Shown here piece by piece: positions 1 through 64,000 of a stretch of DNA of 64,000 nucleotides (the first letter of the stretch is position 1; each line of letters starts with the position of its first letter). The stretch spans positions 186,001 to 250,000 of the forward strand of contig JAPVXR010000004.1 of the NCBI GenBank assembly GCA_027214385.1. The letters run 5' to 3'. Source of the DNA: Cryomorphaceae bacterium 1068 (GTDB lineage: Bacteria > Bacteroidota > Bacteroidia > Flavobacteriales_D > Cryomorphaceae). The position numbers and the translations under genes were made by a program. Under the pieces are notes generated by a model. That model was not told the DNA's origin and did not search any database. It saw nothing but the letters and a program-made list of their open reading frames with translations.

Positions 1-126
1 CATTGAGATACCATCAAATCTTGAGTGAATCAAGTCAATAGGCCGATGGAAAAGTTTAAAGCAATTAACACTACCAACATTTGAAAGTGGGAGTACTTCG
101 TCTGGACAAGACAGGGTACGATTATA

Positions 127-3100
127 CTACCTGATGAGCGTAATCATACCAGTGCGCTTTATCCTTTTCTCCTCCTCTTCGGGCTGACAAGGCAAGTATT
201 CAATTAGATACGAATACACTTCTGCATCTGAGTAATACTCGTTACCCTCTACATTGCCCAGCCATGGCTCTTCAGGATCGTTCGTTTCAAAAACCACATT
301 ACCCCAACGGTCGAATATTCTCATAGAGTAATTTACAGGAGCTCCCGAAATAACAGGCCTAAATACATCATTGAAGCTATCTGCATTGGGAGTAAACGCA
401 TTGGGAGCATAGAGCAAAACGTCCGTAAACTCTATATTCTCGGTGACTTCAACTCTGCAATTGTTTTCGTCTCTGGCGACAAGCCGAACAAAATTATCCT
501 CACAAGGAACCAAATCATCAATGGAAATTTCGACTTCCGGCCCTGCAGCCGGAAAGAAACTTCTTCTGACATACCATTCAAACGAATTGAATATATCAGG
601 ATTCTGAAGCCCCACACAAACTGACACGGCATCGAAAGTTACTGAACAACCTTGGCCCCCATCGCAATCAGCATCGCAAAGTAATAAAGGACGTATGGGG
701 TCAAATACCTCAACCGTATCAGTATAGCTACCGTCGCAATAGCCTTCGGCTGAAGCCAAAACGGATGGGTAATACAAACCTGGCTGCGGGTAAAGAATAG
801 GGGGTGGGAAATCAACATTCAACGCACTATCAGGCGTAATTTGCCAAACCAAGTCGGCATCTTGCTCAAGTACGGGAACCAAAGTAACCAGCCCACCGCG
901 ACATACATCCTCACTGAGGATTTCAGGCTTGAGTGTAGGCCCAAGCGCAATTGTCTCCTGATCGAAATCAATTCCACAAAAGCCAAACTCAGTGAGATTG
1001 ACCGTAAGTTCGCCATCTGCTGTTCCTTCTTGAGGAATCAAATACCAGTTTCCGAGAATCTGCAAAACCTCGACATTCGGGTCATCTGTTTCGATTTGCC
1101 TCAATGTGGCGTCAACATTTCCCGTGCTATTGAAAACTATCGGGATAGAGTCGCCGATACAGACGGGAGGCGAAAAAGGAATATCAAAATCTGCGCTGAC
1201 ATCGGTTGGTAAGATAAATGCCGTCAGGGTTTTGGAAACGTTCGCACACGAATTGAATGCCGTAACGACAAAATTCACCACCAAAGTGTCTGAATCCGAA
1301 TTGAAATCAAAAGGCACATCGTTTAATGGAATTTCGTTTAAGACAATCCCTCCTGCTCCTTCGATGGATGAATAGTTGATGGTAATACTGTCAACGAATA
1401 TTGGCTGAGCAAAACCCAAATCCAGAAGCACCGTTTGCCCTTGGCAATAGATACTACTATCAGGATCAAGGGTAAAATCAGGATCAGCAGCATGAAAAAC
1501 TAAGCTCGACTCCTCGGCGATGCCACAAATATTTTGGAGTGTTATTATGTCGGTGAACAGCGAGTCTACCTCCACTTCCTCTGAATGGTCAATGATCGTT
1601 TCGTAAAGGCCACTACCTAGAGGGGTGGTCTGAGCTAGATCACCAGAGGTTTGCCAAGTCACGGTAAAATCATAGCCGCCATAGAACAAGGAATAATCCA
1701 CTACGGGCGAACAAGTGTCGTATTCTGCTTCAAGGATAGTCAAGAAAGGAACATCTACGATTTGGACTTCTCCCACTATGGGATCACTTTGGCAGGCGCC
1801 AAAATCGTAGACCAACTCATAAGCATAAATTCCCGTTTCGGGAGGTGCGCAATTATCTCCCGGCACAGTACAAGAAAATTCCTCTGAACCATTAGAGAAA
1901 ACTATGCTATACGACTCACATTCCTCGCAAGGTGGCAGAGAGATAGCCGTCTCTATGCACTGAGGTGAAACCAAAGGAAAGACCTCATCAGGGATTCTGA
2001 TCACCTCGATGTTTGTGGTTTCGGTCACCAAACACTGTGGATTCGAATCAGAAAAAACAGAGAGCTCTACTAAAACCGTTACAGCGCTGTTAAGCCCCTC
2101 TTGATCAGGACAAAAAGTGGGGTTTTCATTGATGAAGCTAAGCTCTTGATCAGCCCAGGAAATTGTCCATTCATAAAAGTCAAAATCTCCCGTTATCGTT
2201 TGTGAAAAAGGGAGGCACTCATTGGCACAGATAGATCCCTGCGCAATATCTATAGTGACTTCAGGCAAAGGAATCAAGTAAATAGAAAGCGCATCGTTTT
2301 CTATACATGTTCCCGAATAGATTAGTTCCACATTTGTACCCTCAAGACATGCAGCAGAAGAGGGGTCGAACAGACCGGTTGAGGGGTCGATACTTCCGAG
2401 ACAGGATGAAGACCATTGACCTGAAAGGCCTGAAACTTCGTTGAAGTTAAAAACAGCATTGTAACAAATGCTGTCGGGAATTTCCTGAAAAACAGGAATG
2501 GCTGGTTCTGTTATTAGGAATTCACAGCTATCGCGAAACGTGCATTGTCCGGCACCCCAATCGGTAATTTCATAAACGTAAAAGAAGGTTCCCGAACCGA
2601 GGTCTTCCGTTTGAATTTGAATGGGATCAGTGAATAAAATATTTCCCAAATCGTCCATGATCATGCCTGTCCCTCCTTCCGGGGAAACCTCGGGAATAGA
2701 AATCGGATTATCACCTGTGCACCAAACGGCAGGAAAAAGAGAACAGTCGATATCAATCGGGTTCACTTCAGGACTCACAGAAATCGAGGCCTGCGCTATG
2801 CAGCTCACGGTGGTAACTCCTACATCGGCATCTGCAATTATCGTAATCGGAGAATCTATTTGTACATCAATCGAAGGTCCCGTGCCCAAAAAGTCACCTG
2901 CTGCATTTGTCCAATTTACATCGCTCTGAGGCGGATTCAGCGAAAAGGTAACCACATCTCCGGGACAGGGAAATTCAATGCTCTGAACAATAGAAATTTG
3001 AGGAATCTCAATTAAAAAAACTTCAATGGTATCATTCACAATACAGTTTCCGGAGTAATAGATTTCTACTACTGATCCGGAAGTGCATGCAGCACCTTCA

Positions 3101-5976
3101 GGGTCAAATAAACCGGAACTGCTAATTGCCGAAGGGCAAGATGAACTCCAGATACCTCCCAAATTGTTTGCATCTAAAAAGTCGACAACCTCGTTGTAGC
3201 AAAGCGTATCCGTGATCGGAAGGATATCAGGACTCTGCGGTGCCGTAATGTCAAAAGCACAAGAATCCCGAAATGTGCAGCTCGCCTCTACTATTTCGTA
3301 AACGAAATGGTAAGAATCAGGTGGTAGACTTGAAGGATCTATAGTGGTAACATCAGACTGAAGAATATCACCATTGGAATCAACAATGAAATTGGCTCCA
3401 CCCAAAGGCGAAACAATTGGAATCGACAGAGGGTCATCACCCTCGCAAATAAGCGTGGGTAAATTACACGTGATGGACAGTGGGTTTAGGATCGGGTTGA
3501 TATCAATCGATTCCGTAACCGAACATTGGACATCGACAGTACCATAGCTTAAAGTTCCTTCATAGGTAACTGCAGTGCTTGTAGCATCTATAAAAAGTGT
3601 GTCCGCCGTGGTAGTTGTCGTCCCGTCATCCCAAGTTAAGTCACCGACGAGGGGTTGAGATGTTAAATAAATGGGTTCTTCGGGGCACGGATTCAAATTA
3701 CTGACTTCAAGAATAAATGAAGGCTCAGGAATAAGTGTGGCCTCTACGGTATCGCTGATGCAAAAGCAATCGTTGACCGTAGAAGTAACATAATATTGAG
3801 TGGTTACAGTTGGATTATCCGGCATTCCGGGAAGGAGCGGGCTGAAAGAACCTCCATTATCCGTAGAGAAAAACCATTGGATAGATGCCGGGTCGGCTCC
3901 GAGAGGTGGAGAAATATCGATTTGATCTCCAAAACAAAAATCACCGGGCTGTGCGATCGGACAGGACGGCGCATCGGTTATGACTACCGAAATGGTGTCG
4001 TAGGCGATGCCGCAAGTATTCTCCGCTTCGATGTAAAATTCAAACTCCTCAGCTCCATTCCAAGTAAAGCATAAGTCGGAACCCACGGGATTTAAAATCG
4101 GAGATCCGGGCAAAGAGTCAAACTGCCAAGTGACATCTCCGACACAGTTGTTCCAATTGAGGGTATACAATTGCTCAAAACAAAACTCTTGGCCAACGCA
4201 AAGCTCCAAGTCCGTTTGGGACAGATTGGTCTGAGGCTCATCACAAACTGTATAAGTCACAAAATCACTGAAGTCATTGCAAAGACCTTGCACCTCAAGC
4301 TCTAGCTGTATGGAGCCTGTTTCTGTAAATTCCACGATGGGACTCGGGCTCGATGGATCGGATATAGACAGATCTGTTCCCGACCAGAGAATATCAGCAT
4401 CAATACAAGGCACATCGGGCAAATCGATCGTAGGATCGATGGTTTCACCCAAACAGTAAACCGGGTTCTCAAACCATTGAACGGTCGGATCTTGGTCGGG
4501 AACGATGCAGACGGTTTCAGTCCTCACAGAAGTTCCACAACTGTTAAACCACTCGAATGAAATGGTGTATTCACCGGGGTCGTTAAACTGTGCTGAGAGA
4601 TTGTTCACATTCAAGTTATTGCCCGGCACTGTCCACCCCGTTGCAGGGCTTATCGACCATTCAGGGTTTTGAATCTCGCAAATACTTAGCGCAGGATTTG
4701 GTCCGTTGCAATCTTCGGAGATCCAAGTTGGGTCGAAAAAGAGTGAGGTGCCCTCACAATATGTATTGGATGCATCAAATGGGGAAATATCAAAATTGGC
4801 ATTTGGCAAAGGTTGGATTTGAAAAGGGCAAATGGTATTGGAAACCGGGTTGGTACATGGCCTCAGCGCCCTCACCACGAGATCACAACTACAAGGAATA
4901 TCAGCCCCTCCGCTTTCGCAAGTAGCACCGCAAGAAGCCACGTTCAGCGGAACGGGTACGAGAGCTGGAACCGTAGTTGTCGAGAAGAAGAAATTGGTAC
5001 ACTCCAAAATCACTTCATAGACCGTCCCGGGAGGATTTGTAGGACATCCATTCGGGCATATGCTCACCTCAAATACTGAGTCTTCGCAGGTGAAAGTGCC
5101 CACTGTAACGGGAACTTCAAGCTCAGTCGAAACATTCGGATTGGAAACAAATATTTCATAGGATGCTTCCGATATGCAACCATTATCGTCGATGACATAC
5201 TCTACGGTATAAATTCCTTGCTGGTCTACCGTGAATTCATAAGGTAGCGGAAAGGTGGAGCCGATTTCAATAGTTCCGTCTGGAAAAATAACCGTAACAG
5301 TATATGTGGCGCCTGCAGAAACTTCTTGGGAGGCATCTGTAAGTGTTACCACACCGGTTTGATCTTCCGTACAGAGGACAAAAGTCTGTAGATCGGTATC
5401 AAAAAAGATGTTAGAGGCAGTAACGTCCAATGCAGCGATTGGGCCGTCTACATCGATTTGTAACAATTGACTATCAAAGCAAGATCCACACTGAACATTA
5501 AGCAGAATATCGTTCAATCCTCCATTTGAAAATTGGTATTGTGAGATGGGACCGGGGATTGTATTTCCTTCTATCGTGTAAGTGTAGGTGCAGGTAGATG
5601 AGTTCGCAGGTGGCGCAATGTCTACCAATAAACACGATCCCTGAATGGCCGTTGCGGTGAAATTCGCTTCGACAAGATCAAAGTCGATAACCTCAGTTGA
5701 ACAGAGCACTCCATTCTCGTAAATTTCGACGCTGATCGTCCCATCCGCGTCGACTAGAAAAGGAACATCGTATTCTCCAAGGGCAATGCTCGCAATTCCT
5801 GAACTCGTGATTTCGATTGAGTCCACAGCACATGATGGAAATTCAAGTAAGAGATAGGCCTCAAGATCAAACTCTTCCCCTTCACAGACAGTTACAGGCT
5901 GTGCACTCAAAAGTTGGGATAGCAAAAAAAGGGGTAGCAATATTGCTAAAATCCTGAAATACTTAATAAATCTCAC
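127..5976 (-). CDS. Giant T9SS type B cargo protein with Ig/PKD-like repeats
   Basis: A 1949-residue secreted protein. The N-terminus is a signal peptide: charged start, hydrophobic run, then a cut near LLSAQ. The middle is Cys-rich Ig/PKD-like beta repeats. The C-terminal ~95 residues are a gliding-motility-associated (CHU_C, type B T9SS) sorting domain, with FTPNADSFND, FDRWGNVVFE and a GMITLIR end. In this family the domain directs export through the type IX machinery to the surface or medium. Two long blocks in the middle resemble each other (LSIPIVSPLGG / ISIPEVSPEGG, both followed by CTFRDSC and a CYN...WSSSC stretch), so part of the gene arose by internal duplication. The start appears to be GTG at 5976; no in-frame ATG lies before the signal peptide. 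No PorP/SprF gene is visible next to it, but the window ends just past its stop. The ligand or substrate is unknown. Confidence 0.88.
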   Translation of the reverse strand: MRFIKYFRILAILLPLFLLSQLLSAQPVTVCEGEEFDLEAYLLLEFPSCAVDSIEITSSGIASIALGEYDVPFLVDADGTISVEIYENGVLCSTEVIDFDLVEANFTATAIQGSCLLVDIAPPANSSTCTYTYTIEGNTIPGPISQYQFSNGGLNDILLNVQCGSCFDSQLLQIDVDGPIAALDVTASNIFFDTDLQTFVLCTEDQTGVVTLTDASQEVSAGATYTVTVIFPDGTIEIGSTFPLPYEFTVDQQGIYTVEYVIDDNGCISEASYEIFVSNPNVSTELEVPVTVGTFTCEDSVFEVSICPNGCPTNPPGTVYEVILECTNFFFSTTTVPALVPVPLNVASCGATCESGGADIPCSCDLVVRALRPCTNPVSNTICPFQIQPLPNANFDISPFDASNTYCEGTSLFFDPTWISEDCNGPNPALSICEIQNPEWSISPATGWTVPGNNLNVNNLSAQFNDPGEYTISFEWFNSCGTSVRTETVCIVPDQDPTVQWFENPVYCLGETIDPTIDLPDVPCIDADILWSGTDLSISDPSSPSPIVEFTETGSIQLELEVQGLCNDFSDFVTYTVCDEPQTNLSQTDLELCVGQEFCFEQLYTLNWNNCVGDVTWQFDSLPGSPILNPVGSDLCFTWNGAEEFEFYIEAENTCGIAYDTISVVITDAPSCPIAQPGDFCFGDQIDISPPLGADPASIQWFFSTDNGGSFSPLLPGMPDNPTVTTQYYVTSTVNDCFCISDTVEATLIPEPSFILEVSNLNPCPEEPIYLTSQPLVGDLTWDDGTTTTTADTLFIDATSTAVTYEGTLSYGTVDVQCSVTESIDINPILNPLSITCNLPTLICEGDDPLSIPIVSPLGGANFIVDSNGDILQSDVTTIDPSSLPPDSYHFVYEIVEASCTFRDSCAFDITAPQSPDILPITDTLCYNEVVDFLDANNLGGIWSSSCPSAISSSGLFDPEGAACTSGSVVEIYYSGNCIVNDTIEVFLIEIPQISIVQSIEFPCPGDVVTFSLNPPQSDVNWTNAAGDFLGTGPSIDVQIDSPITIIADADVGVTTVSCIAQASISVSPEVNPIDIDCSLFPAVWCTGDNPISIPEVSPEGGTGMIMDDLGNILFTDPIQIQTEDLGSGTFFYVYEITDWGAGQCTFRDSCEFLITEPAIPVFQEIPDSICYNAVFNFNEVSGLSGQWSSSCLGSIDPSTGLFDPSSAACLEGTNVELIYSGTCIENDALSIYLIPLPEVTIDIAQGSICANECLPFSQTITGDFDFYEWTISWADQELSFINENPTFCPDQEGLNSAVTVLVELSVFSDSNPQCLVTETTNIEVIRIPDEVFPLVSPQCIETAISLPPCEECESYSIVFSNGSEEFSCTVPGDNCAPPETGIYAYELVYDFGACQSDPIVGEVQIVDVPFLTILEAEYDTCSPVVDYSLFYGGYDFTVTWQTSGDLAQTTPLGSGLYETIIDHSEEVEVDSLFTDIITLQNICGIAEESSLVFHAADPDFTLDPDSSIYCQGQTVLLDLGFAQPIFVDSITINYSSIEGAGGIVLNEIPLNDVPFDFNSDSDTLVVNFVVTAFNSCANVSKTLTAFILPTDVSADFDIPFSPPVCIGDSIPIVFNSTGNVDATLRQIETDDPNVEVLQILGNWYLIPQEGTADGELTVNLTEFGFCGIDFDQETIALGPTLKPEILSEDVCRGGLVTLVPVLEQDADLVWQITPDSALNVDFPPPILYPQPGLYYPSVLASAEGYCDGSYTDTVEVFDPIRPLLLCDADCDGGQGCSVTFDAVSVCVGLQNPDIFNSFEWYVRRSFFPAAGPEVEISIDDLVPCEDNFVRLVARDENNCRVEVTENIEFTDVLLYAPNAFTPNADSFNDVFRPVISGAPVNYSMRIFDRWGNVVFETNDPEEPWLGNVEGNEYYSDAEVYSYLIEYLPCQPEEEEKRIKRTGMITLIR

Positions 5977-6247
5977 GGCACGGTGATTTGGTCAGTCTTG
6001 GTTATACAACGACGTGCAAGATAGCCATTCTTAAAAAGTAGGGAAATACTTACTTGTGAGTAACTGGAAGCGGGGCTAGAAAGGGTTGAAGTGTTTGAGA
6101 AATGCCGGTGCCACAATTCCTTGGTAAGAAATCAGAATTGCTTGAGTTTTGGTAGTTCGCAAAGTAAAAAAGACACTGGAGATAAATAAGTGTGGGCAAA
6201 GCCCACTCCCAATTGACATCGAGATAAGCCTCTCAAGCTGATCGGAC

Positions 6248-6277
6248 AAAAAAAGCCTCCGCAATTGCGGAGGCTTT
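6248..6277 (-). terminator. Stranded original tRNA-Gln terminator
   Basis: A 26-bp perfect palindrome at 6252-6277 (GCCTCCGC / GCGGAGGC core) is followed on the minus strand by a T run. It directly abuts the 14-bp copy of the tRNA-Gln 3' end at 6278-6291. Without the inserted element this hairpin would lie immediately downstream of the tRNA gene, so it is most simply the ancestral tRNA terminator, now about 6.9 kb from its gene. Confidence 0.8.
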
Positions 6278-6291
6278 GTTGTCCCACTAGG
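6278..6291. repeat. Left attachment site (14-bp direct repeat)
   Basis: The 14-bp sequence GTTGTCCCACTAGG occurs here and again at 13214-13227, where it is the 3' end of the tRNA-Gln gene (minus strand CCTAGTGGGACAAC). With the next bases it forms an inverted repeat, TTGTCC-CACTA-GGACAA (6279-6295), the usual form of a tyrosine-recombinase core site. The integrase gene begins 184 bp further in. Confidence 0.85.
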
Positions 6292-6475
6292 ACAATAATA
6301 TCCTTTTCTACCTTTCTATAATCTTATCTCATTATAACTATTATCTACCACAAACCAATGTTAACAGCTAATTAAGGGGCAACCTTGATAAGCTAATAAA
6401 CGAATAGAACAAAAAAATCTCGTCACATTTTACGTCACACCACACAAAAGATTACCTTTGGACAAACGCTTTAAA
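6292..6475 (+). promoter_or_regulatory. Integrase promoter and candidate arm sites
   Basis: This AT-rich stretch lies between the left attachment site and the integrase. TACCTTTG at 6453-6460 matches the Bacteroidota -7 element TAnnTTTG and would give a very short leader before ATG 6476. CGTCACA occurs twice, at 6421 and 6433. The longer motif TACGTCACACCA (6431-6442) recurs with one mismatch at 13147-13158 near the other end of the element, as expected of integrase arm sites. No convincing -33 box was seen. Confidence 0.45.
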
Positions 6476-7747
6476 ATGGCAAAACCAAGATTTACCCTAT
6501 TCGGAAAAAGTGATGATACGGCTAAGATGATCAAGCTGGTTCTTCATTACAAAAGCAAACGATTTGTCTACAGCACAGGGATTAAAGTTGCCGCTGAAGA
6601 TTGGAACGAGAAGACAGAAAGACTGCGCGACAGAAGCCACCTTTCCAATAGGAAGGCTATCAACGATTATTTAACCGAACTTTCTGCAAGAGCTGAGAAG
6701 TCTTACTACGAGATGACTCTAAATAATGGCAGAGTTGACAAGGAAAAGCTGAAGATCATCCTTACAGGGGAAAACTCACAACCCGAAACCGAACAGGATG
6801 AAAGCATCACTAGCTTCCTTAAAAGCTGGATTGAAAAAGCGGAAGCTGGCAAGATTAAAAAGCCTACCCGTAATGGGCAAAAAAATGGCGGTTTCAGCAC
6901 TTTAACCATAAGACAGTACAAGAACACCCTTATGAAAATTGAAGGCTTTCAGCAAGCTCAAAAGAGGACTTACAAATTCAGCGAATTGGACTCTTCCTTC
7001 TATGAAGCCTTTAAATTCTACCTAGAAGACTCGCTTGAGCTTTCCACCAACACGATTGGAAGTAGAATTAAAGACTTGAAGTCTATTTCTCGAAGGGCAA
7101 AAAAGGAAGGAATCAATGTAAACGAAGAAGTCTTTACTAACACCTTTTTAAAGGTCAAAGAGGATGTTCGCCACGCTGTTCTTGACCTAAAGGAAATTAA
7201 CCTACTATTCAATTATCCGCTACAACTAGACAGCACTTTCGATTTAGTGAGAGATGCCTTCATTATAGCCTTGTGGACAGGGCTAAGAATATCGGATTTA
7301 AAAAGGCTCAAGCCAGAGAATATTGATCATGAGAAAGGCTTTATTTCAATCTTTCAACATAAAACAGGGAATCAAGTAATATTGCCTATAAGCCATCAAA
7401 TAGCCCACACCTTAAATAAAAGAGATGGAAAGCTTCCGAGGTTTATTTCTGAACAACGCTTTAATGAATACCTAAAAGAAGTGTGCAAACTAGCAGGCAT
7501 TAATAAGTACGTTCAACTCTCAGCCAATGAACCCGCTAAACCTAAATACGAATTGATAACATCTCACACTGGCAGGCGATCCTTTGCAACAAATGCTTAC
7601 CACTTAGGAGTAGATTTGCTTACCATAATGAACTGCACAGGACATAAATCTGTCGCAATGCTACTTAAGTATATAAATGTAAGTCAGGAAGAGCATGCAA
7701 CAACATTGCAAAAGGCATTTGCGGGTGCTTTTGCAAATCTTGTATAA
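6476..7747 (+). CDS. Tyrosine recombinase (site-specific integrase)
   Basis: This enzyme would catalyse integration and excision of the element at tRNA-Gln. Counting from ATG 6476 (423 residues), an N-terminal arm-binding domain (about 1-95) is followed by a SAM-like core-binding domain (about 105-210) and a C-terminal catalytic domain. The catalytic residues are all visible: Arg271 in WTGLRISDL, His364 and Arg367 in SHTGRRSFA, His in TGHKS and Tyr399 in LLKYINV. The open frame extends upstream to a TTG at 6458, but the ATG has a well-placed TAnnTTTG element and a better start. It reads inward from the left attachment site. Length and layout match Bacteroidota integrases of tRNA-targeted islands. 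It appears intact. Confidence 0.95.
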   Translation: MAKPRFTLFGKSDDTAKMIKLVLHYKSKRFVYSTGIKVAAEDWNEKTERLRDRSHLSNRKAINDYLTELSARAEKSYYEMTLNNGRVDKEKLKIILTGENSQPETEQDESITSFLKSWIEKAEAGKIKKPTRNGQKNGGFSTLTIRQYKNTLMKIEGFQQAQKRTYKFSELDSSFYEAFKFYLEDSLELSTNTIGSRIKDLKSISRRAKKEGINVNEEVFTNTFLKVKEDVRHAVLDLKEINLLFNYPLQLDSTFDLVRDAFIIALWTGLRISDLKRLKPENIDHEKGFISIFQHKTGNQVILPISHQIAHTLNKRDGKLPRFISEQRFNEYLKEVCKLAGINKYVQLSANEPAKPKYELITSHTGRRSFATNAYHLGVDLLTIMNCTGHKSVAMLLKYINVSQEEHATTLQKAFAGAFANLV

Positions 7748-7817
7748 CATGCATTGAGCTTTGGGAATCACCACAAAAAGGACTGACGTAATCCCTTCCC
7801 GCGGACAAGTGTAAAGT

Positions 7818-7856
7818 AAAAAACCCTTTGACAGATAGACTGTTAAGGGGTTTTTT
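7818..7856 (+). terminator. Terminator downstream of the integrase
   Basis: A 14-bp stem with two G-T wobbles (arms about 7821-7834 and 7840-7853, loop ATAGA) is flanked by an A run on the left and a T run on the right. It sits 70 bp past the integrase stop and faces the end of the convergent gene at 7937, so it probably works in both directions. Confidence 0.8.
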
Positions 7857-7936
7857 GTTCTGGGGTTTAAACGCAAATGGTACGAACTAGAGCCTATCCG
7901 AGAGTAAAAAGCAGGATATCAATTTTAATTATATGT

Positions 7937-8752
7937 TCACTCATCGAAACTAAAAAACACATATCCCCTTTCTAAAAACTTATCATCACAAAAGAAACTA
8001 AAATGACCATTCGAATCAAAAAAATCAATTGCCAAACCTATTGTGTTAAAAGAATATAGAAGTGATTCTTGTATCATTTTATAATAACCATCATGCCAAT
8101 GTTTCTCTCGGTCGAATGATACACTTGAATAGTGAACGATCCCCGAATAACTTTTCCATAAATAGTATGCTCGAACAGCATTATTGGCATAATTTTTCTG
8201 CGCGCATAATTTCGCAACGACTTGTTTCATCTGGAGGAAACCTTTAAAGTCCGTTTTCTCATCCGTCTTGAAATACTTCGCATTCTGATCTACGCTTTTA
8301 AATTTGGCGAGAACATGATCATAATAACCTTGGGTGGGTAAGTTCTTGTCTTTTCCTTCGAAAACTTGCTCGTTAATATCCGCAGCTTCTTTAATCGATT
8401 TAAAGGATTCTGCATACTCCTTTGCATTCAACTTAATAATTGCCTCATCAGTTTTGGAGCTATACATCTTCAAATATGATAAATGAAGAAAGTCGTCAAG
8501 CATCGCTCTTAGAATTATTTCAATGGTGTTTAAACTAAAATGCTTTGGAGAACCCATTAGGGTGTGAATATCCCTGTTCAGAATATGATGCCTCATTAAA
8601 ATTCCCTGATAATAGTGGAATGTGTCATTATCAGTCTTTGCTTTTAGAGATTCTTTATATGCTTCTTTGGCATAATCTGAGAGCGCCATAGAATCGACTA
8701 CTATTTCATCTATTGGCAATTTAGGAACTTGAATCTTTCTCTTTGTTGACAT
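7937..8752 (-). CDS. Helical DUF5677/HEPN-like cargo protein
   Basis: A 271-residue protein with no signal peptide or membrane segment, predicted mostly helical. Two stretches, IEIILRAMLDDFLHLSYL and YLWKSYSGIVHYSS, resemble the paired helices of the DUF5677-type families, often linked to defence or abortive infection. A DREKHWH stretch near residue 220 has the R-x4-H spacing of HEPN RNases, but the match is short and could be chance. It lies between the integrase and replication genes, the usual cargo place of small islands, 104 bp from the next minus-strand gene. Start ATG 8752. The family call is tentative and the function is unknown. Confidence 0.5.
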   Translation of the reverse strand: MSTKRKIQVPKLPIDEIVVDSMALSDYAKEAYKESLKAKTDNDTFHYYQGILMRHHILNRDIHTLMGSPKHFSLNTIEIILRAMLDDFLHLSYLKMYSSKTDEAIIKLNAKEYAESFKSIKEAADINEQVFEGKDKNLPTQGYYDHVLAKFKSVDQNAKYFKTDEKTDFKGFLQMKQVVAKLCAQKNYANNAVRAYYLWKSYSGIVHYSSVSFDREKHWHDGYYKMIQESLLYSFNTIGLAIDFFDSNGHFSFFCDDKFLERGYVFFSFDE

Positions 8753-8856
8753 CTCTGATTCGTGCTTACTAAAAGGATTTCTTTGCTGAAAATTCCCTTG
8801 TGTGAATATAGCCTACAATTTAAAGGGTGTCTTTTTTCTTAGAAGCTAAAACTGAA

Positions 8857-9849
8857 TCAATAGAGCTTTTTACCAATATTGTATTTTTCCATTAAATTTT
8901 CCCTAACTGATTGAGGTGTTGCTTTTTCAATCAATAGCATTTTGTCATGTTCCCAAACTCCATCAACCAGACCAGAATCTTCAGCGAAATGAATCCAAAT
9001 ATTTCCAAGAGCATAAAATGCCAAAACAGACTGATCATACCCCCCGAACCGACTTGGCTCCAAATGAATCAGTCTTATTCTTGCTCTCTCATTTAATTCA
9101 TATTCATCCCCGCTTGAATACACTTTTCTCCCAAGATGAGTAGCAACTTCTTCTTCAGTCATCCCAATCCTAACGAAGTTTTTAGCCTTAGTGCCTGCTG
9201 ACAAAACTTTCTGCCGTATAGCTTCTATTTCATTATTTACTTCTTGCTCCTCTCTTTGATATTGGATTAGTTGAGATTTGATTTGTTCTAATTCATTTTT
9301 TGCCTTGTTATAACTTGCTAATTGGATATTCAACTCTTTGCTTTTAACAGCTAATTTTCTTTCTAATTCTTCCATTTGATTGGCCTGATTTTCCAATTCA
9401 ACATCAGAATATTTAATAAGACTTTTTAGACTATCAATCACCAAGCTTTTTTTTCGGACTGAAAGAGTTTCATTGATTCTTCTTAAGACTTCTTCTGGGT
9501 CTGCTTGTATTTCAGCTCTTATATAGTATTCGTACCCGTCCCATTTCTCTTCAAGTATTTTTGTTTTGGTTGTTCCTACGCTAAACGTCTTAATCTCATT
9601 TGTAAAGAAGTCTTTGGTCATTTTCCCATTCAGCTCTTCGACCTCATAGTTCACATAACTTTCAACATAGGTTCCTAACTCTTCCACTAGAAAAGCCTTA
9701 ACTTCCTCTAAAGCTCTCTGTCTGGAAGTTATCTTGCTGTCAGAGTCACTTGCCCTATAGGTGTAATCTCTTACAAAAGTTTTTGACTGCCCATCAACAC
9801 TGAGAGTTACTAAAAGTGAGAGTAGAAATGATAGCTGCTTAAGATTCAT
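8857..9849 (-). CDS. Exported coiled-coil protein, FlgT-like N-domain
   Basis: A 330-residue protein with a signal peptide (MNLKQLSFLLSLLVTL, cut near VDGQS), so it acts outside the cytoplasm. Residues about 20-130 (SRQRALEEVKAFLVEELGTY, then WDGYEYYIRAEI) resemble the FlgT/LPP20-like N-terminal domain of envelope proteins. Residues about 140-215 are a Glu/Lys/Gln-rich coiled coil. The C-terminal part (RIGMTEEEVATHLGR) recalls the start of SmpA/BamE-type domains. It is an odd passenger for a small mobile element, where most cargo is cytoplasmic. A sensing or envelope-protection role is possible, but nothing shows it. It may be co-transcribed with 7937-8752. Confidence 0.6.
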   Translation of the reverse strand: MNLKQLSFLLSLLVTLSVDGQSKTFVRDYTYRASDSDSKITSRQRALEEVKAFLVEELGTYVESYVNYEVEELNGKMTKDFFTNEIKTFSVGTTKTKILEEKWDGYEYYIRAEIQADPEEVLRRINETLSVRKKSLVIDSLKSLIKYSDVELENQANQMEELERKLAVKSKELNIQLASYNKAKNELEQIKSQLIQYQREEQEVNNEIEAIRQKVLSAGTKAKNFVRIGMTEEEVATHLGRKVYSSGDEYELNERARIRLIHLEPSRFGGYDQSVLAFYALGNIWIHFAEDSGLVDGVWEHDKMLLIEKATPQSVRENLMEKYNIGKKLY

Positions 9850-9937
9850 CAGTCCAAAAGTAATCCTAAATCAATCAAAAATAAATCTTTAAATCCCTTA
9901 CGTGATGTGGACAAGACCCAAAGCACCCGTTTAGAAC

Positions 9938-10237
9938 TCAATTAATAGAACCTAAAAAGGCCAAGACCGCTAAGACTACCATAATCCAAAAAACCCCTAT
10001 CGAAGTAGGTACATAAATTTCTTTCTTGAAAAATAGAAAGTACAAGAAAGTCAAGAGTAATCCTATTATAACAGGAGAGAAAATTCCAATGCAGTAGAAG
10101 AAGGCCAACATTGACAATTGGAAGTTAATCGTACCATTTGCTAACAACTTAATAAGCCAAATTGCAGCAAAGAACGAAACAATATACTTCAGCCCTTTCC
10201 TGTCGTAAGAAAGTTTCATTTTCGGATTCCACTTCAT
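9938..10237 (-). CDS. Small multi-pass membrane protein
   Basis: A 99-residue protein with about three hydrophobic segments (near YIVSFFAAIWLIKLL, MLAFFYCIGIFSPVIIGLLL and IGVFWIMVVLAVLAFL) and a Lys-rich, cytoplasmic-looking N-terminus. ATG 10237 is chosen over a TTG eight codons upstream. It is 88 bp from the exported-protein gene in the same direction, so the three minus-strand cargo genes could be one unit. No family is recognised. It could be a membrane partner of the neighbouring cargo proteins; that is inference from position only. Confidence 0.6.
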   Translation of the reverse strand: MKWNPKMKLSYDRKGLKYIVSFFAAIWLIKLLANGTINFQLSMLAFFYCIGIFSPVIIGLLLTFLYFLFFKKEIYVPTSIGVFWIMVVLAVLAFLGSIN

Positions 10238-10622
10238 AGTAATCGATTTTTGTTCTAACAAGAAGGTTGGGGGTTCTGATTATACCTTACGAAGAATAAT
10301 CAAAAGTGATAATATTTGGTTCTATATCTCCTTCCCGCGTCCGCTCACACAAGTTATTGATTCTTAACCTAACCAACTAATTAAAAGATAAAACCCTATT
10401 TCCCTACAGAAGTATATACAAAGCCCAAAAACCCCTTTGCTATCCCTTTATAGGAAGTATAAGAACGTTTAAATCATCGATAAAAGTTGAGAAAAGCACA
10501 TTACATATAATCAAAATAGCCTTCTTTTTCTCTATCGCGTTACACGTCTTTTCTTACCTCACCTTATATTTTGAGCACTTGATTTCATAAAATGAATAAT
10601 TGTAGCATGCGCATCTTTAGTT
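10238..10622. other. AT-rich gap between rep and cargo genes
   Basis: No open frame is supported here. On the minus strand, TTGGTTAGG lies near 10365-10373, a copy of the TTRGTTARG motif that is repeated upstream of the HTH gene. A TATAAT-like hexamer sits about 45 bp before the membrane-protein start. The stretch may hold the cargo promoter or an origin; nothing firm can be said. Confidence 0.35.
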
Positions 10623-11606
10623 TTAAGCTCTCATAAGCTGGATTTTAGCCTCTTTAAAGCAATACTTCACACAATTGTCCATCTCTTCAATTAAATTGCC
10701 TTGTTGAGCATCTGTAGAATCACTAAATGCTTTGTTGAGTCTTGACTTCATTCTTGATGCCATTCTCCCGTTTGTAATATTGCCTTTGTGGTTTTCTTGC
10801 TCAATGGCACTATATACATAACTGTAGCCTTTACTATTACACCATTCGTTAAATCCATAGTTTACCATCTGCGACAATGAAGAGAAACCCCATTCCTTGT
10901 TAAATTCACTCAGCTTATGAATAGTCAGGTAGTCGTTATACCAGTAATCGACCAAGGCTGAATAGTTCTCTTTTTCAAGTAACTCTCCCAAAGTGTTAAA
11001 TCCAATTTGTCGCTTCATTTTTGATTTGAAGGTCAACTCTATACGTCCAATATTCATAGGTTGTAGTACATCAGGATAGTCCATTTTCTTCGCTATGGCA
11101 TCATTTCCTTTGTTGTAAAATTTCAACCTTCTGCTGTTATGCTCAAAGTAAACCGTCGAACCGTGACTTACTGTAGGTAATCCTAATCGTGAATGTTTAC
11201 CAAAAATCGGCACATACACCTCTGGCTTATGACTAAGCCCAAAATTAAATGCAAACTCTGCCTTAGACAAAATACAATCTGCCAAGCCGAGATTAAGATA
11301 TTCTTCTAATTGGCTCACTGCATGATGAAGCTGCACAAAGGATAGTTGCTCAACGTTGTTTCTAAAGTAGAACTTTGTAATGCTTCCAGAGATATTTAGC
11401 ATCGTTTGCGAAAATGAAATAGTCAAACTACCGAATTTCATTGTGTGTTTATGAACTACATTATCAGTTCTTGTCTCTCTTGTTTGCCCTTTGAATCTCT
11501 TCTCTAACATGTGGTACTCACCGCTAGTTAATGAGAATTTATTTAATGATACGTTATCAAGCATAAGTATGGAATTACTCCCCAAAAGGACGGATTTCGT
11601 CCTCAA
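10623..11606 (-). CDS. Phage/plasmid II/X-type replication protein (putative)
   Basis: A 327-residue cytoplasmic protein. The order of motifs looks like the gene II/X replication initiator family of filamentous phages and small plasmids: a beta-rich start with LNISGSITKFYFRNN, then a helix and a SKAEFAFNFG strand, then STVYFEHNSRRLKFYNKGND, then GRIELTFKSK. In that family the protein nicks the origin and starts rolling-circle replication. The nicking tyrosine could not be assigned by eye. It is 22 bp downstream of the unknown gene at 11629, so the two form an operon. If correct, the element can probably replicate as a circle after excision. The alternative is an unrelated Bacteroidota island protein. 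Confidence 0.55.
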   Translation of the reverse strand: MRTKSVLLGSNSILMLDNVSLNKFSLTSGEYHMLEKRFKGQTRETRTDNVVHKHTMKFGSLTISFSQTMLNISGSITKFYFRNNVEQLSFVQLHHAVSQLEEYLNLGLADCILSKAEFAFNFGLSHKPEVYVPIFGKHSRLGLPTVSHGSTVYFEHNSRRLKFYNKGNDAIAKKMDYPDVLQPMNIGRIELTFKSKMKRQIGFNTLGELLEKENYSALVDYWYNDYLTIHKLSEFNKEWGFSSLSQMVNYGFNEWCNSKGYSYVYSAIEQENHKGNITNGRMASRMKSRLNKAFSDSTDAQQGNLIEEMDNCVKYCFKEAKIQLMRA

Positions 11607-11628
11607 GGGAAGGTTTATTAATATTGGG

Positions 11629-12264
11629 TTAGTAATAGATCTCTTTTAGGTAGCTTTTCTTCAGTTCGCTCCACTGATCAGGAGCGGCCAACGGTTTACA
11701 AGCTTCAATATTCCGAACTCTCATAGACGCTAGGATTTCAGAAAACTGATCCGCGAATATTATTGAATCAGTTACGCTTCTAGCCATGTCAAAGAGGTGG
11801 ATTTCCGCTAGGGAGAGACTTTGCGAGAAAATTATTACTCCTTTAGATTTCTTCCAAGCAGGGTATTGCATTAGAAAACCTGCTTCTGACGCTTGAATAG
11901 TATAAACCAATCCACCTGAACCCTTCTTAGATTGACCTATTTCAAAAAGAGGTTGCGACTCTTCACCGCTTTCATTCCAAAAATCAAAAATCTTGTCCGT
12001 ATCTGATCTTTTTACGAAATGGTCTACAGTTTGCTCATCGAAGCTTTTATCATCTCTTAAACCCAACCTCAGACCCTTGGTAAACCCGTCAAAGAGCATA
12101 CCTATACCCTCTATATCTTCTATCCTTTGCGGAAAGGTGGCCGTTACATAGAGATGAGTGTCTTTTAAGCGAGCGTCACCTGCACCTTCTAGCTGCTTGC
12201 CCGTTGCCAACCAAAATGATTTCGTTTGTACTGGCTTGACTTTAAATGAATTAATTGTATCCAT
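11629..12264 (-). CDS. Unknown element protein, co-transcribed with rep
   Basis: A 211-residue soluble protein of no recognised family: no signal peptide, no membrane segment and no clear catalytic motif. It has mixed alpha/beta character, with a middle part rich in charged residues. It directly precedes the replication-protein gene (22-bp gap) and follows the HTH gene, a position that in small phages and plasmids often holds a replication or ssDNA-binding accessory protein. That role is only inferred from position. Start ATG 12264. Confidence 0.6.
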   Translation of the reverse strand: MDTINSFKVKPVQTKSFWLATGKQLEGAGDARLKDTHLYVTATFPQRIEDIEGIGMLFDGFTKGLRLGLRDDKSFDEQTVDHFVKRSDTDKIFDFWNESGEESQPLFEIGQSKKGSGGLVYTIQASEAGFLMQYPAWKKSKGVIIFSQSLSLAEIHLFDMARSVTDSIIFADQFSEILASMRVRNIEACKPLAAPDQWSELKKSYLKEIYY

Positions 12265-12351
12265 GTATTAGAATTTAACGCTAGGCTACACGGCAGTTAA
12301 AAACAAGTCTTAACTTTGAACCGCGATAGCCATGCTTGGTTATTGAATAGA

Positions 12352-12681
12352 TTAATTAAGCGCAGATGTTTTCGAAGCCACTGCGCTTTTTTTTGTTTCC
12401 AGAGATGATGAAAGTGCCTCCATAATCTCTGATCTTAAATAATAGACTCTTCTGCCTATCGTGCGTTTCTTTAGTAAGCCTAGCTTCTCCCATTCCCTCA
12501 TAGTAGGATAGGAAACTCCAAGTAGGTGCTTGGCTTCTTTACGCGTTACAATTTCCTCACTAGTTTTAGCTTCTGGAATATTTGCAGCGTTAGTTAGTCC
12601 CGAGAGTTTAGAGTCAATCAGGTTTTCTAATTTTTCGAATAGGCTCTCTTGCGAAAGGGGGATTAAGGTAAAATCTGCCAT
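12352..12681 (-). CDS. Excisionase-like helix-turn-helix protein
   Basis: A 109-residue DNA-binding protein. Residues about 43-90 are a MerR/AlpA-type winged helix-turn-helix (TRKEAKHLLGVSYPTMREWEKLG, followed by a GRRVYYLRSEI wing). This is the fold of small excisionases and of regulators common in Bacteroidota islands. Residues 1-40 are a poorly conserved helical leader and the last 15 residues are Ser/Ala/Lys-rich. It is the gene nearest the right attachment site, and its upstream region holds repeated TTRGTTARG motifs it may bind. It likely directs excision or controls the downstream genes. Confidence 0.78.
   Translation of the reverse strand: MADFTLIPLSQESLFEKLENLIDSKLSGLTNAANIPEAKTSEEIVTRKEAKHLLGVSYPTMREWEKLGLLKKRTIGRRVYYLRSEIMEALSSSLETKKSAVASKTSALN
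12358..12394 (+). terminator. Plus-strand hairpin with T run inside the HTH gene end
   Basis: An 8-bp perfect stem, AAGCGCAG / CTGCGCTT (12358-12365 and 12381-12388), continues into a T run on the plus strand. It overlaps the 3' end of the minus-strand HTH gene, so it does not end that gene's own transcript. It would end a plus-strand RNA. TAACTTTG at 12311-12318 is a possible promoter element for one. Confidence 0.45.
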
Positions 12682-13164
12682 AGGCGTAATATTAATTTAG
12701 TTAGGCTTAACCTTCATTAGTTAAGCATTGCCGAATTTATTTGGTTAAGGAGCATTTACACACTACACTCAATTCACATTTGGTTAGAGTTTTCAACGGA
12801 AAATGTCAATAATCTCCGCTAGACCAATAAGCGCGGACGCTGTAGAAAATCAAAAATGTTAATCCTTATCAATGAGTTGGGATATTTCGCTAAGATTTGG
12901 TCTAACCTTCTCAATCAGATAGTAAAAACCAAAGAAAACATAATATATATCTGTTTTTCAAGATATTAAGACTCTTTTTTGAAAAGTATATTTACCTAAA
13001 GCCTGAAGGGAGGTTGATTATACACTAATCCACCGTGGGGCATTTGAAGATTGGAAACAGGGGGCGGCCTTTCTGAAAATTGAAAGTGTAAATTCGGTTC
13101 GCTACACTGCTGAAACTATATCAAATCAACACATGTAGGCACAATATACATCACACCATAAAAC
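12682..13164. promoter_or_regulatory. Element right-end control region
   Basis: This stretch of about 480 bp has no supported gene. Four direct repeats of TTRGTTARG or a near match lie at 12697, 12717, 12741 and 12780 (the last reads TTGGTTAGAG), just upstream of the HTH gene start. TACATCACACCA at 13147-13158 matches the motif at 6431 near the left end. It probably holds the HTH-gene promoter and operator and integrase/excisionase binding sites. Confidence 0.45.
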
Positions 13165-13199
13165 AAAAAAACCCTTAACAATTTAATGCTAAGGGTTTT
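13165..13199 (-). terminator. Element-borne replacement tRNA terminator
   Basis: A 10-bp stem (AAAACCCTTA / TAAGGGTTTT, loop of about 12 nt) is followed on the minus strand by a T run. It lies 16 bp past the tRNA-Gln attachment repeat, inside the element, and so replaces the ancestral terminator now left at 6252-6277. Confidence 0.8.
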
Positions 13200-13213
13200 A
13201 CACTTTTGATGAA

Positions 13214-13227
13214 GTTGTCCCACTAGG
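13214..13227. repeat. Right attachment site (tRNA 3' end)
   Basis: The second copy of GTTGTCCCACTAGG. It covers the 3' strand of the acceptor stem and part of the T stem of tRNA-Gln, so the tRNA stays whole after integration. Confidence 0.85.
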
Positions 13228-13287
13228 GCTCGAACCTAGACTCTTCTGTACCAAAAACAGACGTGTTGCCAGTTACACCATGGGACA
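13215..13287 (-). tRNA. tRNA-Gln (anticodon UUG)
   Basis: On the minus strand it folds as a 73-nt cloverleaf: acceptor stem TGTCCCA / TGGGACA, D stem GTGT / ACAC with GG in the loop, anticodon stem TCTGT / ACAGA with loop TTTTGGT (anticodon TTG), and T stem CTAGG / CCTAG with TTCGAGC. CCA is not encoded. The 3' end is the integration site of the neighbouring mobile element. Confidence 0.95.
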
Positions 13288-13306
13288 ATTTTTTGGTAAC
13301 GGAGTG

Positions 13307-13314
13307 CAAATGTA
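13307..13314 (-). promoter_or_regulatory. Candidate tRNA-Gln promoter -7 element
   Basis: TACATTTG on the minus strand matches the Bacteroidota consensus TAnnTTTG. It lies about 20 bp upstream of the tRNA-Gln 5' end. No clear -33 box was found. Confidence 0.45.
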
Positions 13315-13445
13315 ATAATTCTCTTAATTACCGCCACTCAATCTCCAAAAAAACACAAATAATCCCCATACTTCTTAATGGTTCCAAAGTGTCGGAACGA
13401 AGCAGGGTTATTTTCTTATTTTCGCAGCCATAATTGACCATCCAT

Positions 13446-16400
13446 ATGGACTTTAGAAAACTGAATCTGATTACGGGCTGGGGAGTTTTTCTCGTAGCCA
13501 CCATCGTATACGTAATGACCATCGAACCCACCACCAGTTTCTGGGATACGGGTGAGTTCATCACAACTGCTTATAAACTCGAGATCGGACACCCTCCGGG
13601 AGCACCGCTTTTCATGCTCTTGGCGCGACTGTTTTCCATGTTCGTTTCGACGGAAAGTGTGCCGATGGCCATTAATATCCTTTCGGCAGTCAGTAGTAGT
13701 TTGACCATTCTCTTCTTGTTTTGGACCATTACCCACTTTGGGAGAAAAATGGCGCTGAAAGGTGAAGATACTGCCAACAACACAGGTAAAATAATCGCAA
13801 CAATGGCCGCGGGAGTTGTCGGAGCCTTAGCGTACACTTTCTCAGATTCGTTCTGGTTTTCAGCTGTTGAGGGCGAAGTATACGCCATGTCATCGCTTTT
13901 CACGGCAGCAGTTTTCTGGGCCATTCTTCGCTGGGAAAGTCTCTCCAATGGAAAGAATGAAATGCGGTGGATCATCGTGATCGCATACTTGATGGGGCTC
14001 TCCATAGGAGTTCACTTACTCAACCTCCTCGCCATTCCTGCTATTTGTTTCGTGGTCTATTTCAAGCGAAACAAGCCGACAACCAAAGGTCTGGTAGTTA
14101 CCGGTTTTGTTTCATTAGTCATTTTGGGAATCATCCAAGCAGGTATTATCCCTGGTGTCGTGTCTCTGGCAGGAAGCTTTGAGCTTTTCTTTGTGAATAC
14201 CCTCGGAATGCCTTTCAACACGGGAGTGATCGTTTATGCCCTTATAGGAATTACGGCGCTAACTTTTGGATTGTATTACACCCACAAGAACAACAAGCCT
14301 GTTTGGAATACAGTGATCCTATCCGTTGTAGTCATCATTCTTGGGTACTCCACTTTCGCAACCATTGTCATTCGATCGTCGGCGAACCCACCATTGGATG
14401 AGAACAATCCGGAAAACGTCTTTACGCTTCTCTCCTACCTCAACCGAGAGCAGTACGGAGATAGACCACTTCTCTACGGTCATTTTTTCAACTCACCCAC
14501 AGATGCGCAAAACCCGCGTAGTGATGGAGAACCCTTACACGCTAAGGCATGGACAGTGCAAGCTAAGACAGGCCGAGTTGTAGAATGGTTTTCTGAAAAA
14601 TTTGATGCTGAACAGTACATTGCCAATTCAGATCAGCCCTATGAGCTATCGCATGAATATGTGATTTCTGATGACAGGAAATCATCCGTGGTGAATTACG
14701 ACCCTCAATTTGAATCCGTTTTCCCAAGAATGTACAGTTCGCAGGCAAATCACGTTCAATCTTACAAAAGCTGGTCAGATTTCAAAGGGAAACCCATCCG
14801 AACCGTCGGTCAAGACGGACAACCCACTATCATCAACAAACCTACTTTCACAGAGAATATGCGGTTCTTCTTCCGCTACCAGTTCAATTTTATGTACTGG
14901 CGTTATTTCATGTGGAATTTCGCCGGAAGGCAAAACGATGTGCAAGGTCACGGCGATTTGATGAGTGGGAATTGGGTTAGCGGAGTAGATTTTATTGATC
15001 AAGAACGCCTTGGCTCACAAGAGAATTTACCGAGTAGCATCACCAATAACTTCGCTTACAATCGATTCTACCTATTACCCCTCATATTGGGATTGATAGG
15101 TTTGCTTTACCAATTATACCGTCGTCCTGACGATTGGTTCGTAACGCTACTGCTCTTTCTCCTTACAGGAATAGCCATCGTAGTTTACCTTAACCAAACT
15201 CCTTTTCAGCCACGTGAGCGTGATTATGCTTATGCGGGATCCTTCTATGCGTTTGCTATCTGGATAGGTCTGGGAGTCTATGCCCTTTTTGATGCCGCAT
15301 ACAACATCAAGAAAAAGCAACTGATCAATACTGCCGGTGCAGTATTGGGAGCAGGGGGAGTAATTTACCTTCTGGAAAGTTTACAAGACAATGGTCATTT
15401 CTTCTCTTACTCGGTATGGTACATGGGAGTGCTCGGAGTAGGTGCAGTTGCCCTGTTTTACTTTTTAGGGAAATCGGTCAAATCGGCCACACCTATCGCT
15501 GTCTTGGCAGCGCTCATTACACTACCCGTTCCTATACTTATGGGTGCCGATGGCTGGGATGATCACAACAGATCTCACCGCTATACGGCGCGCGACTTCG
15601 CGGCCAATTACCTCTACTCTACTGAAGAAAATGCCATCTTGTTTACCAATGGTGACAACGATACATTCCCGCTCTGGTACGCCCAGGAAGTGGAAGGAAT
15701 TCGCACAGATGTAAGGGTAGTAAACCTGAGCCTCCTGAATACGGATTGGTACATCAATCAGATGAAGAGAAAAGCGTACGAATCTGATCCGGTGCCGTTC
15801 TCTCTTACAGAAACCAAGTACCGACAAGGTACCCGCGACGTTGTTTTGATGGATGAATCATCCAATCCACAAAGAGTACCCGTTGACGTGGATAAAGCAA
15901 TTGCCTACATCGCAAAAGATGAGAATTTGAGAAGCATGGGTGGAGGAGCCAAACTGGCAGTGATTCCAACGAAAAGCTTCTACATCGAGGTAGATAAAGA
16001 CGATTTGTTGAGTCGAGGGGTAATAAGTGTTGAAGATACAGCCTTCGTTTCAGATCGTGTAGAATGGAGAATAGACCGCAGCTACCTTTTGAAAAATAAC
16101 ATGATGCAGCTCGACCTGCTTGCCACCAATAATTGGGAAAGACCTATTTATTTTGCAGTAACAACGGGCCCTGACAGCTACATTAATTTGGAAAATTACT
16201 TCAAATTGGAAGGACTAGCATACAGACTTACTCCGGTGAGAAGTCCTGATAATCGGAATCCGAACCTATACGGAAAGGTGGATACCGAGAAGATGTATGA
16301 CAATGTGATGAACAAGTTCAAATGGGGAGGAATGGACAGCGAGAATCAAATCTATATGGATGAGAACAACCTCCGTATGACAAACAACTTGCGTCTGCAA

Positions 16401-16835
16401 TTCTCCAATTTGGCTGAAGAGCTCATCATAGAACAGAAGGAAGAGAAGGCCCTCCAAGTGCTGGACAGAAGCCTTGAGGTAATGCCCAATCACAATGTGC
16501 CATTCGATAAACTGATGGTTCCGATTGCAGAGAACTATTACGAATTAGGTGAGAACGAGAAAGCGAATGAAATCACAAAAATCGTTTTCGAACGATACGC
16601 GGAAGATTTTGAATACTATATGTCCCTTGATCCGAAATTTGCGGTTCAGCTTCAGCAAGACATTCAGATTTCCTACTCAGTGATGAGAAGACTGCGCGAT
16701 GACGTGAAGCAGCGCTATCCGCAAGAAGGATTTGGTGATGAACTAGACCAAAGATTCCAAGAACTTGACAAGGCCTTTGATGTAAAAATCCAAGAGCTCG
16801 AACAATACCGCACTCAGCCCACTATGAGATTCTAA
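13446..16835 (+). CDS. DUF2723 membrane protein (mannosyltransferase-like)
   Basis: A large inner-membrane protein of 1129 residues. The start has the DUF2723 signature SFWDTGEFI...LEIGHPPGAPLF, with acidic residues after the first membrane helix as in the GT-C (PMT-like) glycosyltransferases. Many membrane helices follow. A long soluble C-terminal part includes FTNGDNDTFPLWYAQE and helical TPR-like segments near the end. Family members are thought to transfer sugars from lipid carriers outside the cytoplasm, possibly for protein O-glycosylation in Bacteroidota; the acceptor is not known. Start ATG 13446 is preferred to a TTG four codons earlier. A polysaccharide deacetylase follows after 3 bp, so the two are likely co-transcribed. 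Confidence 0.88.
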   Translation: MDFRKLNLITGWGVFLVATIVYVMTIEPTTSFWDTGEFITTAYKLEIGHPPGAPLFMLLARLFSMFVSTESVPMAINILSAVSSSLTILFLFWTITHFGRKMALKGEDTANNTGKIIATMAAGVVGALAYTFSDSFWFSAVEGEVYAMSSLFTAAVFWAILRWESLSNGKNEMRWIIVIAYLMGLSIGVHLLNLLAIPAICFVVYFKRNKPTTKGLVVTGFVSLVILGIIQAGIIPGVVSLAGSFELFFVNTLGMPFNTGVIVYALIGITALTFGLYYTHKNNKPVWNTVILSVVVIILGYSTFATIVIRSSANPPLDENNPENVFTLLSYLNREQYGDRPLLYGHFFNSPTDAQNPRSDGEPLHAKAWTVQAKTGRVVEWFSEKFDAEQYIANSDQPYELSHEYVISDDRKSSVVNYDPQFESVFPRMYSSQANHVQSYKSWSDFKGKPIRTVGQDGQPTIINKPTFTENMRFFFRYQFNFMYWRYFMWNFAGRQNDVQGHGDLMSGNWVSGVDFIDQERLGSQENLPSSITNNFAYNRFYLLPLILGLIGLLYQLYRRPDDWFVTLLLFLLTGIAIVVYLNQTPFQPRERDYAYAGSFYAFAIWIGLGVYALFDAAYNIKKKQLINTAGAVLGAGGVIYLLESLQDNGHFFSYSVWYMGVLGVGAVALFYFLGKSVKSATPIAVLAALITLPVPILMGADGWDDHNRSHRYTARDFAANYLYSTEENAILFTNGDNDTFPLWYAQEVEGIRTDVRVVNLSLLNTDWYINQMKRKAYESDPVPFSLTETKYRQGTRDVVLMDESSNPQRVPVDVDKAIAYIAKDENLRSMGGGAKLAVIPTKSFYIEVDKDDLLSRGVISVEDTAFVSDRVEWRIDRSYLLKNNMMQLDLLATNNWERPIYFAVTTGPDSYINLENYFKLEGLAYRLTPVRSPDNRNPNLYGKVDTEKMYDNVMNKFKWGGMDSENQIYMDENNLRMTNNLRLQFSNLAEELIIEQKEEKALQVLDRSLEVMPNHNVPFDKLMVPIAENYYELGENEKANEITKIVFERYAEDFEYYMSLDPKFAVQLQQDIQISYSVMRRLRDDVKQRYPQEGFGDELDQRFQELDKAFDVKIQELEQYRTQPTMRF

Positions 16836-16838
16836 AAA

Positions 16839-17450
16839 GTGTATTTGGTCAAAACACCCGAAGTCTTGAAGCCCTTTGCGGGCGATTTGCTCTGGAATGA
16901 GAGCAGAGACAAGCGCGTTATTTACCTGACTTTCGACGATGGTCCAACGGAGTCGATCACTTTAGAGATTATCGATATTTTAAAGGAACACAATGCCTTG
17001 GGTACCTTCTTCTGCATAGGAGGAAACGTGGTCCGTTTTCCGAAAGCTTACCAAGCTCTGCTTGATGCAGGCCACAAAACGGCTAACCACACATGGAATC
17101 ACATGAATGGTTGGGAGTTTTCCGATTACTCCTATCTCAAAAATGTTTTGGAGTGTGAGTCTGTGGTAGACTCAAAGCTATTTCGCCCTCCTTATGGCCG
17201 TATCACACGAAGTCAGGTTCAAGCGCTGAAGTCGAGATTCAAATTAATCATGTGGGACGTACTGGCGGCCGATTGGCGCAGTGATGTATCACCTGAAAAG
17301 TGCTTATCGAATGTAGTTGATAATGCTTCATCGGGAAGTATCGTGGTTTTTCACGATAGCGAAAAGGCCTATAAAAACATGATTTATGCACTCCCTCGAA
17401 GCCTTAAAAGGCTGAGTGAAAAGGGTTACTCATTTTCTGCTTTAGAATAA
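16839..17450 (+). CDS. Polysaccharide deacetylase (NodB domain)
   Basis: A 203-residue carbohydrate esterase family 4 protein that would remove acetyl groups from an amino-sugar polymer such as peptidoglycan or an exopolysaccharide. TFDDGP carries the catalytic Asp33 and metal-binding Asp34. His84 and His88 (NHTWNHMNG) complete the metal site. RPPYGR, MWDVLAADW and VFHDSE are the later conserved motifs. No signal peptide is seen, so it may act in the cytoplasm or leave by an unknown route. The start is GTG 16839, 3 bp after the DUF2723 stop. It ends only 2 bp from the convergent thioredoxin gene. Confidence 0.9.
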   Translation: MYLVKTPEVLKPFAGDLLWNESRDKRVIYLTFDDGPTESITLEIIDILKEHNALGTFFCIGGNVVRFPKAYQALLDAGHKTANHTWNHMNGWEFSDYSYLKNVLECESVVDSKLFRPPYGRITRSQVQALKSRFKLIMWDVLAADWRSDVSPEKCLSNVVDNASSGSIVVFHDSEKAYKNMIYALPRSLKRLSEKGYSFSALE

Positions 17451-17452
17451 TG

Positions 17453-17749
17453 CTAATATTGGCTCTCAAGAGCTTGCAGCAATACACTCTTTGGCATAGC
17501 TCCTGACTGACGCCAAACAGACTTGCCATTTTTGAATATCACAAAAGTTGGCACTCCACGCACTTGAAATGCCTGCGCTGCCTGCGGGTTTTTATCGACG
17601 TCCACTTTGAGTATCGTAGCCTTTCCTTTTATATCTGAAGACAAGTCTTTAAGCACAGGAGCCATCGTTTTACAAGGGCCGCACCACTCTGCAAAAAAGT
17701 CTACCAAGACTGGTTTATCACCACTAATTATTTCTTTGAAGCTAGCCAT
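17453..17749 (-). CDS. trxA: Thioredoxin
   Basis: A 98-residue single-domain thioredoxin with active site W22-CGPC (Cys23 and Cys26) and the cis-proline loop RGVPTF. It reduces protein disulfides in the cytoplasm. ATG 17749 (MASFKEI) is the natural start; a longer open frame upstream only overlaps the rhodanese gene. It follows the rhodanese stop with a 1-bp gap (TGA-T-ATG), so the two are translated from one message. Several thioredoxins are normal in this phylum, so whether this is the main one cannot be told. Confidence 0.92.
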
Positions 17750-17750
17750 A

Positions 17751-18164
17751 TCAGTCCTTTTTAAGAGGTTCTCCTGCCTTTTCCCATGCGAGAATTCCAC
17801 CCTTTATGTCGTAAACTTGAGTGAATCCATTTTCAACCAAATAAACGGCTGCTTGATGAGACCTTCCTCCCACTTTGCAGTATACCATTACAGGCTCGGT
17901 CTTGTCCAATTGATCCACTCCCGCTTTAAATTCATCCCATGTTGAAATATTCAAATTCAGCGCACCCTCTATATACCCTTGGTTCACCTCTCCCGGAGTT
18001 CTGACATCTAAAAGAATCAGATTGCCTTGAGCAATCAATTCAGAAGCTTCGCTGACTTCAACCTCAACTGGAGATGACTGAGCCCCCTGTTCTTGAGCAG
18101 GCACGGAGCAAGATTGAAAAATGAACAAGAAAACAAACGTGTAAAACTTAAGAAGCTTTTCCAT
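17751..18164 (-). CDS. Rhodanese-domain lipoprotein
   Basis: A 137-residue exported protein. From ATG 18164 it has a hydrophobic signal ending in a lipobox, FQSC (Cys19), so it is probably anchored on the periplasmic side. A single rhodanese domain follows: LLDVRTPGE, then YCKVGGRS with the sulfur-accepting Cys96. Such proteins move sulfane sulfur or handle reactive sulfur and cyanide; the substrate is unknown. It pairs with the cytoplasmic thioredoxin directly downstream. An ATG three codons earlier (18173) is an equal alternative start. Confidence 0.85.
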
Positions 18165-18233
18165 AGGACTCATAAATCGATTGACAAACAAAGGTACATT
18201 AACAGCAGCACAAGAAATGGTGAGATAGGTCAC

Positions 18234-18260
18234 AAAAAAGCCCCGAAATTATCCGGGGCT
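18234..18260 (-). terminator. Terminator of the T9SS operon
   Basis: A 7-bp GC-rich stem, AGCCCCG / CGGGGCT, is followed by a run of T on the minus strand. It lies 25 bp beyond the stop of the last PorP/SprF gene (18285). Confidence 0.85.
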
Positions 18261-18284
18261 CGTTTAAATCGATTCAAAAAATCT

Positions 18285-19241
18285 CTAAAAGTACCTGGGG
18301 TCTCTGGTCTTGACTTCGTCTTTAAAGAAGTCATAGGTCAGCATAATTTCATGAGATCCGTTGTGATACGTATTTAAGTCGCTTGTGCCAAAGTCATAAG
18401 AATATCCGGCTTGCAAGTGATCTGTAAAATTGAAAGAAACGATAGCAGCAACGGCATCTTGATAACGATAAGATGCTCCCACCCATAATTTTTGCTTGAG
18501 TAGAAAGTTAGCTGAGATATCGAAGCTCACAGGAGCACCATTTACGGCACGAATCACTGTAGATGGCTTGAACATAACTGAACCACTATCTGCACTAATG
18601 TTGAAAACATAACCTGCTAAAAGGTAGTAATGACGGTTATTGAAATCTTCGAAATCATTTCCAGGGGTATTGTTCCCGCTATTCAATTCATTTTCGATGA
18701 TACTCGGCGATGCTATTCCCACATAACCTCGCTCAGAGTAATAGTATGCTCCAAATCCAAAATTTGGAGTAACGCTATTGCTCACGTTTTGGTTAAAAGC
18801 AGGATCATTGGCATCACCGGTCTGGAGATCCCTCAGGTCTGCTTGATAAACGCTAAAACCTGCTCTTAAGGCCAAGGAGAGTTTTGCCTTTTGGGTCACT
18901 TGCATGCGGTAGGCGAAGTCTCCCCAAATGCCTGTATTGTTTACGGGACCGACATTGTCATTTTGAACCGTAAAACCGAGACCAATATTATCATTGGGCA
19001 GTGGACTGTGGATGCTCAGTACCTGAGTAGACGGTGCGCCCTCAATACCAACCCATTGCTCTCGCAAAACGGCTGAAGCAGTCAAGGCCTCACGGCTACC
19101 TGCATAGGCAGGGTTGATCACCAACTGGTTCCACATGTACATTGTGTACAAAGGGGTTTGCTGAGCAAAGGCATCTGCAGTCATAAAAACTACGGCAAAA
19201 CCCAGCACTATTTTTTTCAAAGTCGAATAGCTCATAGCCAT
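18285..19241 (-). CDS. PorP/SprF family T9SS outer-membrane protein
   Basis: A 318-residue protein with a signal peptide (cut near ADAFAQ) and the family mark LVINPAYAGSREA after it, then repeated beta strands ending in YSYDFGTSDL and HEIMLTYDF. Members are outer-membrane barrels that work with type IX secretion. SprF of gliding bacteria is needed for surface display of its neighbour SprB. This is the last gene of the six-gene operon, 17 bp after the IgGFc-domain protein, its likely partner. Start ATG 19241, with a second ATG two codons in. Confidence 0.9.
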   Translation of the reverse strand: MAMSYSTLKKIVLGFAVVFMTADAFAQQTPLYTMYMWNQLVINPAYAGSREALTASAVLREQWVGIEGAPSTQVLSIHSPLPNDNIGLGFTVQNDNVGPVNNTGIWGDFAYRMQVTQKAKLSLALRAGFSVYQADLRDLQTGDANDPAFNQNVSNSVTPNFGFGAYYYSERGYVGIASPSIIENELNSGNNTPGNDFEDFNNRHYYLLAGYVFNISADSGSVMFKPSTVIRAVNGAPVSFDISANFLLKQKLWVGASYRYQDAVAAIVSFNFTDHLQAGYSYDFGTSDLNTYHNGSHEIMLTYDFFKDEVKTRDPRYF

Positions 19242-19258
19242 TTATTTTAGAGTTCTAG

Positions 19259-22200
19259 TTATCGATTCAAGTAGATAAAGTCCATAATCGGCTCAGATCC
19301 ATCACCCAAATCGAGGATGTACCAATATGTTCCCACAGGGAGTGGCTCACCGGAATTCAATCCCGATGCGGCTTTTCCATCCCAATCATTGTTGTAAGGA
19401 GATGCACTCAATATTTCAGCTCCCCATCGATTGAAGATTTGAAGTGAATTATTGGGGTATAGCTCATTAAGGCCCGGAATAATAAATTCATCGTTTATTC
19501 CATCACCGTTCGGAGAGAATCCTTGGGGAATTTCAAATTCCACGGGCACCTCACAGTTTTCTTCAGAGACGTTGATAAAAAGAGTAGCTGAAATATCTCC
19601 ACACTCTACACTACTTACAGTGTATGTGAATTCAAAGTCACCTTCTTCCGATGGATCGAAAATATTTGAAATTGTATTGCCATCTGCATCTGTCCAAACA
19701 CCACCTGCATCTGCATTTTCTAAGAATGAGAAGAGATTCTGAACCGGATCATCTAAACAGATATTAGTCTGATCATCAGTTGGCACTCCCGGGAATATAC
19801 CTTCAACCACTTCGAATGTGACTTCAGTAGAAACTTCAGGGCAAGGCACTCGGTTGATTGTGTATGTATAGGATTGAGATCCTAAAGGACCTGCATTGAT
19901 TACGTCCTCTGATTCACCTCCGTCAGGATCAAACCACTGTCCGTCATCATCACCACCAATGATCAAGTCATTGAGATTGAGTTCTTGGCCTTCACAGAAT
20001 GTTTCGTCACCCACTGAAACTCCCGAATCGGGCACAGGAATTACTGAAACAACGACGTCTGTTGAGCGGTCTCCGCAAATAGCATTAGTCACAGTGTAGG
20101 TCAGACTGAATTCACCCGAACCAACAAATGTGTACGTATCTTCTATAACGATACCATCGGCATCAGTCCATACACCATCGGCATCGGCGTCTAAAATGAG
20201 CTCGTCAACCGACACCTGAGATTGATCAAAACAAAATGATGTATTCTCAGCAGGAACACCTGGATTAGGGGCTGTGATAACGTTAATTGTCACCTCTGCT
20301 GACTCAGCCGGACAAGGCTCGTTGATAACAGTGTAAGTAAAGACATTGGAGCCCGGTGACAGAGGGTCAAAACTGTTTCCTACTACATTACCCTCCGAAT
20401 CAGTCCATACGCCTCCGGCATCTTCCCCTTGGAGAATATCATTCAAGTCAACGAGTTCTGACTGTTCGCATACATCTGCTGCAACATCTGCGCCCGGAAC
20501 GGGAACAGGTATAATAGTCACTACGGTCTCTGTGATTGTAGGACATCTTCCTTCAACGGTAAAAGTAACATTGTACGTTCCAGCATCACTGTCTTGCGGT
20601 GTGATCGATCCCGTTTCCGGATCAATCGCCAAACCGTCGATATCAGTTGTAAATATTCCGCTACTCACTCCATCAAGTTCGATGGCTTGAAGATCATCGC
20701 TCATACAAAAGCTCTCAGCGGCATATTCAAATGTATTTGGGAAGAAACAAGTCAAAGTTGGCTCATTCTCTCCTTCCTCGTTGGGTTCACCGTTTCCGTT
20801 AGGATCGGGATTAGTTCCTACGTGTGAGAAGTCTTGACCGTTAAAAGGACCTGTTACACCATCATTAACTCCTTCATCAATACTGGTAACCGTTACCTGA
20901 TTAAAGAACCCATCCTGCTCGGCGGCATTCATGTCCACACGAATAGTAAGGTCAATCGCATCGGCAGCAGAACCTGGTAAATCACCTGTTCCAGGCAATA
21001 AACGACGATCAATTACGCCATCAAAAGATGGATTCAGACCTCCTGAAAGAATTCCAAATGCCAAAGATGGCGTTCCAATAAGTTCAGCGGTAGCACCCAC
21101 AGGCAATCCACCTGCTATATTTTCAATTATCTGGATATTCTGACTAGCACTTTCAGCTAAGTTTTCAATGAAAATCCTATATGTAATGTCAAATATTCTT
21201 GACCCCGGAGCGGTCTCTTGAACAACTTGAGCTTCTTTCGCAGCTCCCAGAGTCGAAGGACAATAGGGAATAATAAAAGGATTGGACGGAAATCGGAATC
21301 CACATGCAATATCAATTCCTTCCACGCTGTATTGACCTGCGAATTCAGGAACCAAGGTATTTGATGTTTCTCCTTCAATTTCCTCTCCTTCGAAAAACCA
21401 TTGATACGTGTCAAATCCAAATACTTGAAGTACTGCGTTACCGGGAATACAAGGGGTTGTTCCACTTATTCCCGCGCTAAGTCCAACAACAGGCTCCAAG
21501 GTAAATCCGGAGAAATATCCCGCTGAACCCACTACACCGTCACGCGTAAGAAGTGCGACGTTCATCACAGAGTCACTGACAATGTTCACATTATCGGTTG
21601 GGGGATTGAAAGCGTAGGTTACCCACTCAGAGTTACCCGTAACAGTTTGAGATCCTGTAAGGGGTGTCGTATCATCATTAATAAAAATTGATGTCCCTGC
21701 TTTTGTAATAATATTGATCCGACCTTCACCACTGCCTCCTGCGAGACTGTTTACGAAAGGTAGATTTACTTCTTTTGCCCCTACACAGTTCAAAGGTGGA
21801 ATAAAATTCAAGCCAACGGTGGGGCCGATATTGGTGGCTGATCCGGAAACCGTCTGAAAGACGTACACTTTTTCAGTAGCCAGAATATACAAATTGTCAT
21901 TTGCCGTAAACTTTTCTGTTTCTATAAAATAGAATTCCCCTTCATCAAGGACCGCGATGGGAGTTGTCTCATCATTAACGAAGACTTCTGTCCCATCTTC
22001 AATCGCAACAACCATAGGTCGTTCGGTAGTCTCGTCTCCAAGACCTTTCACCAGAATATATTCTTGACCTGTGACATCAGCGGTAACTAACTGGTCTGCA
22101 CCAATACATTGACCGCTTTCATTTCCCGAAAGCCAAGATCCTGAATTACAAACGATAGGTTTATCTGAAGTTACCCTTGTACCATTTGCCAGATTTATCG

Positions 22201-22906
22201 TTGAGTTGTCAAAATCTGCATGATCCACTCCAATCACATAAGATTCAAAAGCATCTAGTGTAACTGAAATTGGTTCGCCGGGAGTTTGACCGATATAGGT
22301 AATCGGATCCTTTATAAGATCGAACGTAACCGTGGTATTGTCCTCAGTTGCCATGACCGAAACAAAGTGCGAACGCCTGTCTTCGTTCCATGAAGGGTCA
22401 GAACTGGTATTGTAAGTCGTATAAATGTGCCCTGTGAAAAACTTTGTTCCAAGCCCTACCTGACCCTTAGAAGTCAAGGAAAAACCTTGGGAACCCGATT
22501 TGTGACGCATGTTCACAAAGAATGGCTGGAAGCTTTCAAAATAAAGCCCCTGAGACCTGATCGGCATATTCAAACTATCCCTGGGAATAACGTTGAATGG
22601 ATATACGGATGTAGCGGGATTACCCGTTGCATTTCCAGTGGGACCGAAGGTGTACTCCTGCGGCATAGCCTTGGAAATAAAAACAGTATCAATCAATTGA
22701 CCAAAACCATCTCGAATAACAACGGGGATCGTGTCCTCCGCGGGAGTTGAAAGACTCACAAAGTGATCCCTAATATTGGATGTCCCTGATTGGTCTTCAA
22801 CCTTCGCAAAAAACGGAGGAATCCAGTGCTTGGTATCCAATTGAGCTGCCAGTTCAAAACTGAAGAAGAACAGCAGCAATGGCAATACGATGTATTTAGT
22901 TTTCAT
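19259..22906 (-). CDS. IgGFc-binding-domain T9SS type B surface protein
   Basis: A 1215-residue secreted protein with a signal peptide (MKTKYIVLPLLLFFF, cut near ELAAQ). Residues about 110-470 resemble the IgGFc-binding N-terminal domain (SFQPFFVNMRHKSGSQ, DRRSHFVSVMATEDNTTVTF, WLSGNESGQCIGADQL). A DUF11-like segment follows. Then come four similar ~80-residue repeats (about 790-1120), each with WTDADG or a variant and a closing Cys. The end is a CHU_C sorting domain: FSPNGDGIND, FNRWGAEIL, DFIYLNR. Despite its name the domain is common in environmental bacteria, so antibody binding should not be assumed; adhesion is more likely. PorP/SprF genes lie 9 bp upstream and 17 bp downstream. Confidence 0.9.
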   Translation of the reverse strand: MKTKYIVLPLLLFFFSFELAAQLDTKHWIPPFFAKVEDQSGTSNIRDHFVSLSTPAEDTIPVVIRDGFGQLIDTVFISKAMPQEYTFGPTGNATGNPATSVYPFNVIPRDSLNMPIRSQGLYFESFQPFFVNMRHKSGSQGFSLTSKGQVGLGTKFFTGHIYTTYNTSSDPSWNEDRRSHFVSVMATEDNTTVTFDLIKDPITYIGQTPGEPISVTLDAFESYVIGVDHADFDNSTINLANGTRVTSDKPIVCNSGSWLSGNESGQCIGADQLVTADVTGQEYILVKGLGDETTERPMVVAIEDGTEVFVNDETTPIAVLDEGEFYFIETEKFTANDNLYILATEKVYVFQTVSGSATNIGPTVGLNFIPPLNCVGAKEVNLPFVNSLAGGSGEGRINIITKAGTSIFINDDTTPLTGSQTVTGNSEWVTYAFNPPTDNVNIVSDSVMNVALLTRDGVVGSAGYFSGFTLEPVVGLSAGISGTTPCIPGNAVLQVFGFDTYQWFFEGEEIEGETSNTLVPEFAGQYSVEGIDIACGFRFPSNPFIIPYCPSTLGAAKEAQVVQETAPGSRIFDITYRIFIENLAESASQNIQIIENIAGGLPVGATAELIGTPSLAFGILSGGLNPSFDGVIDRRLLPGTGDLPGSAADAIDLTIRVDMNAAEQDGFFNQVTVTSIDEGVNDGVTGPFNGQDFSHVGTNPDPNGNGEPNEEGENEPTLTCFFPNTFEYAAESFCMSDDLQAIELDGVSSGIFTTDIDGLAIDPETGSITPQDSDAGTYNVTFTVEGRCPTITETVVTIIPVPVPGADVAADVCEQSELVDLNDILQGEDAGGVWTDSEGNVVGNSFDPLSPGSNVFTYTVINEPCPAESAEVTINVITAPNPGVPAENTSFCFDQSQVSVDELILDADADGVWTDADGIVIEDTYTFVGSGEFSLTYTVTNAICGDRSTDVVVSVIPVPDSGVSVGDETFCEGQELNLNDLIIGGDDDGQWFDPDGGESEDVINAGPLGSQSYTYTINRVPCPEVSTEVTFEVVEGIFPGVPTDDQTNICLDDPVQNLFSFLENADAGGVWTDADGNTISNIFDPSEEGDFEFTYTVSSVECGDISATLFINVSEENCEVPVEFEIPQGFSPNGDGINDEFIIPGLNELYPNNSLQIFNRWGAEILSASPYNNDWDGKAASGLNSGEPLPVGTYWYILDLGDGSEPIMDFIYLNR

Positions 22907-22915
22907 AAGGGGAAA

Positions 22916-23821
22916 TTATAGTTCTGGTTCAATCATTTTTTCTTTTCCAAATCGAATGCCCAAGAAAATTTCATGGGTTCCATTCGAGTAATTTCTCAAA
23001 TTAGACGTTGTGAAGTCAATAGAGTAGCCTAATGTGAGATAATCCATTATTTGATAGCCAGCAAATACTACTGCAGCATCATTCGTCCGATACGAACCTC
23101 CTATCCAAAGGTTACTATTGTACAATACTCTGGCACTGATATCTACCTGAGGTTCAATTGGCGAGACATACTTCACCAATGCAAAAGGCTCAACGTCAAA
23201 TGTTTCCGAAATAGTAAACTTATAACCACCTGTCAGGAAATAATGGACAGCCATTCTGCCTTCCGTATCTCCCTGAAACAGATCAAGTTTGTTGTTAAAA
23301 AGCTGTGTTGCCGAAATTCCTATATGAAATTTCTCGCCATACCAAAGGGCACCAAAAGAGGCATCGGGCTTGAGTTCAGCCTGCATCGAATTGGTGAGTG
23401 CTTGATCATTGTTATCTCTAAGTGTAATCTGAGTTCCGTCTATTGCAAACTGCGTCATTCCAAAAGAAACACCCAAAGAGACTTTAGAGTTCTCGGTAAC
23501 TTTTAGCTGGTAAGAATAGGCTCCTTGTATTCCCGTTCTACGGGTTGGTCCGGCTACATCCGTAAAAAGAGAACCTCCAAACCCCATCTTACCATTGGCA
23601 CTTGGTGCATGCAGTCCTAAGAAATAAGTTCTGGGAGCATCGGTAATTCCAGTCCATTGTGTTCGGTGAGTCGCCAATGCATTGAAATTTTCTGTACTAC
23701 CAGCAAAAGCAGGATTGAAAGTAAAACCAGACAAGAAATACTGCGAAAACTGCTGTACTTGCTGAGCGTTCAAACCCTGAAGGCAGAAGAGAAGAAACGA
23801 TATGACAAATAGCCTTTTCAT
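22916..23821 (-). CDS. PorP/SprF family T9SS outer-membrane protein
   Basis: A 301-residue barrel protein of the same family as the genes at 18285 and 30513, with a signal peptide ending near GLNAQ and the mark FTFNPAFAGSTENF. The C-terminal strands read YSIDFTTSNL and HEIFLGIRFG. Its ATG shares one base with the stop of the SprB-repeat gene (TAATG at 23819-23823), which ties its translation to the adhesin. By analogy with SprF and SprB it probably helps export or anchor that 2227-residue protein. Confidence 0.9.
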   Translation of the reverse strand: MKRLFVISFLLFCLQGLNAQQVQQFSQYFLSGFTFNPAFAGSTENFNALATHRTQWTGITDAPRTYFLGLHAPSANGKMGFGGSLFTDVAGPTRRTGIQGAYSYQLKVTENSKVSLGVSFGMTQFAIDGTQITLRDNNDQALTNSMQAELKPDASFGALWYGEKFHIGISATQLFNNKLDLFQGDTEGRMAVHYFLTGGYKFTISETFDVEPFALVKYVSPIEPQVDISARVLYNSNLWIGGSYRTNDAAVVFAGYQIMDYLTLGYSIDFTTSNLRNYSNGTHEIFLGIRFGKEKMIEPEL

Positions 23822-26800
23822 TATCTGTGCAGGGTTAGTGGTCCCGTAATCGGGTCAGGGAACCGCGGATCATTTAATTCAAGAGTAAAGTAATAGGTAC
23901 CACTTGGAAGAATAGATCCTTCATATGTTCCATCCCATGCAATAGTCGAGTTGTACCCTTGTGATTCAAACACTTCCTCTCCCCATCGATTGAAGACATG
24001 TACGACCATCGAAGGGAAAAGTTCGATATTGTCAATGATCCATGTATCATTCACTCCATCTCCATTTGGCGTAAAGCCGGACGTCACGTCTATGTCAGGC
24101 AAAACCTCAACAAATACACTATCCGAAGATTGACATCCATTCTGATCAGTAACGGTTATTACGAAATCTTCACTTTCCAAAAGGAAGCCTGTTGGATTAG
24201 CCGCAGTACTGTCAAATACAGACATAGGATTCGGAATCCATAAATATGTCACCTCGTCAGGAGAAGTTGGGTCGCCACCTAGTGAGAAGACTTCTTCTAT
24301 AAATACCCGTGCATCCTCTCCTGCATCGACTTCAGGACTTTCCAAGATTTCAACAGAGACAGTATCAGTTTCTGAACATGCTCCATTTGAGCCGATAAGG
24401 ATCAGATCTGTAATTCCATCAAAAGACTCATCGATTAACACTTGAGATGAGGACGAAATGGTATCGCCATTAAGTGTCCAAAAGTATTGATCTCCACCTG
24501 CCAACTCTCCATCCAGGGTAACAGGCAAATCTGATGGACAAAGAGCCGCATCCAATCCTGCATTTACATCAAGGTCAAAAAGAACATCGATAACCGTTGT
24601 ATCGGAAATCTCGCAACCATTGGCATCCATAACCGTCAAGATATACTCGCCTTGTGATAAATCGATGATGTTCTGTTCATCGGATTCGAAGCTTTCAGGG
24701 CCAGCCCAGAGGAAGGAGTACTCAGGTATTCCTCCCGTGACCAAGGCTTCGACAGAGCCATCGGCAACATTGACACAAGTCGCTGCTGCGCTATTCAACT
24801 CTATCAAAATTGGCTCCGGCTGATTCAAAGTAAGTGTTTCTCTTAGCTCACAACCGGCTTGATCAATCACGGTAAGACTGTACTCACCAACAAAGAGGTT
24901 TTCTATCGTATCAGTAGACGCCTCAAATCCGTCAGGTCCTACCCATACTAGTTGATAAGGGGCGAGTCCTCCTCCAATTAATGGCTCAATAGCCCCTGTG
25001 GACGATCCAAAGCAAGTGGGATCAATAACATTAGCTTCTAGCGAGAGAGGCTCTACTTCAAGTATCTCAATTGAATTACTGACTTCACAACCCGCCTGAT
25101 CAGTCACGGTGTAATCGTATATTCCCGTCGAGAGATCTATAATATCAAAAAGAGTTGAGCTAAAATCATCAGGGCCTGTCCATACCACGACATATCCAAC
25201 TTGTCCTCCTTCCGGGAAAAGCGAAATCGAACCTGAATTGGGCAGATCTGAACATCCTGAGGCGGTAACTTCTTCAATTACCACAAGCTCATCCGGTTGA
25301 GCAATAGTGACCGTGTCTTGTACCGAACATCCATTGAAATCAGAAATAATCACAGTATAATCTCCAATGCCCAATGCTGTTAGGTCTTCATCAGTAGAAC
25401 TAAAACCATCAGAGCCCAACCATTCAATGCTAAATGGAGGAAGACCTCCCGAAATAGTCAAATCAATGGAGCCGTTCATTTCACCAAAACAAACAACATT
25501 TTGGAAAGCAATCTCTGTAATAATTTCCGGACTCTCAGTAACGGTATAAACATCGCTAAAGTCACATCCCGCGTTATCAATGATTTCGAGGACATAATCC
25601 CCGGCCACTAAATCAGAAATCACCAAATCGCTAGAAACAAAAGTATCCGGCCCAATCCAACTTATGGCGTAAGGTGCCTCTCCTCCTGAAACTTCAATTT
25701 CGATTTGACCATTATCTTCACCAAAGCAAGTGTTGACAGTTGAGGCAAGTACAACTATCGCTTCGGGTGAAGTCACTTCGAGCGATTCACTAAAAACACA
25801 TCCATCTGCTCCTGAAACGGAGTAGGTGTATATACCTGCAGCGAGATTGATAATGTCTTCGTCACTTGAAATAAATCCATCAGGGCCAGTCCAAGAAACA
25901 GCAAAGGGTTCAGCGACATTGAGAATCTCTAGGTTTATCGATCCATCCATTTCACCACCGCAGGTAACGGGAGTAATTGTTGGTGTGATATCTCCGCCCG
26001 GGTTACTCAATGTAATGTCTTCCATGTAAACGCAACCATTGTCGTCAGTGACAATTAAGCTATAAGTTCCAGGTGCTAAATTCTCAACAAGTACATCGCT
26101 TGAAATAGGATTTCCTAAATTATCAGACCAAGCAATACTGTAGTCTAGAGAAATCGTTCCTCCTGTAATTGTTGCTTGCAGGGATCCATTGGACTGATTG
26201 CAATCCGGTTCAGAGATGGCAATATCAACCAAGATAGAATCTGGTTCTGTAATCGTAAACGTCAGATTTTCTGTACAAGTAGACTGATCCGTAACGGTCA
26301 AATCGTAGTCTCCGGGAGACAAACTTGAAATATCTTCAAAAGAGGAAGTAAATCCATCAGGGCCTATCCAAGAGAACTGCAATGGTGGAATTCCACCGGA
26401 AACTTCCAGACTTATTATACCGTTAGCATCACCTGCACAATCAATATTGGTGATTGTTTCTACAACATCGATAGATGGAGCCTCCGCAAGCGAAACGGCT
26501 CCTGAAATACTGCAACCCAATGCATCGAGAATGGTGTAATCATAATCTCCAGGCTCCAAAGCACTGAGAGATACACCGTCTCCGACAAAACCATTAGGGC
26601 CTGTCCAATTGACGTCAAAAGGATCGGCTGCATTTTCGATCGTCAAATCTATGACTCCATCGGCACCAGCGCAACTCACTTCTATTAAACTCACCACTGC
26701 AGTAATAGCAATTGGATCGATTACTTCAAAGGCCTCTGAAAATACGCAATTGTTTGCATCGGTAATCGATAAAACATAGGTACTCGCAACCAAATCGGTA

Positions 26801-29800
26801 AGATCTTCTTGATCCGAGGTAAATCCATTTCCGTCTGTCCACTCATAGATAAATGGCGCCGTTCCACCGATGAGTTCCGTATCGATAGCTCCATTATTTC
26901 CACCGGCACAAATAGGATTTGTTACGATACCGGTTAGCGTTCCGTTATCATCAGAGATCACGGCAGTTGATTGTATGGTGCAGCCCAATTCATCAGATAC
27001 AATGACCACATAAGTTCCGGACTGCACATCGATCAAACTATCGTTTTGAACTAGTACAGTTCCAAATTCATCTTCCCAAACGTAGGTCAAAACGCCTGTT
27101 CCTCCCACTGCAGTGGCTACTGCCAAACCATCTGATTGCTGACAATTGGAGTTGAAAGTTTCAACAGACACCGTCAAAACAGCGTTTTCTGAAATGGTCA
27201 CTACATCATTCACTGAACATCCGTTTGCATCCTCCACGGTGACTTCGTAATCACCGGGCTCTAATCCTGATAAGTTTTGGTTAGCTGAAGTAAACGCATT
27301 CGGTCCAACCCATGAGAAATCCAACGGAGCGGTTCCACCGGTAGTGGTTAGTGTAATTGTACCATCGGCATCACCAAAGCAGTTAATATTTGTAGAAACG
27401 ATATCTAAAACGATCTCTGACGGTTCAAGAATTTCTACCTGTGAGGTTTCGGTACAACCATTGAAGTCGGTAGTCAGTACATCGTAAATTCCTGCCTCCA
27501 GACCTATTAGATCTTCATCGGACGATGTGAATCCATTCGGGCCCGTCCAATCAAATGTGAACGGTGCTAGACCGCCTGAAGGAGCTAAATCGATGGATCC
27601 GTCTCCGGCGCCAAAGCAAGAAATATTGGTTGAAGTAGCGGTAAGAAGTACATCGAACTGCTCCTGAATAGTATAAGTAGCTGAAGCACTACAGCCCAAG
27701 CCATCAGTCAAATCTATTGTGTAAGATCCTGCTTCGATATTGGAAACATCTTCTGTACTGGCAGTAAAACCATTTGGGCCCGTCCATAAAAAGTCGTAAT
27801 CCAACACTCCACCCGAAACGGTAAGGTCGATAGCACCGGTAAAATCTCCCGCACAAAGCACCTCGGTAATAGTCTCAACAAGTACAATAGCTCCCGGCTC
27901 ATTTACAGTATAGGTAAAGTCGAACAGACACCCATTATCATCCGTAATCTCCACTGAATAATCCCCTGCTGAAATGTTTGAAATATTCTGAGCTGAAGAG
28001 GAAAAACCTGAAGGCCCTGTCCATTGAAAGGTGTAAGGTGGGGTAGCTCCTGAAGGTGTAATTTCAATTCCGCCATCCGAATCACCAAAACAAAGCACAT
28101 CGGTAATGGTATTCAAAACCACAATATCAGTGGGTTGATTTATGGTAACTAAGAAGGTTTCCTCACAGCCATTGTCGTCACTTAGGGTCAGTGTGTAGTC
28201 TCCTGCTTCCAAATCACTTAGATTCTGATCAGATGACACGAAGCCGTTTGGCCCTGTCCAAGCGAAACCATAAGGGGCCGATCCTCCTGATGCGGATGTT
28301 GAGATACTTCCATTTGTACCGCCGAAGCATGAGACATCGCCTGTCGTAAACGTAGCATCCAATCCTGTTGGATCAACCAAGGTGTATGTAGCAGTCTCAA
28401 AACAATTTCCCGCGTCGGTAACTTCTACCGTGTAATCTCCTGCTACCAGATTCGCGTTATCTTCATCGGTCGACGAAAAACCATTTGGCCCAGACCATGA
28501 AACATCATAAGGGGCAGTCCCATTGGTAATGGTAAGGTCAATCGCTCCTGAGTTCTGTGCGGCACAACTCGGATCTGCTGTGACAGCTGAAAGATCTATT
28601 GGCAATGGCTGTGCAAGGTCATAGCTATCGGCTATTACACAGTTGTTGAAGTCAGTTACCTCAACCGAATAAGTTCCCGTTGAAAGGGCGGTTATATCCT
28701 CATCTGTTGAAGTAAACCCATTCGGACCTGTCCAAGTAAAAGAAAATGGAGCAGTTCCTCCCGTAATAGTCAAATCGATGGCTCCATCTGAATCTCCGTT
28801 ACACGAAATGGGTGATTCAACAAAATCCAGCATCAGCTCATCGGGCTCCACCAAATCTACATCTGTTGTAAAGACACAATTGTTATTGTCCGTGAGAGTG
28901 AGCGTATAAGTTCCTGCAGGAAGTGCGATTATCGTAGGTCCTGATCCAAAAAATCCATTTGGACCTGCCCAAGCATAATTGTATCCCGGAGTTCCACCTT
29001 GTGCCGCTGCAGTAAGTTGTCCAGAGTTATTTTCAAAGCAAAGTAGGCTTGAAGGTGTAATGACTGCCGTCAATGGTGTTGGCTCATCCACCGTTTCTTG
29101 AATAACCACCACGCAATTAGCAGCATCGGTGACGGTCACCTCATACGTACCTGCTAGAAGATCCGCAATGTCTTGATCCACAGAAACAAAGCCTCCCGGT
29201 CCTGTCCATGAAACGTCATAAGGCGACAAACCTCCTGAAATCGTTAAATCGACCGAGCCTGTATTGTCTGCATTGCACAAATTATCCGTTGCGGTTGCCG
29301 AAACAAGCAATACCGGATTCTCGACAACAGCATAAGTCTCATCCACGGTACAACCGTTGTCATCTGTTACTTCTATAGTATAATCCCCGGGCTCAAGTCC
29401 TGAAATATCTTCGGAAACAGAAGTGAATCCATTCGGACCTGACCAAGCGAATCCAAGATTTCCTGTACCACCCGAGGCAGAAATATCAATGAAACCGTCA
29501 TCTGCCCCAAAGCAGGTGATATCGGTAACCACTTCGTCGATCAAAATTGGCTCGGGAATATTGCTAAACGTTACTGTAGTATCTGCGACGCACCCCTCAA
29601 CATCCTCGATTGTCAAAGTGAAAGTTGCACAAAGTGCAGAGGCGGTTGGTCCTGATTCACCGCTGGACCAGTCCAGATCGTAGCCGCCGTTTCCTCCGAT
29701 GATGATCGGAGCTGCCTGACCATTGCAAAGATCTGCACAAGTGGGAGCTGTAGGGTTAAGTGCAAACACGGTAAGTGGTCCGGGCTCATTTACGAATACA

Positions 29801-30504
29801 TCAATATTACAAGGAACTCCTCCTTGACCTTGATCAAATACCAATACGGTGTAAGTTCCCGCACCAACATTCGTCCATTCTCTGGTGGTAGGACCACCGA
29901 TCCATTGATACGTATAAGGCCCGACACCTGTGGTAGGTTCAAGCACAGCCGCAGTTCCATCGTTAAAATCGTTACACGTAGGCGGTGTAGGGTCTGGTGT
30001 TAAATCAAAAAACGGACAAGAACCTCTCGTGCCGTTTGAAGTTGGAATTCTTTCGTAATGTGCAGGAAAATCAGCCAGATGGCTCTCGAGAGTAGAAGGA
30101 ATAGAAAGAGTAGGGTTGGAATATCCTTCGCCTGTAAGTTGAAGTTCTATGCTTGAACCCAAAGAAACCTCCTCTCCGAGATTAAGGCTTCCGCCAATGA
30201 CTAGGGTAGCGCCTTGATCTGACTCCAAAGTGATTTGGTCAACGTTTAGAGCCGTTAAGGAAGCTATTTGAATTTCTTGATTTGCAAGGTTAATCACCCC
30301 TGCGCTTTGCGCTGAAAAGTACACATGAGTTCCTTCGTCGGGAAGATCCTGTACGGGCGCGCCTGATGCATCGCCCCAATTATCCAGATCATTCCAATTT
30401 CCGGACTGACCTTGCCAATAGAGTGACTGGCCCATGCCAAAGAAGGACAGCATCGTTGAAAAGATGATAATCAACGATAACCGAATATAAGGGGCAGCTT
30501 TCAT
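23821..30504 (-). CDS. Giant SprB-repeat adhesin, T9SS type B cargo
   Basis: A 2227-residue surface protein. A signal peptide (cut near FFGMGQS) is followed by a region with strand motifs (about 25-165) and about 21 clear SprB-type repeats of roughly 78 residues, plus two divergent ones at the front. Each repeat carries W-x-GPNGF, a GDYTVEVTD-like strand and a closing NGC, with an inner cysteine. The tail has two PKD-like units and a CHU_C sorting domain (FTPNGDGVND, FNRWGEEVFE, GPLTLHR). SprB-repeat proteins are mobile surface adhesins in gliding Bacteroidota. Gliding itself cannot be claimed here, since no other gld or spr gene is in the window. It is 8 bp downstream of one PorP/SprF gene and overlaps the start of another. 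Confidence 0.93.
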   Translation of the reverse strand: MKAAPYIRLSLIIIFSTMLSFFGMGQSLYWQGQSGNWNDLDNWGDASGAPVQDLPDEGTHVYFSAQSAGVINLANQEIQIASLTALNVDQITLESDQGATLVIGGSLNLGEEVSLGSSIELQLTGEGYSNPTLSIPSTLESHLADFPAHYERIPTSNGTRGSCPFFDLTPDPTPPTCNDFNDGTAAVLEPTTGVGPYTYQWIGGPTTREWTNVGAGTYTVLVFDQGQGGVPCNIDVFVNEPGPLTVFALNPTAPTCADLCNGQAAPIIIGGNGGYDLDWSSGESGPTASALCATFTLTIEDVEGCVADTTVTFSNIPEPILIDEVVTDITCFGADDGFIDISASGGTGNLGFAWSGPNGFTSVSEDISGLEPGDYTIEVTDDNGCTVDETYAVVENPVLLVSATATDNLCNADNTGSVDLTISGGLSPYDVSWTGPGGFVSVDQDIADLLAGTYEVTVTDAANCVVVIQETVDEPTPLTAVITPSSLLCFENNSGQLTAAAQGGTPGYNYAWAGPNGFFGSGPTIIALPAGTYTLTLTDNNNCVFTTDVDLVEPDELMLDFVESPISCNGDSDGAIDLTITGGTAPFSFTWTGPNGFTSTDEDITALSTGTYSVEVTDFNNCVIADSYDLAQPLPIDLSAVTADPSCAAQNSGAIDLTITNGTAPYDVSWSGPNGFSSTDEDNANLVAGDYTVEVTDAGNCFETATYTLVDPTGLDATFTTGDVSCFGGTNGSISTSASGGSAPYGFAWTGPNGFVSSDQNLSDLEAGDYTLTLSDDNGCEETFLVTINQPTDIVVLNTITDVLCFGDSDGGIEITPSGATPPYTFQWTGPSGFSSSAQNISNISAGDYSVEITDDNGCLFDFTYTVNEPGAIVLVETITEVLCAGDFTGAIDLTVSGGVLDYDFLWTGPNGFTASTEDVSNIEAGSYTIDLTDGLGCSASATYTIQEQFDVLLTATSTNISCFGAGDGSIDLAPSGGLAPFTFDWTGPNGFTSSDEDLIGLEAGIYDVLTTDFNGCTETSQVEILEPSEIVLDIVSTNINCFGDADGTITLTTTGGTAPLDFSWVGPNAFTSANQNLSGLEPGDYEVTVEDANGCSVNDVVTISENAVLTVSVETFNSNCQQSDGLAVATAVGGTGVLTYVWEDEFGTVLVQNDSLIDVQSGTYVVIVSDELGCTIQSTAVISDDNGTLTGIVTNPICAGGNNGAIDTELIGGTAPFIYEWTDGNGFTSDQEDLTDLVASTYVLSITDANNCVFSEAFEVIDPIAITAVVSLIEVSCAGADGVIDLTIENAADPFDVNWTGPNGFVGDGVSLSALEPGDYDYTILDALGCSISGAVSLAEAPSIDVVETITNIDCAGDANGIISLEVSGGIPPLQFSWIGPDGFTSSFEDISSLSPGDYDLTVTDQSTCTENLTFTITEPDSILVDIAISEPDCNQSNGSLQATITGGTISLDYSIAWSDNLGNPISSDVLVENLAPGTYSLIVTDDNGCVYMEDITLSNPGGDITPTITPVTCGGEMDGSINLEILNVAEPFAVSWTGPDGFISSDEDIINLAAGIYTYSVSGADGCVFSESLEVTSPEAIVVLASTVNTCFGEDNGQIEIEVSGGEAPYAISWIGPDTFVSSDLVISDLVAGDYVLEIIDNAGCDFSDVYTVTESPEIITEIAFQNVVCFGEMNGSIDLTISGGLPPFSIEWLGSDGFSSTDEDLTALGIGDYTVIISDFNGCSVQDTVTIAQPDELVVIEEVTASGCSDLPNSGSISLFPEGGQVGYVVVWTGPDDFSSTLFDIIDLSTGIYDYTVTDQAGCEVSNSIEILEVEPLSLEANVIDPTCFGSSTGAIEPLIGGGLAPYQLVWVGPDGFEASTDTIENLFVGEYSLTVIDQAGCELRETLTLNQPEPILIELNSAAATCVNVADGSVEALVTGGIPEYSFLWAGPESFESDEQNIIDLSQGEYILTVMDANGCEISDTTVIDVLFDLDVNAGLDAALCPSDLPVTLDGELAGGDQYFWTLNGDTISSSSQVLIDESFDGITDLILIGSNGACSETDTVSVEILESPEVDAGEDARVFIEEVFSLGGDPTSPDEVTYLWIPNPMSVFDSTAANPTGFLLESEDFVITVTDQNGCQSSDSVFVEVLPDIDVTSGFTPNGDGVNDTWIIDNIELFPSMVVHVFNRWGEEVFESQGYNSTIAWDGTYEGSILPSGTYYFTLELNDPRFPDPITGPLTLHR
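24600..29535 (-). repeat. Tandem SprB repeats (about 21 x 235 bp)
   Basis: Protein-level tandem repeats of about 78 residues inside the giant adhesin. DNA identity between units is only moderate, so the array is old and probably stable. Limits are approximate and were read from the W-GPNGF and closing NGC motifs. Confidence 0.8.
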
Positions 30505-30512
30505 TTCACTTT

Positions 30513-31460
30513 CTAGTCGTATGCATTACAAGGCACAAAGCCTGCTTTTTGGTTTCGCGGACAAGCACTTATTCCTAAAATGATCTCATGACTATTTGAA
30601 GAGCCGAGACGAATTTTGGAGTAAGTCACGTCGTATGCGTACGCAACGGTGAAGTAGTCGAGAAAACTGAATTTCAGCATCCCTGCTACCGCGTCTTCTG
30701 ATCGAAACGCTACACCGAGAGCTACCACATCGTCGTAGTCTGCCCAGAAGTTTACGTCAAATGAAGGTGTAGAGTTACCAGTAAATTTCAATTGTGCTGC
30801 AGGAATGTATTTCATCTTGTCACCCCCCTGATATACGCGACCGGCCGTCAAATTAAAATTCGGCTGAATCTGCACATCTTCGCCAATATCGTTGAAGGTG
30901 GGACCCGTTAAATTATGACCGCTCAGTCCAATAAACCAGTATTTGCTGTAAAGCCAAATGCTCGCTTTAATATCAGGAAAAGCAAATTCTGCCTGGGATT
31001 CTTGAAGAATGGGGTCAGGACCATTATTGGGTCCTAAAACTCTGACCTGAGAAGCATCAAAGCGATACTGGAGGGCTCCGAGTCCAAACCCGAATGAAAT
31101 ACGTGTCTTCCGCGTAATGGGTAGATGAACAGCATAGACGGCGTGTAGTGATGTCCTTCCTGTAAAACCGGTATTGTCACCCTCGATGATAATTCCGGCA
31201 CCGTGAATCACTCCCTTTTCTTTGCTGATCTTCTCAATACGCTGATGCGCCGAAATGAATAGGGTCTGTGGATTATTTTCAAAACCCACCCACTGATTTC
31301 TATATCCCACTCGGGCATCGAGGCATTTCTGCATTCCCGCTTGGGCGGGGTGAAGCGCAAATGAATTGAAGAGAAAATTTGTGAACTGCGCGTTTTGCTG
31401 AGCCTTTGCTATTGAGCAATAAGCCAGTACGAAAATCAATATGAACAGCTTCCTCATCAT
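30513..31460 (-). CDS. PorP/SprF family T9SS outer-membrane protein
   Basis: A 315-residue protein, third member of this family in the operon. The signal peptide ends near SIAKAQ. The family mark is more divergent (FALHPAQAGMQKC), and the C-terminal strands are YAYDVTYSKI and HEIILGISAC. It ends in a Cys-containing tail (CPRNQKAGFVPCN) absent from the other two. Its ATG overlaps the stop of the upstream CHU_C gene by 4 bp (ATGA), and the SprB-repeat gene follows after 8 bp. It may serve the smaller upstream protein, the giant adhesin or both. Confidence 0.88.
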   Translation of the reverse strand: MMRKLFILIFVLAYCSIAKAQQNAQFTNFLFNSFALHPAQAGMQKCLDARVGYRNQWVGFENNPQTLFISAHQRIEKISKEKGVIHGAGIIIEGDNTGFTGRTSLHAVYAVHLPITRKTRISFGFGLGALQYRFDASQVRVLGPNNGPDPILQESQAEFAFPDIKASIWLYSKYWFIGLSGHNLTGPTFNDIGEDVQIQPNFNLTAGRVYQGGDKMKYIPAAQLKFTGNSTPSFDVNFWADYDDVVALGVAFRSEDAVAGMLKFSFLDYFTVAYAYDVTYSKIRLGSSNSHEIILGISACPRNQKAGFVPCNAYD

Positions 31461-32512
31461 CTTAGTATTGTTACAGAACCGGTAATGGGCTCAGCGTCGA
31501 AATCAACGGGGTTGAGTTCGATAACGTAATAATAGGTGGCAGCAGGCAAGTCGTCTCCTCCCCAATCGTTTTCATAATTAGTGGCTTGGAACACCTTATT
31601 GCCCCATCTCGAGTAGACAAATATTTGGGCGTTTGGCCAATCGTTAATTCCTTCGATAAACCATACATCATTGAATCCATCAGCATTTGGGGTGAACGTG
31701 TTAGAGGCAACGATCGGAGGCAGGATAAAAACGCTCACCTCATCAGTGTATGTACACCCGCCTATCTCGGCGGTCACCATATACGTTACCGTGATATCTA
31801 CTCCTTCCGGTTCTGCAGTGACTTCATCTCCCGTGGTTTGATTGAGTTGAGGCCCCGACCATTCCAAATTACCGAAATCACCATCGGCGGTTAACACAAC
31901 CGTTTCACCCTCAAAAACCTCAACATTGGATGCAGCACTATTCGGATCGCGTCCACTCTGATATCCTTCGGCACCAAGGTCGTATTCCAAAGCAGGTCCG
32001 GAAACATCAAGATTGAAACTACACTCAGAATCAGGGCCACCCAGTCCATCGTTCAATCCCGTGATCATGATGTAGTATGTTGTAGCAGGCTCGAGTGCCG
32101 TCAAGAAAATTTGACCGCCACCCGTTGTATCGGTGGTGCAAAAAACAGGCGAAGAATAAGAACCCGAATCGCAAATGTCTACAGCGTCAAATACAGCTAT
32201 TCCAATGGCCGTATCGGCGAGACAAGAGTCAACGCTGAATTGTATTGTGGCTGTACTGTCTTGGTAATCAATAAATGGAAATTGATCGATGTTCTGCGTT
32301 TCGAATGAATAGAAAACCGCATTGGGGGCATCCGCAAAACAAAAACCAGCACCTACGCTTGATGGTGCACCATCCAAGTATGAATAGTTAGGCGCACCTT
32401 CGCCAGGGCAGAGCGCTTCAGGATTTGTACAATCTTGAGCGGAAAGAAAAGACGCTAAAAAAAGTATGGGCAATAGAATAAATGCCTCCTTAATCCGGAA
32501 GTTTCTAGTCAT
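31457..32512 (-). CDS. T9SS type B secreted protein, first gene of operon
   Basis: A secreted protein of 351 residues from ATG 32512. The open frame extends 23 codons further upstream, but the signal peptide (hydrophobic run, cut near SFLSAQ) fits the inner start. Residues about 30-190 form a Cys-containing domain beginning DCTNPEALCPGEGAPN, with TTYYIMITGLNDG as in proteins carrying pre-peptidase-like beta domains. One Ig-like unit follows, then a CHU_C sorting domain (FTPNADGFND, YSRWGNKVFQ, GSVTILR). It opens the operon and overlaps the next gene by 4 bp. The function is unknown. Confidence 0.87.
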   Translation of the reverse strand: MTRNFRIKEAFILLPILFLASFLSAQDCTNPEALCPGEGAPNYSYLDGAPSSVGAGFCFADAPNAVFYSFETQNIDQFPFIDYQDSTATIQFSVDSCLADTAIGIAVFDAVDICDSGSYSSPVFCTTDTTGGGQIFLTALEPATTYYIMITGLNDGLGGPDSECSFNLDVSGPALEYDLGAEGYQSGRDPNSAASNVEVFEGETVVLTADGDFGNLEWSGPQLNQTTGDEVTAEPEGVDITVTYMVTAEIGGCTYTDEVSVFILPPIVASNTFTPNADGFNDVWFIEGINDWPNAQIFVYSRWGNKVFQATNYENDWGGDDLPAATYYYVIELNPVDFDAEPITGSVTILR

Positions 32513-32538
32513 CAAGGGGAGTTGATAATTTATCTTTT

Positions 32539-32546
32539 TAAAGATA
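32539..32546 (-). promoter_or_regulatory. Candidate promoter of the T9SS operon
   Basis: TATCTTTA on the minus strand matches seven of eight positions of TAnnTTTG, 26 bp upstream of ATG 32512. It is half of a near-palindrome at 32531-32546 that could also be an operator. No good -33 box is evident. Confidence 0.35.
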
Positions 32547-32627
32547 CGTATCAGAGTGGGCGTAATGTTTCGGTAATTCATAGTTTTTCACAGTAAAATG
32601 TTGGAAATCGAGGAGCTCTCGAAAAGC

Positions 32628-34016
32628 TCAAATTAAGCCAGCCATTAAAAGACCAAAGAGACAAGCAATCACTGAAGCGAGAAGGTTGGTTGTGCTGTTG
32701 TTTATCCGTGAGAAGCCACGGGTTGGATTTTCGTTTTTGTCTTTAGCGCTTTCGCGAATGGTACCATCCGGATTCGTGTATTTTGCTTGGAAGAGGTCTC
32801 CGATGAGGCTGTCGGTCAAATTCCCAATAACCCCAGCAGCACCTATAATCAAGCATTGCGTCAAGCTAAAATCGAACAGTGGCAAATAGGCAAGCGCAGC
32901 AGGAATAAAAGCAAAGATCATTCCCGCAAGAGAGCCGGAAAAGGTGATAGCGCCGCTAACACCTGCCGCAGTTTTCTTTCCATTCAGAATTTTGTAATGG
33001 TTTCCTCCCATTCGCACACCGATTTCAGAAGCAGAGGTATCACTCAAGGCAAAAGCAAACCCTGAAACACCTGCAATTAAGAAAACGGAATCGGCCCAAA
33101 TAAAGTACACCATGAAGCACACGGCAGGAATCAATCCATTGGCAAAGACTTGATCGGCATCTCTCACAGAGCCTTCATCCTTATATCCCGGAAGCTTTGA
33201 AAGCAGACTTCCAATCAAGAAAAACGCGGCTGGAAATACGATGATTTTAGGTTGGGAATTGACCACAAAAACCCAACCCAGAATGGCTGCCGCAAATGCC
33301 CCACCACAGGTCAACCATTTTCGCCGAAAGGCAAAAAATGCCAAAACAGGGATGACTAAAGAATAGTAGATTGAATCACCTACAGGGAGAATTAGAATCC
33401 AGTAAGCACAGGCCGCAGGAACCCATAGATTGTCAAAACTCCTTAGCGACAACGACTCCAGAATGGCGAGAAATACGGCCATAAAAAATGCTTGTTTCCA
33501 CTCGATGGATGGAATGAACTCGGGCAATAAGCGACTCCCAAATACCAAGACAACGAAAGTCACAACGGCAAAAGTCAAGGCTCCTTCCAGCGTTTTGCCT
33601 TCCGGCGAAAAATCCAGTTTACGCTTGCCAAAGCCATAGCCGACTACCGTGGCAAGCCCGTCTGACCATGCTAAGACCATCAGAGGAAAGTACACCAAAT
33701 GAGGCTGGTCAGCCCCAAAGAAATAGGTCAGTGCAAAAAAGGAAATGGCGAAATAAAGGATACCGTAACTCCTGCGCCCGGTCTCGTCATCTCTGAAAAA
33801 ACCCAGAAAAACGGCTGCTGCCAAAAGAGGGATAGCTAAACCGATGATCAGCAGTAGCTGTTCGATTTCAAGAAAATAAACCGAAAAAGCCGAGACTGAT
33901 ATTGCCCCAATGTGAAGTATCTTTCTCGCAAATACGGGATGAACAATTCCCGTGCGGCGAAAAACTTCGGCCACCAACACAAACAACAGCACTAAACCAG
34001 CGAGGAGAAAATCCAA
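32628..34016 (-). CDS. Phytol/polyprenol kinase-like domain fused to DUF92
   Basis: An integral membrane protein of about 462 residues with two joined parts. The N-terminal ~230 residues resemble the CTP-dependent phytol/dolichol kinase family (KILHIGAISVSAF, then WSDGLATVVGYGFGKRK, then GKTLEGALTFA), typified by plant VTE5. The C-terminal ~230 residues are a DUF92 domain (ALSDTSASEIGVRMGG, GNLTDSLIGDLFQAKYTN, RINNSTTNLLAS), the family of plant VTE6, a phytyl-phosphate kinase. Together the halves could phosphorylate a prenyl alcohol twice, giving the diphosphate used by UbiA-type enzymes. No ATG exists near the start; TTG 34016 is chosen and TTG 34040 is possible. It is divergent from a methyltransferase and the UbiA gene. 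Specificity is inferred. Confidence 0.82.
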   Translation of the reverse strand: MDFLLAGLVLLFVLVAEVFRRTGIVHPVFARKILHIGAISVSAFSVYFLEIEQLLLIIGLAIPLLAAAVFLGFFRDDETGRRSYGILYFAISFFALTYFFGADQPHLVYFPLMVLAWSDGLATVVGYGFGKRKLDFSPEGKTLEGALTFAVVTFVVLVFGSRLLPEFIPSIEWKQAFFMAVFLAILESLSLRSFDNLWVPAACAYWILILPVGDSIYYSLVIPVLAFFAFRRKWLTCGGAFAAAILGWVFVVNSQPKIIVFPAAFFLIGSLLSKLPGYKDEGSVRDADQVFANGLIPAVCFMVYFIWADSVFLIAGVSGFAFALSDTSASEIGVRMGGNHYKILNGKKTAAGVSGAITFSGSLAGMIFAFIPAALAYLPLFDFSLTQCLIIGAAGVIGNLTDSLIGDLFQAKYTNPDGTIRESAKDKNENPTRGFSRINNSTTNLLASVIACLFGLLMAGLI

Positions 34017-34026
34017 ATCAATTCTT

Positions 34027-34773
34027 TTGATCGACGTCAAAAATAAGAGAAAGAAGTGGCGACCACCCGAATTGGAAGATCAGACTTGGTTTCCCTCTTG
34101 GCTGCGCGCTTATCAAGTGGCTTTCTTATCGACTTTGGATCGAATCACTCAACTGTACTTACCCGTCAATAAACTCTTGGAAGAGCTTAGCCCTAATCGG
34201 ATTGTTGACTTGGCTTCTGGTTCAGGAGAGTCGGCAGTGAATGCGACGGCCACACTGAGAAAGACCGGGACTACTGTTCTGTTGACAGATAAATTCCCTT
34301 CCATCTCCGAAAGTTCAGATGACGGTCATGCGATTGTAGAATTGGATGTGCTCAAATCAGAATTGCCCGATGCAGACTTATACATCATGTTCAATGCATT
34401 CCATCATTTCGACAGCCAAGAGCGGGAATTGATTGCGAAGAAAGCGAGCCAAAACAACAGTCACCTTCTAATTATCGAACCACTTCGCCCTCGCGTCGAT
34501 GTATTTTTCAAGGTTTTTCTCGCAACTTTTATCGGCCCTTTTCTGTTGGCTCCCTTTATGCGACCCTTTTCACTCAAGTGGCTACTTTTGACTTACATAC
34601 TTCCTTTGGGAGTTTTGGCTACCATGTGGGATGGATTGGCCTCGGTGATAAAATCGCTCAGTCGTGAAGAGTGGGATGACTTGGAAAAAGGATTAACTCT
34701 CAGCGGTCGAACCGTGGAACAAGGTCTGCTAACTTCGCGAATGGCAAAACTCAAATACTTTTTGGTGAAATGA
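34027..34773 (+). CDS. SAM-dependent methyltransferase, membrane-associated
   Basis: A class I methyltransferase of about 248 residues. IVDLASGSGES is the SAM-binding motif I, and a later FNAFHHF stretch fits the end of strand 4 in this fold. The C-terminal half holds two hydrophobic segments (FFKVFLATFIGPFLLAPF and LKWLLLTYILPLGVLAT), so it probably works at the membrane on a lipid. There is no ATG; TTG 34027 avoids overlap with the divergent kinase, while GTG 33952 would run inside it. It overlaps the UbiA gene by 4 bp (ATGA). From context it may methylate a prenylated aromatic ring, as the methyltransferases of tocopherol and quinone synthesis do; this is inference. Confidence 0.78.
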   Translation: MIDVKNKRKKWRPPELEDQTWFPSWLRAYQVAFLSTLDRITQLYLPVNKLLEELSPNRIVDLASGSGESAVNATATLRKTGTTVLLTDKFPSISESSDDGHAIVELDVLKSELPDADLYIMFNAFHHFDSQERELIAKKASQNNSHLLIIEPLRPRVDVFFKVFLATFIGPFLLAPFMRPFSLKWLLLTYILPLGVLATMWDGLASVIKSLSREEWDDLEKGLTLSGRTVEQGLLTSRMAKLKYFLVK

Positions 34774-35648
34774 GGACCTTGAAAACGCTGTGGGAATTTA
34801 CAAGACCGCATACCATTGTTGGTTCTGCGGTGAGTGTAACCGCCCTCTACCTGATGGCCGTTCGCGAGTGGGAATTCAGCTTCCTGTTCCTTCTGAGCTT
34901 GGTTGCGGCGCTGCTCTGCAATGTGTTTATCACGGGGTACAATCAATTAGTTGACATCGATCTGGATCGCATCAACAAACCCGATCTTCCCCTTCCTGCG
35001 GGAAACCTCAGCGTTCAATCGGCGCAATTCATCGTTTTCGGATCGCTGATCGCCTCCTTGACTATTTCGGCATACGCCTCTTTTTTCCTCTTGGGCTTGG
35101 TGGCGCTCATCGCGGCTCTTGGGTTTATCTACTCTTGGAAAAGAGTCTACTTGAAACGTCGGCACCAAACCGCTGCTTTTGCCATTATCATCGTGCGAGG
35201 TGTTTTGATCAATCTAGGCTTTTATGTGCTCTACTCGGGTGGCTATGATTTCCCCGTTGAGGTCTGGACGCTCACGGTTTTCGTAGTTCTCTTTAGTGCG
35301 GGCATTGCCTGGTTCAAAGACATACCCGACATCGAAGGCGATGCGCAAATCGATATCGGCAGCCTGGCGATCAAGCAGGGCGCTGCCAAAACCTTTTCGG
35401 CGGGAGTTTGGCTATTGGGTTTTGCTTATTCAATCGGAGCCTTCGCTCCTCTTTTTTTCGATTTCCGAATTGGTTCAGGTTGGGTCGTCACCATCGGTCA
35501 TGCCCTTTTGGGAATCGCCTTTTTGAGCTTGGCTTCTAGGACGAACCCACTGGAAAAAAGGCAAATGAAACGGTTTTACCTCAGCTTTTGGGTTTTGTTT
35601 TTCTTGGAATATGTCCTTTGGGTAGGTGCGGTTTTCGCTAATCGTTAA
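34770..35648 (+). CDS. UbiA prenyltransferase, homogentisate-type
   Basis: A 292-residue membrane enzyme with about eight to nine helices. The first Asp motif is N58QLVDIDLDRINKP and continues LPAGNLS. The second is K183DIPDIEGD. The NQL-D-(I/D)-(D)-x-(I/V)NKP form and the KDIPD-EGD form are those of homogentisate phytyl/prenyl transferases (VTE2) rather than of UbiA, MenA or COX10. The enzyme would join a prenyl diphosphate to an aromatic acceptor, with loss of a carboxyl if homogentisate is used. It is translationally coupled to the methyltransferase and lies near the kinase/DUF92 fusion. The product could be a tocopherol-like or other prenylquinone; no cyclase is seen here. Confidence 0.87.
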   Translation: MRTLKTLWEFTRPHTIVGSAVSVTALYLMAVREWEFSFLFLLSLVAALLCNVFITGYNQLVDIDLDRINKPDLPLPAGNLSVQSAQFIVFGSLIASLTISAYASFFLLGLVALIAALGFIYSWKRVYLKRRHQTAAFAIIIVRGVLINLGFYVLYSGGYDFPVEVWTLTVFVVLFSAGIAWFKDIPDIEGDAQIDIGSLAIKQGAAKTFSAGVWLLGFAYSIGAFAPLFFDFRIGSGWVVTIGHALLGIAFLSLASRTNPLEKRQMKRFYLSFWVLFFLEYVLWVGAVFANR

Positions 35649-35679
35649 AAACGAGAATTTTTAATTTTGTTGCTTTTGA

Positions 35680-35751
35680 GGCCCCGTAGTTCAATGGATA
35701 GAATAGAAGTTTCCTAAACTTTAGATCCAGGTTCGATTCCTGGCGGGGCTA
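35680..35751 (+). tRNA. tRNA-Arg (anticodon CCU)
   Basis: A 72-nt cloverleaf: acceptor GGCCCCG / CGGGGCT, D arm GTTC...GAAT with GG in the loop, anticodon loop TTCCTAA (CCT), and T stem CCAGG / CCTGG with TTCGATT. CCA is not encoded. It reads AGG codons. No integrated element is visible at this tRNA. Confidence 0.95.
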
Positions 35752-35886
35752 TTTTTTCGTGACAATTCTTCCATCTGTGGGCAGCCGCGGAATATTTCTC
35801 AAAGGCTTTGAATATATCTTCTCGAATTTCGTCTTTCACAAAAGCTCGATTTCATTGTTAGAGCTTCTGAACCTAAGATTCATTCC

Positions 35887-36639
35887 ATGAGCTTCTACCA
35901 AGTATTTGACTTTCTTCGCGACCTTAACCAAAACAACCACAAAGAGTGGATGGACGAAAACCGAAAGCGCTACGAGCTGAATCGGGATTTTGTCATCAGC
36001 TGGGCCAATGATCTAATGGCAAAGGTTGCCAAAGCAGATGGGGAATTTAAGCCCGTGACGGGAAAGAAGGCCATTTCGCGCATCAACAATAACTTGATGT
36101 TCCATCCTGAGAAACCTGTTTACAAGGATCATTTCGGGGTGGAGATGAACTTGTCAGGAGGGCCAAGTGGTTTTTACGTTCAACTGGGACTTACGGGTAA
36201 TTTCATCGGTGGCGGAATCTGGTCTCCCACAAAGGAACAGCTGGAAAAAATCAGGGGTGCCATCGACTATAACGGAGATGAGCTGCAGAAAATCATTGAC
36301 AAAAAATCGTTCAAAAACACCTTTGGAAAATTATCGGAACAAGATCAGCTCAAAACTGCTCCCCGCGATTACAGCCAAGATCACAAAAACATCGAGCTAC
36401 TTCGCCGTAAGCGATTTGCCGCCATGACGGACATCACTCAACAAGACATCCTTTCTGATGATTTTGACAAAAAAGTAGTTGACATCTACAAAAAGATGAT
36501 GCCTTTAGGAAAATACTTGAACAAAGCGGTGAGCTTTTATATTGACTACCTCACCACACTCCCATTAGGCCAATCGCCACCCGGGCTTACAAAAGTCAAT
36601 TTCCCTTCTTCGTCTTCGGCCATTAAAATCATCCCTTGA
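35887..36639 (+). CDS. DUF2461 family protein with extended C-terminus
   Basis: A 250-residue soluble protein of the DUF2461 (TIGR02453) family, function unknown: FLRDLNQNNHKEWMDENRKRY at the start, then RINNNLMFHPEKPVYKDHF, then SGFYVQLG. Family members usually end near the position of ALGKYLNKAV here. The last ~30 residues run antisense through the 3' end of metG (94-bp overlap), have a low-complexity look and are probably a read-on tail after loss of the old stop. Start ATG 35887. Confidence 0.85.
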   Translation: MSFYQVFDFLRDLNQNNHKEWMDENRKRYELNRDFVISWANDLMAKVAKADGEFKPVTGKKAISRINNNLMFHPEKPVYKDHFGVEMNLSGGPSGFYVQLGLTGNFIGGGIWSPTKEQLEKIRGAIDYNGDELQKIIDKKSFKNTFGKLSEQDQLKTAPRDYSQDHKNIELLRRKRFAAMTDITQQDILSDDFDKKVVDIYKKMMPLGKYLNKAVSFYIDYLTTLPLGQSPPGLTKVNFPSSSSAIKIIP

Positions 36640-38606
36640 GATTCAACTCCACGAAGTTTTCGAGGTTCGAGATTGACCAATACGCTTACTTTCTTTCCGA
36701 CTATTTCTTCGGGTTTGAAAAACTCGGAAATACCTGAAACCACGGTACGCTTGTCGATGCCCGTGTCCAAAGAAATCTTCAGCAACTTATCCGTTTTTGG
36801 TACCCGTTCCGCTTCCAGAATGGTGGCGGTGCGAATATCCATTTTCACAAAATCGTCGAAAGCAATGTTTGACTTTTGGGGCATCAGGGTTGATTTTGGT
36901 TCTTCTTCCTTTTTGAGTTTGTCGAGCTGTGCTTGGATTTCTTCTTCCTCAATTTTTTGGAAGAGTAACTCAGCCTTTCCGATTTGGTGACCTGCCTTGA
37001 GAACAGATGTTCTGCCGGCACTCGCCCAATCTCCCAATTCAATGTTGAGCATCTCGGCCATCTTCGCAGAAGTGTTAGGCAAAAACGGCGCACATACTAT
37101 GGCCAGATTTGCCGCCAACTGAAGGCATTTTTCGATGACCTCCGCTGCTTTTCCAGGCTCGGTTTTGTTCAGTTTCCACGGCTCAGTTTCGGTTAGGAAC
37201 TTATTACCCGCTCGGGCCAAGTTCATCATCTCGTTCTGGGCGTCGCGCATACGATACGCTTCGATAGCATCAGCTATCTTGCCGGGAGCCGAAGAAATCG
37301 CCTCGTCGACTTGAGTCGTATCGATGGTTCGTTCGCCTACTTCCGGAACCAGCCCGTCGTAGAACTTCTGTGTCAGCACCAAGGTGCGGTTCACAAAATT
37401 CCCGAAAACGGCAACTAGCTCATTGTTGACTCTAGCGCGGTAATCTTCCCAGGTGAATTCGCTGTCGCGGAACTCAGGGGAAATGGCGTTCAAAACATAA
37501 CGGAGCTCATCTACCTTTCCGGGAAAATCGGCCAGGTACTCGTGGAGCCATACGGCCCAATCTCGGGAAGTTGAAATTTTTCTCCCTTCCAGGTTGAGGA
37601 ATTCATTAGCAGGCACGTTGTCCGGCAAAATGAAATCTCCGTGCTCCTTGAGCAAAATCGGGAAGATAATGCAGTGGAAAACGATATTGTCCTTGGCCAA
37701 AAAGTGCACCAACTTGGTGTCTTCACTTTGCCAATAAGGCTTCCAGTCTTTTCCTTCGGCTTCGGCCCAGGCCTTGGTGGCCGAGATGTAACCAATCGGT
37801 GCGTCAAGCCAAACATAAAGCACTTTTCCTTCGGCGCCTTCGAGGGGTACTTTCACTCCCCAATCGAGGTCGCGGGTCATGGCGCGCGGCTGCAAACCAC
37901 CATCAATCCAAGACTTGCACTGACCAATTACCTGCTTTTTCCATTCTGAAGGATCGTGCTGCCGTACACCTTTCAACGTACCTTTTTCGATCCAAGCCTT
38001 GAGCCAACCTTCGTGGTTTTCCATGGGTAGAAACCAGTGCGAAGTCTCACGCAAAACGGGCTTTGATCCACTAAGTGTGGATTTTGGATCGATCAAATCG
38101 CGTGGGTTCAAGGTCGAACCACAGTTTTCACATTGATCACCGTAGGCATTCTCGAATCCACATTTCGGGCACGTTCCCGTGATGTAACGGTCGGCCAAAA
38201 ATTGCTCGGCTTCCTCGTCGAAATATTGCTCAGTGGTTTTCTGTGTAAACGAATCCTTCTCGTTCAACTTGAGAAAAAAGTCTTGAGCCGTCTTGTGGTG
38301 CAGCGGATCAGACGTGCGGTGGTAGATATTGAAATCAATTCCAAAATCAGCGAAGGACTTTTTATTGATCGTGTGAAATTCATCCACGATTTCCTGGGGT
38401 GTCTTTCCTTCCTTTTTTGCTTTGAGCGTAATGGCAGCACCGTGCTCGTCGCTTCCGCAAACGAAGACCACGTCTTTTCCAGCCATTCGCAAGTAGCGCA
38501 CATAAATATCAGCTGGAACGTAAACTCCCGCAATATGACCAATGTGCAAGGGGCCGTTTGCATAAGGCAAAGCAGCAGTAACTGTATATCGTTTTGGGTT
38601 ATTCAA
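36546..38606 (-). CDS. metG: Methionyl-tRNA synthetase
   Basis: A class I aminoacyl-tRNA synthetase that charges tRNA-Met. From TTG 38606 (686 residues): YANGPLHIGHIAG carries HIGH; a zinc knuckle CPKCGFENAYGDQCENCG follows; the KMSKS loop is the variant GRKISTSRDWAVW; a helical anticodon-binding domain is next. The end is a fused tRNA-binding (Trbp111-like) domain (DIRTATILEAERVPKTDKLL, QGMILMAEDEEGKL), which in this phylum gives dimerisation and tRNA affinity. No in-frame ATG precedes the HIGH region. A longer frame to 38669 would overlap the divergent LD-carboxypeptidase start. Its 3' end overlaps the DUF2461 gene. Confidence 0.95.
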   Translation of the reverse strand: MNNPKRYTVTAALPYANGPLHIGHIAGVYVPADIYVRYLRMAGKDVVFVCGSDEHGAAITLKAKKEGKTPQEIVDEFHTINKKSFADFGIDFNIYHRTSDPLHHKTAQDFFLKLNEKDSFTQKTTEQYFDEEAEQFLADRYITGTCPKCGFENAYGDQCENCGSTLNPRDLIDPKSTLSGSKPVLRETSHWFLPMENHEGWLKAWIEKGTLKGVRQHDPSEWKKQVIGQCKSWIDGGLQPRAMTRDLDWGVKVPLEGAEGKVLYVWLDAPIGYISATKAWAEAEGKDWKPYWQSEDTKLVHFLAKDNIVFHCIIFPILLKEHGDFILPDNVPANEFLNLEGRKISTSRDWAVWLHEYLADFPGKVDELRYVLNAISPEFRDSEFTWEDYRARVNNELVAVFGNFVNRTLVLTQKFYDGLVPEVGERTIDTTQVDEAISSAPGKIADAIEAYRMRDAQNEMMNLARAGNKFLTETEPWKLNKTEPGKAAEVIEKCLQLAANLAIVCAPFLPNTSAKMAEMLNIELGDWASAGRTSVLKAGHQIGKAELLFQKIEEEEIQAQLDKLKKEEEPKSTLMPQKSNIAFDDFVKMDIRTATILEAERVPKTDKLLKISLDTGIDKRTVVSGISEFFKPEEIVGKKVSVLVNLEPRKLRGVESQGMILMAEDEEGKLTFVSPGGDWPNGSVVR

Positions 38607-38650
38607 TGGGAAAATGCTTGATTTGTGTGCGCAAAGATAATGACTTAAAC

Positions 38651-39550
38651 ATGCAGGCACATACCCCAAGCTATCTTCAACCAGGCGATGAAATTCGAAT
38701 CATCTCCACTGCCCGAGCCGTTGAAAAAGAATTTATTGACTCCGCTGTCACGGAAATCGAAAAAAGAGGATTCAAAGTTTCACTTGGTGAGAATCTTTAC
38801 AAAAGAGACAATCAATTTGCGGGGACGGATGCCGAGCGATTGGCCGACTTGAACGAATCAGTGAGAGATAAAAATGTTCGCGCCATCTTCGCTGCTAGAG
38901 GCGGTTATGGTACGGCGCGACTTCTGAAGGGATTCGATGGAAAGGCCTTTAACAATGACCCCAAATGGATTTGCGGATACAGCGATATTACTGCCTTGCA
39001 CAGTCATTTATTGAATGTGTTTCACACGCAAAGTATCCATTCCACTATGCCGCTGAGTTACGAAACCAATACCAAAGAGGCGCTGGACTCTTTATTTGAA
39101 TTGCTAGAAGGAAAACAAGTAGACTACGAAGCTCCAACTCACAAATTAAACCGAGAAGGAAATGGCGAAGGAGCAATGATTGGTGGAAACCTAAGCATGC
39201 TTTACAGCCTATTGGGATCTACTGCCCAAGCTTCCACTGATGGGAAAGTTTTGTTTTTGGAAGATTTGGATGAATATCTCTATCATGTTGACCGTATGAT
39301 GTTGGCGCTGGATCGAGCCGGTATTCTTAAAAACCTCTCCGGGTTAGTCGTTGGAGGAATGACCGAAATGAATGACAACAAAGTTCCATTCGGGAAAACA
39401 GCCGAAGAAATCATCGCTGACAGAGTAGCTCCTTATTCATTTCCTGTAGCCTTTAACTTTCCATCAGGTCATATCGATGACAATCGAGCTTGGACACATG
39501 GAAAAAAAATAAGGCTGACCGTTAGAAACGGCCAGCCTTCTTTGCTGTAG
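38651..39550 (+). CDS. LD-carboxypeptidase (S66 family)
   Basis: A 299-residue serine peptidase of the LdcA/MccF family. It trims the terminal D-Ala from murein tetrapeptides during cell-wall recycling, or in MccF-like members cleaves peptide antibiotics. GYSDIT contains the nucleophile Ser111, with the Glu in VLFLEDLDEYLYHVDRM and the His in FPSGHIDDN. ATG 38651 is preferred; the frame extends 19 codons upstream into the metG promoter area. No signal peptide is present, so it is cytoplasmic. Its last codons contain a hairpin that serves the opposing gene. Confidence 0.9.
   Translation: MQAHTPSYLQPGDEIRIISTARAVEKEFIDSAVTEIEKRGFKVSLGENLYKRDNQFAGTDAERLADLNESVRDKNVRAIFAARGGYGTARLLKGFDGKAFNNDPKWICGYSDITALHSHLLNVFHTQSIHSTMPLSYETNTKEALDSLFELLEGKQVDYEAPTHKLNREGNGEGAMIGGNLSMLYSLLGSTAQASTDGKVLFLEDLDEYLYHVDRMMLALDRAGILKNLSGLVVGGMTEMNDNKVPFGKTAEEIIADRVAPYSFPVAFNFPSGHIDDNRAWTHGKKIRLTVRNGQPSLL
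39501..39540 (-). terminator. Terminator of the DUF4412 gene, inside ldcA-like CDS
   Basis: A hairpin with arms AAGGCTGACCGTT and AACGGCCAGCCTT (39511-39523, 39527-39539, one mismatch) is followed on the minus strand by a T run. It lies 25 bp past the DUF4412 stop but inside the last codons of the convergent LD-carboxypeptidase gene. Confidence 0.8.
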
Positions 39551-39564
39551 TAGTGGCTATTAGT

Positions 39565-40209
39565 CTATTCTCTTTCGAACTTGGTGTATTCTGCAGGAAT
39601 CTCAAATAATGAGTCATCCAATTCACCTTTTTCCACTTCGTTCACTTGAAGATTGGTGAGTTCTACACCGTCAGTTTTCTTCTCTACACCTTTCATCGGA
39701 AACATTCCGTCGATATCAGGTACATTCATAAAGTAAACCGCGAGTTTATCTTTTCGGTTCAATGTCTCTAGCATTGGCACCAAGAAGTCAAAGTCATCAT
39801 CTGCAACCCAGAAGGTTACTTCTCGACCGTCATCCTTTCCGGTTACCTTTACCTGAGTGCATTGGTATCCATTAATTTCTTGTGTCTTATTGGTCTTTTG
39901 CACATAGACATCCGTTTCGCGAGCTGGTCGCTTATTCGGTACATCAATGAACATTTGACGCTCGGGACTCAAAGCTTTTACGGTGTTAGCCTTAGTATCA
40001 ACAATCATGATACCTTGGATTTCTCCGTTTTCGCCGAGTTCTTCCACACGCACTAAGTCACCTTTTACATAGTAAACATAGTTGGCCGTGACCGGTCCAA
40101 TCGTTTTGGTAAATTTGATGGTTCCTTGGAAAGGTCCGGAGGCGAAGCCTGCGAATCCCATCATAACCCCCAGCATGATAGCTGCAATCTTTTTTGTAAA
40201 TATTTTCAT
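39565..40209 (-). CDS. DUF4412 domain exported protein
   Basis: A 214-residue protein with a signal peptide (MKIFTKKIAAIMLGVMMG, cut near AGFASG). One DUF4412 domain follows, a beta-rich lipid-pocket-like fold found in Bacteroidota envelope proteins: FKGTIKF-like start, LVRVEELGENG, TVKALSPERQMF, GYQCTQVKVTG. The function is unknown; a periplasmic lipid or lipoprotein-handling role is only guessed from the fold. It is divergent from yraN with a 47-bp gap, and is a single-gene unit with its terminator at 39501. Confidence 0.85.
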   Translation of the reverse strand: MKIFTKKIAAIMLGVMMGFAGFASGPFQGTIKFTKTIGPVTANYVYYVKGDLVRVEELGENGEIQGIMIVDTKANTVKALSPERQMFIDVPNKRPARETDVYVQKTNKTQEINGYQCTQVKVTGKDDGREVTFWVADDDFDFLVPMLETLNRKDKLAVYFMNVPDIDGMFPMKGVEKKTDGVELTNLQVNEVEKGELDDSLFEIPAEYTKFERE

Positions 40210-40256
40210 AACGAACAGTTTAAGGAACCTTTAGGGTTCACAAGTTTTTTGTTAGT

Positions 40257-40619
40257 ATGTCATCGACCAATTCAATCGGCAAACTGGGCGAATCTCTGGC
40301 TTCTACGCATTTGGTAGGTCGAGGTTTCAAAATTCTTGAACAGAATTGGAGGTTTGGTAAAAAGGAAATCGATATTATCGCTGAAATAGAGGACTTTATC
40401 GTCTTTGTAGAAGTTAAAACCAGAGAAGAACCTTTTCCCGGAAGGCTGGAAGAATACATCAATAGAAAGAAGCAGAGACACATTATTTCCGCTGCTAACG
40501 AGTATATGCGATTAAAGGATATCGAAAAAGAGGGCCGTTTTGATGTGATTACAATTATCTTAAACAGAGGAAATCACGAATTAGAGCACATAGAAGAAGC
40601 ATTTTACCCAACTTTGTAG
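40257..40619 (+). CDS. yraN: YraN family (UPF0102) nuclease-like protein
   Basis: A 120-residue protein of the YraN family, which has an endonuclease-like core: GKLGESLA at the start, KKEIDIIAE with the acidic metal ligand, then VFVEVKTRE with the E-x-K pair. The cellular role is not settled; some link to Holliday-junction or replication repair has been proposed. The start ATG 40257 gives the usual length. It is 14 bp upstream of the RluB-type synthase and probably co-transcribed. Confidence 0.9.
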   Translation: MSSTNSIGKLGESLASTHLVGRGFKILEQNWRFGKKEIDIIAEIEDFIVFVEVKTREEPFPGRLEEYINRKKQRHIISAANEYMRLKDIEKEGRFDVITIILNRGNHELEHIEEAFYPTL

Positions 40620-40633
40620 GCTGAAATAAATAC

Positions 40634-41860
40634 ATGAGTACAGATAATAAAGACGGCAACCGTCGCAGATCAAAAGACAATTCATCTGAAGGAAGAGGTC
40701 GGGGTTCAAGAAAGCCCTCGGGAAACAAGTCCTATGGAAAGAGTTCGGGTCGCAAAAGGTTTGACAGCGACAAGGACAATAATCAAGATAGAAGAAGCGG
40801 AGACAGACCGAGAGCGGGAAAACCTTTTGACAAAAGAGAACGACCTACAAGGTCAGTTCCTGATTCTGATCGAAACGAGGATAACACAAGAGATAGAAAG
40901 TCTTTTGAAAAGAGGGGGCGTTCTTCAAGGTTTAAATCCGATGACAGAAAAAGCGACGGAGAAGGTGGAAAGAATTTCGCCACTAGCCGCGAGAATTATG
41001 ATAAACAACACGGTCGAAAGAAATTCGAGCGCACTGAAGATACTCCCGTTTACAAATCAAAATTTGATAGAGAACGAGGGCGCAATAAGCCTTATAAAGG
41101 AAAACGTGGTGGAGAAGTTCTTCCATCTGAAGCCTCAGAACGCGATAACCGAATTCGCTTAAATAAGTACTTATCCAATTCGGGGCTTTGTACTCGCCGT
41201 GAAGCCGATGAGTTTATAGCATCGGGAATGGTAGAGGTAAACGGAAAAACCATCACCGAAATGGGATTTAAAGTAAATCCGGGTGATGTAGTAAAATATG
41301 CCGGAGAGCGGCTTTCGCCTGAAAAGCTGATTTACGTTTTGATGAATAAGCCCAAGGATTTCGTGACCACCATGAAAGAGTACAAGGGCAGTAGCACCGT
41401 GAAGCAATTGATGCGCGGTGTGGGAAATACGAATATTCTACCCGTAGGAAAACTCGACCGCGGTACTACCGGGTTAGTCATGTTTACCAATGACGGAGAT
41501 CTGGCCAAGAAGCTCACCCACCCAAAACACAATGTCAAAAAGCTATACCATGTACTCCTTGACAAAAATGTAAAAGAAGAGCATCTCATACAACTGGTAG
41601 AAGGGGTTGAGTTAGAAAGCGGAACGATGGCGGCTGATGTGGTTTCATATGTCGGTGACGGCAAAGACAAGCGCGAAGTAGGAGTAGAAATTCACGGCGG
41701 TAAGAACCGCGTCCTCACCCAGCTCTTTGAAGGCTTAGGCTACAAAGTCATGAAATTGGATCGGGTGGTATTTGCCGGCCTTACTAAAAAAGATCTGCCC
41801 CGCGGACACTGGAGATTTCTAAATGAACAGGAGATCAACAATCTCAAAATGCTGAAATAA
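40634..41860 (+). CDS. RluB-type pseudouridine synthase with long basic N-tail
   Basis: A 408-residue RNA-modifying enzyme of the RsuA/RluB/E/F family. Residues 1-170 are a low-complexity tail rich in Arg, Lys, Gly, Ser and Asp. An S4 RNA-binding domain follows (about 176-222: RLNKYLSNSGLCTRREADEF), then the catalytic domain with GKLDRGTTGL (Asp275) and KLYHVLL. Family members modify 23S rRNA (RluB, RluE, RluF) or 16S rRNA (RsuA). The exact target cannot be told. Basic tails occur in other Bacteroidota homologs and probably add RNA affinity. It lies 14 bp after yraN. Confidence 0.92.
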   Translation: MSTDNKDGNRRRSKDNSSEGRGRGSRKPSGNKSYGKSSGRKRFDSDKDNNQDRRSGDRPRAGKPFDKRERPTRSVPDSDRNEDNTRDRKSFEKRGRSSRFKSDDRKSDGEGGKNFATSRENYDKQHGRKKFERTEDTPVYKSKFDRERGRNKPYKGKRGGEVLPSEASERDNRIRLNKYLSNSGLCTRREADEFIASGMVEVNGKTITEMGFKVNPGDVVKYAGERLSPEKLIYVLMNKPKDFVTTMKEYKGSSTVKQLMRGVGNTNILPVGKLDRGTTGLVMFTNDGDLAKKLTHPKHNVKKLYHVLLDKNVKEEHLIQLVEGVELESGTMAADVVSYVGDGKDKREVGVEIHGGKNRVLTQLFEGLGYKVMKLDRVVFAGLTKKDLPRGHWRFLNEQEINNLKMLK

Positions 41861-41903
41861 TAGCAGTGGTTAAGGCGTTTCTCTCATTCAGAAGTTTATC
41901 CGT

Positions 41904-44522
41904 TTGAGCCGACTATTAAAATATGCCTTAATCCTGGTTGTGGTGGTAATCCTCTCTATGGCCGCGGCATTTTTTCTGGCCAAAAAATTCGAACCCGAAG
42001 TAAAGGATGCCATCGTCTACGAACTGAATCAGCACCTCAACGTGCCGGTTGATGTTGAGGACATCAATCTCAGTTTGCTCCAAAAATTCCCATACGCCTC
42101 ATTGCGATTCAGCCAAGTGGTTATTCCTGAAGCGGTGAGCAATGATCCTGACACGCTGATTTATATTGAAGATCTGTACTTACAAATCGGCTTGCTCGAT
42201 TTTCTAAGCAAGAACTATAAAGTAAGCGAGGCAGAAATCAACCGTGGTTTCTTCAATATGCAAATATTCGCGGATGGCTCGGACAATTTCCACTTTTGGA
42301 AAAGCTCGAGTGACACTACAGAGCAAACCTTTTCACTGACAAATGTAGAGGTAGAAGATTTCGAATATGTATTGAAAACTGGCTCCCGATTAGCGCTAGA
42401 CATCCATGTAACTAGTGGAGAAGCCAATGGTAATTTCGGTGAAGATATATTCAACCTAAAGTCGGATGTTGATTTTATTGCCCGTTCTATTGTCTACGAA
42501 GACGATACCCTGTATAAGGAAACGACTATCGACGGACAGGTAGCTCTAAACATTGACACCAAGGCCAAAGTCTACACCTTCGAATCAGAAAAGATTCGTC
42601 TTGGGGAGGAAAAAACAACGCTCAACGGAGCTTATGACAATTCTGCCGAGAATGCCTTCTGGACAGTTCAGATCAATTCTGAAAATACAGAATTGGAAAA
42701 TGCGGTAGCCCTCATCCCGCTTCCCAATCAAAGCGTTTTTAAAACTTATCAGCCTTCCGGCAATGCCGATCTGGATCTAAGCATTGCCACGAAAAATGGA
42801 TTTGAACTGACATTAAACTTTGACGGCCTCGCAGGAGAAATCATCCATTCAGAAAGCTCAGGGCGAGCCGATGTATATTCAGGTCGTGGTACTTTAGAGT
42901 TGGCGCAAGGAAAAACCAACGTCACAATCAAAGGTTTGGAGGCTGGAATCGGCCCGGGTCGTTTTTCAACCAGCGGAGAGATCGCTAATTTAAATGCCCC
43001 CGATTTCGATCTGGCTCTTCAAGGAAGAATAGAGCTGGAAGACCTGAAGGAATTCCTGAATATAAGCTTTGCTGAGGTACTGGAAGGACGGATCGATGTT
43101 AAGGGTCAACTCAAAGGAAACTTTGACCGCACCGATCTGAGTACAGAGAGATTATTAAGAGGCCTAAACTTTCTAGGCGCTATCGTTCTAGAAGATGGTG
43201 CTTTTAAAACCGAAGGAAGGTCTCAGGTATTTGAAAAAATCGAAGGGAGCTTTGAGATTGTAGAAAACTCCATCAGAACAAAACAGTTGACGGCCGAAGT
43301 CGGAGACAATAAATTTGAAATCAAAGGCCAAATCAATAATGCACTTCCCTATTTGACGGGAAATGGTGGAAGTCTGGAAGTTGTAGCAGACTTAAAATCG
43401 AAAAGAATCTACCTGGAGCAATTACTCGGTGAATCTGAAGGTGATGATAATTCAACCGCCTTCAGATTACCTGCAAAAGTGGGATTCAAACTGAACATTG
43501 AAGTCGATCAATTGGACTATAAAGAGTTCACCGCAACAGCCCTATCAGGAAAAGCCTACTACCGCAATGGTCTCTTTACATTAAACCCTGCTAGGATGAC
43601 ATTGGCTTCAGGAACCCTTACGGGGAGCCTTCGGCTCAATCAAGTTGAGACTGGTTTTGAACTCGGATCAAACACTACGCTATCGCAAATGAACGTAGAT
43701 GAGCTATTTGCCAACTTCGATGATTTCGGGCAAAAAGTGATCAGTCACGATCAAATAGAAGGGCTATTTAACGGTGCGGTAAACCTGACTTGCAGTCTGG
43801 ATACCACGCTGGCCATTCGCAAAGAAAGTGTCAAGGCCGATGTTAACCTAAAAATAGAAAACGGCGAGCTAAAGGAGGTTGAATCGCTTATAGACATTGC
43901 AGATTACATCAAAGGAAATACCCTCTGGAATACCTTCATCAAAGTGGATGCATTGAAGGAGCGACTGAGAAACGTTGAATTCGAAACGCTCGAAAACAAC
44001 TTGACCATCGAGAATCAAATTATCACAATTCCCGAGATGAAAATTGCTACATCGGTTTTGGACATTTCCGCATCGGGCACCCACGATTTTGACAATAATA
44101 TCGACTATTCCATTGGCTTTCGCTTGAGCGAACTTCTTAGAACCGGTCGAGAAAAAGACAGCGAATTCGGTTACGTCGTAGATGACGATACGGGACTCCG
44201 CATTTTCATGCGTATGGCCGGAACCATTAAAAACCCTGAATTCAGCAGCGACAAAGAAACCGCCAGGGAAAAACGAAAAGAGAAGTTTGAAGAAGAGACG
44301 AAAACCTTCAAGGGCATTTTGAAAGAAGAGTTCGGACTTTTTAAATCAGACACTACTCTTAATGCCCCACCTGAAAAATCAGATGAAACGAAGCCGATTC
44401 AATTTGATGTTGAGTTTGGTGAGCCCTCTTCGACAGATACGTTAAAAAGTAAGAAGAAGAAAAGGCTGAGCAAAAAAGATCAAGACTTGTACGATGATCT
44501 GGAGGACGATGATGATCTTTAA
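41904..44522 (+). CDS. AsmA-like envelope protein
   Basis: An 872-residue protein anchored by one N-terminal membrane helix (YALILVVVVILSMAAAFFL), the rest being periplasmic. The body is long repeated beta strands of the AsmA family, with AsmA-type C-terminal repeats (VEFETLENNLTIENQIITIP, LDISASGTHDFDNNIDYSIG). AsmA-like proteins bridge the two membranes and are linked to phospholipid transport and outer-membrane balance. The end is a charged tail (KKKKRLSKKDQD...DDDDL). The start is TTG 41904; the next Met (codon 20) would cut the membrane helix. It lies 43 bp after the RluB-type gene. Confidence 0.87.
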   Translation: MSRLLKYALILVVVVILSMAAAFFLAKKFEPEVKDAIVYELNQHLNVPVDVEDINLSLLQKFPYASLRFSQVVIPEAVSNDPDTLIYIEDLYLQIGLLDFLSKNYKVSEAEINRGFFNMQIFADGSDNFHFWKSSSDTTEQTFSLTNVEVEDFEYVLKTGSRLALDIHVTSGEANGNFGEDIFNLKSDVDFIARSIVYEDDTLYKETTIDGQVALNIDTKAKVYTFESEKIRLGEEKTTLNGAYDNSAENAFWTVQINSENTELENAVALIPLPNQSVFKTYQPSGNADLDLSIATKNGFELTLNFDGLAGEIIHSESSGRADVYSGRGTLELAQGKTNVTIKGLEAGIGPGRFSTSGEIANLNAPDFDLALQGRIELEDLKEFLNISFAEVLEGRIDVKGQLKGNFDRTDLSTERLLRGLNFLGAIVLEDGAFKTEGRSQVFEKIEGSFEIVENSIRTKQLTAEVGDNKFEIKGQINNALPYLTGNGGSLEVVADLKSKRIYLEQLLGESEGDDNSTAFRLPAKVGFKLNIEVDQLDYKEFTATALSGKAYYRNGLFTLNPARMTLASGTLTGSLRLNQVETGFELGSNTTLSQMNVDELFANFDDFGQKVISHDQIEGLFNGAVNLTCSLDTTLAIRKESVKADVNLKIENGELKEVESLIDIADYIKGNTLWNTFIKVDALKERLRNVEFETLENNLTIENQIITIPEMKIATSVLDISASGTHDFDNNIDYSIGFRLSELLRTGREKDSEFGYVVDDDTGLRIFMRMAGTIKNPEFSSDKETAREKRKEKFEEETKTFKGILKEEFGLFKSDTTLNAPPEKSDETKPIQFDVEFGEPSSTDTLKSKKKKRLSKKDQDLYDDLEDDDDL

Positions 44523-44596
44523 AAGATTCTTAAATTTGAGTCCAAACCCGATCCGCCTATAGCATAGATCTACTCAGTAATTGAGAGAAAAATCGA

Positions 44597-46105
44597 ATGA
44601 ACTTATACTCGCGGAAGCAGCGATGGAAAGCAGTACTGCTCATCTTCGCTGTTGTGATAGTGGGATTATCGCTCTGGTACTCCAACTACATTGTAAATAA
44701 AATACGGCAAGAAGAACGCTTAAAGGTTCAACTATGGAGTGAAGCCGTTCAGCGGCGGCTCTCCCTGATCAACTATACTGAAAAGCTCTTTTCAGATATG
44801 CGGCGTGAAGAGCGCAACAAAGCCGACGTCTGGGCACAGGCCATTGGTAGAATTGCTCCTGCCACAGATAGTGAATTGCCCTTTTTGCAAACAATCATTC
44901 AAAACAATAGCACAATTCCCGTACTTGTTGTTGACGCGAAAAATGAGATCATTTCTTACAACAACATAGACTACAAGTATATTTCTACTCCCGAAAAAGC
45001 AGATAGTACTATAGCAGCCATGCGGGCTCAATACAAGCCCATTCGTGTTAGTAACACCTACTTCGATCACCGAGTGTATTACAAGGATTCTCGAATTATT
45101 ACCGAATTAGAAAAAACACTGGATGACCTCATCAACTCCTTTATCAGTGAAACGGTAATGAACTCAGGGTCTGTGCCTGTTTTGGTCACAGATTCATCCC
45201 GCACAGGCATAGTCAACTTTAGCAATATCGACTCAACCTTAGTTGCAGATTCAACTATGGCTATTGCACAAATTGCTGAGATGGCTGCGAAAAATGAGCC
45301 TATCCAAGTGAAGTTTGGAGACCGCGTGGTGAATTATATCTATTACACTGATTCGATCATTATCACCCAACTTCGGTATTTCCCATTTGTCCAATTGGTT
45401 ATTATTGGTCTGTTCCTATTTATCTCCTACCTCATTTTCAGCACTTTTAGAAATGCGGAACAAAACCAAGTATGGATAGGGTTGGCAAAGGAAACCGCTC
45501 ATCAACTCGGAACACCCCTGTCAAGCTTGATTGCCTGGGTACAGCTTCTTGAAGCACGGGGCACCGATAAGGAGACCATCGCTGAATTGAATAAGGATAT
45601 CAAACGATTGGAGATCATTACTGACCGTTTCTCCAAAATCGGTTCGGCTCCTGAACTTACGGATACGGTCATATCGGATGTTATGAATAGCACCATCGAC
45701 TACCTCCGACCGCGAATCAGTAAAAAGGTAGAATTTAATATCAAGCAGAATCAAGACGGCGAAATCAAAGCCATGATTAACCAACCACTTTTCAGTTGGG
45801 TGATTGAGAACATCATCAAGAATGCAGTTGACGCGATGAATGGAAAAGGTAAAATCACCGTTGAAATTTGCAATGAAATTCAAAACGTCTACATCGATAT
45901 TACCGATACCGGAAAAGGAATACCCGCGTCAGGGCATAAGGCCGTTTTTCAACCCGGATATACCACAAAGAAACGTGGATGGGGTCTCGGACTTTCGCTG
46001 GCAAAGCGTATAATAGAAATCTACCACAGCGGAAAAATCTTCGTGAAACGAAGTGAGCCGGATTCGGGAACGACTTTCCGAATTGTACTGAAAACCAACC
46101 AGTAA
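44597..46105 (+). CDS. Membrane sensor histidine kinase
   Basis: A 502-residue sensor. An N-terminal helix (about 12-35) and a second near 270-290 bracket a periplasmic sensor region of about 230 residues. The kinase core follows: H box AKETAHQLGTPLSSL (His302), N box ENIIKNAVDAM, G1 DTGKGIP and G2 GWGLGLSLAKRIIE. HQLGTPLS is a Bacteroidota-typical H box. No response regulator lies next to it, so it is an orphan here and its signal is unknown. Its stop abuts the hemW ATG with no gap (TAA-ATG), so it is coupled to the downstream run. Confidence 0.92.
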   Translation: MNLYSRKQRWKAVLLIFAVVIVGLSLWYSNYIVNKIRQEERLKVQLWSEAVQRRLSLINYTEKLFSDMRREERNKADVWAQAIGRIAPATDSELPFLQTIIQNNSTIPVLVVDAKNEIISYNNIDYKYISTPEKADSTIAAMRAQYKPIRVSNTYFDHRVYYKDSRIITELEKTLDDLINSFISETVMNSGSVPVLVTDSSRTGIVNFSNIDSTLVADSTMAIAQIAEMAAKNEPIQVKFGDRVVNYIYYTDSIIITQLRYFPFVQLVIIGLFLFISYLIFSTFRNAEQNQVWIGLAKETAHQLGTPLSSLIAWVQLLEARGTDKETIAELNKDIKRLEIITDRFSKIGSAPELTDTVISDVMNSTIDYLRPRISKKVEFNIKQNQDGEIKAMINQPLFSWVIENIIKNAVDAMNGKGKITVEICNEIQNVYIDITDTGKGIPASGHKAVFQPGYTTKKRGWGLGLSLAKRIIEIYHSGKIFVKRSEPDSGTTFRIVLKTNQ

Positions 46106-47242
46106 ATGTCGGGAATATACGTCCATATTCCTTTTTGCAAGCAGGCTTGCACCTACTGTGATTTCCACTTCTCGACATCAAACAAACTCGTAGATCGAGT
46201 GGTTTCGGCTCTAACCAGAGAAGCCGAGATGCGGAAAAATGAAACGGCAGATACAATTCGTACCATCTACTTTGGTGGTGGAACACCAGGTATTTTGACG
46301 ATCACCCAATTGGAAAAAGTCCTGTGCGCCATTCACAGGAATTATCATATTGATCCCGATGCAGAGATCACATTGGAGACCAATCCGGATGATGTTTCAA
46401 AAGAAAAAGCAAAAGGATGGGCACATCTTGGTATCAACCGATTAAGCATTGGAATTCAAAGCTTTTTCGACGAGCACCTGAGTTGGATGAACAGAGCTCA
46501 TACTGCTGCTGAAGCTGAGAATTGCGTCAAAATCTCTAAGCAAATCGGCATTGATAACATGACGATTGATCTCATCTACGGCATCCCCAATATGACGATG
46601 GATGATTGGAAAGAAAACTTAAGTAAAGCAGTCGACCTGGGGGTGAATCACATATCGGCCTATTGCCTTACAGTAGAAACCGATACGGCGCTGGGTCATC
46701 GCGTGAAAAAAGGAAAAGAAAAACCGGTAGACGAGGAAGCCGCGGCCATACATTTTGAGTACATGGTGGACTTCTTAGCCTCGAAAGGCTTACGCCAATA
46801 CGAAGTCAGCAATTTTGCTAAGCCGGGATTTGAATCCAAACACAACTCGGCCTATTGGGCAGGAGTGCCTTACATCGCTCTCGGCCCCTCTGCGCATGGG
46901 TTCAACGGAACTTCCAGATATTGGAATGTAGCTAATAATCCAAAGTATTGCTCGGCAATTGAAACGGGAGAACTGCCCACCACCAAAGAAACCTTGAGTC
47001 GCAAAGAGCGCTTCAACGAATGGGTGATGACGGGACTTCGCACTGCTAAAGGTATCGACCTGAAGAGAGGTCAGCAGGAGTTTGACGTGGACTTCAAAAA
47101 GATCTATTCAATCGAAATAGAACGACTCATCAGCGATGGCTCCGCAAAACTCGAAGGCGATCAATTGACCTTAACCAAAAAGGGAATGTTCCTCGCCGAT
47201 GGAATTGCATCAGATTTCTTTATTTTAGGACATGAAGATTAA
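46106..47242 (+). CDS. hemW: HemW-type radical SAM protein
   Basis: A 378-residue radical SAM enzyme. IPFC11KQAC15TYC18DF is the 4Fe-4S/SAM cluster motif. A GGGTPG stretch and the FVEYMVDFLASKGLRQYEVSNFAKPG region are HemW-like. HemW is a heme chaperone related to the oxygen-independent coproporphyrinogen oxidase HemN; it lacks HemN's extra Cys after the cluster, as here. It thus more likely handles heme insertion than porphyrin oxidation. It starts directly at the kinase stop and overlaps the next gene by 11 bp. Confidence 0.92.
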   Translation: MSGIYVHIPFCKQACTYCDFHFSTSNKLVDRVVSALTREAEMRKNETADTIRTIYFGGGTPGILTITQLEKVLCAIHRNYHIDPDAEITLETNPDDVSKEKAKGWAHLGINRLSIGIQSFFDEHLSWMNRAHTAAEAENCVKISKQIGIDNMTIDLIYGIPNMTMDDWKENLSKAVDLGVNHISAYCLTVETDTALGHRVKKGKEKPVDEEAAAIHFEYMVDFLASKGLRQYEVSNFAKPGFESKHNSAYWAGVPYIALGPSAHGFNGTSRYWNVANNPKYCSAIETGELPTTKETLSRKERFNEWVMTGLRTAKGIDLKRGQQEFDVDFKKIYSIEIERLISDGSAKLEGDQLTLTKKGMFLADGIASDFFILGHED

Positions 47243-48005
47243 AATCGACCTTAACGGCACTGAGTATCAGGCTGACTTAAGCAGCCCACTGGATATCTCC
47301 ATTCCGCTGAGTCCTGAAGGTCCGCGAGCATGGTACGTCGACCCCATGACGATTGAACCCGTTCGAAACGATTTGTTTACAGGAAGCATCGCCGAGGGAG
47401 GCAATGTGAATTTCAGAAACATCTCCTTCAACCCACATGGCCACGGTACTCACACCGAATCATCAGGGCACATTGATGAAGAAGTGCTTTCCGTCAATTC
47501 CATTCTTAAACAATACTTTTTCACTGCACTTCTGGTCAGCATTGAGCCTGAAATTTACAGGGAAAGCGAAGTCGTGTTCCGAAATCAGGGAGACCTGATT
47601 ATTACAAAAGATCAAATAGAAAAGGCCATCGTTGATGTGAAATGCGAGGCCTTAATCCTTCGAACATTACCCAATCCCGTTGATAAAAAATCAATGGTTT
47701 ATTCGGGAACGAACCCTCCTTTTCTGGAGCCCGAAGCATTGACACTTATGCGATCAAAAGGAATTAAACACCTACTGCTGGATCTTCCGTCAGTCGACCG
47801 TGAAGTCGATGGCGGGCGACTTCAAGCGCATCACGCCTTTTGGAAAAGCGGTTTTGAAGGAGACAATACCTGCACCATCACAGAGATGATCTTTGTACCT
47901 GATGAAGTCAGCGATGGAAAATACCTGCTCAACTTGCAAACAGCGCCTTTCGAAAATGACGCTTCTCCATCGAGACCGATTCTTTTTTCATTAGCAGAGT
48001 CATGA
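47232..48005 (+). CDS. Cyclase family (kynurenine formamidase-like) hydrolase
   Basis: A 257-residue metal-dependent hydrolase of the cyclase/KynB fold. The metal motif reads HGHGTHTESSGH, against the usual H-x-GTH-x-D-x-P-x-H, so the Asp is Glu and the Pro is Ser. The later LLLDLPSVDREVDGG and HHAFW stretches are conserved in the family. Substrates of relatives include N-formylkynurenine and cyclic amides; the changed motif makes the substrate uncertain. It overlaps hemW by 11 bp and the next gene by 4 bp. Confidence 0.85.
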   Translation: MKIKIDLNGTEYQADLSSPLDISIPLSPEGPRAWYVDPMTIEPVRNDLFTGSIAEGGNVNFRNISFNPHGHGTHTESSGHIDEEVLSVNSILKQYFFTALLVSIEPEIYRESEVVFRNQGDLIITKDQIEKAIVDVKCEALILRTLPNPVDKKSMVYSGTNPPFLEPEALTLMRSKGIKHLLLDLPSVDREVDGGRLQAHHAFWKSGFEGDNTCTITEMIFVPDEVSDGKYLLNLQTAPFENDASPSRPILFSLAES

Positions 48006-48373
48006 ATAGAAAGGAGTGGAACGAAACACATAAAAAGAATTGGCAGGGAGGACTTAAAAAGACCGAAAATGGGCGGACAACATTCCAATCTATTGCAATA
48101 AAAGAGCTTACAAATGTTTTATCCAATTTGGCAATTGCTTTTGAGATTCAAGAGAGTACCGTACAGGATATAACTGACCGAAAATCGGAATACAAAATGT
48201 TGGAAATCGACATTAATCACTCATGTGTTACTAATTGCTTTATATACTTTGATCAACTGGATATCAGTGCAGACAAAGAAACTTTACACTTTGAACACCA
48301 GGGCTATATTTCACCTGACTCATTGATTCAGTCATTTCTTAATGTGATCACTGAAAAATTAGAATCCTACTAA
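48002..48373 (+). CDS. Unknown small soluble protein
   Basis: A 123-residue protein with no recognised domain, signal or membrane segment. It is rich in charged residues and has two Cys near the middle (SCVTNCF). It overlaps the cyclase-family gene by 4 bp (ATGA) and is followed by the MmcQ/YjbR gene after 15 bp, so it is translated within the operon and is a real gene. It may be a lineage-restricted protein. Confidence 0.7.
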   Translation: MNRKEWNETHKKNWQGGLKKTENGRTTFQSIAIKELTNVLSNLAIAFEIQESTVQDITDRKSEYKMLEIDINHSCVTNCFIYFDQLDISADKETLHFEHQGYISPDSLIQSFLNVITEKLESY

Positions 48374-48388
48374 ACTTTAATTCAAAAA

Positions 48389-48736
48389 ATGCACGTTGAC
48401 GAATACCGCGAATACTGCCTTGCCCGCAAGGGAGTCACCGAGAGTTTTCCATTCGATGAGCATGTGCTTGTCTTCAAAGTGATGGGAAAAATGTTTGCTC
48501 TGTGTAATATCGACAACTACCAAAGTTTTAACCTGAAGTGCGATCCCGAATACGCCATAGAGCTAAGAGAAGCCTATCCCGACTTGATCATACCGGGCTG
48601 GCACATGAGTAAAAAGCACTGGAATACAGTTAGTGCTGAGGGCCTCGACTCCAAATTTCAAAAGAAGTTAATTGATCATTCCTACGACTTGGTAGTTTCC
48701 TCACTTCCGAAGAAGACCCAAGCAGAACTAGCTTAA
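48389..48736 (+). CDS. MmcQ/YjbR family protein
   Basis: A 115-residue protein of the MmcQ/YjbR family: GVTESFPFDEHVLVFKVMGKMFAL, then FNLKCDPEYAIELRE, then GWHMSKKHWNTV. The fold is like CyaY and has been called DNA-binding, but the function is not clear. Full length for the family. It sits in the tight plus-strand run, 10 bp before the DUF502 gene. Confidence 0.9.
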   Translation: MHVDEYREYCLARKGVTESFPFDEHVLVFKVMGKMFALCNIDNYQSFNLKCDPEYAIELREAYPDLIIPGWHMSKKHWNTVSAEGLDSKFQKKLIDHSYDLVVSSLPKKTQAELA

Positions 48737-48746
48737 CTTTGCCACT

Positions 48747-49346
48747 GTGAAAAAGAATTCTTTCGTAAAAGCGATTGTCGGTTATTTCTTCCGCGGACTG
48801 CTATTGGTCGTGCCGATTTCATTAATCGCATACATCGTCTACAAGCTTTTTGTGATGTTGGATGAGATCATTCCAATGGATATTCCCGGCTTGGGTATAT
48901 TGATTCTTCTTGGAGGAATTACCGTTTTAGGCTTTCTGGGCTCTACATTCATCGCAGAACCGATTTACAAGCGGGCCAACCGAATACTGGACAGGGTTCC
49001 ATTGGTAAAAACCATCTATACCGCGATCACAGATTTGCTCTCGGCTTTCGTTGGACAGAAGAAAAGCTTTTCGCGTCCCGTACTGGTAAAGCTAAACCGA
49101 GAAAGCGAAATAGAAAAACCCGGGTTTATTACCAACGACGACCTTAGTGTACTGAATCTGAAAACGGGCAAAATAGCGGTCTACCTGCCACATAGCTACA
49201 ATTTCTCAGGAAATATTTTTATCGTCCCCATAGAAAACGTGACTCCCGTAGTCGTGAATACTGCCGACTTTATGAAATTCATCGTATCGGGTGGTGTAGC
49301 AGATGTTGGGAAGAAAGTGGACGAACAGGAAGATGAAAAAAGCTAA
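48747..49346 (+). CDS. DUF502 membrane protein
   Basis: A 199-residue inner-membrane protein of the DUF502 family. Two N-terminal helices (about 12-30 and 45-65) are followed by RANRILDRVPLVKTIYTAITDL and a soluble domain with HSYNFSGNIFIVP. Relatives in plants (LCV/COV) affect vascular patterning; the bacterial role is unknown. The start is GTG 48747. It overlaps the next gene by 14 bp in another frame. Confidence 0.88.
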   Translation: MKKNSFVKAIVGYFFRGLLLVVPISLIAYIVYKLFVMLDEIIPMDIPGLGILILLGGITVLGFLGSTFIAEPIYKRANRILDRVPLVKTIYTAITDLLSAFVGQKKSFSRPVLVKLNRESEIEKPGFITNDDLSVLNLKTGKIAVYLPHSYNFSGNIFIVPIENVTPVVVNTADFMKFIVSGGVADVGKKVDEQEDEKS

Positions 49347-50247
49347 AGTCGGAAACCTCCTACTCTTGCATGTGGTCGTTTTCATCTTCGGCTTCACAGG
49401 CATTTTGGGAAAGCTTATAGAAACAGATTCTGATCTGCTCGTGTGGTGGAGAATGCTCATTGCCGCCATTTCTATAGCGCTATTCGCTTACCCTGCCGGG
49501 AAAATTCACAAGTCTATATGGCTGAATGCCAAAACATATCTCGGTGTCGGTTTTCTGATTGCTCTGCACTGGGTCACCTTTTTTCAAGCCATTAAAATTT
49601 CGAATGTAAGTGTCACCTTGGCTTGTCTGAGTTCGGCGTCCTTATTCACGGCAATATTAGAACCACTCATTTTCAAGCGTAAGATTGATCCTGCCGAGCT
49701 TTTTTTTGGATCTATGGTAGTGATCGGTTTGGTTTTGATTTTCAGTTTCGAAACGGAATATGCCGCAGGTATCGTGATGGCCTTGGCATCCGCTTTTTTA
49801 GCCTCTCTTTTTACCGTCATCAACGGTCGATTGATCGAAAAAGATAATCCCTACAGAATTAGCCTGGTCGAAATGATCGGAGGCGTTTTGGGAATCAGCA
49901 TTTGGCTAGGCCTTTCAGGAAAACTGGGTCTCAACCTAATCGATATTCCTGCATCAGATTGGGTTTGGATACTTCTTTTAGGAAGCATATGCACCGCATT
50001 CGCCTTTGTGGCAAGCGTCAAAGTCATGGAAGAGCTGACGCCTTTTACCGTTTCGCTGACCATCAATCTCGAACCGGTTTACGGAATTATCCTAGCCTTT
50101 TTCATTTTCGGCTCCAGCGAAGAAATGACCTTCGGCTTTTATATGGGTACGATTCTAATCCTCGGAGCATTGTATCTTAATGCCTTGAAAAAGAAAGGAA
50201 AGCTCCCCTTCAGAAAAGCGAGGTTGAAACAAAAAACAAACGATTAA
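49333..50247 (+). CDS. EamA/DMT family transporter
   Basis: A 304-residue inner-membrane transporter with ten predicted helices in two EamA repeats (FGFTGILGKLIE...WWRMLIAA and AFAFVASVKVMEELTPFTVSL...NLEPVYG). Members export or import metabolites such as amino acids or nucleotide sugars; the substrate cannot be read. ATG 49333 is used; the open frame starts ten codons earlier inside the DUF502 gene. 36 bp upstream of ispG. Confidence 0.9.
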   Translation: MKKAKVGNLLLLHVVVFIFGFTGILGKLIETDSDLLVWWRMLIAAISIALFAYPAGKIHKSIWLNAKTYLGVGFLIALHWVTFFQAIKISNVSVTLACLSSASLFTAILEPLIFKRKIDPAELFFGSMVVIGLVLIFSFETEYAAGIVMALASAFLASLFTVINGRLIEKDNPYRISLVEMIGGVLGISIWLGLSGKLGLNLIDIPASDWVWILLLGSICTAFAFVASVKVMEELTPFTVSLTINLEPVYGIILAFFIFGSSEEMTFGFYMGTILILGALYLNALKKKGKLPFRKARLKQKTND

Positions 50248-50283
50248 GGAAAGCGTTAACTTCATAATTAAACCGAAAAACCT

Positions 50284-52236
50284 ATGTCGGCGACCATCAA
50301 AGACGAAAAAACTTATTGCCCGAATCCAATTGCCTACGAGCGCTTTCAAACCAGATCGGTGAAAATCGGCTCGGTTGGAATGGGCGGCGACAACCCGATA
50401 CGCGTTCAATCCATGACCACCACCGACACCATGGATACAGAAGGCTCCATTGCGCAGTCTATCCGAATGATAGAAGTGGGCTGTGAGCTCGTGCGCATTA
50501 CCGCCCCGAGTAAAAAAGACGCTGAGAACCTTCGGCCAATAAAAGAAGGTATTCGCACCAAAGGGTACGACACCCCTTTGGTTGCTGACATTCACTTTAC
50601 CCCAAATGCCGCAGAAATTGCTGCACGCATCGTAGAGAAGGTGAGAGTAAACCCCGGAAACTACGCCGACAAGAAAAAATTTGAAACAATAGAATACACC
50701 GACGAAAGCTATCAGGCCGAGTTGGATCGAATCCGAAAGCGCTTTAGTCCATTAGTGGAAATCTGCAAAGAGGAAGGAACCGCTATGCGAATTGGGACGA
50801 ACCACGGGTCGCTGAGTGATCGCATTCTGAGTCGCTATGGTGATACGCCGGAGGGAATGGTCGAGTCGGCGATGGAGTTTTTGAACATCTGCCGAGACCA
50901 CGATTATCACGAATTGGTGCTCAGCATGAAGGCCAGCAATACGCAAGTGATGGTGCAGGCCTACCGCCTTTTGGTAAAGCGCATGATGGACGAGGGAATG
51001 AATTACCCGATCCATCTTGGGGTAACCGAGGCAGGAGAAGGCGAAGACGGAAGAATCAAATCAGCCGTGGGAATCGGTACATTATTGGAAGATGGAATTG
51101 GTGACACCGTTCGCGTAAGCTTGACGGAAGAACCCGAAGAAGAGATTCCCGTAGCTCGAATCTTAGTCGACCGCTACGAAAATAGAAACACTCACACCAC
51201 GATAAAAGAAATCAGCCATAACCCATTGGATCCTTTTTCATACACACGTCGCAATACGTATCGCGTAGCCAATATGGGAGATGGTCAAGCACCAATTGTG
51301 GTAGGAGACCTTTCGGGAAAAGCTGAAATCAAACCCGCCTCTTTTTTTCCTTTCGGCTATAGCTACAGTGTACCACTGGACAAATGGAACATTGGCGATC
51401 AAGCTGCGGATTACATCTTCATCGGGGAGAACACCGTAGATTTTCAAATCCCTGGAACGCTTGGCGTAATAGTAAATGAGCACACTTGGAACGAGCAATC
51501 ACACAAACCGAGGGTGTATCCTCTGATCTCTGCCAAATCGTTTTTGGAAAACGGGGAATTGAGCTCGACAATAAATTTCATATCCGCCGACGAAATGGAT
51601 CTTTTCGACTCCACTTTCATTGAAAAATTAAAGGCTTCCAAACATTCCGTTTTGGTGCTGGAAACTGAAAATGAGCACGCAATGCCAGCTTTGCGACGTG
51701 CATTTATGGAGTTGATGAATCGCGAATCGGATATTCCAGTGGTGATCAAAAGAAAATACGACAACCTCGATAGAGATCATTTCCAAATTTACGCTTCCAC
51801 CGATGCGGGTGGATTGTTCTTAGATGGATTAGGAGATGGGATTTGGGTTCAATCGGATTTGGTGGATGCCCGAACAACAAACTCATTGAACTTTGGAATC
51901 CTTCAAGCCACCCGAACACGCATCAGCAAAACCGAATACATCTCTTGTCCGTCTTGTGGACGAACATTATTCGACTTACAAGAAACAACGGCGAAGATTC
52001 GCGCTCGCACCGAACACTTGAAAGGCGTGAAAATCGGAATCATGGGCTGTATTGTAAATGGCCCGGGTGAAATGGCCGATGCAGATTACGGATACGTCGG
52101 GACAGGTGTAGGAAAAATTACCCTTTACAAAGAGAAGGAAGTGGTAAAACGAAATGTCCCTTCCGAAAATGCGGTGGACGAACTGATTGACCTCATTCGC
52201 GAGCACGGCGATTGGATCGAACCTAAAGAAGCCTAA
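50284..52236 (+). CDS. ispG: HMBPP synthase IspG (GcpE)
   Basis: A 650-residue enzyme of the MEP isoprenoid pathway, turning methylerythritol cyclodiphosphate into HMBPP. The N-terminal TIM barrel begins SVKIGSVGMGGDNPIRVQSMTTTDT. The 4Fe-4S ligands are Cys555 and Cys558 (SCPSCG) and Cys589 (GIMGCIVNGPGE, with catalytic Glu596). It has the large insert between barrel and cluster domain seen in Bacteroidota, Chlorobi and plants, which is why it is much longer than the ~370-residue proteobacterial form. With ispD at the window's end, this shows that the organism uses the MEP route. Confidence 0.96.
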   Translation: MSATIKDEKTYCPNPIAYERFQTRSVKIGSVGMGGDNPIRVQSMTTTDTMDTEGSIAQSIRMIEVGCELVRITAPSKKDAENLRPIKEGIRTKGYDTPLVADIHFTPNAAEIAARIVEKVRVNPGNYADKKKFETIEYTDESYQAELDRIRKRFSPLVEICKEEGTAMRIGTNHGSLSDRILSRYGDTPEGMVESAMEFLNICRDHDYHELVLSMKASNTQVMVQAYRLLVKRMMDEGMNYPIHLGVTEAGEGEDGRIKSAVGIGTLLEDGIGDTVRVSLTEEPEEEIPVARILVDRYENRNTHTTIKEISHNPLDPFSYTRRNTYRVANMGDGQAPIVVGDLSGKAEIKPASFFPFGYSYSVPLDKWNIGDQAADYIFIGENTVDFQIPGTLGVIVNEHTWNEQSHKPRVYPLISAKSFLENGELSSTINFISADEMDLFDSTFIEKLKASKHSVLVLETENEHAMPALRRAFMELMNRESDIPVVIKRKYDNLDRDHFQIYASTDAGGLFLDGLGDGIWVQSDLVDARTTNSLNFGILQATRTRISKTEYISCPSCGRTLFDLQETTAKIRARTEHLKGVKIGIMGCIVNGPGEMADADYGYVGTGVGKITLYKEKEVVKRNVPSENAVDELIDLIREHGDWIEPKEA

Positions 52237-52238
52237 AC

Positions 52239-52889
52239 ATGAAAGCAGTTATCGCAGGAGCCACAGGCTTGATCGGCACCTTTCTTGTCGATAGGATGAA
52301 AACTGATAAAGACGTGATGACCGTTACGGCTTTAACACGCAGAGACGGTGAGCAAGTTGGAAAAGTAGCTTGGACAAAAGTCGATTTCGACAATTTGGAT
52401 GATCTGAAAAATGCTTGCGATGGGGCAAGCCACGCCTTTTGTTGTTTGGGTACTACCATAAATACCGCAGGATCAAAAGAGGCCTTTCGCAAAGTAGATC
52501 ACGATTATGTGATCGATTTCGCGAAAGCGGCCAAGTCACAAGGCATTGAACGCTTCAGTGTAGTAAGCGCCATTGGCAGCAGTGCTGACTCCAGTGTTTT
52601 TTACAATAAGGTAAAAGGCGAGATGGAAAGAGATTTGGAAAATATCGGCTTTGCAAGTCTGCATGTTTTTCATCCATCACTTTTGCTGGGCCCAAGAAAA
52701 GAGGATCGCTTGGGTGAGAAAATAGGGACGGTCGGTATGAAACTCGTCTCTCCACTCATGATGGGATCGCTCACAAAGTACAAGCCCATCCATGTGAAAA
52801 CGGTGGCAGGCGCCATGCTCAGATTAGCCAAATCACCCGAGAAGGGAGTTCAGCATTATGAATACGATGAGATGACCGAGGCTTACTGA
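52239..52889 (+). CDS. NAD(P)-binding oxidoreductase-like protein
   Basis: A 216-residue Rossmann-fold protein of the atypical short-chain dehydrogenase kind (HTATIP2/YbjT-like). The nucleotide loop GATGLIG is at the N-terminus, followed by CLGTT, SVVSAIGSSADSSVFYNKVKGEME (with a Y-x3-K pair) and HPSLLLGPRKEDR. The substrate is unknown; relatives work on electron-transfer or quinone-linked redox. It starts 2 bp after ispG and overlaps the convergent M28 peptidase by 7 bp. Confidence 0.85.
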   Translation: MKAVIAGATGLIGTFLVDRMKTDKDVMTVTALTRRDGEQVGKVAWTKVDFDNLDDLKNACDGASHAFCCLGTTINTAGSKEAFRKVDHDYVIDFAKAAKSQGIERFSVVSAIGSSADSSVFYNKVKGEMERDLENIGFASLHVFHPSLLLGPRKEDRLGEKIGTVGMKLVSPLMMGSLTKYKPIHVKTVAGAMLRLAKSPEKGVQHYEYDEMTEAY

Positions 52890-54367
52890 GTCTTATACAA
52901 CTCCTCTCCCGCTTCGTAGTACTTATCCCCTTCAGTCCAGTATGGTCTTTCAGGCATATTTCCTACCAATCTGCAGGCATGCACGTAGGCCTTTGTGAAT
53001 TTGAACAGGTAGTCGTAATCCACCGAATCAGGGTTATCACCTGCTTGGTGATAGTACTTTAACAGTTCATCGTCAAAAGCAGTTACACCCATCGTATACA
53101 TTACAGCAGGAATACCCTTTGCGGCAAAACTCACTTGGTCTGATCGGTCAAAGAGATTTTGATCGGGCATTTGATCGGCAATGGTTCCTAATCCGTATGT
53201 TTCACCAGCAGTGATAAACGCTTCGGTGGCCGTAGTGCGCTCCAAGCCAATGATGGTGGTGATACTCGTATCGTTGTATCCCGCATTGTCGCTATTGAAG
53301 CACATAACGATACTTTCGAGAGGAACAACAGGGTGCTCCACGAACCACTCGCTTCCGAGTAGTCCTTTTTCCTCTCCCGTAAAGAAGATAAACATCGAAG
53401 TACGATCCAGCGGGTACTTCGCAATATTGTGAGCGGCTTCCAAAACGGTGATGGAGCCTATTCCATTGTCACGGGTTCCGTTGTAAATGGTATCACCCTC
53501 GGCATCAGGCTGTCCTAAACCTACGTGGTCATAGTGAGCTGAGTAGACCACGATTTCATCTTTAAGGTCAGGATTCGTTCCCTCTACCATTCCGATCACG
53601 TTGTAAGCGAAGAAACGCTCAATTGTGGCTCCGTCGATATTCAGTTCTGCCTTTTTTACCTTTTCAGCAAAAAAATCGGCCGAGGTGTTCCAAGAGTCAT
53701 TTAACCAAAGATGAGGAAGTCCCTCTTCCTTTTCTTCGCCCATATCCAAAGAGATACTCGGACCACCGATGTAATTCTTGATAATCTTCCAGCTGATTTG
53801 AGTGGATGAATAGAGCTCGATCAAAGCCAAAGCTCCATTCTCTGCCGCTCTTTTTCTCTTTGCTCTTCCAGCCATGAACGCCTTGCGAACATTCGGCTCT
53901 CCTTTATCGCCAAGGCGAACTACGACTATTTTGCCTTCTACTTTAGCGTTTGCGAAATCGTCCTCACTTCCATAGTCCAGGAAAACCACTTTGGCTTCTA
54001 GGTTTGCTGAGCTTCCATCGAGCAATAGGATGTCCTCACCGAGCGCATAAGTCGAATCTTTCACCATAAATGCACCTGAGGCGGGTGGTGTGACCTTCTT
54101 AAAATTCACCTTTTGACGGTAGCTATCCATCCCCGGTGCCGTTTTCACTCCCCACTCTTTCATGCGAGTGGCCAAGTATTTGGCTGCAATTTCTTGCTCA
54201 GGCGAAGGGGTATCCCTTCCCTTCAATTCATCTGAAGCAATAAATTCAATTTTAGCCTGCACTCCCGAATGGGTTACAGTCTCCTCAACCAGCGACTGAG
54301 TGTTTTGGGCGAAGGCCCCAAAAAATGCAACGGAAAGAATGGTGGAAAGAAAAATATTTGTCTTCAT
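52883..54367 (-). CDS. M28 family metallopeptidase with PA domain
   Basis: A 494-residue exported aminopeptidase-like protein. A signal peptide (cut near GAFAQN) is followed by a PA-type insertion (about 100-250) and the M28 zinc site: YSAHYDHVG, then NGTRDNGIGS, then FFTGEEKGLLGS with the catalytic and metal Glu, then FNSDNAGYN and the late His in YHQAGDNPDSVDYD. It would cut N-terminal residues from peptides in the periplasm or outside. It shares its 3' end with the NAD(P)-binding gene by 7 bp. Confidence 0.92.
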   Translation of the reverse strand: MKTNIFLSTILSVAFFGAFAQNTQSLVEETVTHSGVQAKIEFIASDELKGRDTPSPEQEIAAKYLATRMKEWGVKTAPGMDSYRQKVNFKKVTPPASGAFMVKDSTYALGEDILLLDGSSANLEAKVVFLDYGSEDDFANAKVEGKIVVVRLGDKGEPNVRKAFMAGRAKRKRAAENGALALIELYSSTQISWKIIKNYIGGPSISLDMGEEKEEGLPHLWLNDSWNTSADFFAEKVKKAELNIDGATIERFFAYNVIGMVEGTNPDLKDEIVVYSAHYDHVGLGQPDAEGDTIYNGTRDNGIGSITVLEAAHNIAKYPLDRTSMFIFFTGEEKGLLGSEWFVEHPVVPLESIVMCFNSDNAGYNDTSITTIIGLERTTATEAFITAGETYGLGTIADQMPDQNLFDRSDQVSFAAKGIPAVMYTMGVTAFDDELLKYYHQAGDNPDSVDYDYLFKFTKAYVHACRLVGNMPERPYWTEGDKYYEAGEELYKTQ

Positions 54368-54452
54368 AAGGTGAATAAGTGAGGCGCGAAAATAGTAAAA
54401 AGCAAGGTTAACCAGTTAGAAGGGAATCAGCCGTTTAGTTTTTGAAGGGAAA

Positions 54453-55694
54453 CTAGCTCACTTCACCAATTTCTATTTGCTCTAAAATAAGGTTCAAACT
54501 ATCGCCGGTAGTGCTGAAATCAGCTTTAAACTCTTCGGGAATCGGATCGCCTGAAGGAAGATCTTGTTGGTAAGGATCCACTTGTTTGCCATTAACCCAA
54601 AATCGGTAGCAGACATGTGGACCACTGGCCAATCCGGTAGAGCCCACATAACCGATCACATCACCCTGGCGAACATAGGCTCCATTATTTACTGCCCGCT
54701 TTGACATGTGCAGGTATTGCGTTGTATAAGTACTGTTGTGCCTAATCTTCACGTAATTTCCATTGTACTTCCCATATGCCGAAGCAATTACTTCTCCATC
54801 TGCCGTAGCCACAATAGGCGTGCCTTGAGGTGCTGCATAGTCAGTTCCCAAATGTGCTTTAAAACGGCGCTGAACGGGATGGTAACGCTTCATGGTATAG
54901 CGCGAGGAAATTCGCGAAAACTTGACCGGTGCTTTTAAAAATGCCCTTCTCAGATTCTCTCCTTCAAGGTCGAAATAATCACTCACCTTTCCTTCTTCAA
55001 AGAGAAAAGCACTAAAAATCTCATCGCGGTGACCGAATTCAGCGGCTATGACCTCTCCTACTCCAATACGCTGGCCTTCGACAAAACGCTCTTCGAAAAT
55101 CACCTTAAAATAGTCTCCCTTTTGGATACGATAAAAATCGACAGTCCAGGCGTAAATCAAACTCAACTCCATAGCCAAATCGATAGGAAGGTCGTTATCG
55201 GCAATGGTTTGATACAAGGAGCTATTAATCATACCTCCGGCTTCTCTCAATTTCGTCTCAATGGGCTTTTGACCTAGATATGCCGAAATACTATCCCCCA
55301 ATTGATAAACAACATAATTAGCAGGACTGGTTTCTACCACAAAGAAGCTGGCCTTCTTAGTGCTATCCCGATTGGTAAATACAGCATAGTTATCCCCTGC
55401 TTTCAGCTTTCGAACATCGTGCACATCCTTGCTTGCTCCTTCTAACTCAGCAATTTCGCCGTAAGGAACTCCGTACCCCAGAAGGATATCGGCTAGGAAC
55501 TGATTTTTTTTGATCGTCCCTTCGTGAATCTTGTACGCATCCTCTTCGATACCATACCGTTTAGGAACCTCATCTACCTGAATGGAAACATCTTCAGGAT
55601 CTAAGTCCTCTATATTTTCTTCACCCTGTGAACAGGAATAAGTGAGAAATAGAATGGATAATAAAAGGAGAGAATTTGTGAAACGCATTTGCAT
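54453..55694 (-). CDS. M23 (LytM) peptidase lipoprotein with altered HxH
   Basis: A 413-residue lipoprotein: hydrophobic signal and lipobox LTYSC (Cys21), so it sits on a membrane facing the periplasm. Residues about 40-260 are an OapA/LysM-like and helical region. The M23 peptidase domain covers about 270-385: H281LGTD285YA, QYLH329 and GPH360VC362YRF. The second His of the usual HxH metal motif is Cys362. Similar HVC motifs occur in other Bacteroidota M23 proteins, as far as I recall. It may cut peptidoglycan cross-links, or act as a non-cutting regulator if Cys cannot hold the zinc. An ATG two codons in (55688) is an equal start. Confidence 0.88.
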   Translation of the reverse strand: MQMRFTNSLLLLSILFLTYSCSQGEENIEDLDPEDVSIQVDEVPKRYGIEEDAYKIHEGTIKKNQFLADILLGYGVPYGEIAELEGASKDVHDVRKLKAGDNYAVFTNRDSTKKASFFVVETSPANYVVYQLGDSISAYLGQKPIETKLREAGGMINSSLYQTIADNDLPIDLAMELSLIYAWTVDFYRIQKGDYFKVIFEERFVEGQRIGVGEVIAAEFGHRDEIFSAFLFEEGKVSDYFDLEGENLRRAFLKAPVKFSRISSRYTMKRYHPVQRRFKAHLGTDYAAPQGTPIVATADGEVIASAYGKYNGNYVKIRHNSTYTTQYLHMSKRAVNNGAYVRQGDVIGYVGSTGLASGPHVCYRFWVNGKQVDPYQQDLPSGDPIPEEFKADFSTTGDSLNLILEQIEIGEVS

Positions 55695-55724
55695 CGAGTG
55701 CGAATATAGAAATCGAAGACCGAA

Positions 55725-56543
55725 TCAGTCGATTTTTGCGATGGGATTTGACAAGTTTTGGTATTCGACCAATTCCATCTTGATAGAACCTACCAGTACT
55801 TTAGCTTGCGCCAAAACGGGAATTTTGTTCTTATCGTCAGTAATCCAAACGATCATATCCTCCTCTTCTTCAAAGATTCTACCCTCTTGAACTACGGGTA
55901 CGAATTTGAGACAACGATAAGTCCCTGTCCTCGATTTGAGATTTTCTTTTCCGAGGTATCTGATCTTTAACGGAAACTCTTCGCCATCGACAAAGGTTGG
56001 AATGGTGAAAACATCTCCTGCCCGTGCATTGGAAAAATCGATGGTTCTGGCAAAATAAAATGACGAGAGCATGTCTTGCGACAATGGTGGAATCTTAAAC
56101 GTGTCGCCTTTGTTTGTGCTTACCGCAGCCTTATGTTGGTGAAAGCTGTACGTCTGTTTTTTTTCATAGCCACCTTCTCGAATGTCACGAACAAACTCCC
56201 ACGGGAAGATTCCTTCTTCATCCAGATAGGTTTCGTACCGATCTCGCACTTTGAAAAACCAGTTGAATGCGCCTAGCGTCTTTCCGGTTCCAATGACATG
56301 CAGCGCTTCGCGACCTTGGTATTTTCTCTTGCTTTTGTAGACATTCAATTCGGCCTCACCTGCATCAATAATTCCGTAATGCAACCTGAATCGAAGATAT
56401 TCCCCTTCTCCAAAGGCAGTTTGATCAATCTCAGGCAAATCCATCACGGGAAGAGTATCCAGACTCGCCTCAGGGGGTCTCTTCTGTGAGAAACCAAACA
56501 AGGTCAAAAAGACGGCTATGATGAGAAGTGCTACTTGCTTCAT
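55725..56543 (-). CDS. DUF3108 domain exported protein
   Basis: A 272-residue protein with a signal peptide (MKQVALLIIAVFLTLFG, cut near FSQ). One DUF3108 domain: GEGEYLRFRLHYGIIDAGEAELNV, then WFFKVRDRYETYLDEEGIFPWEFVRDIREGG-like region, then MIVWITDDKNKIPV. It is a beta-rich envelope protein of unknown role, common in Bacteroidota and Proteobacteria. It is 30 bp upstream of the M23 peptidase gene and probably co-transcribed with it, so the two may act on the same envelope process. Confidence 0.88.
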   Translation of the reverse strand: MKQVALLIIAVFLTLFGFSQKRPPEASLDTLPVMDLPEIDQTAFGEGEYLRFRLHYGIIDAGEAELNVYKSKRKYQGREALHVIGTGKTLGAFNWFFKVRDRYETYLDEEGIFPWEFVRDIREGGYEKKQTYSFHQHKAAVSTNKGDTFKIPPLSQDMLSSFYFARTIDFSNARAGDVFTIPTFVDGEEFPLKIRYLGKENLKSRTGTYRCLKFVPVVQEGRIFEEEEDMIVWITDDKNKIPVLAQAKVLVGSIKMELVEYQNLSNPIAKID

Positions 56544-56621
56544 GAAAAGGATTATTCAAATTCCGTTCCAAAGGAGGTGGAAGACTACATAGTAGACGTT
56601 TATGAAGAAAAAAAATTGCTT

Positions 56622-59600
56622 TTATATCACAACATTCACAATACGTTTGGGCACAACGATAACCTTCTTAGGCGTTTTCCCTTCCAAATATTTCGCAGCT
56701 TCCGCCGAATCAAGGACAGCTTTTTCCACTTCTTCTTTTGACATGTCAGCTGCCAATGCCATTTTGAAGCGCATCTTTCCATTGAAAGAAACAGGGTATT
56801 CAAACTCGTCATCTTCCAAATACTTCTGTTCGAAAGCGGGCCAAGGCTGCTTGAGCACGGAGTCCGTGTTTCCCAGTTTCTCCCAGATTTCCTCAGCGAA
56901 GTGAGGCCCATAAGGTGAAATCAAAATGGCCAAAGTCTCGAGAACCTGCTTGTTATTGCTCTTCAAGGCTGTGAGTTCATTAACGGCAATCATCAAAGTA
57001 CTCACTACGGTATTCCACGAGAGTCGCTCTAGGTCATCTGTCACTTTCTTGATGCAGCGGTGGAGGGCTTGCAATTCCTTCTTCGTAGGTGCTTCATTGC
57101 TCACTGAAACGTTTCCATCTCCATCGTGGAGCAAGCGCCAGAATTTTCGTAAAAAATTGTGGACTCCGCTGATTCCCTGCGTATCCCAAGGTTTCGATTG
57201 CTCCACAGGCCCGAGGAACATCTCGTACATCCGTAGGGTATCAGCCCCGTACTGATCGCAAAGCGCATCGGGCGTCACCACATTGTACCATCGCTTAGAC
57301 ATCTTTTCCACCTCATGGCCGCAATGGTACTTTCCATCTTGGCTCAAGATGAAATAAGCATCTTCGTATTGCCTTCTCCACTTTCTAAACTCTTCGACTT
57401 TTAAAACATCGTTTTCAACCAAATTCACCTCAACGTGAAGTGGGGTTACGGAAAATTCTGCGGTAGCATTACTCGTATCCATTCCTCCAAATTCACTCAA
57501 TTGTTCATGGAGCAATGTCTGTAGCTTTTGAATGACATACTGGCGATTTTCGGTAAGGTATTCGTGCTTTTTCCAGTCGTCGTAAATCTCCTTTGAGACA
57601 AATATTTCAGGAAAAGATCGAGGAGAAGGCAAATCTTCGCCATCGGTGAATCCCGGGATATCATAATTCAAAATATCCAAACGATAAATCAAGCTCGACC
57701 GACCCAAGATCATTCCTTGGTTGATCATTTTGCCGAAAGGCTCATCAAACTGAATGAAGCCGCGATCAGATAAAAACTTGGTCCAAAAACGAGAATACAG
57801 TAAGTGACCCGTAGCATGTTCGGCACCACCGATGTATAAATCAACCGCCCCCCAATAGTCAGCCTTTTCTGGCGAAACAGGCAGGTCAGTGTTTTTGGGA
57901 TCCATGTAACGGAGAAAGTACCATGACGATCCGGCCCAACCAGGCATCGTGTTGTGCTCCATTCTATCGCCTTCAAAGATGGGCCAATCTTCTTTTTTGG
58001 CTCTAGCCAATGGTGGCTCACCTGAATCAGTTGGAAGATATTTATCTACAGGCGGAAGTGTCAGTGGTAGCTGATCATCCTTCAAAAGATGCGGCACATT
58101 GTCTTTGTAGTAAACCGGGAATGGCTCACCCCAATAACGCTGGCGCGAAAAGATGGCATCGCGTAGACGGTAATTGACCTTTCCGTACCCGATGCGCTTT
58201 TCTTCCAATTCGTGAATTACCGCTTTCATAGCCCTCTCGTAGGTCATTCCTTCGAGAAAACCAGAATTCTGGAGCTTCGCTGATTTTCCTGAAAAAGCTT
58301 CCTCCGAAATATCAACTCCTTCGAAGATATTCGGGATCTCAATATCAAATGTATTGGCGAAAGCGTAATCTCGTTCATCACCCGATGGAACGGCCATTAC
58401 TGCTCCCGTTCCATAGCCTGCCAAAACGTAATCGGCAATCCAAACAGGAACCTTTTCTCCTGAAAAGGGATGGGTGGCGTATGCTCCGGTAAATTCTCCG
58501 GTAACGGTCTTCACCTCACTCTGTCGCTCGCGCTCGGTCTTGGCCATGCTCTTTTTCACATAGGCTTCTACCGCTTCGCGACGATCGTCAGTGGTGATCT
58601 TCTTTACCAAGTCGTGTTCGGGTGCCAAAACCATAAAGCTGACACCAAAAATCGTATCGGGACGAGTTGTAAAAACATCAATGTGGTCGGGATGATCGGC
58701 CAGCATAAAACGAACCATAGCTCCAATGGACTTTCCAATCCAGTTGCGCTGCATGTCTTTGATAGAATCTTGCCAATCGACTTTTTCCAGGCCCTCGAGA
58801 AGTCGATCGGCATAGGCAGTAATCCGGAGACTCCACTGATTCATCAATCGTTGCTCGACGGGGTGTCCACCGCGTTCGCTCAATCCGTCTTTGATCTCGT
58901 CGTTGGCCAGAACGGTTCCCAAAGCCTCGCACCAGTTTACCCAGGTTTCGCTTAGGTAAGCCAATCGGTAGTGACTTAAAACTTCTTGTTTCTGGTGATC
59001 TTTCAAAACCTTCCAATCGGTGGCCGTGAGTTCTCCTGCGAAATATTCCCCGAAAGGAAAATCAGATAGATCAAGTTGTTTGTGCCAATCTCGATCTATG
59101 AAGGCATCCACTCCGTAAGTTCCATTTTCTTCAAAGGCGGCAACAAGGGTTGAGATATCTTCGGCTTGGTTTGTTTTTTTGTTGTACCAACTCTCGAAAA
59201 GTTTTGAGAATATCCACTGCGTCCAGCGGTAGTAATCGGGGTCGCTCGTGCGCACCTCGCGGCTCCAATCGTAATTGAAACCCATTCGCTGAAGTTGCTC
59301 CTTGTAGCGAGCCACATTGTCTCTGGTGGTAATGGCGGGGTGCTGTCCTGTCTGAATGGCATATTGTTCGGCAGGTAGTCCGAAAGAGTCGAAACCCATC
59401 GGGTGAAGCACATTGAATCCCTTGTGCGTTTTGTACCGCGCGATAACATCCGAAGCGATGTATCCCAGCGGGTGGCCTACGTGCAGGCCTGCTCCCGAAG
59501 GATAAGGGAACATATCCAAAACATAGAATTTCTTCTTGTTTGGATCTTCATTCACTTTGTATACTTTTTTATCCTTCCAGATTTTCTGCCACTTGGCTTC

Positions 59601-59624
59601 GATTTCCCGAAAATTGTATTCCAT
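56622..59624 (-). CDS. leuS: Leucyl-tRNA synthetase
   Basis: A 1000-residue class I synthetase that charges tRNA-Leu. YPSGAGLHVGHPLGY carries the HIGH-type motif (HVGH). A CP1 editing domain lies in the middle (TTRPDTIFGVSFMVLAPEHDL and GTGAVMAVPSGDERD). The second motif is EKMSKRWYN, with Arg for the usual Ser. The C-terminal part is the anticodon-binding and leucine-specific region. About 130 residues (LGRSSLIYRL to DGKYHCGHE) are inserted before KMSKR, which makes it longer than the ~860-residue E. coli form. ATG 59624 is chosen; an ATG two codons earlier is possible. Confidence 0.95.
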   Translation of the reverse strand: MEYNFREIEAKWQKIWKDKKVYKVNEDPNKKKFYVLDMFPYPSGAGLHVGHPLGYIASDVIARYKTHKGFNVLHPMGFDSFGLPAEQYAIQTGQHPAITTRDNVARYKEQLQRMGFNYDWSREVRTSDPDYYRWTQWIFSKLFESWYNKKTNQAEDISTLVAAFEENGTYGVDAFIDRDWHKQLDLSDFPFGEYFAGELTATDWKVLKDHQKQEVLSHYRLAYLSETWVNWCEALGTVLANDEIKDGLSERGGHPVEQRLMNQWSLRITAYADRLLEGLEKVDWQDSIKDMQRNWIGKSIGAMVRFMLADHPDHIDVFTTRPDTIFGVSFMVLAPEHDLVKKITTDDRREAVEAYVKKSMAKTERERQSEVKTVTGEFTGAYATHPFSGEKVPVWIADYVLAGYGTGAVMAVPSGDERDYAFANTFDIEIPNIFEGVDISEEAFSGKSAKLQNSGFLEGMTYERAMKAVIHELEEKRIGYGKVNYRLRDAIFSRQRYWGEPFPVYYKDNVPHLLKDDQLPLTLPPVDKYLPTDSGEPPLARAKKEDWPIFEGDRMEHNTMPGWAGSSWYFLRYMDPKNTDLPVSPEKADYWGAVDLYIGGAEHATGHLLYSRFWTKFLSDRGFIQFDEPFGKMINQGMILGRSSLIYRLDILNYDIPGFTDGEDLPSPRSFPEIFVSKEIYDDWKKHEYLTENRQYVIQKLQTLLHEQLSEFGGMDTSNATAEFSVTPLHVEVNLVENDVLKVEEFRKWRRQYEDAYFILSQDGKYHCGHEVEKMSKRWYNVVTPDALCDQYGADTLRMYEMFLGPVEQSKPWDTQGISGVHNFLRKFWRLLHDGDGNVSVSNEAPTKKELQALHRCIKKVTDDLERLSWNTVVSTLMIAVNELTALKSNNKQVLETLAILISPYGPHFAEEIWEKLGNTDSVLKQPWPAFEQKYLEDDEFEYPVSFNGKMRFKMALAADMSKEEVEKAVLDSAEAAKYLEGKTPKKVIVVPKRIVNVVI

Positions 59625-59742
59625 TACCATTCGATTAGAAGCGGCAAAGTTATCAAATCATTGGGGGTGAGTCGAGAGTGAAAAGATGTTTCTTCAATGC
59701 CTTAGTTGCAAACTATAAATATTCCTACTTTAGCCGACTGTT

Positions 59743-60618
59743 ATGGCCTCCACTCCTGACAAGTACGCAAGAAGAAGAGCGCGAACCAGCGCCGTTTCAA
59801 CGGTGATCGGCATCAGCTTGGTGCTCTTTATGCTGGGTATTTTGTCCATCCTCATTCTCAATGCTCAGAAGCTTTCCACTTACGTGAAAGAGAGTATTCG
59901 TGTAGAAGTATTTCTAGACTCTGACTTGAGTGAAGGTGAAATCATTCGTCTGAAGAAAGAAATTGACGCTGAAGCCTATTCTCGCGCTACGGAATACATC
60001 AGCAAAGAAGAGTCGGCGGCACAACTGCAGAAAGATCTTGGAGAGGAGTTTATGGACTTTTTGGACTACAACCCCTTACCGGGATTGATTGATCTTAAGT
60101 TGAACGTGGAGTACACACACCCTGATAGCATCTCCAATATTGCCGGTAAGATAGAGGCCCGAGAAGGTGTAAATGAAGTAGTTTACAGCCCGAATTTGAT
60201 TCGGCAAATCGAAAACAACATCAATAAAATCGGGATAGCTCTCTTGGCCTTTAGTGCCTTACTCCTCCTCATAGCAATAGCATTGATTAACAATACCATT
60301 CGACTAACGATCTATTCCAAGCGCTTTGTTATTCGCAGTATGCAGCTGGTTGGAGCTACGGGAGGCTTTATCCAACGCCCCTTTATTTGGAATGGAATCC
60401 TGCAAGGACTTTACGCCAGCTTCATTGCGATCTTATTAATTTTGGGAATTCTTTTCGCTGTAAGGCACGAGGTCCCCGAGTTTTTTGAGTTCAACGACCT
60501 GATAATGTTTGTTAAGCTTTTTGGTCTCGTTGCCCTTTTGGGAATGGTAATTTCAGGAATATCAACGTTATTTGCAGTAAGGCGTTACTTGAGAATGGAC
60601 GCATCTAAAATTTATTGA
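59743..60618 (+). CDS. ftsX: Cell division protein FtsX
   Basis: A 291-residue inner-membrane protein with four helices (near 20-42, 165-187, 220-245 and 260-280) and a periplasmic loop between the first two (VEVFLDSDLSEGEIIRLKKE to NEVVYSPNLIRQIE). FtsX with the ATPase FtsE controls peptidoglycan hydrolases at the septum. FtsE is not in this window. It overlaps nothing and is 5 bp before the DUF3098 gene. Confidence 0.92.
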   Translation: MASTPDKYARRRARTSAVSTVIGISLVLFMLGILSILILNAQKLSTYVKESIRVEVFLDSDLSEGEIIRLKKEIDAEAYSRATEYISKEESAAQLQKDLGEEFMDFLDYNPLPGLIDLKLNVEYTHPDSISNIAGKIEAREGVNEVVYSPNLIRQIENNINKIGIALLAFSALLLLIAIALINNTIRLTIYSKRFVIRSMQLVGATGGFIQRPFIWNGILQGLYASFIAILLILGILFAVRHEVPEFFEFNDLIMFVKLFGLVALLGMVISGISTLFAVRRYLRMDASKIY

Positions 60619-60623
60619 ATCCG

Positions 60624-60884
60624 ATGAGCACAACTGAAAATCAAGAAAAGGAAAGCTTCGCACTAAGTGCAACGAATTACAAAGTGATGTTGATTGGGAT
60701 CGCAGTCGTAGTTTTAGGATTTATCCTAATGATCGGAGGTGGCACAGAAGACCCAATGGAATTCAATGAAGACATCTTTAGCTTTCGAAGAATAACCTTA
60801 GCACCGATCGTTGTCATGGTCGGATATGTGGTCATCTTTTACTCGATCGTCAAGAAAGACTCTTCCTCTCCAACTGAATCATGA
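60624..60884 (+). CDS. DUF3098 small membrane protein
   Basis: An 86-residue protein with two membrane helices (YKVMLIGIAVVVLGFILMI and TLAPIVVMVGYVVIFYSIV), the DUF3098 family. It is found next to ftsX and uppP in many Bacteroidota, so a link with cell-wall or division work is inferred from position. The function is unknown. ATG 60624 is used; a TTG at 60615 lies three codons upstream. It overlaps uppP by 4 bp. Confidence 0.85.
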   Translation: MSTTENQEKESFALSATNYKVMLIGIAVVVLGFILMIGGGTEDPMEFNEDIFSFRRITLAPIVVMVGYVVIFYSIVKKDSSSPTES

Positions 60885-61681
60885 GTATTTTAGAGGCCCT
60901 TATCTTGGGCATCATTCAAGGACTTACGGAATTCTTACCCGTGAGCAGCTCAGGCCATTTGGAATTGGCTAAAGCTATAATTGGGGATGACCTTGAAGCA
61001 GGCGAGAGTATGCTTTTTACTATTGCTCTGCACGGGGCTACTGCACTAAGTACAGTTGTCGTTTTCAGAAACGACATTGCCGATCTCTTCAAAGGACTAT
61101 TCGAATTCAAATGGAACGAGAGCACCAAGTTTGCGGCTTTTATTCTCGTCAGTATGGTGCCTGTCTTTTTCGTGGGTGTCTTCTTCAAAGATGAAATTGA
61201 AATGCTCTTCGAGGGGAATCTCCTTTTGGTTGGATGTTCTCTCATCTTCACGGCAGTTTTGCTGTACAGCACTACCCGCATTCCTGCAAAGGAGGGAAAA
61301 GTGACTTTTGGCAGAGCTCTGCTTATTGGTGTGGCTCAAGCCATTGCCGTGCTACCCGGTGTTTCCAGATCGGGATCCACAATTTCCACAGCATTACTAG
61401 CAGGAGTAAGTCGAGAACGTGCTGCACGCTTTTCATTCCTCATGGTATTACCTGTCATCTTTGGAGCAATGATTTTAGAATACAAGGACTTTCTAGAAGC
61501 TCAACCCTCCAGAAATATTGACAACTTGGCTCTAGTCACAGGCTTTGCGGCAGCATTCTTTGCGGGGATCTTAGCTTGTCGCTGGATGATTGCCATCGTA
61601 AAAAAGAGTAAGCTGGACTATTTCGCCTATTACTGCCTTGCAGTAGGAGCTATCGCAATCGGTTATTCGCTTTTCGCATGA
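60881..61681 (+). CDS. uppP: Undecaprenyl-diphosphatase
   Basis: A 266-residue membrane phosphatase (BacA/UppP) that turns undecaprenyl diphosphate into the monophosphate carrier used for peptidoglycan and polysaccharide export. Motifs: QGLTEFLPVSSSGHLELAK near the N-terminus (with the conserved Glu) and PGVSRSGSTI in the middle. About eight helices. It confers bacitracin tolerance when abundant. It overlaps both neighbours by 4 bp (ATGA) as part of one message. Confidence 0.95.
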   Translation: MSILEALILGIIQGLTEFLPVSSSGHLELAKAIIGDDLEAGESMLFTIALHGATALSTVVVFRNDIADLFKGLFEFKWNESTKFAAFILVSMVPVFFVGVFFKDEIEMLFEGNLLLVGCSLIFTAVLLYSTTRIPAKEGKVTFGRALLIGVAQAIAVLPGVSRSGSTISTALLAGVSRERAARFSFLMVLPVIFGAMILEYKDFLEAQPSRNIDNLALVTGFAAAFFAGILACRWMIAIVKKSKLDYFAYYCLAVGAIAIGYSLFA

Positions 61682-62400
61682 TCAATTACGGAAAGCTTAC
61701 AGTAGAAGAATTCTTAGATGGTCAATTACTTCTAATTGATAAACCGCTCACATGGACCAGCTTTGACGCCGTCGCCAAGGTGAGGTATACGATCCGAAAA
61801 AAGTTTGACCTGAAAAAAATTAAAGTCGGCCATGCGGGCACACTCGACCCATTAGCTACAGGACTGTTGATCATCTGCACGGGAAAGTTTACCAAAAAAA
61901 TCACTGACCTCACCGTAGAGAACAAAACCTACACAGGCTCCTTTACGTTGGGCGCTACAACGCCATCTTACGATCTCGAAACTGAAACAGAGAATCACCA
62001 ATCAACAGATCATATCACCGACAAGATGGTGGAAGAGGCTGTGAGTAAAATGCGCGGAGCCATTATGCAAATGCCCCCTATTTTCTCTGCGAAAAAAGTG
62101 GATGGAAAGCGCGCCTACATTTCTGCCAGAAAGGGAAAGGAGGTAAAACTTGAGGCCAGACCTGTCATCATCAGCAAATTTGAAACAGACACTTCATCTC
62201 TGCCACTGGTCAGGTTTGAAATAGAGTGTAGTAAGGGAACGTACATAAGATCAATTGCTCGCGACCTAGGTGAGACGCTAAAATGCGGCGCTCATCTATC
62301 CGAATTGCGCCGAACAATGATTGGTGATTACTCCGTTGAAAATGCCATCGATCCCATTGAATTCCAACGGCTAGTGCAAGACATTCGGGAAGATGTTTAA
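61678..62400 (+). CDS. truB: tRNA pseudouridine-55 synthase TruB
   Basis: A 240-residue enzyme that makes pseudouridine at position 55 of the tRNA T loop. The active site is GHAGTLDPLATGLL with the catalytic Asp. KIYTGS-like (NKTYTGSFTLGATTPSYD) and CSKGTYIRSIARDLG are the later motifs. The C-terminal PUA extension is short or absent, as in many Bacteroidota. It overlaps uppP by 4 bp; queA starts 73 bp later. Confidence 0.95.
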   Translation: MINYGKLTVEEFLDGQLLLIDKPLTWTSFDAVAKVRYTIRKKFDLKKIKVGHAGTLDPLATGLLIICTGKFTKKITDLTVENKTYTGSFTLGATTPSYDLETETENHQSTDHITDKMVEEAVSKMRGAIMQMPPIFSAKKVDGKRAYISARKGKEVKLEARPVIISKFETDTSSLPLVRFEIECSKGTYIRSIARDLGETLKCGAHLSELRRTMIGDYSVENAIDPIEFQRLVQDIREDV

Positions 62401-62473
62401 AATGCACTGGAAAACTCGACCTTATTCATTAACTTCGCAGCCGCATTTTTTCGACCATAAAAACGCCTTTTGA

Positions 62474-63523
62474 ATGAAGCTTTCAAAGTTTAAATTCACT
62501 CTTCCTAAAGAACTTATTGCACAATATCCTACTCCAAACCGTGACGAGAGCCGATTGATGGTCTTGAATCGCAAAACGGGTGAGATCGAACACAAAATGT
62601 TCAAAGACGTCCTCGACTACTTTAGTGAGAACGACAGTTTTGTGATGAACAACACCAAGGTTTTTCCTGCTCGTCTCTACGGAAACAAGGAAAAAACAGG
62701 TGCTAAGATCGAGGTATTCCTACTTCGTGAACTAAACCGCGAAAGCTTATTATGGGATGTTTTAGTTGACCCCGCGCGCAAAATCAGAATTGGAAACAAA
62801 CTCTATTTCGGCGAAAATGACGAATTGGTAGCTGAGGTAATTGACAATACCACTTCCAGAGGTAGAACCCTTCGCTTCCTTTTTGATGGCCCATATGAGG
62901 ATTTCAAAAGCACGATGATGTCATTGGGAGAAACACCTGTTCCGAAATACATCGATCGCCCGATTGAAGAATTAGACTACGAACGGTACCAAACCATCTT
63001 TGCCAAAGAAGAGGGAGCAGTTGCAGTGCCTACTGCAGGTCTTCACTTCAGTCGCGAACTGCTCAAACGAATGGAGCTCAAAGGAATTCACTTTGCACCG
63101 ATTACACTTCATGTCGGACTCGGAACTTTCCGCCCTGTAGAGGTAGAAGACCTCACAAAACACAAGATGGACAGCGAGCAAATGGCCATCAGCGAAGAAT
63201 CTGCGAATATTGTCAACGGTACCAAAACTTCCAAAGGAAAGGTTTGTGTAGTTGGCACAACCGCGATGCGCGCAGTTGAAACTTCGGTTTCTACCGAAGG
63301 ACTTTTAAAGCCGTTTGACGGGTGGACGAATAAGTTCATTTTCCCTCCTTATGAATTCTCCATTGCCGATGCAATGATCAGCAACTTCCACGCTCCCGAA
63401 AGCACCTTGCTAATGCAAGTTGCTGCCTTCGGCGGATACGAAAATGTGATGGCAGCTTACAAAGTGGCTATTAAGGAAAAGTACCGCTTTCAGGCTTACG
63501 GAGACGCAATGCTCATCATTTAG
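62474..63523 (+). CDS. queA: QueA, tRNA ribosyltransferase-isomerase
   Basis: A 349-residue enzyme of queuosine synthesis. It moves the ribose of S-adenosylmethionine to preQ1 in tRNA to make epoxyqueuosine. Motifs: [21 protein letters not shown] at the N-terminus, [42 protein letters not shown] and [16 protein letters not shown] at the C-terminus. Full length. No other queuosine gene is in the window. The 73-bp gap from truB has no clear terminator, so the run may continue. Confidence 0.96.
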
Positions 63524-63676
63524 TGTCTCAACCATTATAGTCCAATATCTTCGTTATGCTTGTCCTGAAAACAGTCATTAGCCTAGAGCTGACTCCTTAT
63601 TTTCAGAACTGCACAAGCCTTGATCTTGAACTTACTGGCCGAGACACTTCAAAATCTGAGAAACAATAACTCAATT

Positions 63677-64000
63677 ATGTCAAAGAGGGCGGTAATCATT
63701 GTGGCGGGAGGTACCGGCACCCGCATGAACCTCAACACGGCCAAGCAGTTTTTACCCCTTGCGGAAAAGCCCGTTTTGCTTCACACGTTTGAAGCATTTC
63801 GACTTTACGATCCCGAACTTCAATTCATCTTGGTGCTCTACACGAGCCTTCACGGCGAATGGAGGAAAATCCAAAATGACTACGGATTTGACCTTGAACA
63901 CACTGTGGTAGAAGGCGGGGAAGAGCGATTCCACTCCGTTAAAAACGGAATAGCAGCCCTTGCTGATGATGTGGAATTGGTGGCCATCCATGATGCGGTG
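63677..64000 (+). CDS. ispD: IspD, MEP cytidylyltransferase (partial, runs off end)
   Basis: The first 108 codons of IspD, which joins CTP to methylerythritol phosphate in the MEP pathway. The start is ATG 63677. The nucleotide-binding motif VIIVAGGTGTRMN is followed by AKQFLPLAEKPVLLHT, then VEGGEERFHSVKNG and AIHDAV. The gene continues past the window edge. It pairs functionally with ispG at 50284. 153 bp separate it from queA, with nothing recognised in the gap. Confidence 0.9.
   Translation, partial: MSKRAVIIVAGGTGTRMNLNTAKQFLPLAEKPVLLHTFEAFRLYDPELQFILVLYTSLHGEWRKIQNDYGFDLEHTVVEGGEERFHSVKNGIAALADDVELVAIHDAV

Follow-up and report, generated by a model that had tools for sequence, protein, structure and literature searches.

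Several described systems lie close to the locus analysed here. PICIs have a published layout of an integrase, a MerR/AlpA-type regulator and a replication gene, in some cases with terS (PMC6092414); Bacteroidetes get no mention in that paper. Among integrative mobilizable elements (IMEs), the canonical ones of Bacteroidetes (NBU1, NBU2, Tn4399 and Tn4555) encode relaxases of the MobP type and rely on ICEs for transfer (PMC5704250), while Rep_trans-type proteins are the relaxases of ICEBs1 and Tn916 and have been proposed as such for streptococcal IMEs (PMC5704250, PMC5714925). The Rep_trans/Phage_CRI initiators have motifs N', III (YxK) and IV (RxE) (PMC5714925), and a TBP-like sheet in one of them, RepDE, was remarked on by its authors (PMC4797284). 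Microvirus proviruses of Bacteroidetes are without integrases and use dif-like sites (PMC3091885). Below we compare with these systems an element found in a 64-kb stretch of DNA, hereafter the window.

The element is bounded by direct repeats of the sequence GTTGTCCCACTAGG, which occurs exactly twice in the whole 64-kb window and never in reversed orientation (Table 1). The second copy constitutes the 3' end of tRNA-Gln, since the intact tRNA-Gln(TTG) gene maps to 13214-13287 on the minus strand. Of 200 Markov-1 simulations of the 13.1 kb tested, 199 gave a longest chance match of 8-12 bp to the end of this tRNA and one gave 13 bp, compared with the observed 14 bp. The GC content between the repeats is 0.368, against 0.450 and 0.448 outside. 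A sequence-only reading of this DNA had described 14-bp repeats copying the tRNA-Gln 3' end and a ~6.9 kb AT-rich block between them, and both descriptions hold. Together with its inner flank (6278-6300), the distal repeat contains a perfect 6-bp inverted repeat with a 5-bp spacer, TTGTCC-CACTA-GGACAA, as would be expected of a tyrosine-recombinase core site. When the flanks are joined into the predicted attB (junction GGCTTTGTTGTCCCACTAGGGCTCG), the tRNA is restored and is followed by the hairpin GCCTCCGCAATTGCGGAGGC; the predicted attP junction is GAAGTTGTCCCACTAGGACAATAAT. The nucleotide sequence itself shows that the element entered tRNA-Gln at its 3' end over a 14-bp core, with the tRNA regenerated and a new terminator supplied.

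An empty site is present in a genome of the same genus (G001), in which tRNA-Gln is directly followed by a hairpin homologous to window positions 6249-6280. Alignment across the junction (window 6242-6291; 55 bp) shows 83.6% identity and runs on into the tRNA; the G001 contig stops ~380 bp past the tRNA and the outer-flank alignment spans only ~55 bp. The neighbouring gene on the other side of tRNA-Gln, presumably of the DUF2723 type, is 74% conserved in G001. Because the tRNA and its terminator hairpin are contiguous in G001, the block was inserted at the predicted junction. The sequence-only reading had proposed a compact, site-specifically integrated element and had named the lack of an empty site, or of a precise junction, as what would speak against it; G001 provides the empty site and the precise junction, and so backs the proposal. 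The alternative, an ordinary AT-rich stretch of chromosome with repeats that arose by chance, has next to no probability. A 14-bp match is by itself modest evidence, but the empty site in the same genus contradicts this alternative, as do exact repeats where they are expected, the foreign composition and the integrase, and nothing in its favour was found.

Table 1. Features of the element and of its insertion site (positions in the window)
Feature	Position	Strand	Basis
Original chromosomal tRNA-Gln terminator hairpin GCCTCCGCAATTGCGGAGGC, now beyond the distal att	6249..6280	-	Inverted repeat I8; homologue in the G001 empty site
Distal att repeat GTTGTCCCACTAGG	6278..6291		Sequence
Tyrosine integrase, 429 aa, likely start ATG 6476	6458..7747	+	PF00589 E 8.9e-18, PF13102, PF17293
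Hairpin AAAAAACCC...GGGTTTTTT separating the convergent int and cargo genes, resembling a bidirectional terminator	7818..7856		Inverted repeat I10
o2, 271 aa, helical by low-confidence prediction, no family	7937..8752	-	No convincing match in four libraries
o3, 330 aa, signal-peptide-like N terminus followed by coiled coil, no family	8857..9849	-	Sequence
o4, 107 aa, hydrophobic, membrane-protein-like by eye, no family	9938..10261	-	Sequence
Rolling-circle replication initiator Rep, 327 aa, likelier start ATG 11564	10623..11606	-	PF05144, motifs, fold
Small ORF o6, 211 aa, between HTH and Rep	11629..12264	-	Position
HTH_17/MerR-like excisionase or regulator, 109 aa	12352..12681	-	PF12728 E 2.9e-7; phrog_66 E 2.2e-7
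Element-borne terminator AAAACCCTTA...TAAGGGTTTT behind the tRNA, substituting for the displaced one	13161..13206	-	Sequence; folds as hairpin
tRNA-proximal att repeat	13214..13227		Sequence
tRNA-Gln(TTG), intact, integration target	13214..13287	-	ARAGORN; Rfam RF00005 E 8.6e-12

Seven ORFs fill the block: the integrase, three cargo ORFs, Rep, a small ORF and the HTH gene. The integrase has SAM_5 and Arm-DNA-bind_5 domains in addition to the catalytic domain, and R277, H370, R373, H396 and Y405 are invariant in an alignment with two relatives; no close relatives of it were found in IMG/VR. An intact integrase, an excisionase-like HTH gene and the absence of visible conjugation or capsid genes had all been noted before, and the profile matches in Table 1 agree with the first two; as to the third, searches of the element yielded neither capsid nor conjugation genes. 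Pfam and NCBIfam likewise identified no relaxase family in the seven ORFs. The small ORF o6 matches in position the unassigned ORFs of 130-220 aa seen in relatives, and hhalign detected no homology between it and the small ORFs that precede Rep there. In the window the integrase and the HTH-Rep genes lie on opposite strands at opposite ends, whereas the usual order in relatives is co-directional, and the module may therefore have been rearranged; on the excised circle, the integrase and the HTH-Rep cluster would flank attP. The region upstream of the HTH gene (12702-12911) contains several TTGGTTAAG/CTTAACC-like repeats, which are candidate operator or Xis sites.

The ORF at 10623-11606, missed as an initiator by the sequence-only reading, encodes Rep. 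It matches the Pfam family Phage_CRI (PF05144) with an E-value of 1.9e-7 and 31.5 bits against a cut-off of 21.7, and PF02486 was not reported by the same scan. D17, N84, Y164, K166, R188 and E190 are invariant in 15 homologues; D17 is the N' Asp, Y164/K166 form YxK and R188/E190 form RxE, which fits the N', III and IV motifs of Rep_trans/Phage_CRI proteins (PMC5714925). Motif I is a conservative variant, with KAE in place of RxD. The predicted structure (pLDDT 85.7) has the crescent-shaped catalytic-domain fold and best matches Staphylococcus aureus RepDE (4cwc; Foldseek E 1.4e-8, Z 13.2, rmsd 4.8, 243 residues aligned), followed by RepSTK1 (4cij; Z 10.6, rmsd 4.5, 212 aligned). Members of the TBP group, with Z below 8, ranked after both. 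Such matches are to be expected because RepDE has a TBP-like sheet, and we rejected kinship with TBP, the shared crescent sheet (PMC4797284) implying no relatedness. In the model, the catalytic tyrosine stands at the end of strand E159-165, as in Rep_trans proteins and unlike HUH enzymes, and the model as a whole supports an earlier published proposal that the Rep_trans fold extends to Phage_CRI initiators. A PDB sequence search with Rep gave no match, RepDE being reached only via fold comparison, and single-protein searches of IMG/VR, PLSDB, phage records and GTDB contigs revealed no close relatives. An origin (dso) was not found, the two intergenic regions folding no better than shuffled sequences.

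The sequence-only reading had counted three unrecognised cargo genes. This stands for o2, o3 and o4, for which Pfam, PHROGs, NCBIfam and PADLOC gave no family, only matches attributable to chance or coiled coils; one gene left unnamed at the time is the replication initiator. The PHROGs tape-measure and PADLOC matches of o3 were weak and, like the Lge1 and Flu_PA matches in Pfam, were judged to reflect coiled coils or chance. A structure model of o2 built from two sequences reached a pLDDT of 36. Its one relative among 99 related genomes (34% identical, in G032) lies directly behind a different integrase at a separate locus (L163 8276-17163), where restriction-modification-like genes, by eye resembling a type I restriction gene cluster, come further on; L163 is a separate mobile locus with one cargo gene in common with the window element. 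No o3 homologue was found in the 99 related genomes. As a guess, o3 with its signal-peptide-like stretch and the hydrophobic o4 may act at the envelope. By analogy, all three cargo genes are probably host-protective, serving anti-phage defence or superinfection exclusion, because restriction-modification systems are frequent among the genes behind Rep in relatives.

These relatives were collected with a Rep profile, which at E<=1e-6 matches 34 of 395 Bacteroidota genomes (~9%) and 10 of 199 genomes of the same order, the window's own genome being counted in both sets. Upstream of Rep, 39 of 46 loci have an HTH gene, 34 an integrase and 31 both; not all of these loci are att-delimited and some of the downstream genes may be chromosomal. 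Behind Rep and reading in its direction are, among others, restriction-modification genes of types I, II and III, and the defence cargo comprises Eco57I, N6_Mtase, Methylase_S, C5 and type III methylases, and a Panacea antitoxin. Terminase small subunits adjoin Rep in L026 and L035 (phrog_309, E 1e-12 and 3e-13) and in L044 and L144 (phrog_6299). L067 (9247-14257) is a small element in which the integrase, the HTH gene and Rep are followed in one run by the gene of a packaging motor, the terminase large subunit (phrog_2, E 2.4e-34), with no capsid gene seen nearby. A protein of ~180-200 aa of no known family also recurs near Rep (L036 8553-9146, L037 7772-8368, L043 6058-6657 and L154 7415-7951), with a weak relative in L149. 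The earlier suggestion that the element may be a new family is not supported if taken to mean an isolated novelty, given that the int/HTH_17/initiator module recurs in Bacteroidota and that other elements sit at the same tRNA-Gln. We found no name for the int/HTH_17/Phage_CRI family in the literature searched, which mostly excluded subscription journals. The element is a form of hitchhiking integrative element, an already known kind, and its integration biology is ordinary.

A different element occupies tRNA-Gln in G002, a genome of the same family and another genus (JAUICL01 in the GTDB contigs, a Bacteroidia MAG). This element (L026 10342-17818) is flanked by 19-bp repeats (CCCTAGTGGGACAACAAGA), encodes an integrase 38% identical to that of the window together with Rep-like, terminase-small-subunit-like and Panacea antitoxin genes, and has the att core TTGTCC-CACTA-GGGCAA in the same place. 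Two other genomes (G497 and G051) have a related integrase flanked by a complete second tRNA-Gln, and in G463 an 18/19 match to the tRNA end lies 5.5 kb away, behind an integrase. The tRNA-Gln is therefore a site used repeatedly, and its contents are exchangeable. L072 (8643-15979) contains two complete tRNA-Gln genes and, at 13429, a third, partial tRNA copy of 44 nt, with an integrase between, which looks like tandem elements in one site.

We consider it quite probable that the window contains a 6.9-kb member of a widespread Bacteroidota family of int + HTH_17 + Rep elements which is excised by Int and Xis, copied by rolling circle, transferred by a helper and equipped with protective cargo. 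The HTH protein would direct Int to excise the element as a circle with the attP core TTGTCC-CACTA-GGACAA, and Rep would nick one strand through Y164 and copy the circle by rolling circle. Since the element itself encodes no transfer machinery, its movement would depend on a helper, either inside the helper's phage particle or through its conjugation channel. Transfer by phage and by conjugation are close to parity, with a slight lean to phage. The copy in the window may be mobile today. With att sites defined so precisely, excision, circle formation and transfer can be put to a direct test.

The route of transfer separates three readings. If the element were a PICI-like phage satellite, helper infection would trigger its excision and rolling-circle replication, and it would be packed into helper particles. 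Size and defence cargo agree with this, its combination of int, regulator and rep is that of the PICI layout cited above, and terminase genes stand beside Rep in the five loci named earlier; however, these are only ~5 of the 46 relative loci. The window element itself has no terminase gene recognisable by Pfam or PHROGs, its own genome gives just one weak terminase-like match, and no helper or cos/pac site was identified. A satellite is thus a tentative possibility that we hold to be somewhat doubtful. Alternatively, the element may be an IME in which Rep doubles as the relaxase and a resident conjugation system moves it. Rep is in the same enzyme class as the MobT relaxases (PMC5704250, PMC5714925), with which its fold match agrees, but known Bacteroidetes IMEs have canonical relaxases such as MobP (PMC5704250), the element has no coupling protein, and no Bacteroidetes-type TraG ATPase was found in the genome, though a helper could be elsewhere. 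No oriT was identified in the element, and this reading is unlikely.

A plasmid-like element, able to replicate and integrate yet spreading only rarely, by natural transformation or generalized transduction, or else an immobile remnant, would account for the complete absence of transfer genes and for cargo that is present in almost no related genome. The core genes, though, are all intact and the att repeat is perfect, and relatives have different elements at the same site, which implies turnover; we judge this reading improbable, the least favoured of the three. An inovirus prophage was rejected for want of Zot/pI morphogenesis ATPase or coat genes, and a microvirus provirus for want of a capsid gene in the element (Pfam and PHROGs in both cases) and in view of the dif-like sites and missing integrases of its Bacteroidetes counterparts. 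A canonical Bacteroidetes IME was likewise dismissed, as Pfam and NCBIfam gave no MobP-type relaxase in the seven ORFs.

Returning to the favoured reading of a helper-transferred int + HTH_17 + Rep element, islands of this type are linked to the traffic of defence genes and perhaps to phage packaging. A broader and rather unlikely proposal is that they are Bacteroidota-wide satellites which replicate through Rep_trans/Phage_CRI initiators, travel in helper particles (some with terminase subunits of their own), carry interchangeable anti-phage cargo and compete for tRNA-Gln. The literature searched describes no such satellites in Bacteroidota. If the proposal were true, the three unassigned genes would be new defence or helper-interference genes.

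Collectively, the element shares with the canonical Bacteroidetes IMEs a Bacteroidota host and the lack of a conjugation pore of its own, and differs from them in having no relaxase of their kind. With the non-canonical Streptococcus IMEs (MobT/Rep_trans class) it has in common an integrase, a Rep_trans-like initiator and again no pore of its own; unlike them, it resides in another phylum, its initiator is of the Phage_CRI and not the PF02486 sequence class, and neither coupling protein nor oriT was found. Similar to the initiators of the pT181 family and of filamentous phages (RepDE; M13 G2P), Rep has the catalytic motifs, the predicted crescent (TBP-like) fold and the tyrosine on a strand, whereas its gene is set in an integrated element that also has an excisionase-like HTH_17 gene but lacks genes for phage morphogenesis. 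Like PICIs, which are recognised by an integrase, a regulator and a replication gene without virion genes, the window element combines a tyrosine integrase, a small MerR/AlpA-type regulator, a replication gene and accessory cargo with no capsid genes, and some of its relatives also share terS. Unlike the case with PICIs, replication in the window element is assigned to a Rep_trans/Phage_CRI rolling-circle initiator in place of a primase/Rep module.

What the first reader, a model, noticed from the sequence alone, without database searches (positions are those of the whole stretch)
32628..35648. Candidate tocopherol- or prenylquinone-like pathway in a Bacteroidota genome
A VTE5-like kinase domain is fused to a VTE6-like (DUF92) domain, beside a membrane methyltransferase and a UbiA enzyme with the homogentisate-prenyltransferase motifs NQLVDIDLDRINKP and KDIPDIEGD. 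In plants these activities convert phytol to phytyl diphosphate and attach it to homogentisate. A non-photosynthetic bacterium having them together suggests salvage of algal phytol, or an unknown prenylated antioxidant. Such fusions may already be noted in databases; I cannot check.
Basis: partly seen in the sequence, partly recalled or inferred. Interest (0 to 1): 0.75.

Follow-up and report, generated by a model that had tools for sequence, protein, structure and literature searches.

The report
Phytol-salvage prenylquinol gene cluster in Bacteroidota
A non-photosynthetic marine bacterium carries a compact gene set that most likely recycles phytol (the tail of algal chlorophyll) and attaches it to homogentisate to make a vitamin-E-like prenylquinol, chemistry that textbooks reserve for plants, algae and cyanobacteria.

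Summary
32628-34040(-) is a VTE5-type plus VTE6-type (DUF92) kinase fusion. It diverges from a translationally coupled pair: a methyltransferase (34027-34773) and a UbiA enzyme (34770-35648). The UbiA protein passes the curated cut-off for homogentisate phytyltransferase (HPT) and groups in a tree with cyanobacterial HPTs (99/99), apart from MenA, CtaB and other UbiAs. The genome has a homogentisate source (HPPD beside HmgA) but no tocopherol cyclase and no geranylgeranyl reductase above threshold. Fusion, methyltransferase and HPT co-occur far beyond chance (395 genomes; p=3e-14 and 4e-21, not corrected for kinship).

HPT loci in non-photosynthetic bacteria fall into two kinds. Saprospiraceae and Calditrichota carry HPT with reductase and cyclase: an apparent tocopherol pathway. 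The window's kind carries the kinase fusion and a distinct methyltransferase, never a cyclase (0 of 21).

Best reading: CTP-dependent salvage of phytol to phytyl-PP, coupling to homogentisate, then methylation, giving an open-chain phytyl-benzoquinol rather than tocopherol. HPT identity is well supported. Phytol as substrate is inferred (geranylgeraniol or farnesol not excluded), and the product is untested. I found no paper describing this in Bacteroidota, in a limited library.

The parts
32628..34040 (-). Fusion of a VTE5-type prenol kinase domain (residues ~1-225) and a VTE6/DUF92-type prenyl-phosphate kinase domain (residues ~229-470); start codon TTG
   Evidence: PF01940 E 2.6e-46; both halves match separate stand-alone cyanobacterial proteins with conserved motifs; AlphaFold pLDDT 90.7; N-half fold best matches CdsA
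34027..34773 (+). Class I SAM-dependent methyltransferase, putative phytyl-benzoquinol methyltransferase (TTG start inferred; overlaps fusion 5' end by 14 bp)
   Evidence: AlphaFold pLDDT 94.6, fold matches small-molecule O-methyltransferases E 4e-7; subfamily above 300 bits found only in HPT-positive genomes, 12 of 12
34770..35648 (+). UbiA-family homogentisate phytyltransferase (HPT/VTE2-type), ATGA-coupled to the methyltransferase
   Evidence: NCBIfam NF009525 244 bits over cut-off 226; tree clade with cyanobacterial HPT 99/99; Asp-rich motif residues invariant in 17 relatives

Best explanation
The three genes form a prenylquinol pathway fed by salvage. Step 1 (inferred from domain homology): the N-half of the fusion phosphorylates a free prenol, most likely phytol released from algal chlorophyll, with CTP, and the C-half phosphorylates the monophosphate to give phytyl diphosphate. 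Step 2 (family assignment shown, reaction inferred): the UbiA enzyme joins phytyl diphosphate to homogentisate, made by the cell's HPPD, with loss of CO2, giving 2-methyl-6-phytyl-1,4-benzoquinol or an isomer. Step 3 (inferred): the coupled methyltransferase methylates this quinol. Because no cyclase is found, the product stays an open-chain phytyl-benzoquinol/quinone, acting as a membrane antioxidant or accessory redox lipid beside menaquinone, rather than tocopherol.
For: HPT model over its curated cut-off and HPT clade in a tree that excludes the same genome's CtaB, MenA and GGGP-like UbiA and the other UbiA paralogues of two cyanobacteria. HPPD present, 453 bits, beside HmgA. Fusion x HPT: 9 of 10 genomes with a full-length fusion are HPT-positive against 14 of 395 overall. 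Methyltransferase subfamily: 12 of 12 HPT-positive. Divergent fusion / methyltransferase-HPT order conserved across many families. Geranylgeranyl reductase (TIGR02032) not found in this genome, and above cut-off in 4 of 21 HPT loci with fusion versus 10 of 17 without (p=0.018), as expected if salvage replaces reduction. Cyclase in 0 of 21 with fusion versus 8 of 17 without (p=5e-4). Residues invariant in the fusion are mostly kept in cyanobacterial VTE5 and VTE6 homologues.
Against: Substrate specificity of fusion and HPT cannot be read from sequence; phytol versus geranylgeraniol or farnesol is unresolved. HPPD is common in the class (344 of 395), so its presence is not diagnostic, and one HPT-positive genome (G093) lacks a match. 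One family member (G001) keeps the fusion at the syntenic place without methyltransferase and HPT, so the fusion can have another use. Several HPT-fusion loci lack the methyltransferase nearby. Two HPT-positive MAGs (G409, G410) have neither kinase nor reductase at threshold. The statistics are not corrected for phylogeny and many genomes are MAGs. No chemistry has been done.
Confidence: 0.58

Rival explanations
1. Same enzymes, but the prenol is geranylgeraniol, farnesol or another isoprenol (or HPT takes GGPP made de novo), giving a tocotrienol-like or plastoquinone-like quinol; the kinase fusion recycles prenols in general.
For: No sequence feature tested here fixes the chain. Two HPT-positive genomes have neither kinase nor reductase. 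G001 keeps the fusion without HPT nearby.
Against: The HPT model, the VTE5/VTE6 homology and the tendency of kinase fusion and geranylgeranyl reductase to occur in different genomes point to a saturated phytyl chain.
Confidence: 0.24
2. The UbiA enzyme uses a different aromatic acceptor, or makes a respiratory quinone (a relative of plastoquinone or methyl-plastoquinone).
For: Methyl-plastoquinones were found in non-phototrophic Nitrospira (PMC12324825), so benzoquinones outside phototrophs exist. HPPD is absent in one HPT-positive genome.
Against: Strong HPT-family score and clade. The genome has a MenA homologue in a menaquinone gene neighbourhood, so a respiratory quinone is already covered. 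Salvage gives a chain supply that depends on the diet, odd for an essential respiratory quinone (inference).
Confidence: 0.1
3. A complete tocopherol pathway with a cyclase too divergent to be recognised.
For: HPT relatives in Saprospiraceae and Calditrichota do carry recognisable PF14249 proteins, most with YxEKDWG motifs, so the pathway exists nearby.
Against: PF14249 found in none of 21 fusion-type HPT genomes, including this one, while the same search found it in 8 of 17 others.
Confidence: 0.06
4. Fusion and methyltransferase-HPT pair are neighbours without shared function.
For: G001 keeps the fusion alone; some HPT loci have the methyltransferase pair without fusion.
Against: Co-occurrence and conserved divergent order across distant families.
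Confidence: 0.04

Closest known systems
Plant/cyanobacterial homogentisate phytyltransferase (VTE2, NCBIfam NF009525)
   Same: Over the curated cut-off; Asp-rich motifs; one clade with cyanobacterial HPTs
   Different: 37-42% identity to cyanobacterial members; found in a non-photosynthetic bacterium and linked to a kinase fusion
Phytol kinase VTE5 and phytyl-phosphate kinase VTE6 (COG1836/DUF92; phytol-phosphate role predicted in PMC3223725)
   Same: Each half matches one stand-alone cyanobacterial homologue with the motifs largely kept
   Different: Fused in one chain; VTE6 half differs from cyanobacterial ones at otherwise invariant sites (Q297N, N301S, S362E)
Tocopherol biosynthesis (VTE1-VTE6)
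   Same: HPT, kinase functions, homogentisate source, a methyltransferase
   Different: No tocopherol cyclase and no geranylgeranyl reductase found in this genome; methyltransferase is of another family than the VTE4-like one beside cyanobacterial HPT
Methyl-plastoquinone of Nitrospirota
   Same: Benzoquinone-type lipid in non-phototrophs (PMC12324825)
   Different: HPT-type prenyltransferase with prenol salvage here; product untested

Membership tests
Homogentisate phytyltransferase (NF009525) | Score over curated cut-off (226 bits) | tested here: met
   244 bits; all 17 relatives match the model at E<=0.001
Homogentisate phytyltransferase (NF009525) | Groups with cyanobacterial HPT and not with MenA/ChlG/CtaB/UbiA | tested here: met
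   99/99 clade of 52 rows in a careful ML tree; long outgroup branches are a caveat
Homogentisate phytyltransferase (NF009525) | Prenylates homogentisate with phytyl-PP | not testable with these tools
   needs enzyme assay
VTE5 phytol kinase | Conserved motifs shared with stand-alone homologues | tested here: met
   11-13 of 13 invariant N-half residues kept in three homologues from two cyanobacterial genomes; these homologues are taken as VTE5 from general knowledge, not from a curated model
VTE5 phytol kinase | CTP-enzyme membrane fold (CdsA-like) | tested here: inconclusive
   CdsA ranks first, Z 9.2 over 159 residues, model 16-219, but Foldseek E is about 1
VTE6 phytyl-phosphate kinase | DUF92 domain | tested here: met
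   PF01940 158.5 bits over cut-off 27.5; all 13 relatives match
VTE6 phytyl-phosphate kinase | TIGR00297 curated cut-off | tested here: not met
   90.3 bits under 205.85; a narrower hypothetical-equivalog model
Tocopherol biosynthesis pathway | Tocopherol cyclase VTE1 (PF14249) | tested here: not met
   no match in the genome, rated 100% complete; control cyanobacterium 532 bits
Tocopherol biosynthesis pathway | Homogentisate source HPPD | tested here: met
   452.8 bits over cut-off 277
VTE4-like methyltransferase found next to cyanobacterial HPT | Same family as that methyltransferase | tested here: not met
   separate BLAST clusters, no NCBIfam match; MPBQ-methyltransferase activity itself untested

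The most novel reading that the evidence does not exclude
Non-photosynthetic Bacteroidota run two homogentisate-based prenylquinol pathways: one makes true tocopherol de novo (HPT with reductase and cyclase), the other, in the window, builds an undescribed phytyl-benzoquinol antioxidant from chlorophyll phytol taken from phytoplankton through a bifunctional CTP kinase.
Probability: 0.4. Interest if true: 0.8.

Novelty: new variant of a known kind. Interest (0 to 1): 0.64.

Why it matters
Reviews state that tocochromanols are made only by photosynthetic organisms (abstracts of PMC5745509 and PMC9515888). A heterotroph that turns algal phytol into a prenylquinol would link chlorophyll turnover in the sea to bacterial membrane protection, would put VTE5 and VTE6 activities in a single chain useful for enzymology and engineering, and makes the question directly testable in a cultured relative (Cryomorpha ignava carries the fusion, methyltransferase and HPT on one contig). 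The reductase/cyclase-type clusters suggest tocopherol synthesis itself outside phototrophs.

Tried and rejected
Tocopherol as product here: rejected for lack of PF14249. UbiA as MenA, CtaB, ChlG or GGGP synthase: rejected, these fall outside the HPT clade. HPPD as discriminating evidence: dropped, 87% of the class has it. Foldseek against PDB for the whole fusion gave no significant hit. Internal duplication of the two kinase halves: only a weak profile match around one motif (hhalign E 3e-4, probability 41%), not claimed. An early quick tree with very long outgroup branches was replaced by a careful one without the worst of them. Literature searches for Bacteroidota with tocopherol or homogentisate prenyltransferase found nothing; the key VTE6 paper is not held. 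Promoter and terminator scan was uninformative.

Full report
What is there. Three genes lie at 32628-35648 of the window, which is contig C4:186001-250000 of a 4.32 Mb genome rated 100% complete. The fusion gene is on the minus strand. The methyltransferase and UbiA genes run on the plus strand and overlap by the ATGA at 34770-34773, which suggests translational coupling. The methyltransferase start is probably TTG 34027, so the two divergent genes overlap by 14 bp at their 5' ends; the same-genus genome G004 shows a similar overlap.

The prenyltransferase. It scores 244 bits against the NCBI model for homogentisate phytyltransferase (cut-off 226), far above the next model (88 bits against a cut-off of 269). 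The genome has four UbiA proteins. The other three are a CtaB beside cytochrome oxidase genes, a MenA in a menaquinone neighbourhood, and a third, L004, that I call GGGP-like (these three names are read from context and tree, not from curated models). In a careful maximum-likelihood tree of 69 proteins, the window enzyme and cyanobacterial HPTs form one clade at 99/99. CtaB, MenA, the GGGP-like proteins and the other UbiA paralogues of two cyanobacteria, including the ones I take as ChlG, lie outside. Long outgroup branches are a caveat.

The kinase fusion. The C-half is DUF92/VTE6. The N-half has no Pfam match. In two cyanobacteria, Phormidesmis priestleyi and Calothrix sp. NIES-3974, each half finds its own stand-alone protein. 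The N-half partners keep 11 to 13 of the 13 residues invariant in the fusion family; the VTE6 partners differ at a few. The AlphaFold model is confident (pLDDT 90.7). Its N-half aligns over nearly its whole length with CdsA, a CTP-using membrane enzyme (Z 9.2), though such Z values need care for helical proteins. A role of COG1836/VTE6 in phytol-phosphate metabolism was predicted in 2011 (PMC3223725). I recall that VTE6 was later shown to be phytyl-phosphate kinase; the review PMC9782597 agrees.

The methyltransferase. It is a class I SAM enzyme without a curated family. Its model (pLDDT 94.6) matches small-molecule O-methyltransferases by fold, which does not settle C- versus O-methylation. 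Its subfamily is tight: matches over 300 bits occur in 12 of 395 class genomes, all 12 HPT-positive, while weaker paralogues (209 bits or less) occur in 22 others.

Linkage. In 395 genomes of the class, 14 have HPT and 10 a full-length (or contig-cut) fusion; 9 of these 10 are HPT-positive, Fisher p=3e-14. In the neighbourhoods the divergent order, fusion one way and methyltransferase-HPT the other, recurs across many families. Among 80 named loci, BLAST clusters of the methyltransferase and the fusion hold 40 and 32 loci, and no cyanobacterial locus has either. These counts are not corrected for kinship.

Two kinds of HPT locus outside phototrophs. I searched 40 genomes (HPT-positive ones plus G001, which has the fusion only) for tocopherol cyclase and geranylgeranyl reductase. 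Cyclase was found in the cyanobacterial control and in eight others: Saprospiraceae, two Calditrichota and G368. Seven of these eight also have the reductase over cut-off and the eighth a partial match. L122 (Saprospiraceae) carries reductase, two methyltransferases and HPT in a row; L120 (Calditrichaceae) carries cyclase, VTE4-like methyltransferase, HPT and reductase within about 7 kb. All but one of the eight cyclases have the motif YxEKDWG, close to the published YxEKNWG (PMC4963081). None of 21 genomes with the fusion at the HPT locus has the cyclase, and only 4 of 21 have the reductase over cut-off, against 8 and 10 of 17 without it (p=5e-4 and 0.018). The window genome has neither. Cyclase-like proteins occur in other heterotrophs too, so PF14249 alone is not proof of tocopherol.

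Mechanism. The simplest account is that phytol is phosphorylated twice with CTP by the fusion, coupled to homogentisate by HPT, and methylated. Homogentisate comes from HPPD, encoded beside HmgA as in tyrosine breakdown (HmgA named by eye); 344 of 395 class genomes have HPPD, so this is permissive, not diagnostic. Without a cyclase the product would be an open-chain phytyl-benzoquinol. Shown: gene identities at family level, linkage, absence of cyclase and reductase matches. Inferred: substrates, order, product and role.

Weak points. Phytol is not distinguished from other prenols. G001 has the fusion at the syntenic place but no methyltransferase or HPT there, and no HPT of it was recognised among the best 80 loci. 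Some fusion-HPT loci lack the methyltransferase. G409 and G410 show no chain supply at the thresholds used.

Known or new. Searches of the held papers found no report of this pathway in Bacteroidota; a 2026 survey of bacterial quinones covers ubiquinone, rhodoquinone, plastoquinone and menaquinone and does not mention homogentisate or tocopherol (PMC13386864). Menaquinone content of Cryomorpha ignava is given as unknown (PMC7214798). Most subscription papers are not held, and NCBI's own model would name such proteins homogentisate phytyltransferase, so parts may be known elsewhere. I rate it a new variant of a known kind.

Noticed in passing
L122:111-4153: Saprospiraceae MAG with a row of geranylgeranyl reductase, a VTE3-like (by eye) methyltransferase, a VTE4-like (by eye) methyltransferase and HPT; its genome also has a PF14249 cyclase: an apparent complete tocopherol pathway in a non-photosynthetic bacterium.
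   Followed up: partly
L120:3260-10151: Calditrichaceae MAG with cyclase, VTE4-like methyltransferase, HPT and geranylgeranyl reductase in one cluster; its genome also has a kinase fusion elsewhere.
   Followed up: partly
window:23821-32581: A 2227-aa repeat protein (SprB-like look), a PorP/SprF-like protein and a protein with a gliding-type C-terminal domain; this block is conserved next to the fusion gene in the family (clusters 4, 3, 5).
   Followed up: no
window:34027-34040: The divergent fusion and methyltransferase genes overlap at their 5' ends, both apparently with TTG starts, so each promoter must lie inside the other gene; wider relatives have gaps of about 60-200 bp.
   Followed up: partly
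L018:6348-10043: Genome G001 of the same family keeps the fusion at the syntenic place but lacks methyltransferase and HPT there, hinting at a second use for the kinase.
   Followed up: partly
L045/L046, L047, L037: Methyltransferase-HPT pairs without a kinase fusion; three of the four genomes have geranylgeranyl reductase over cut-off and the fourth a weak match, which fits de novo chain supply.
   Followed up: partly
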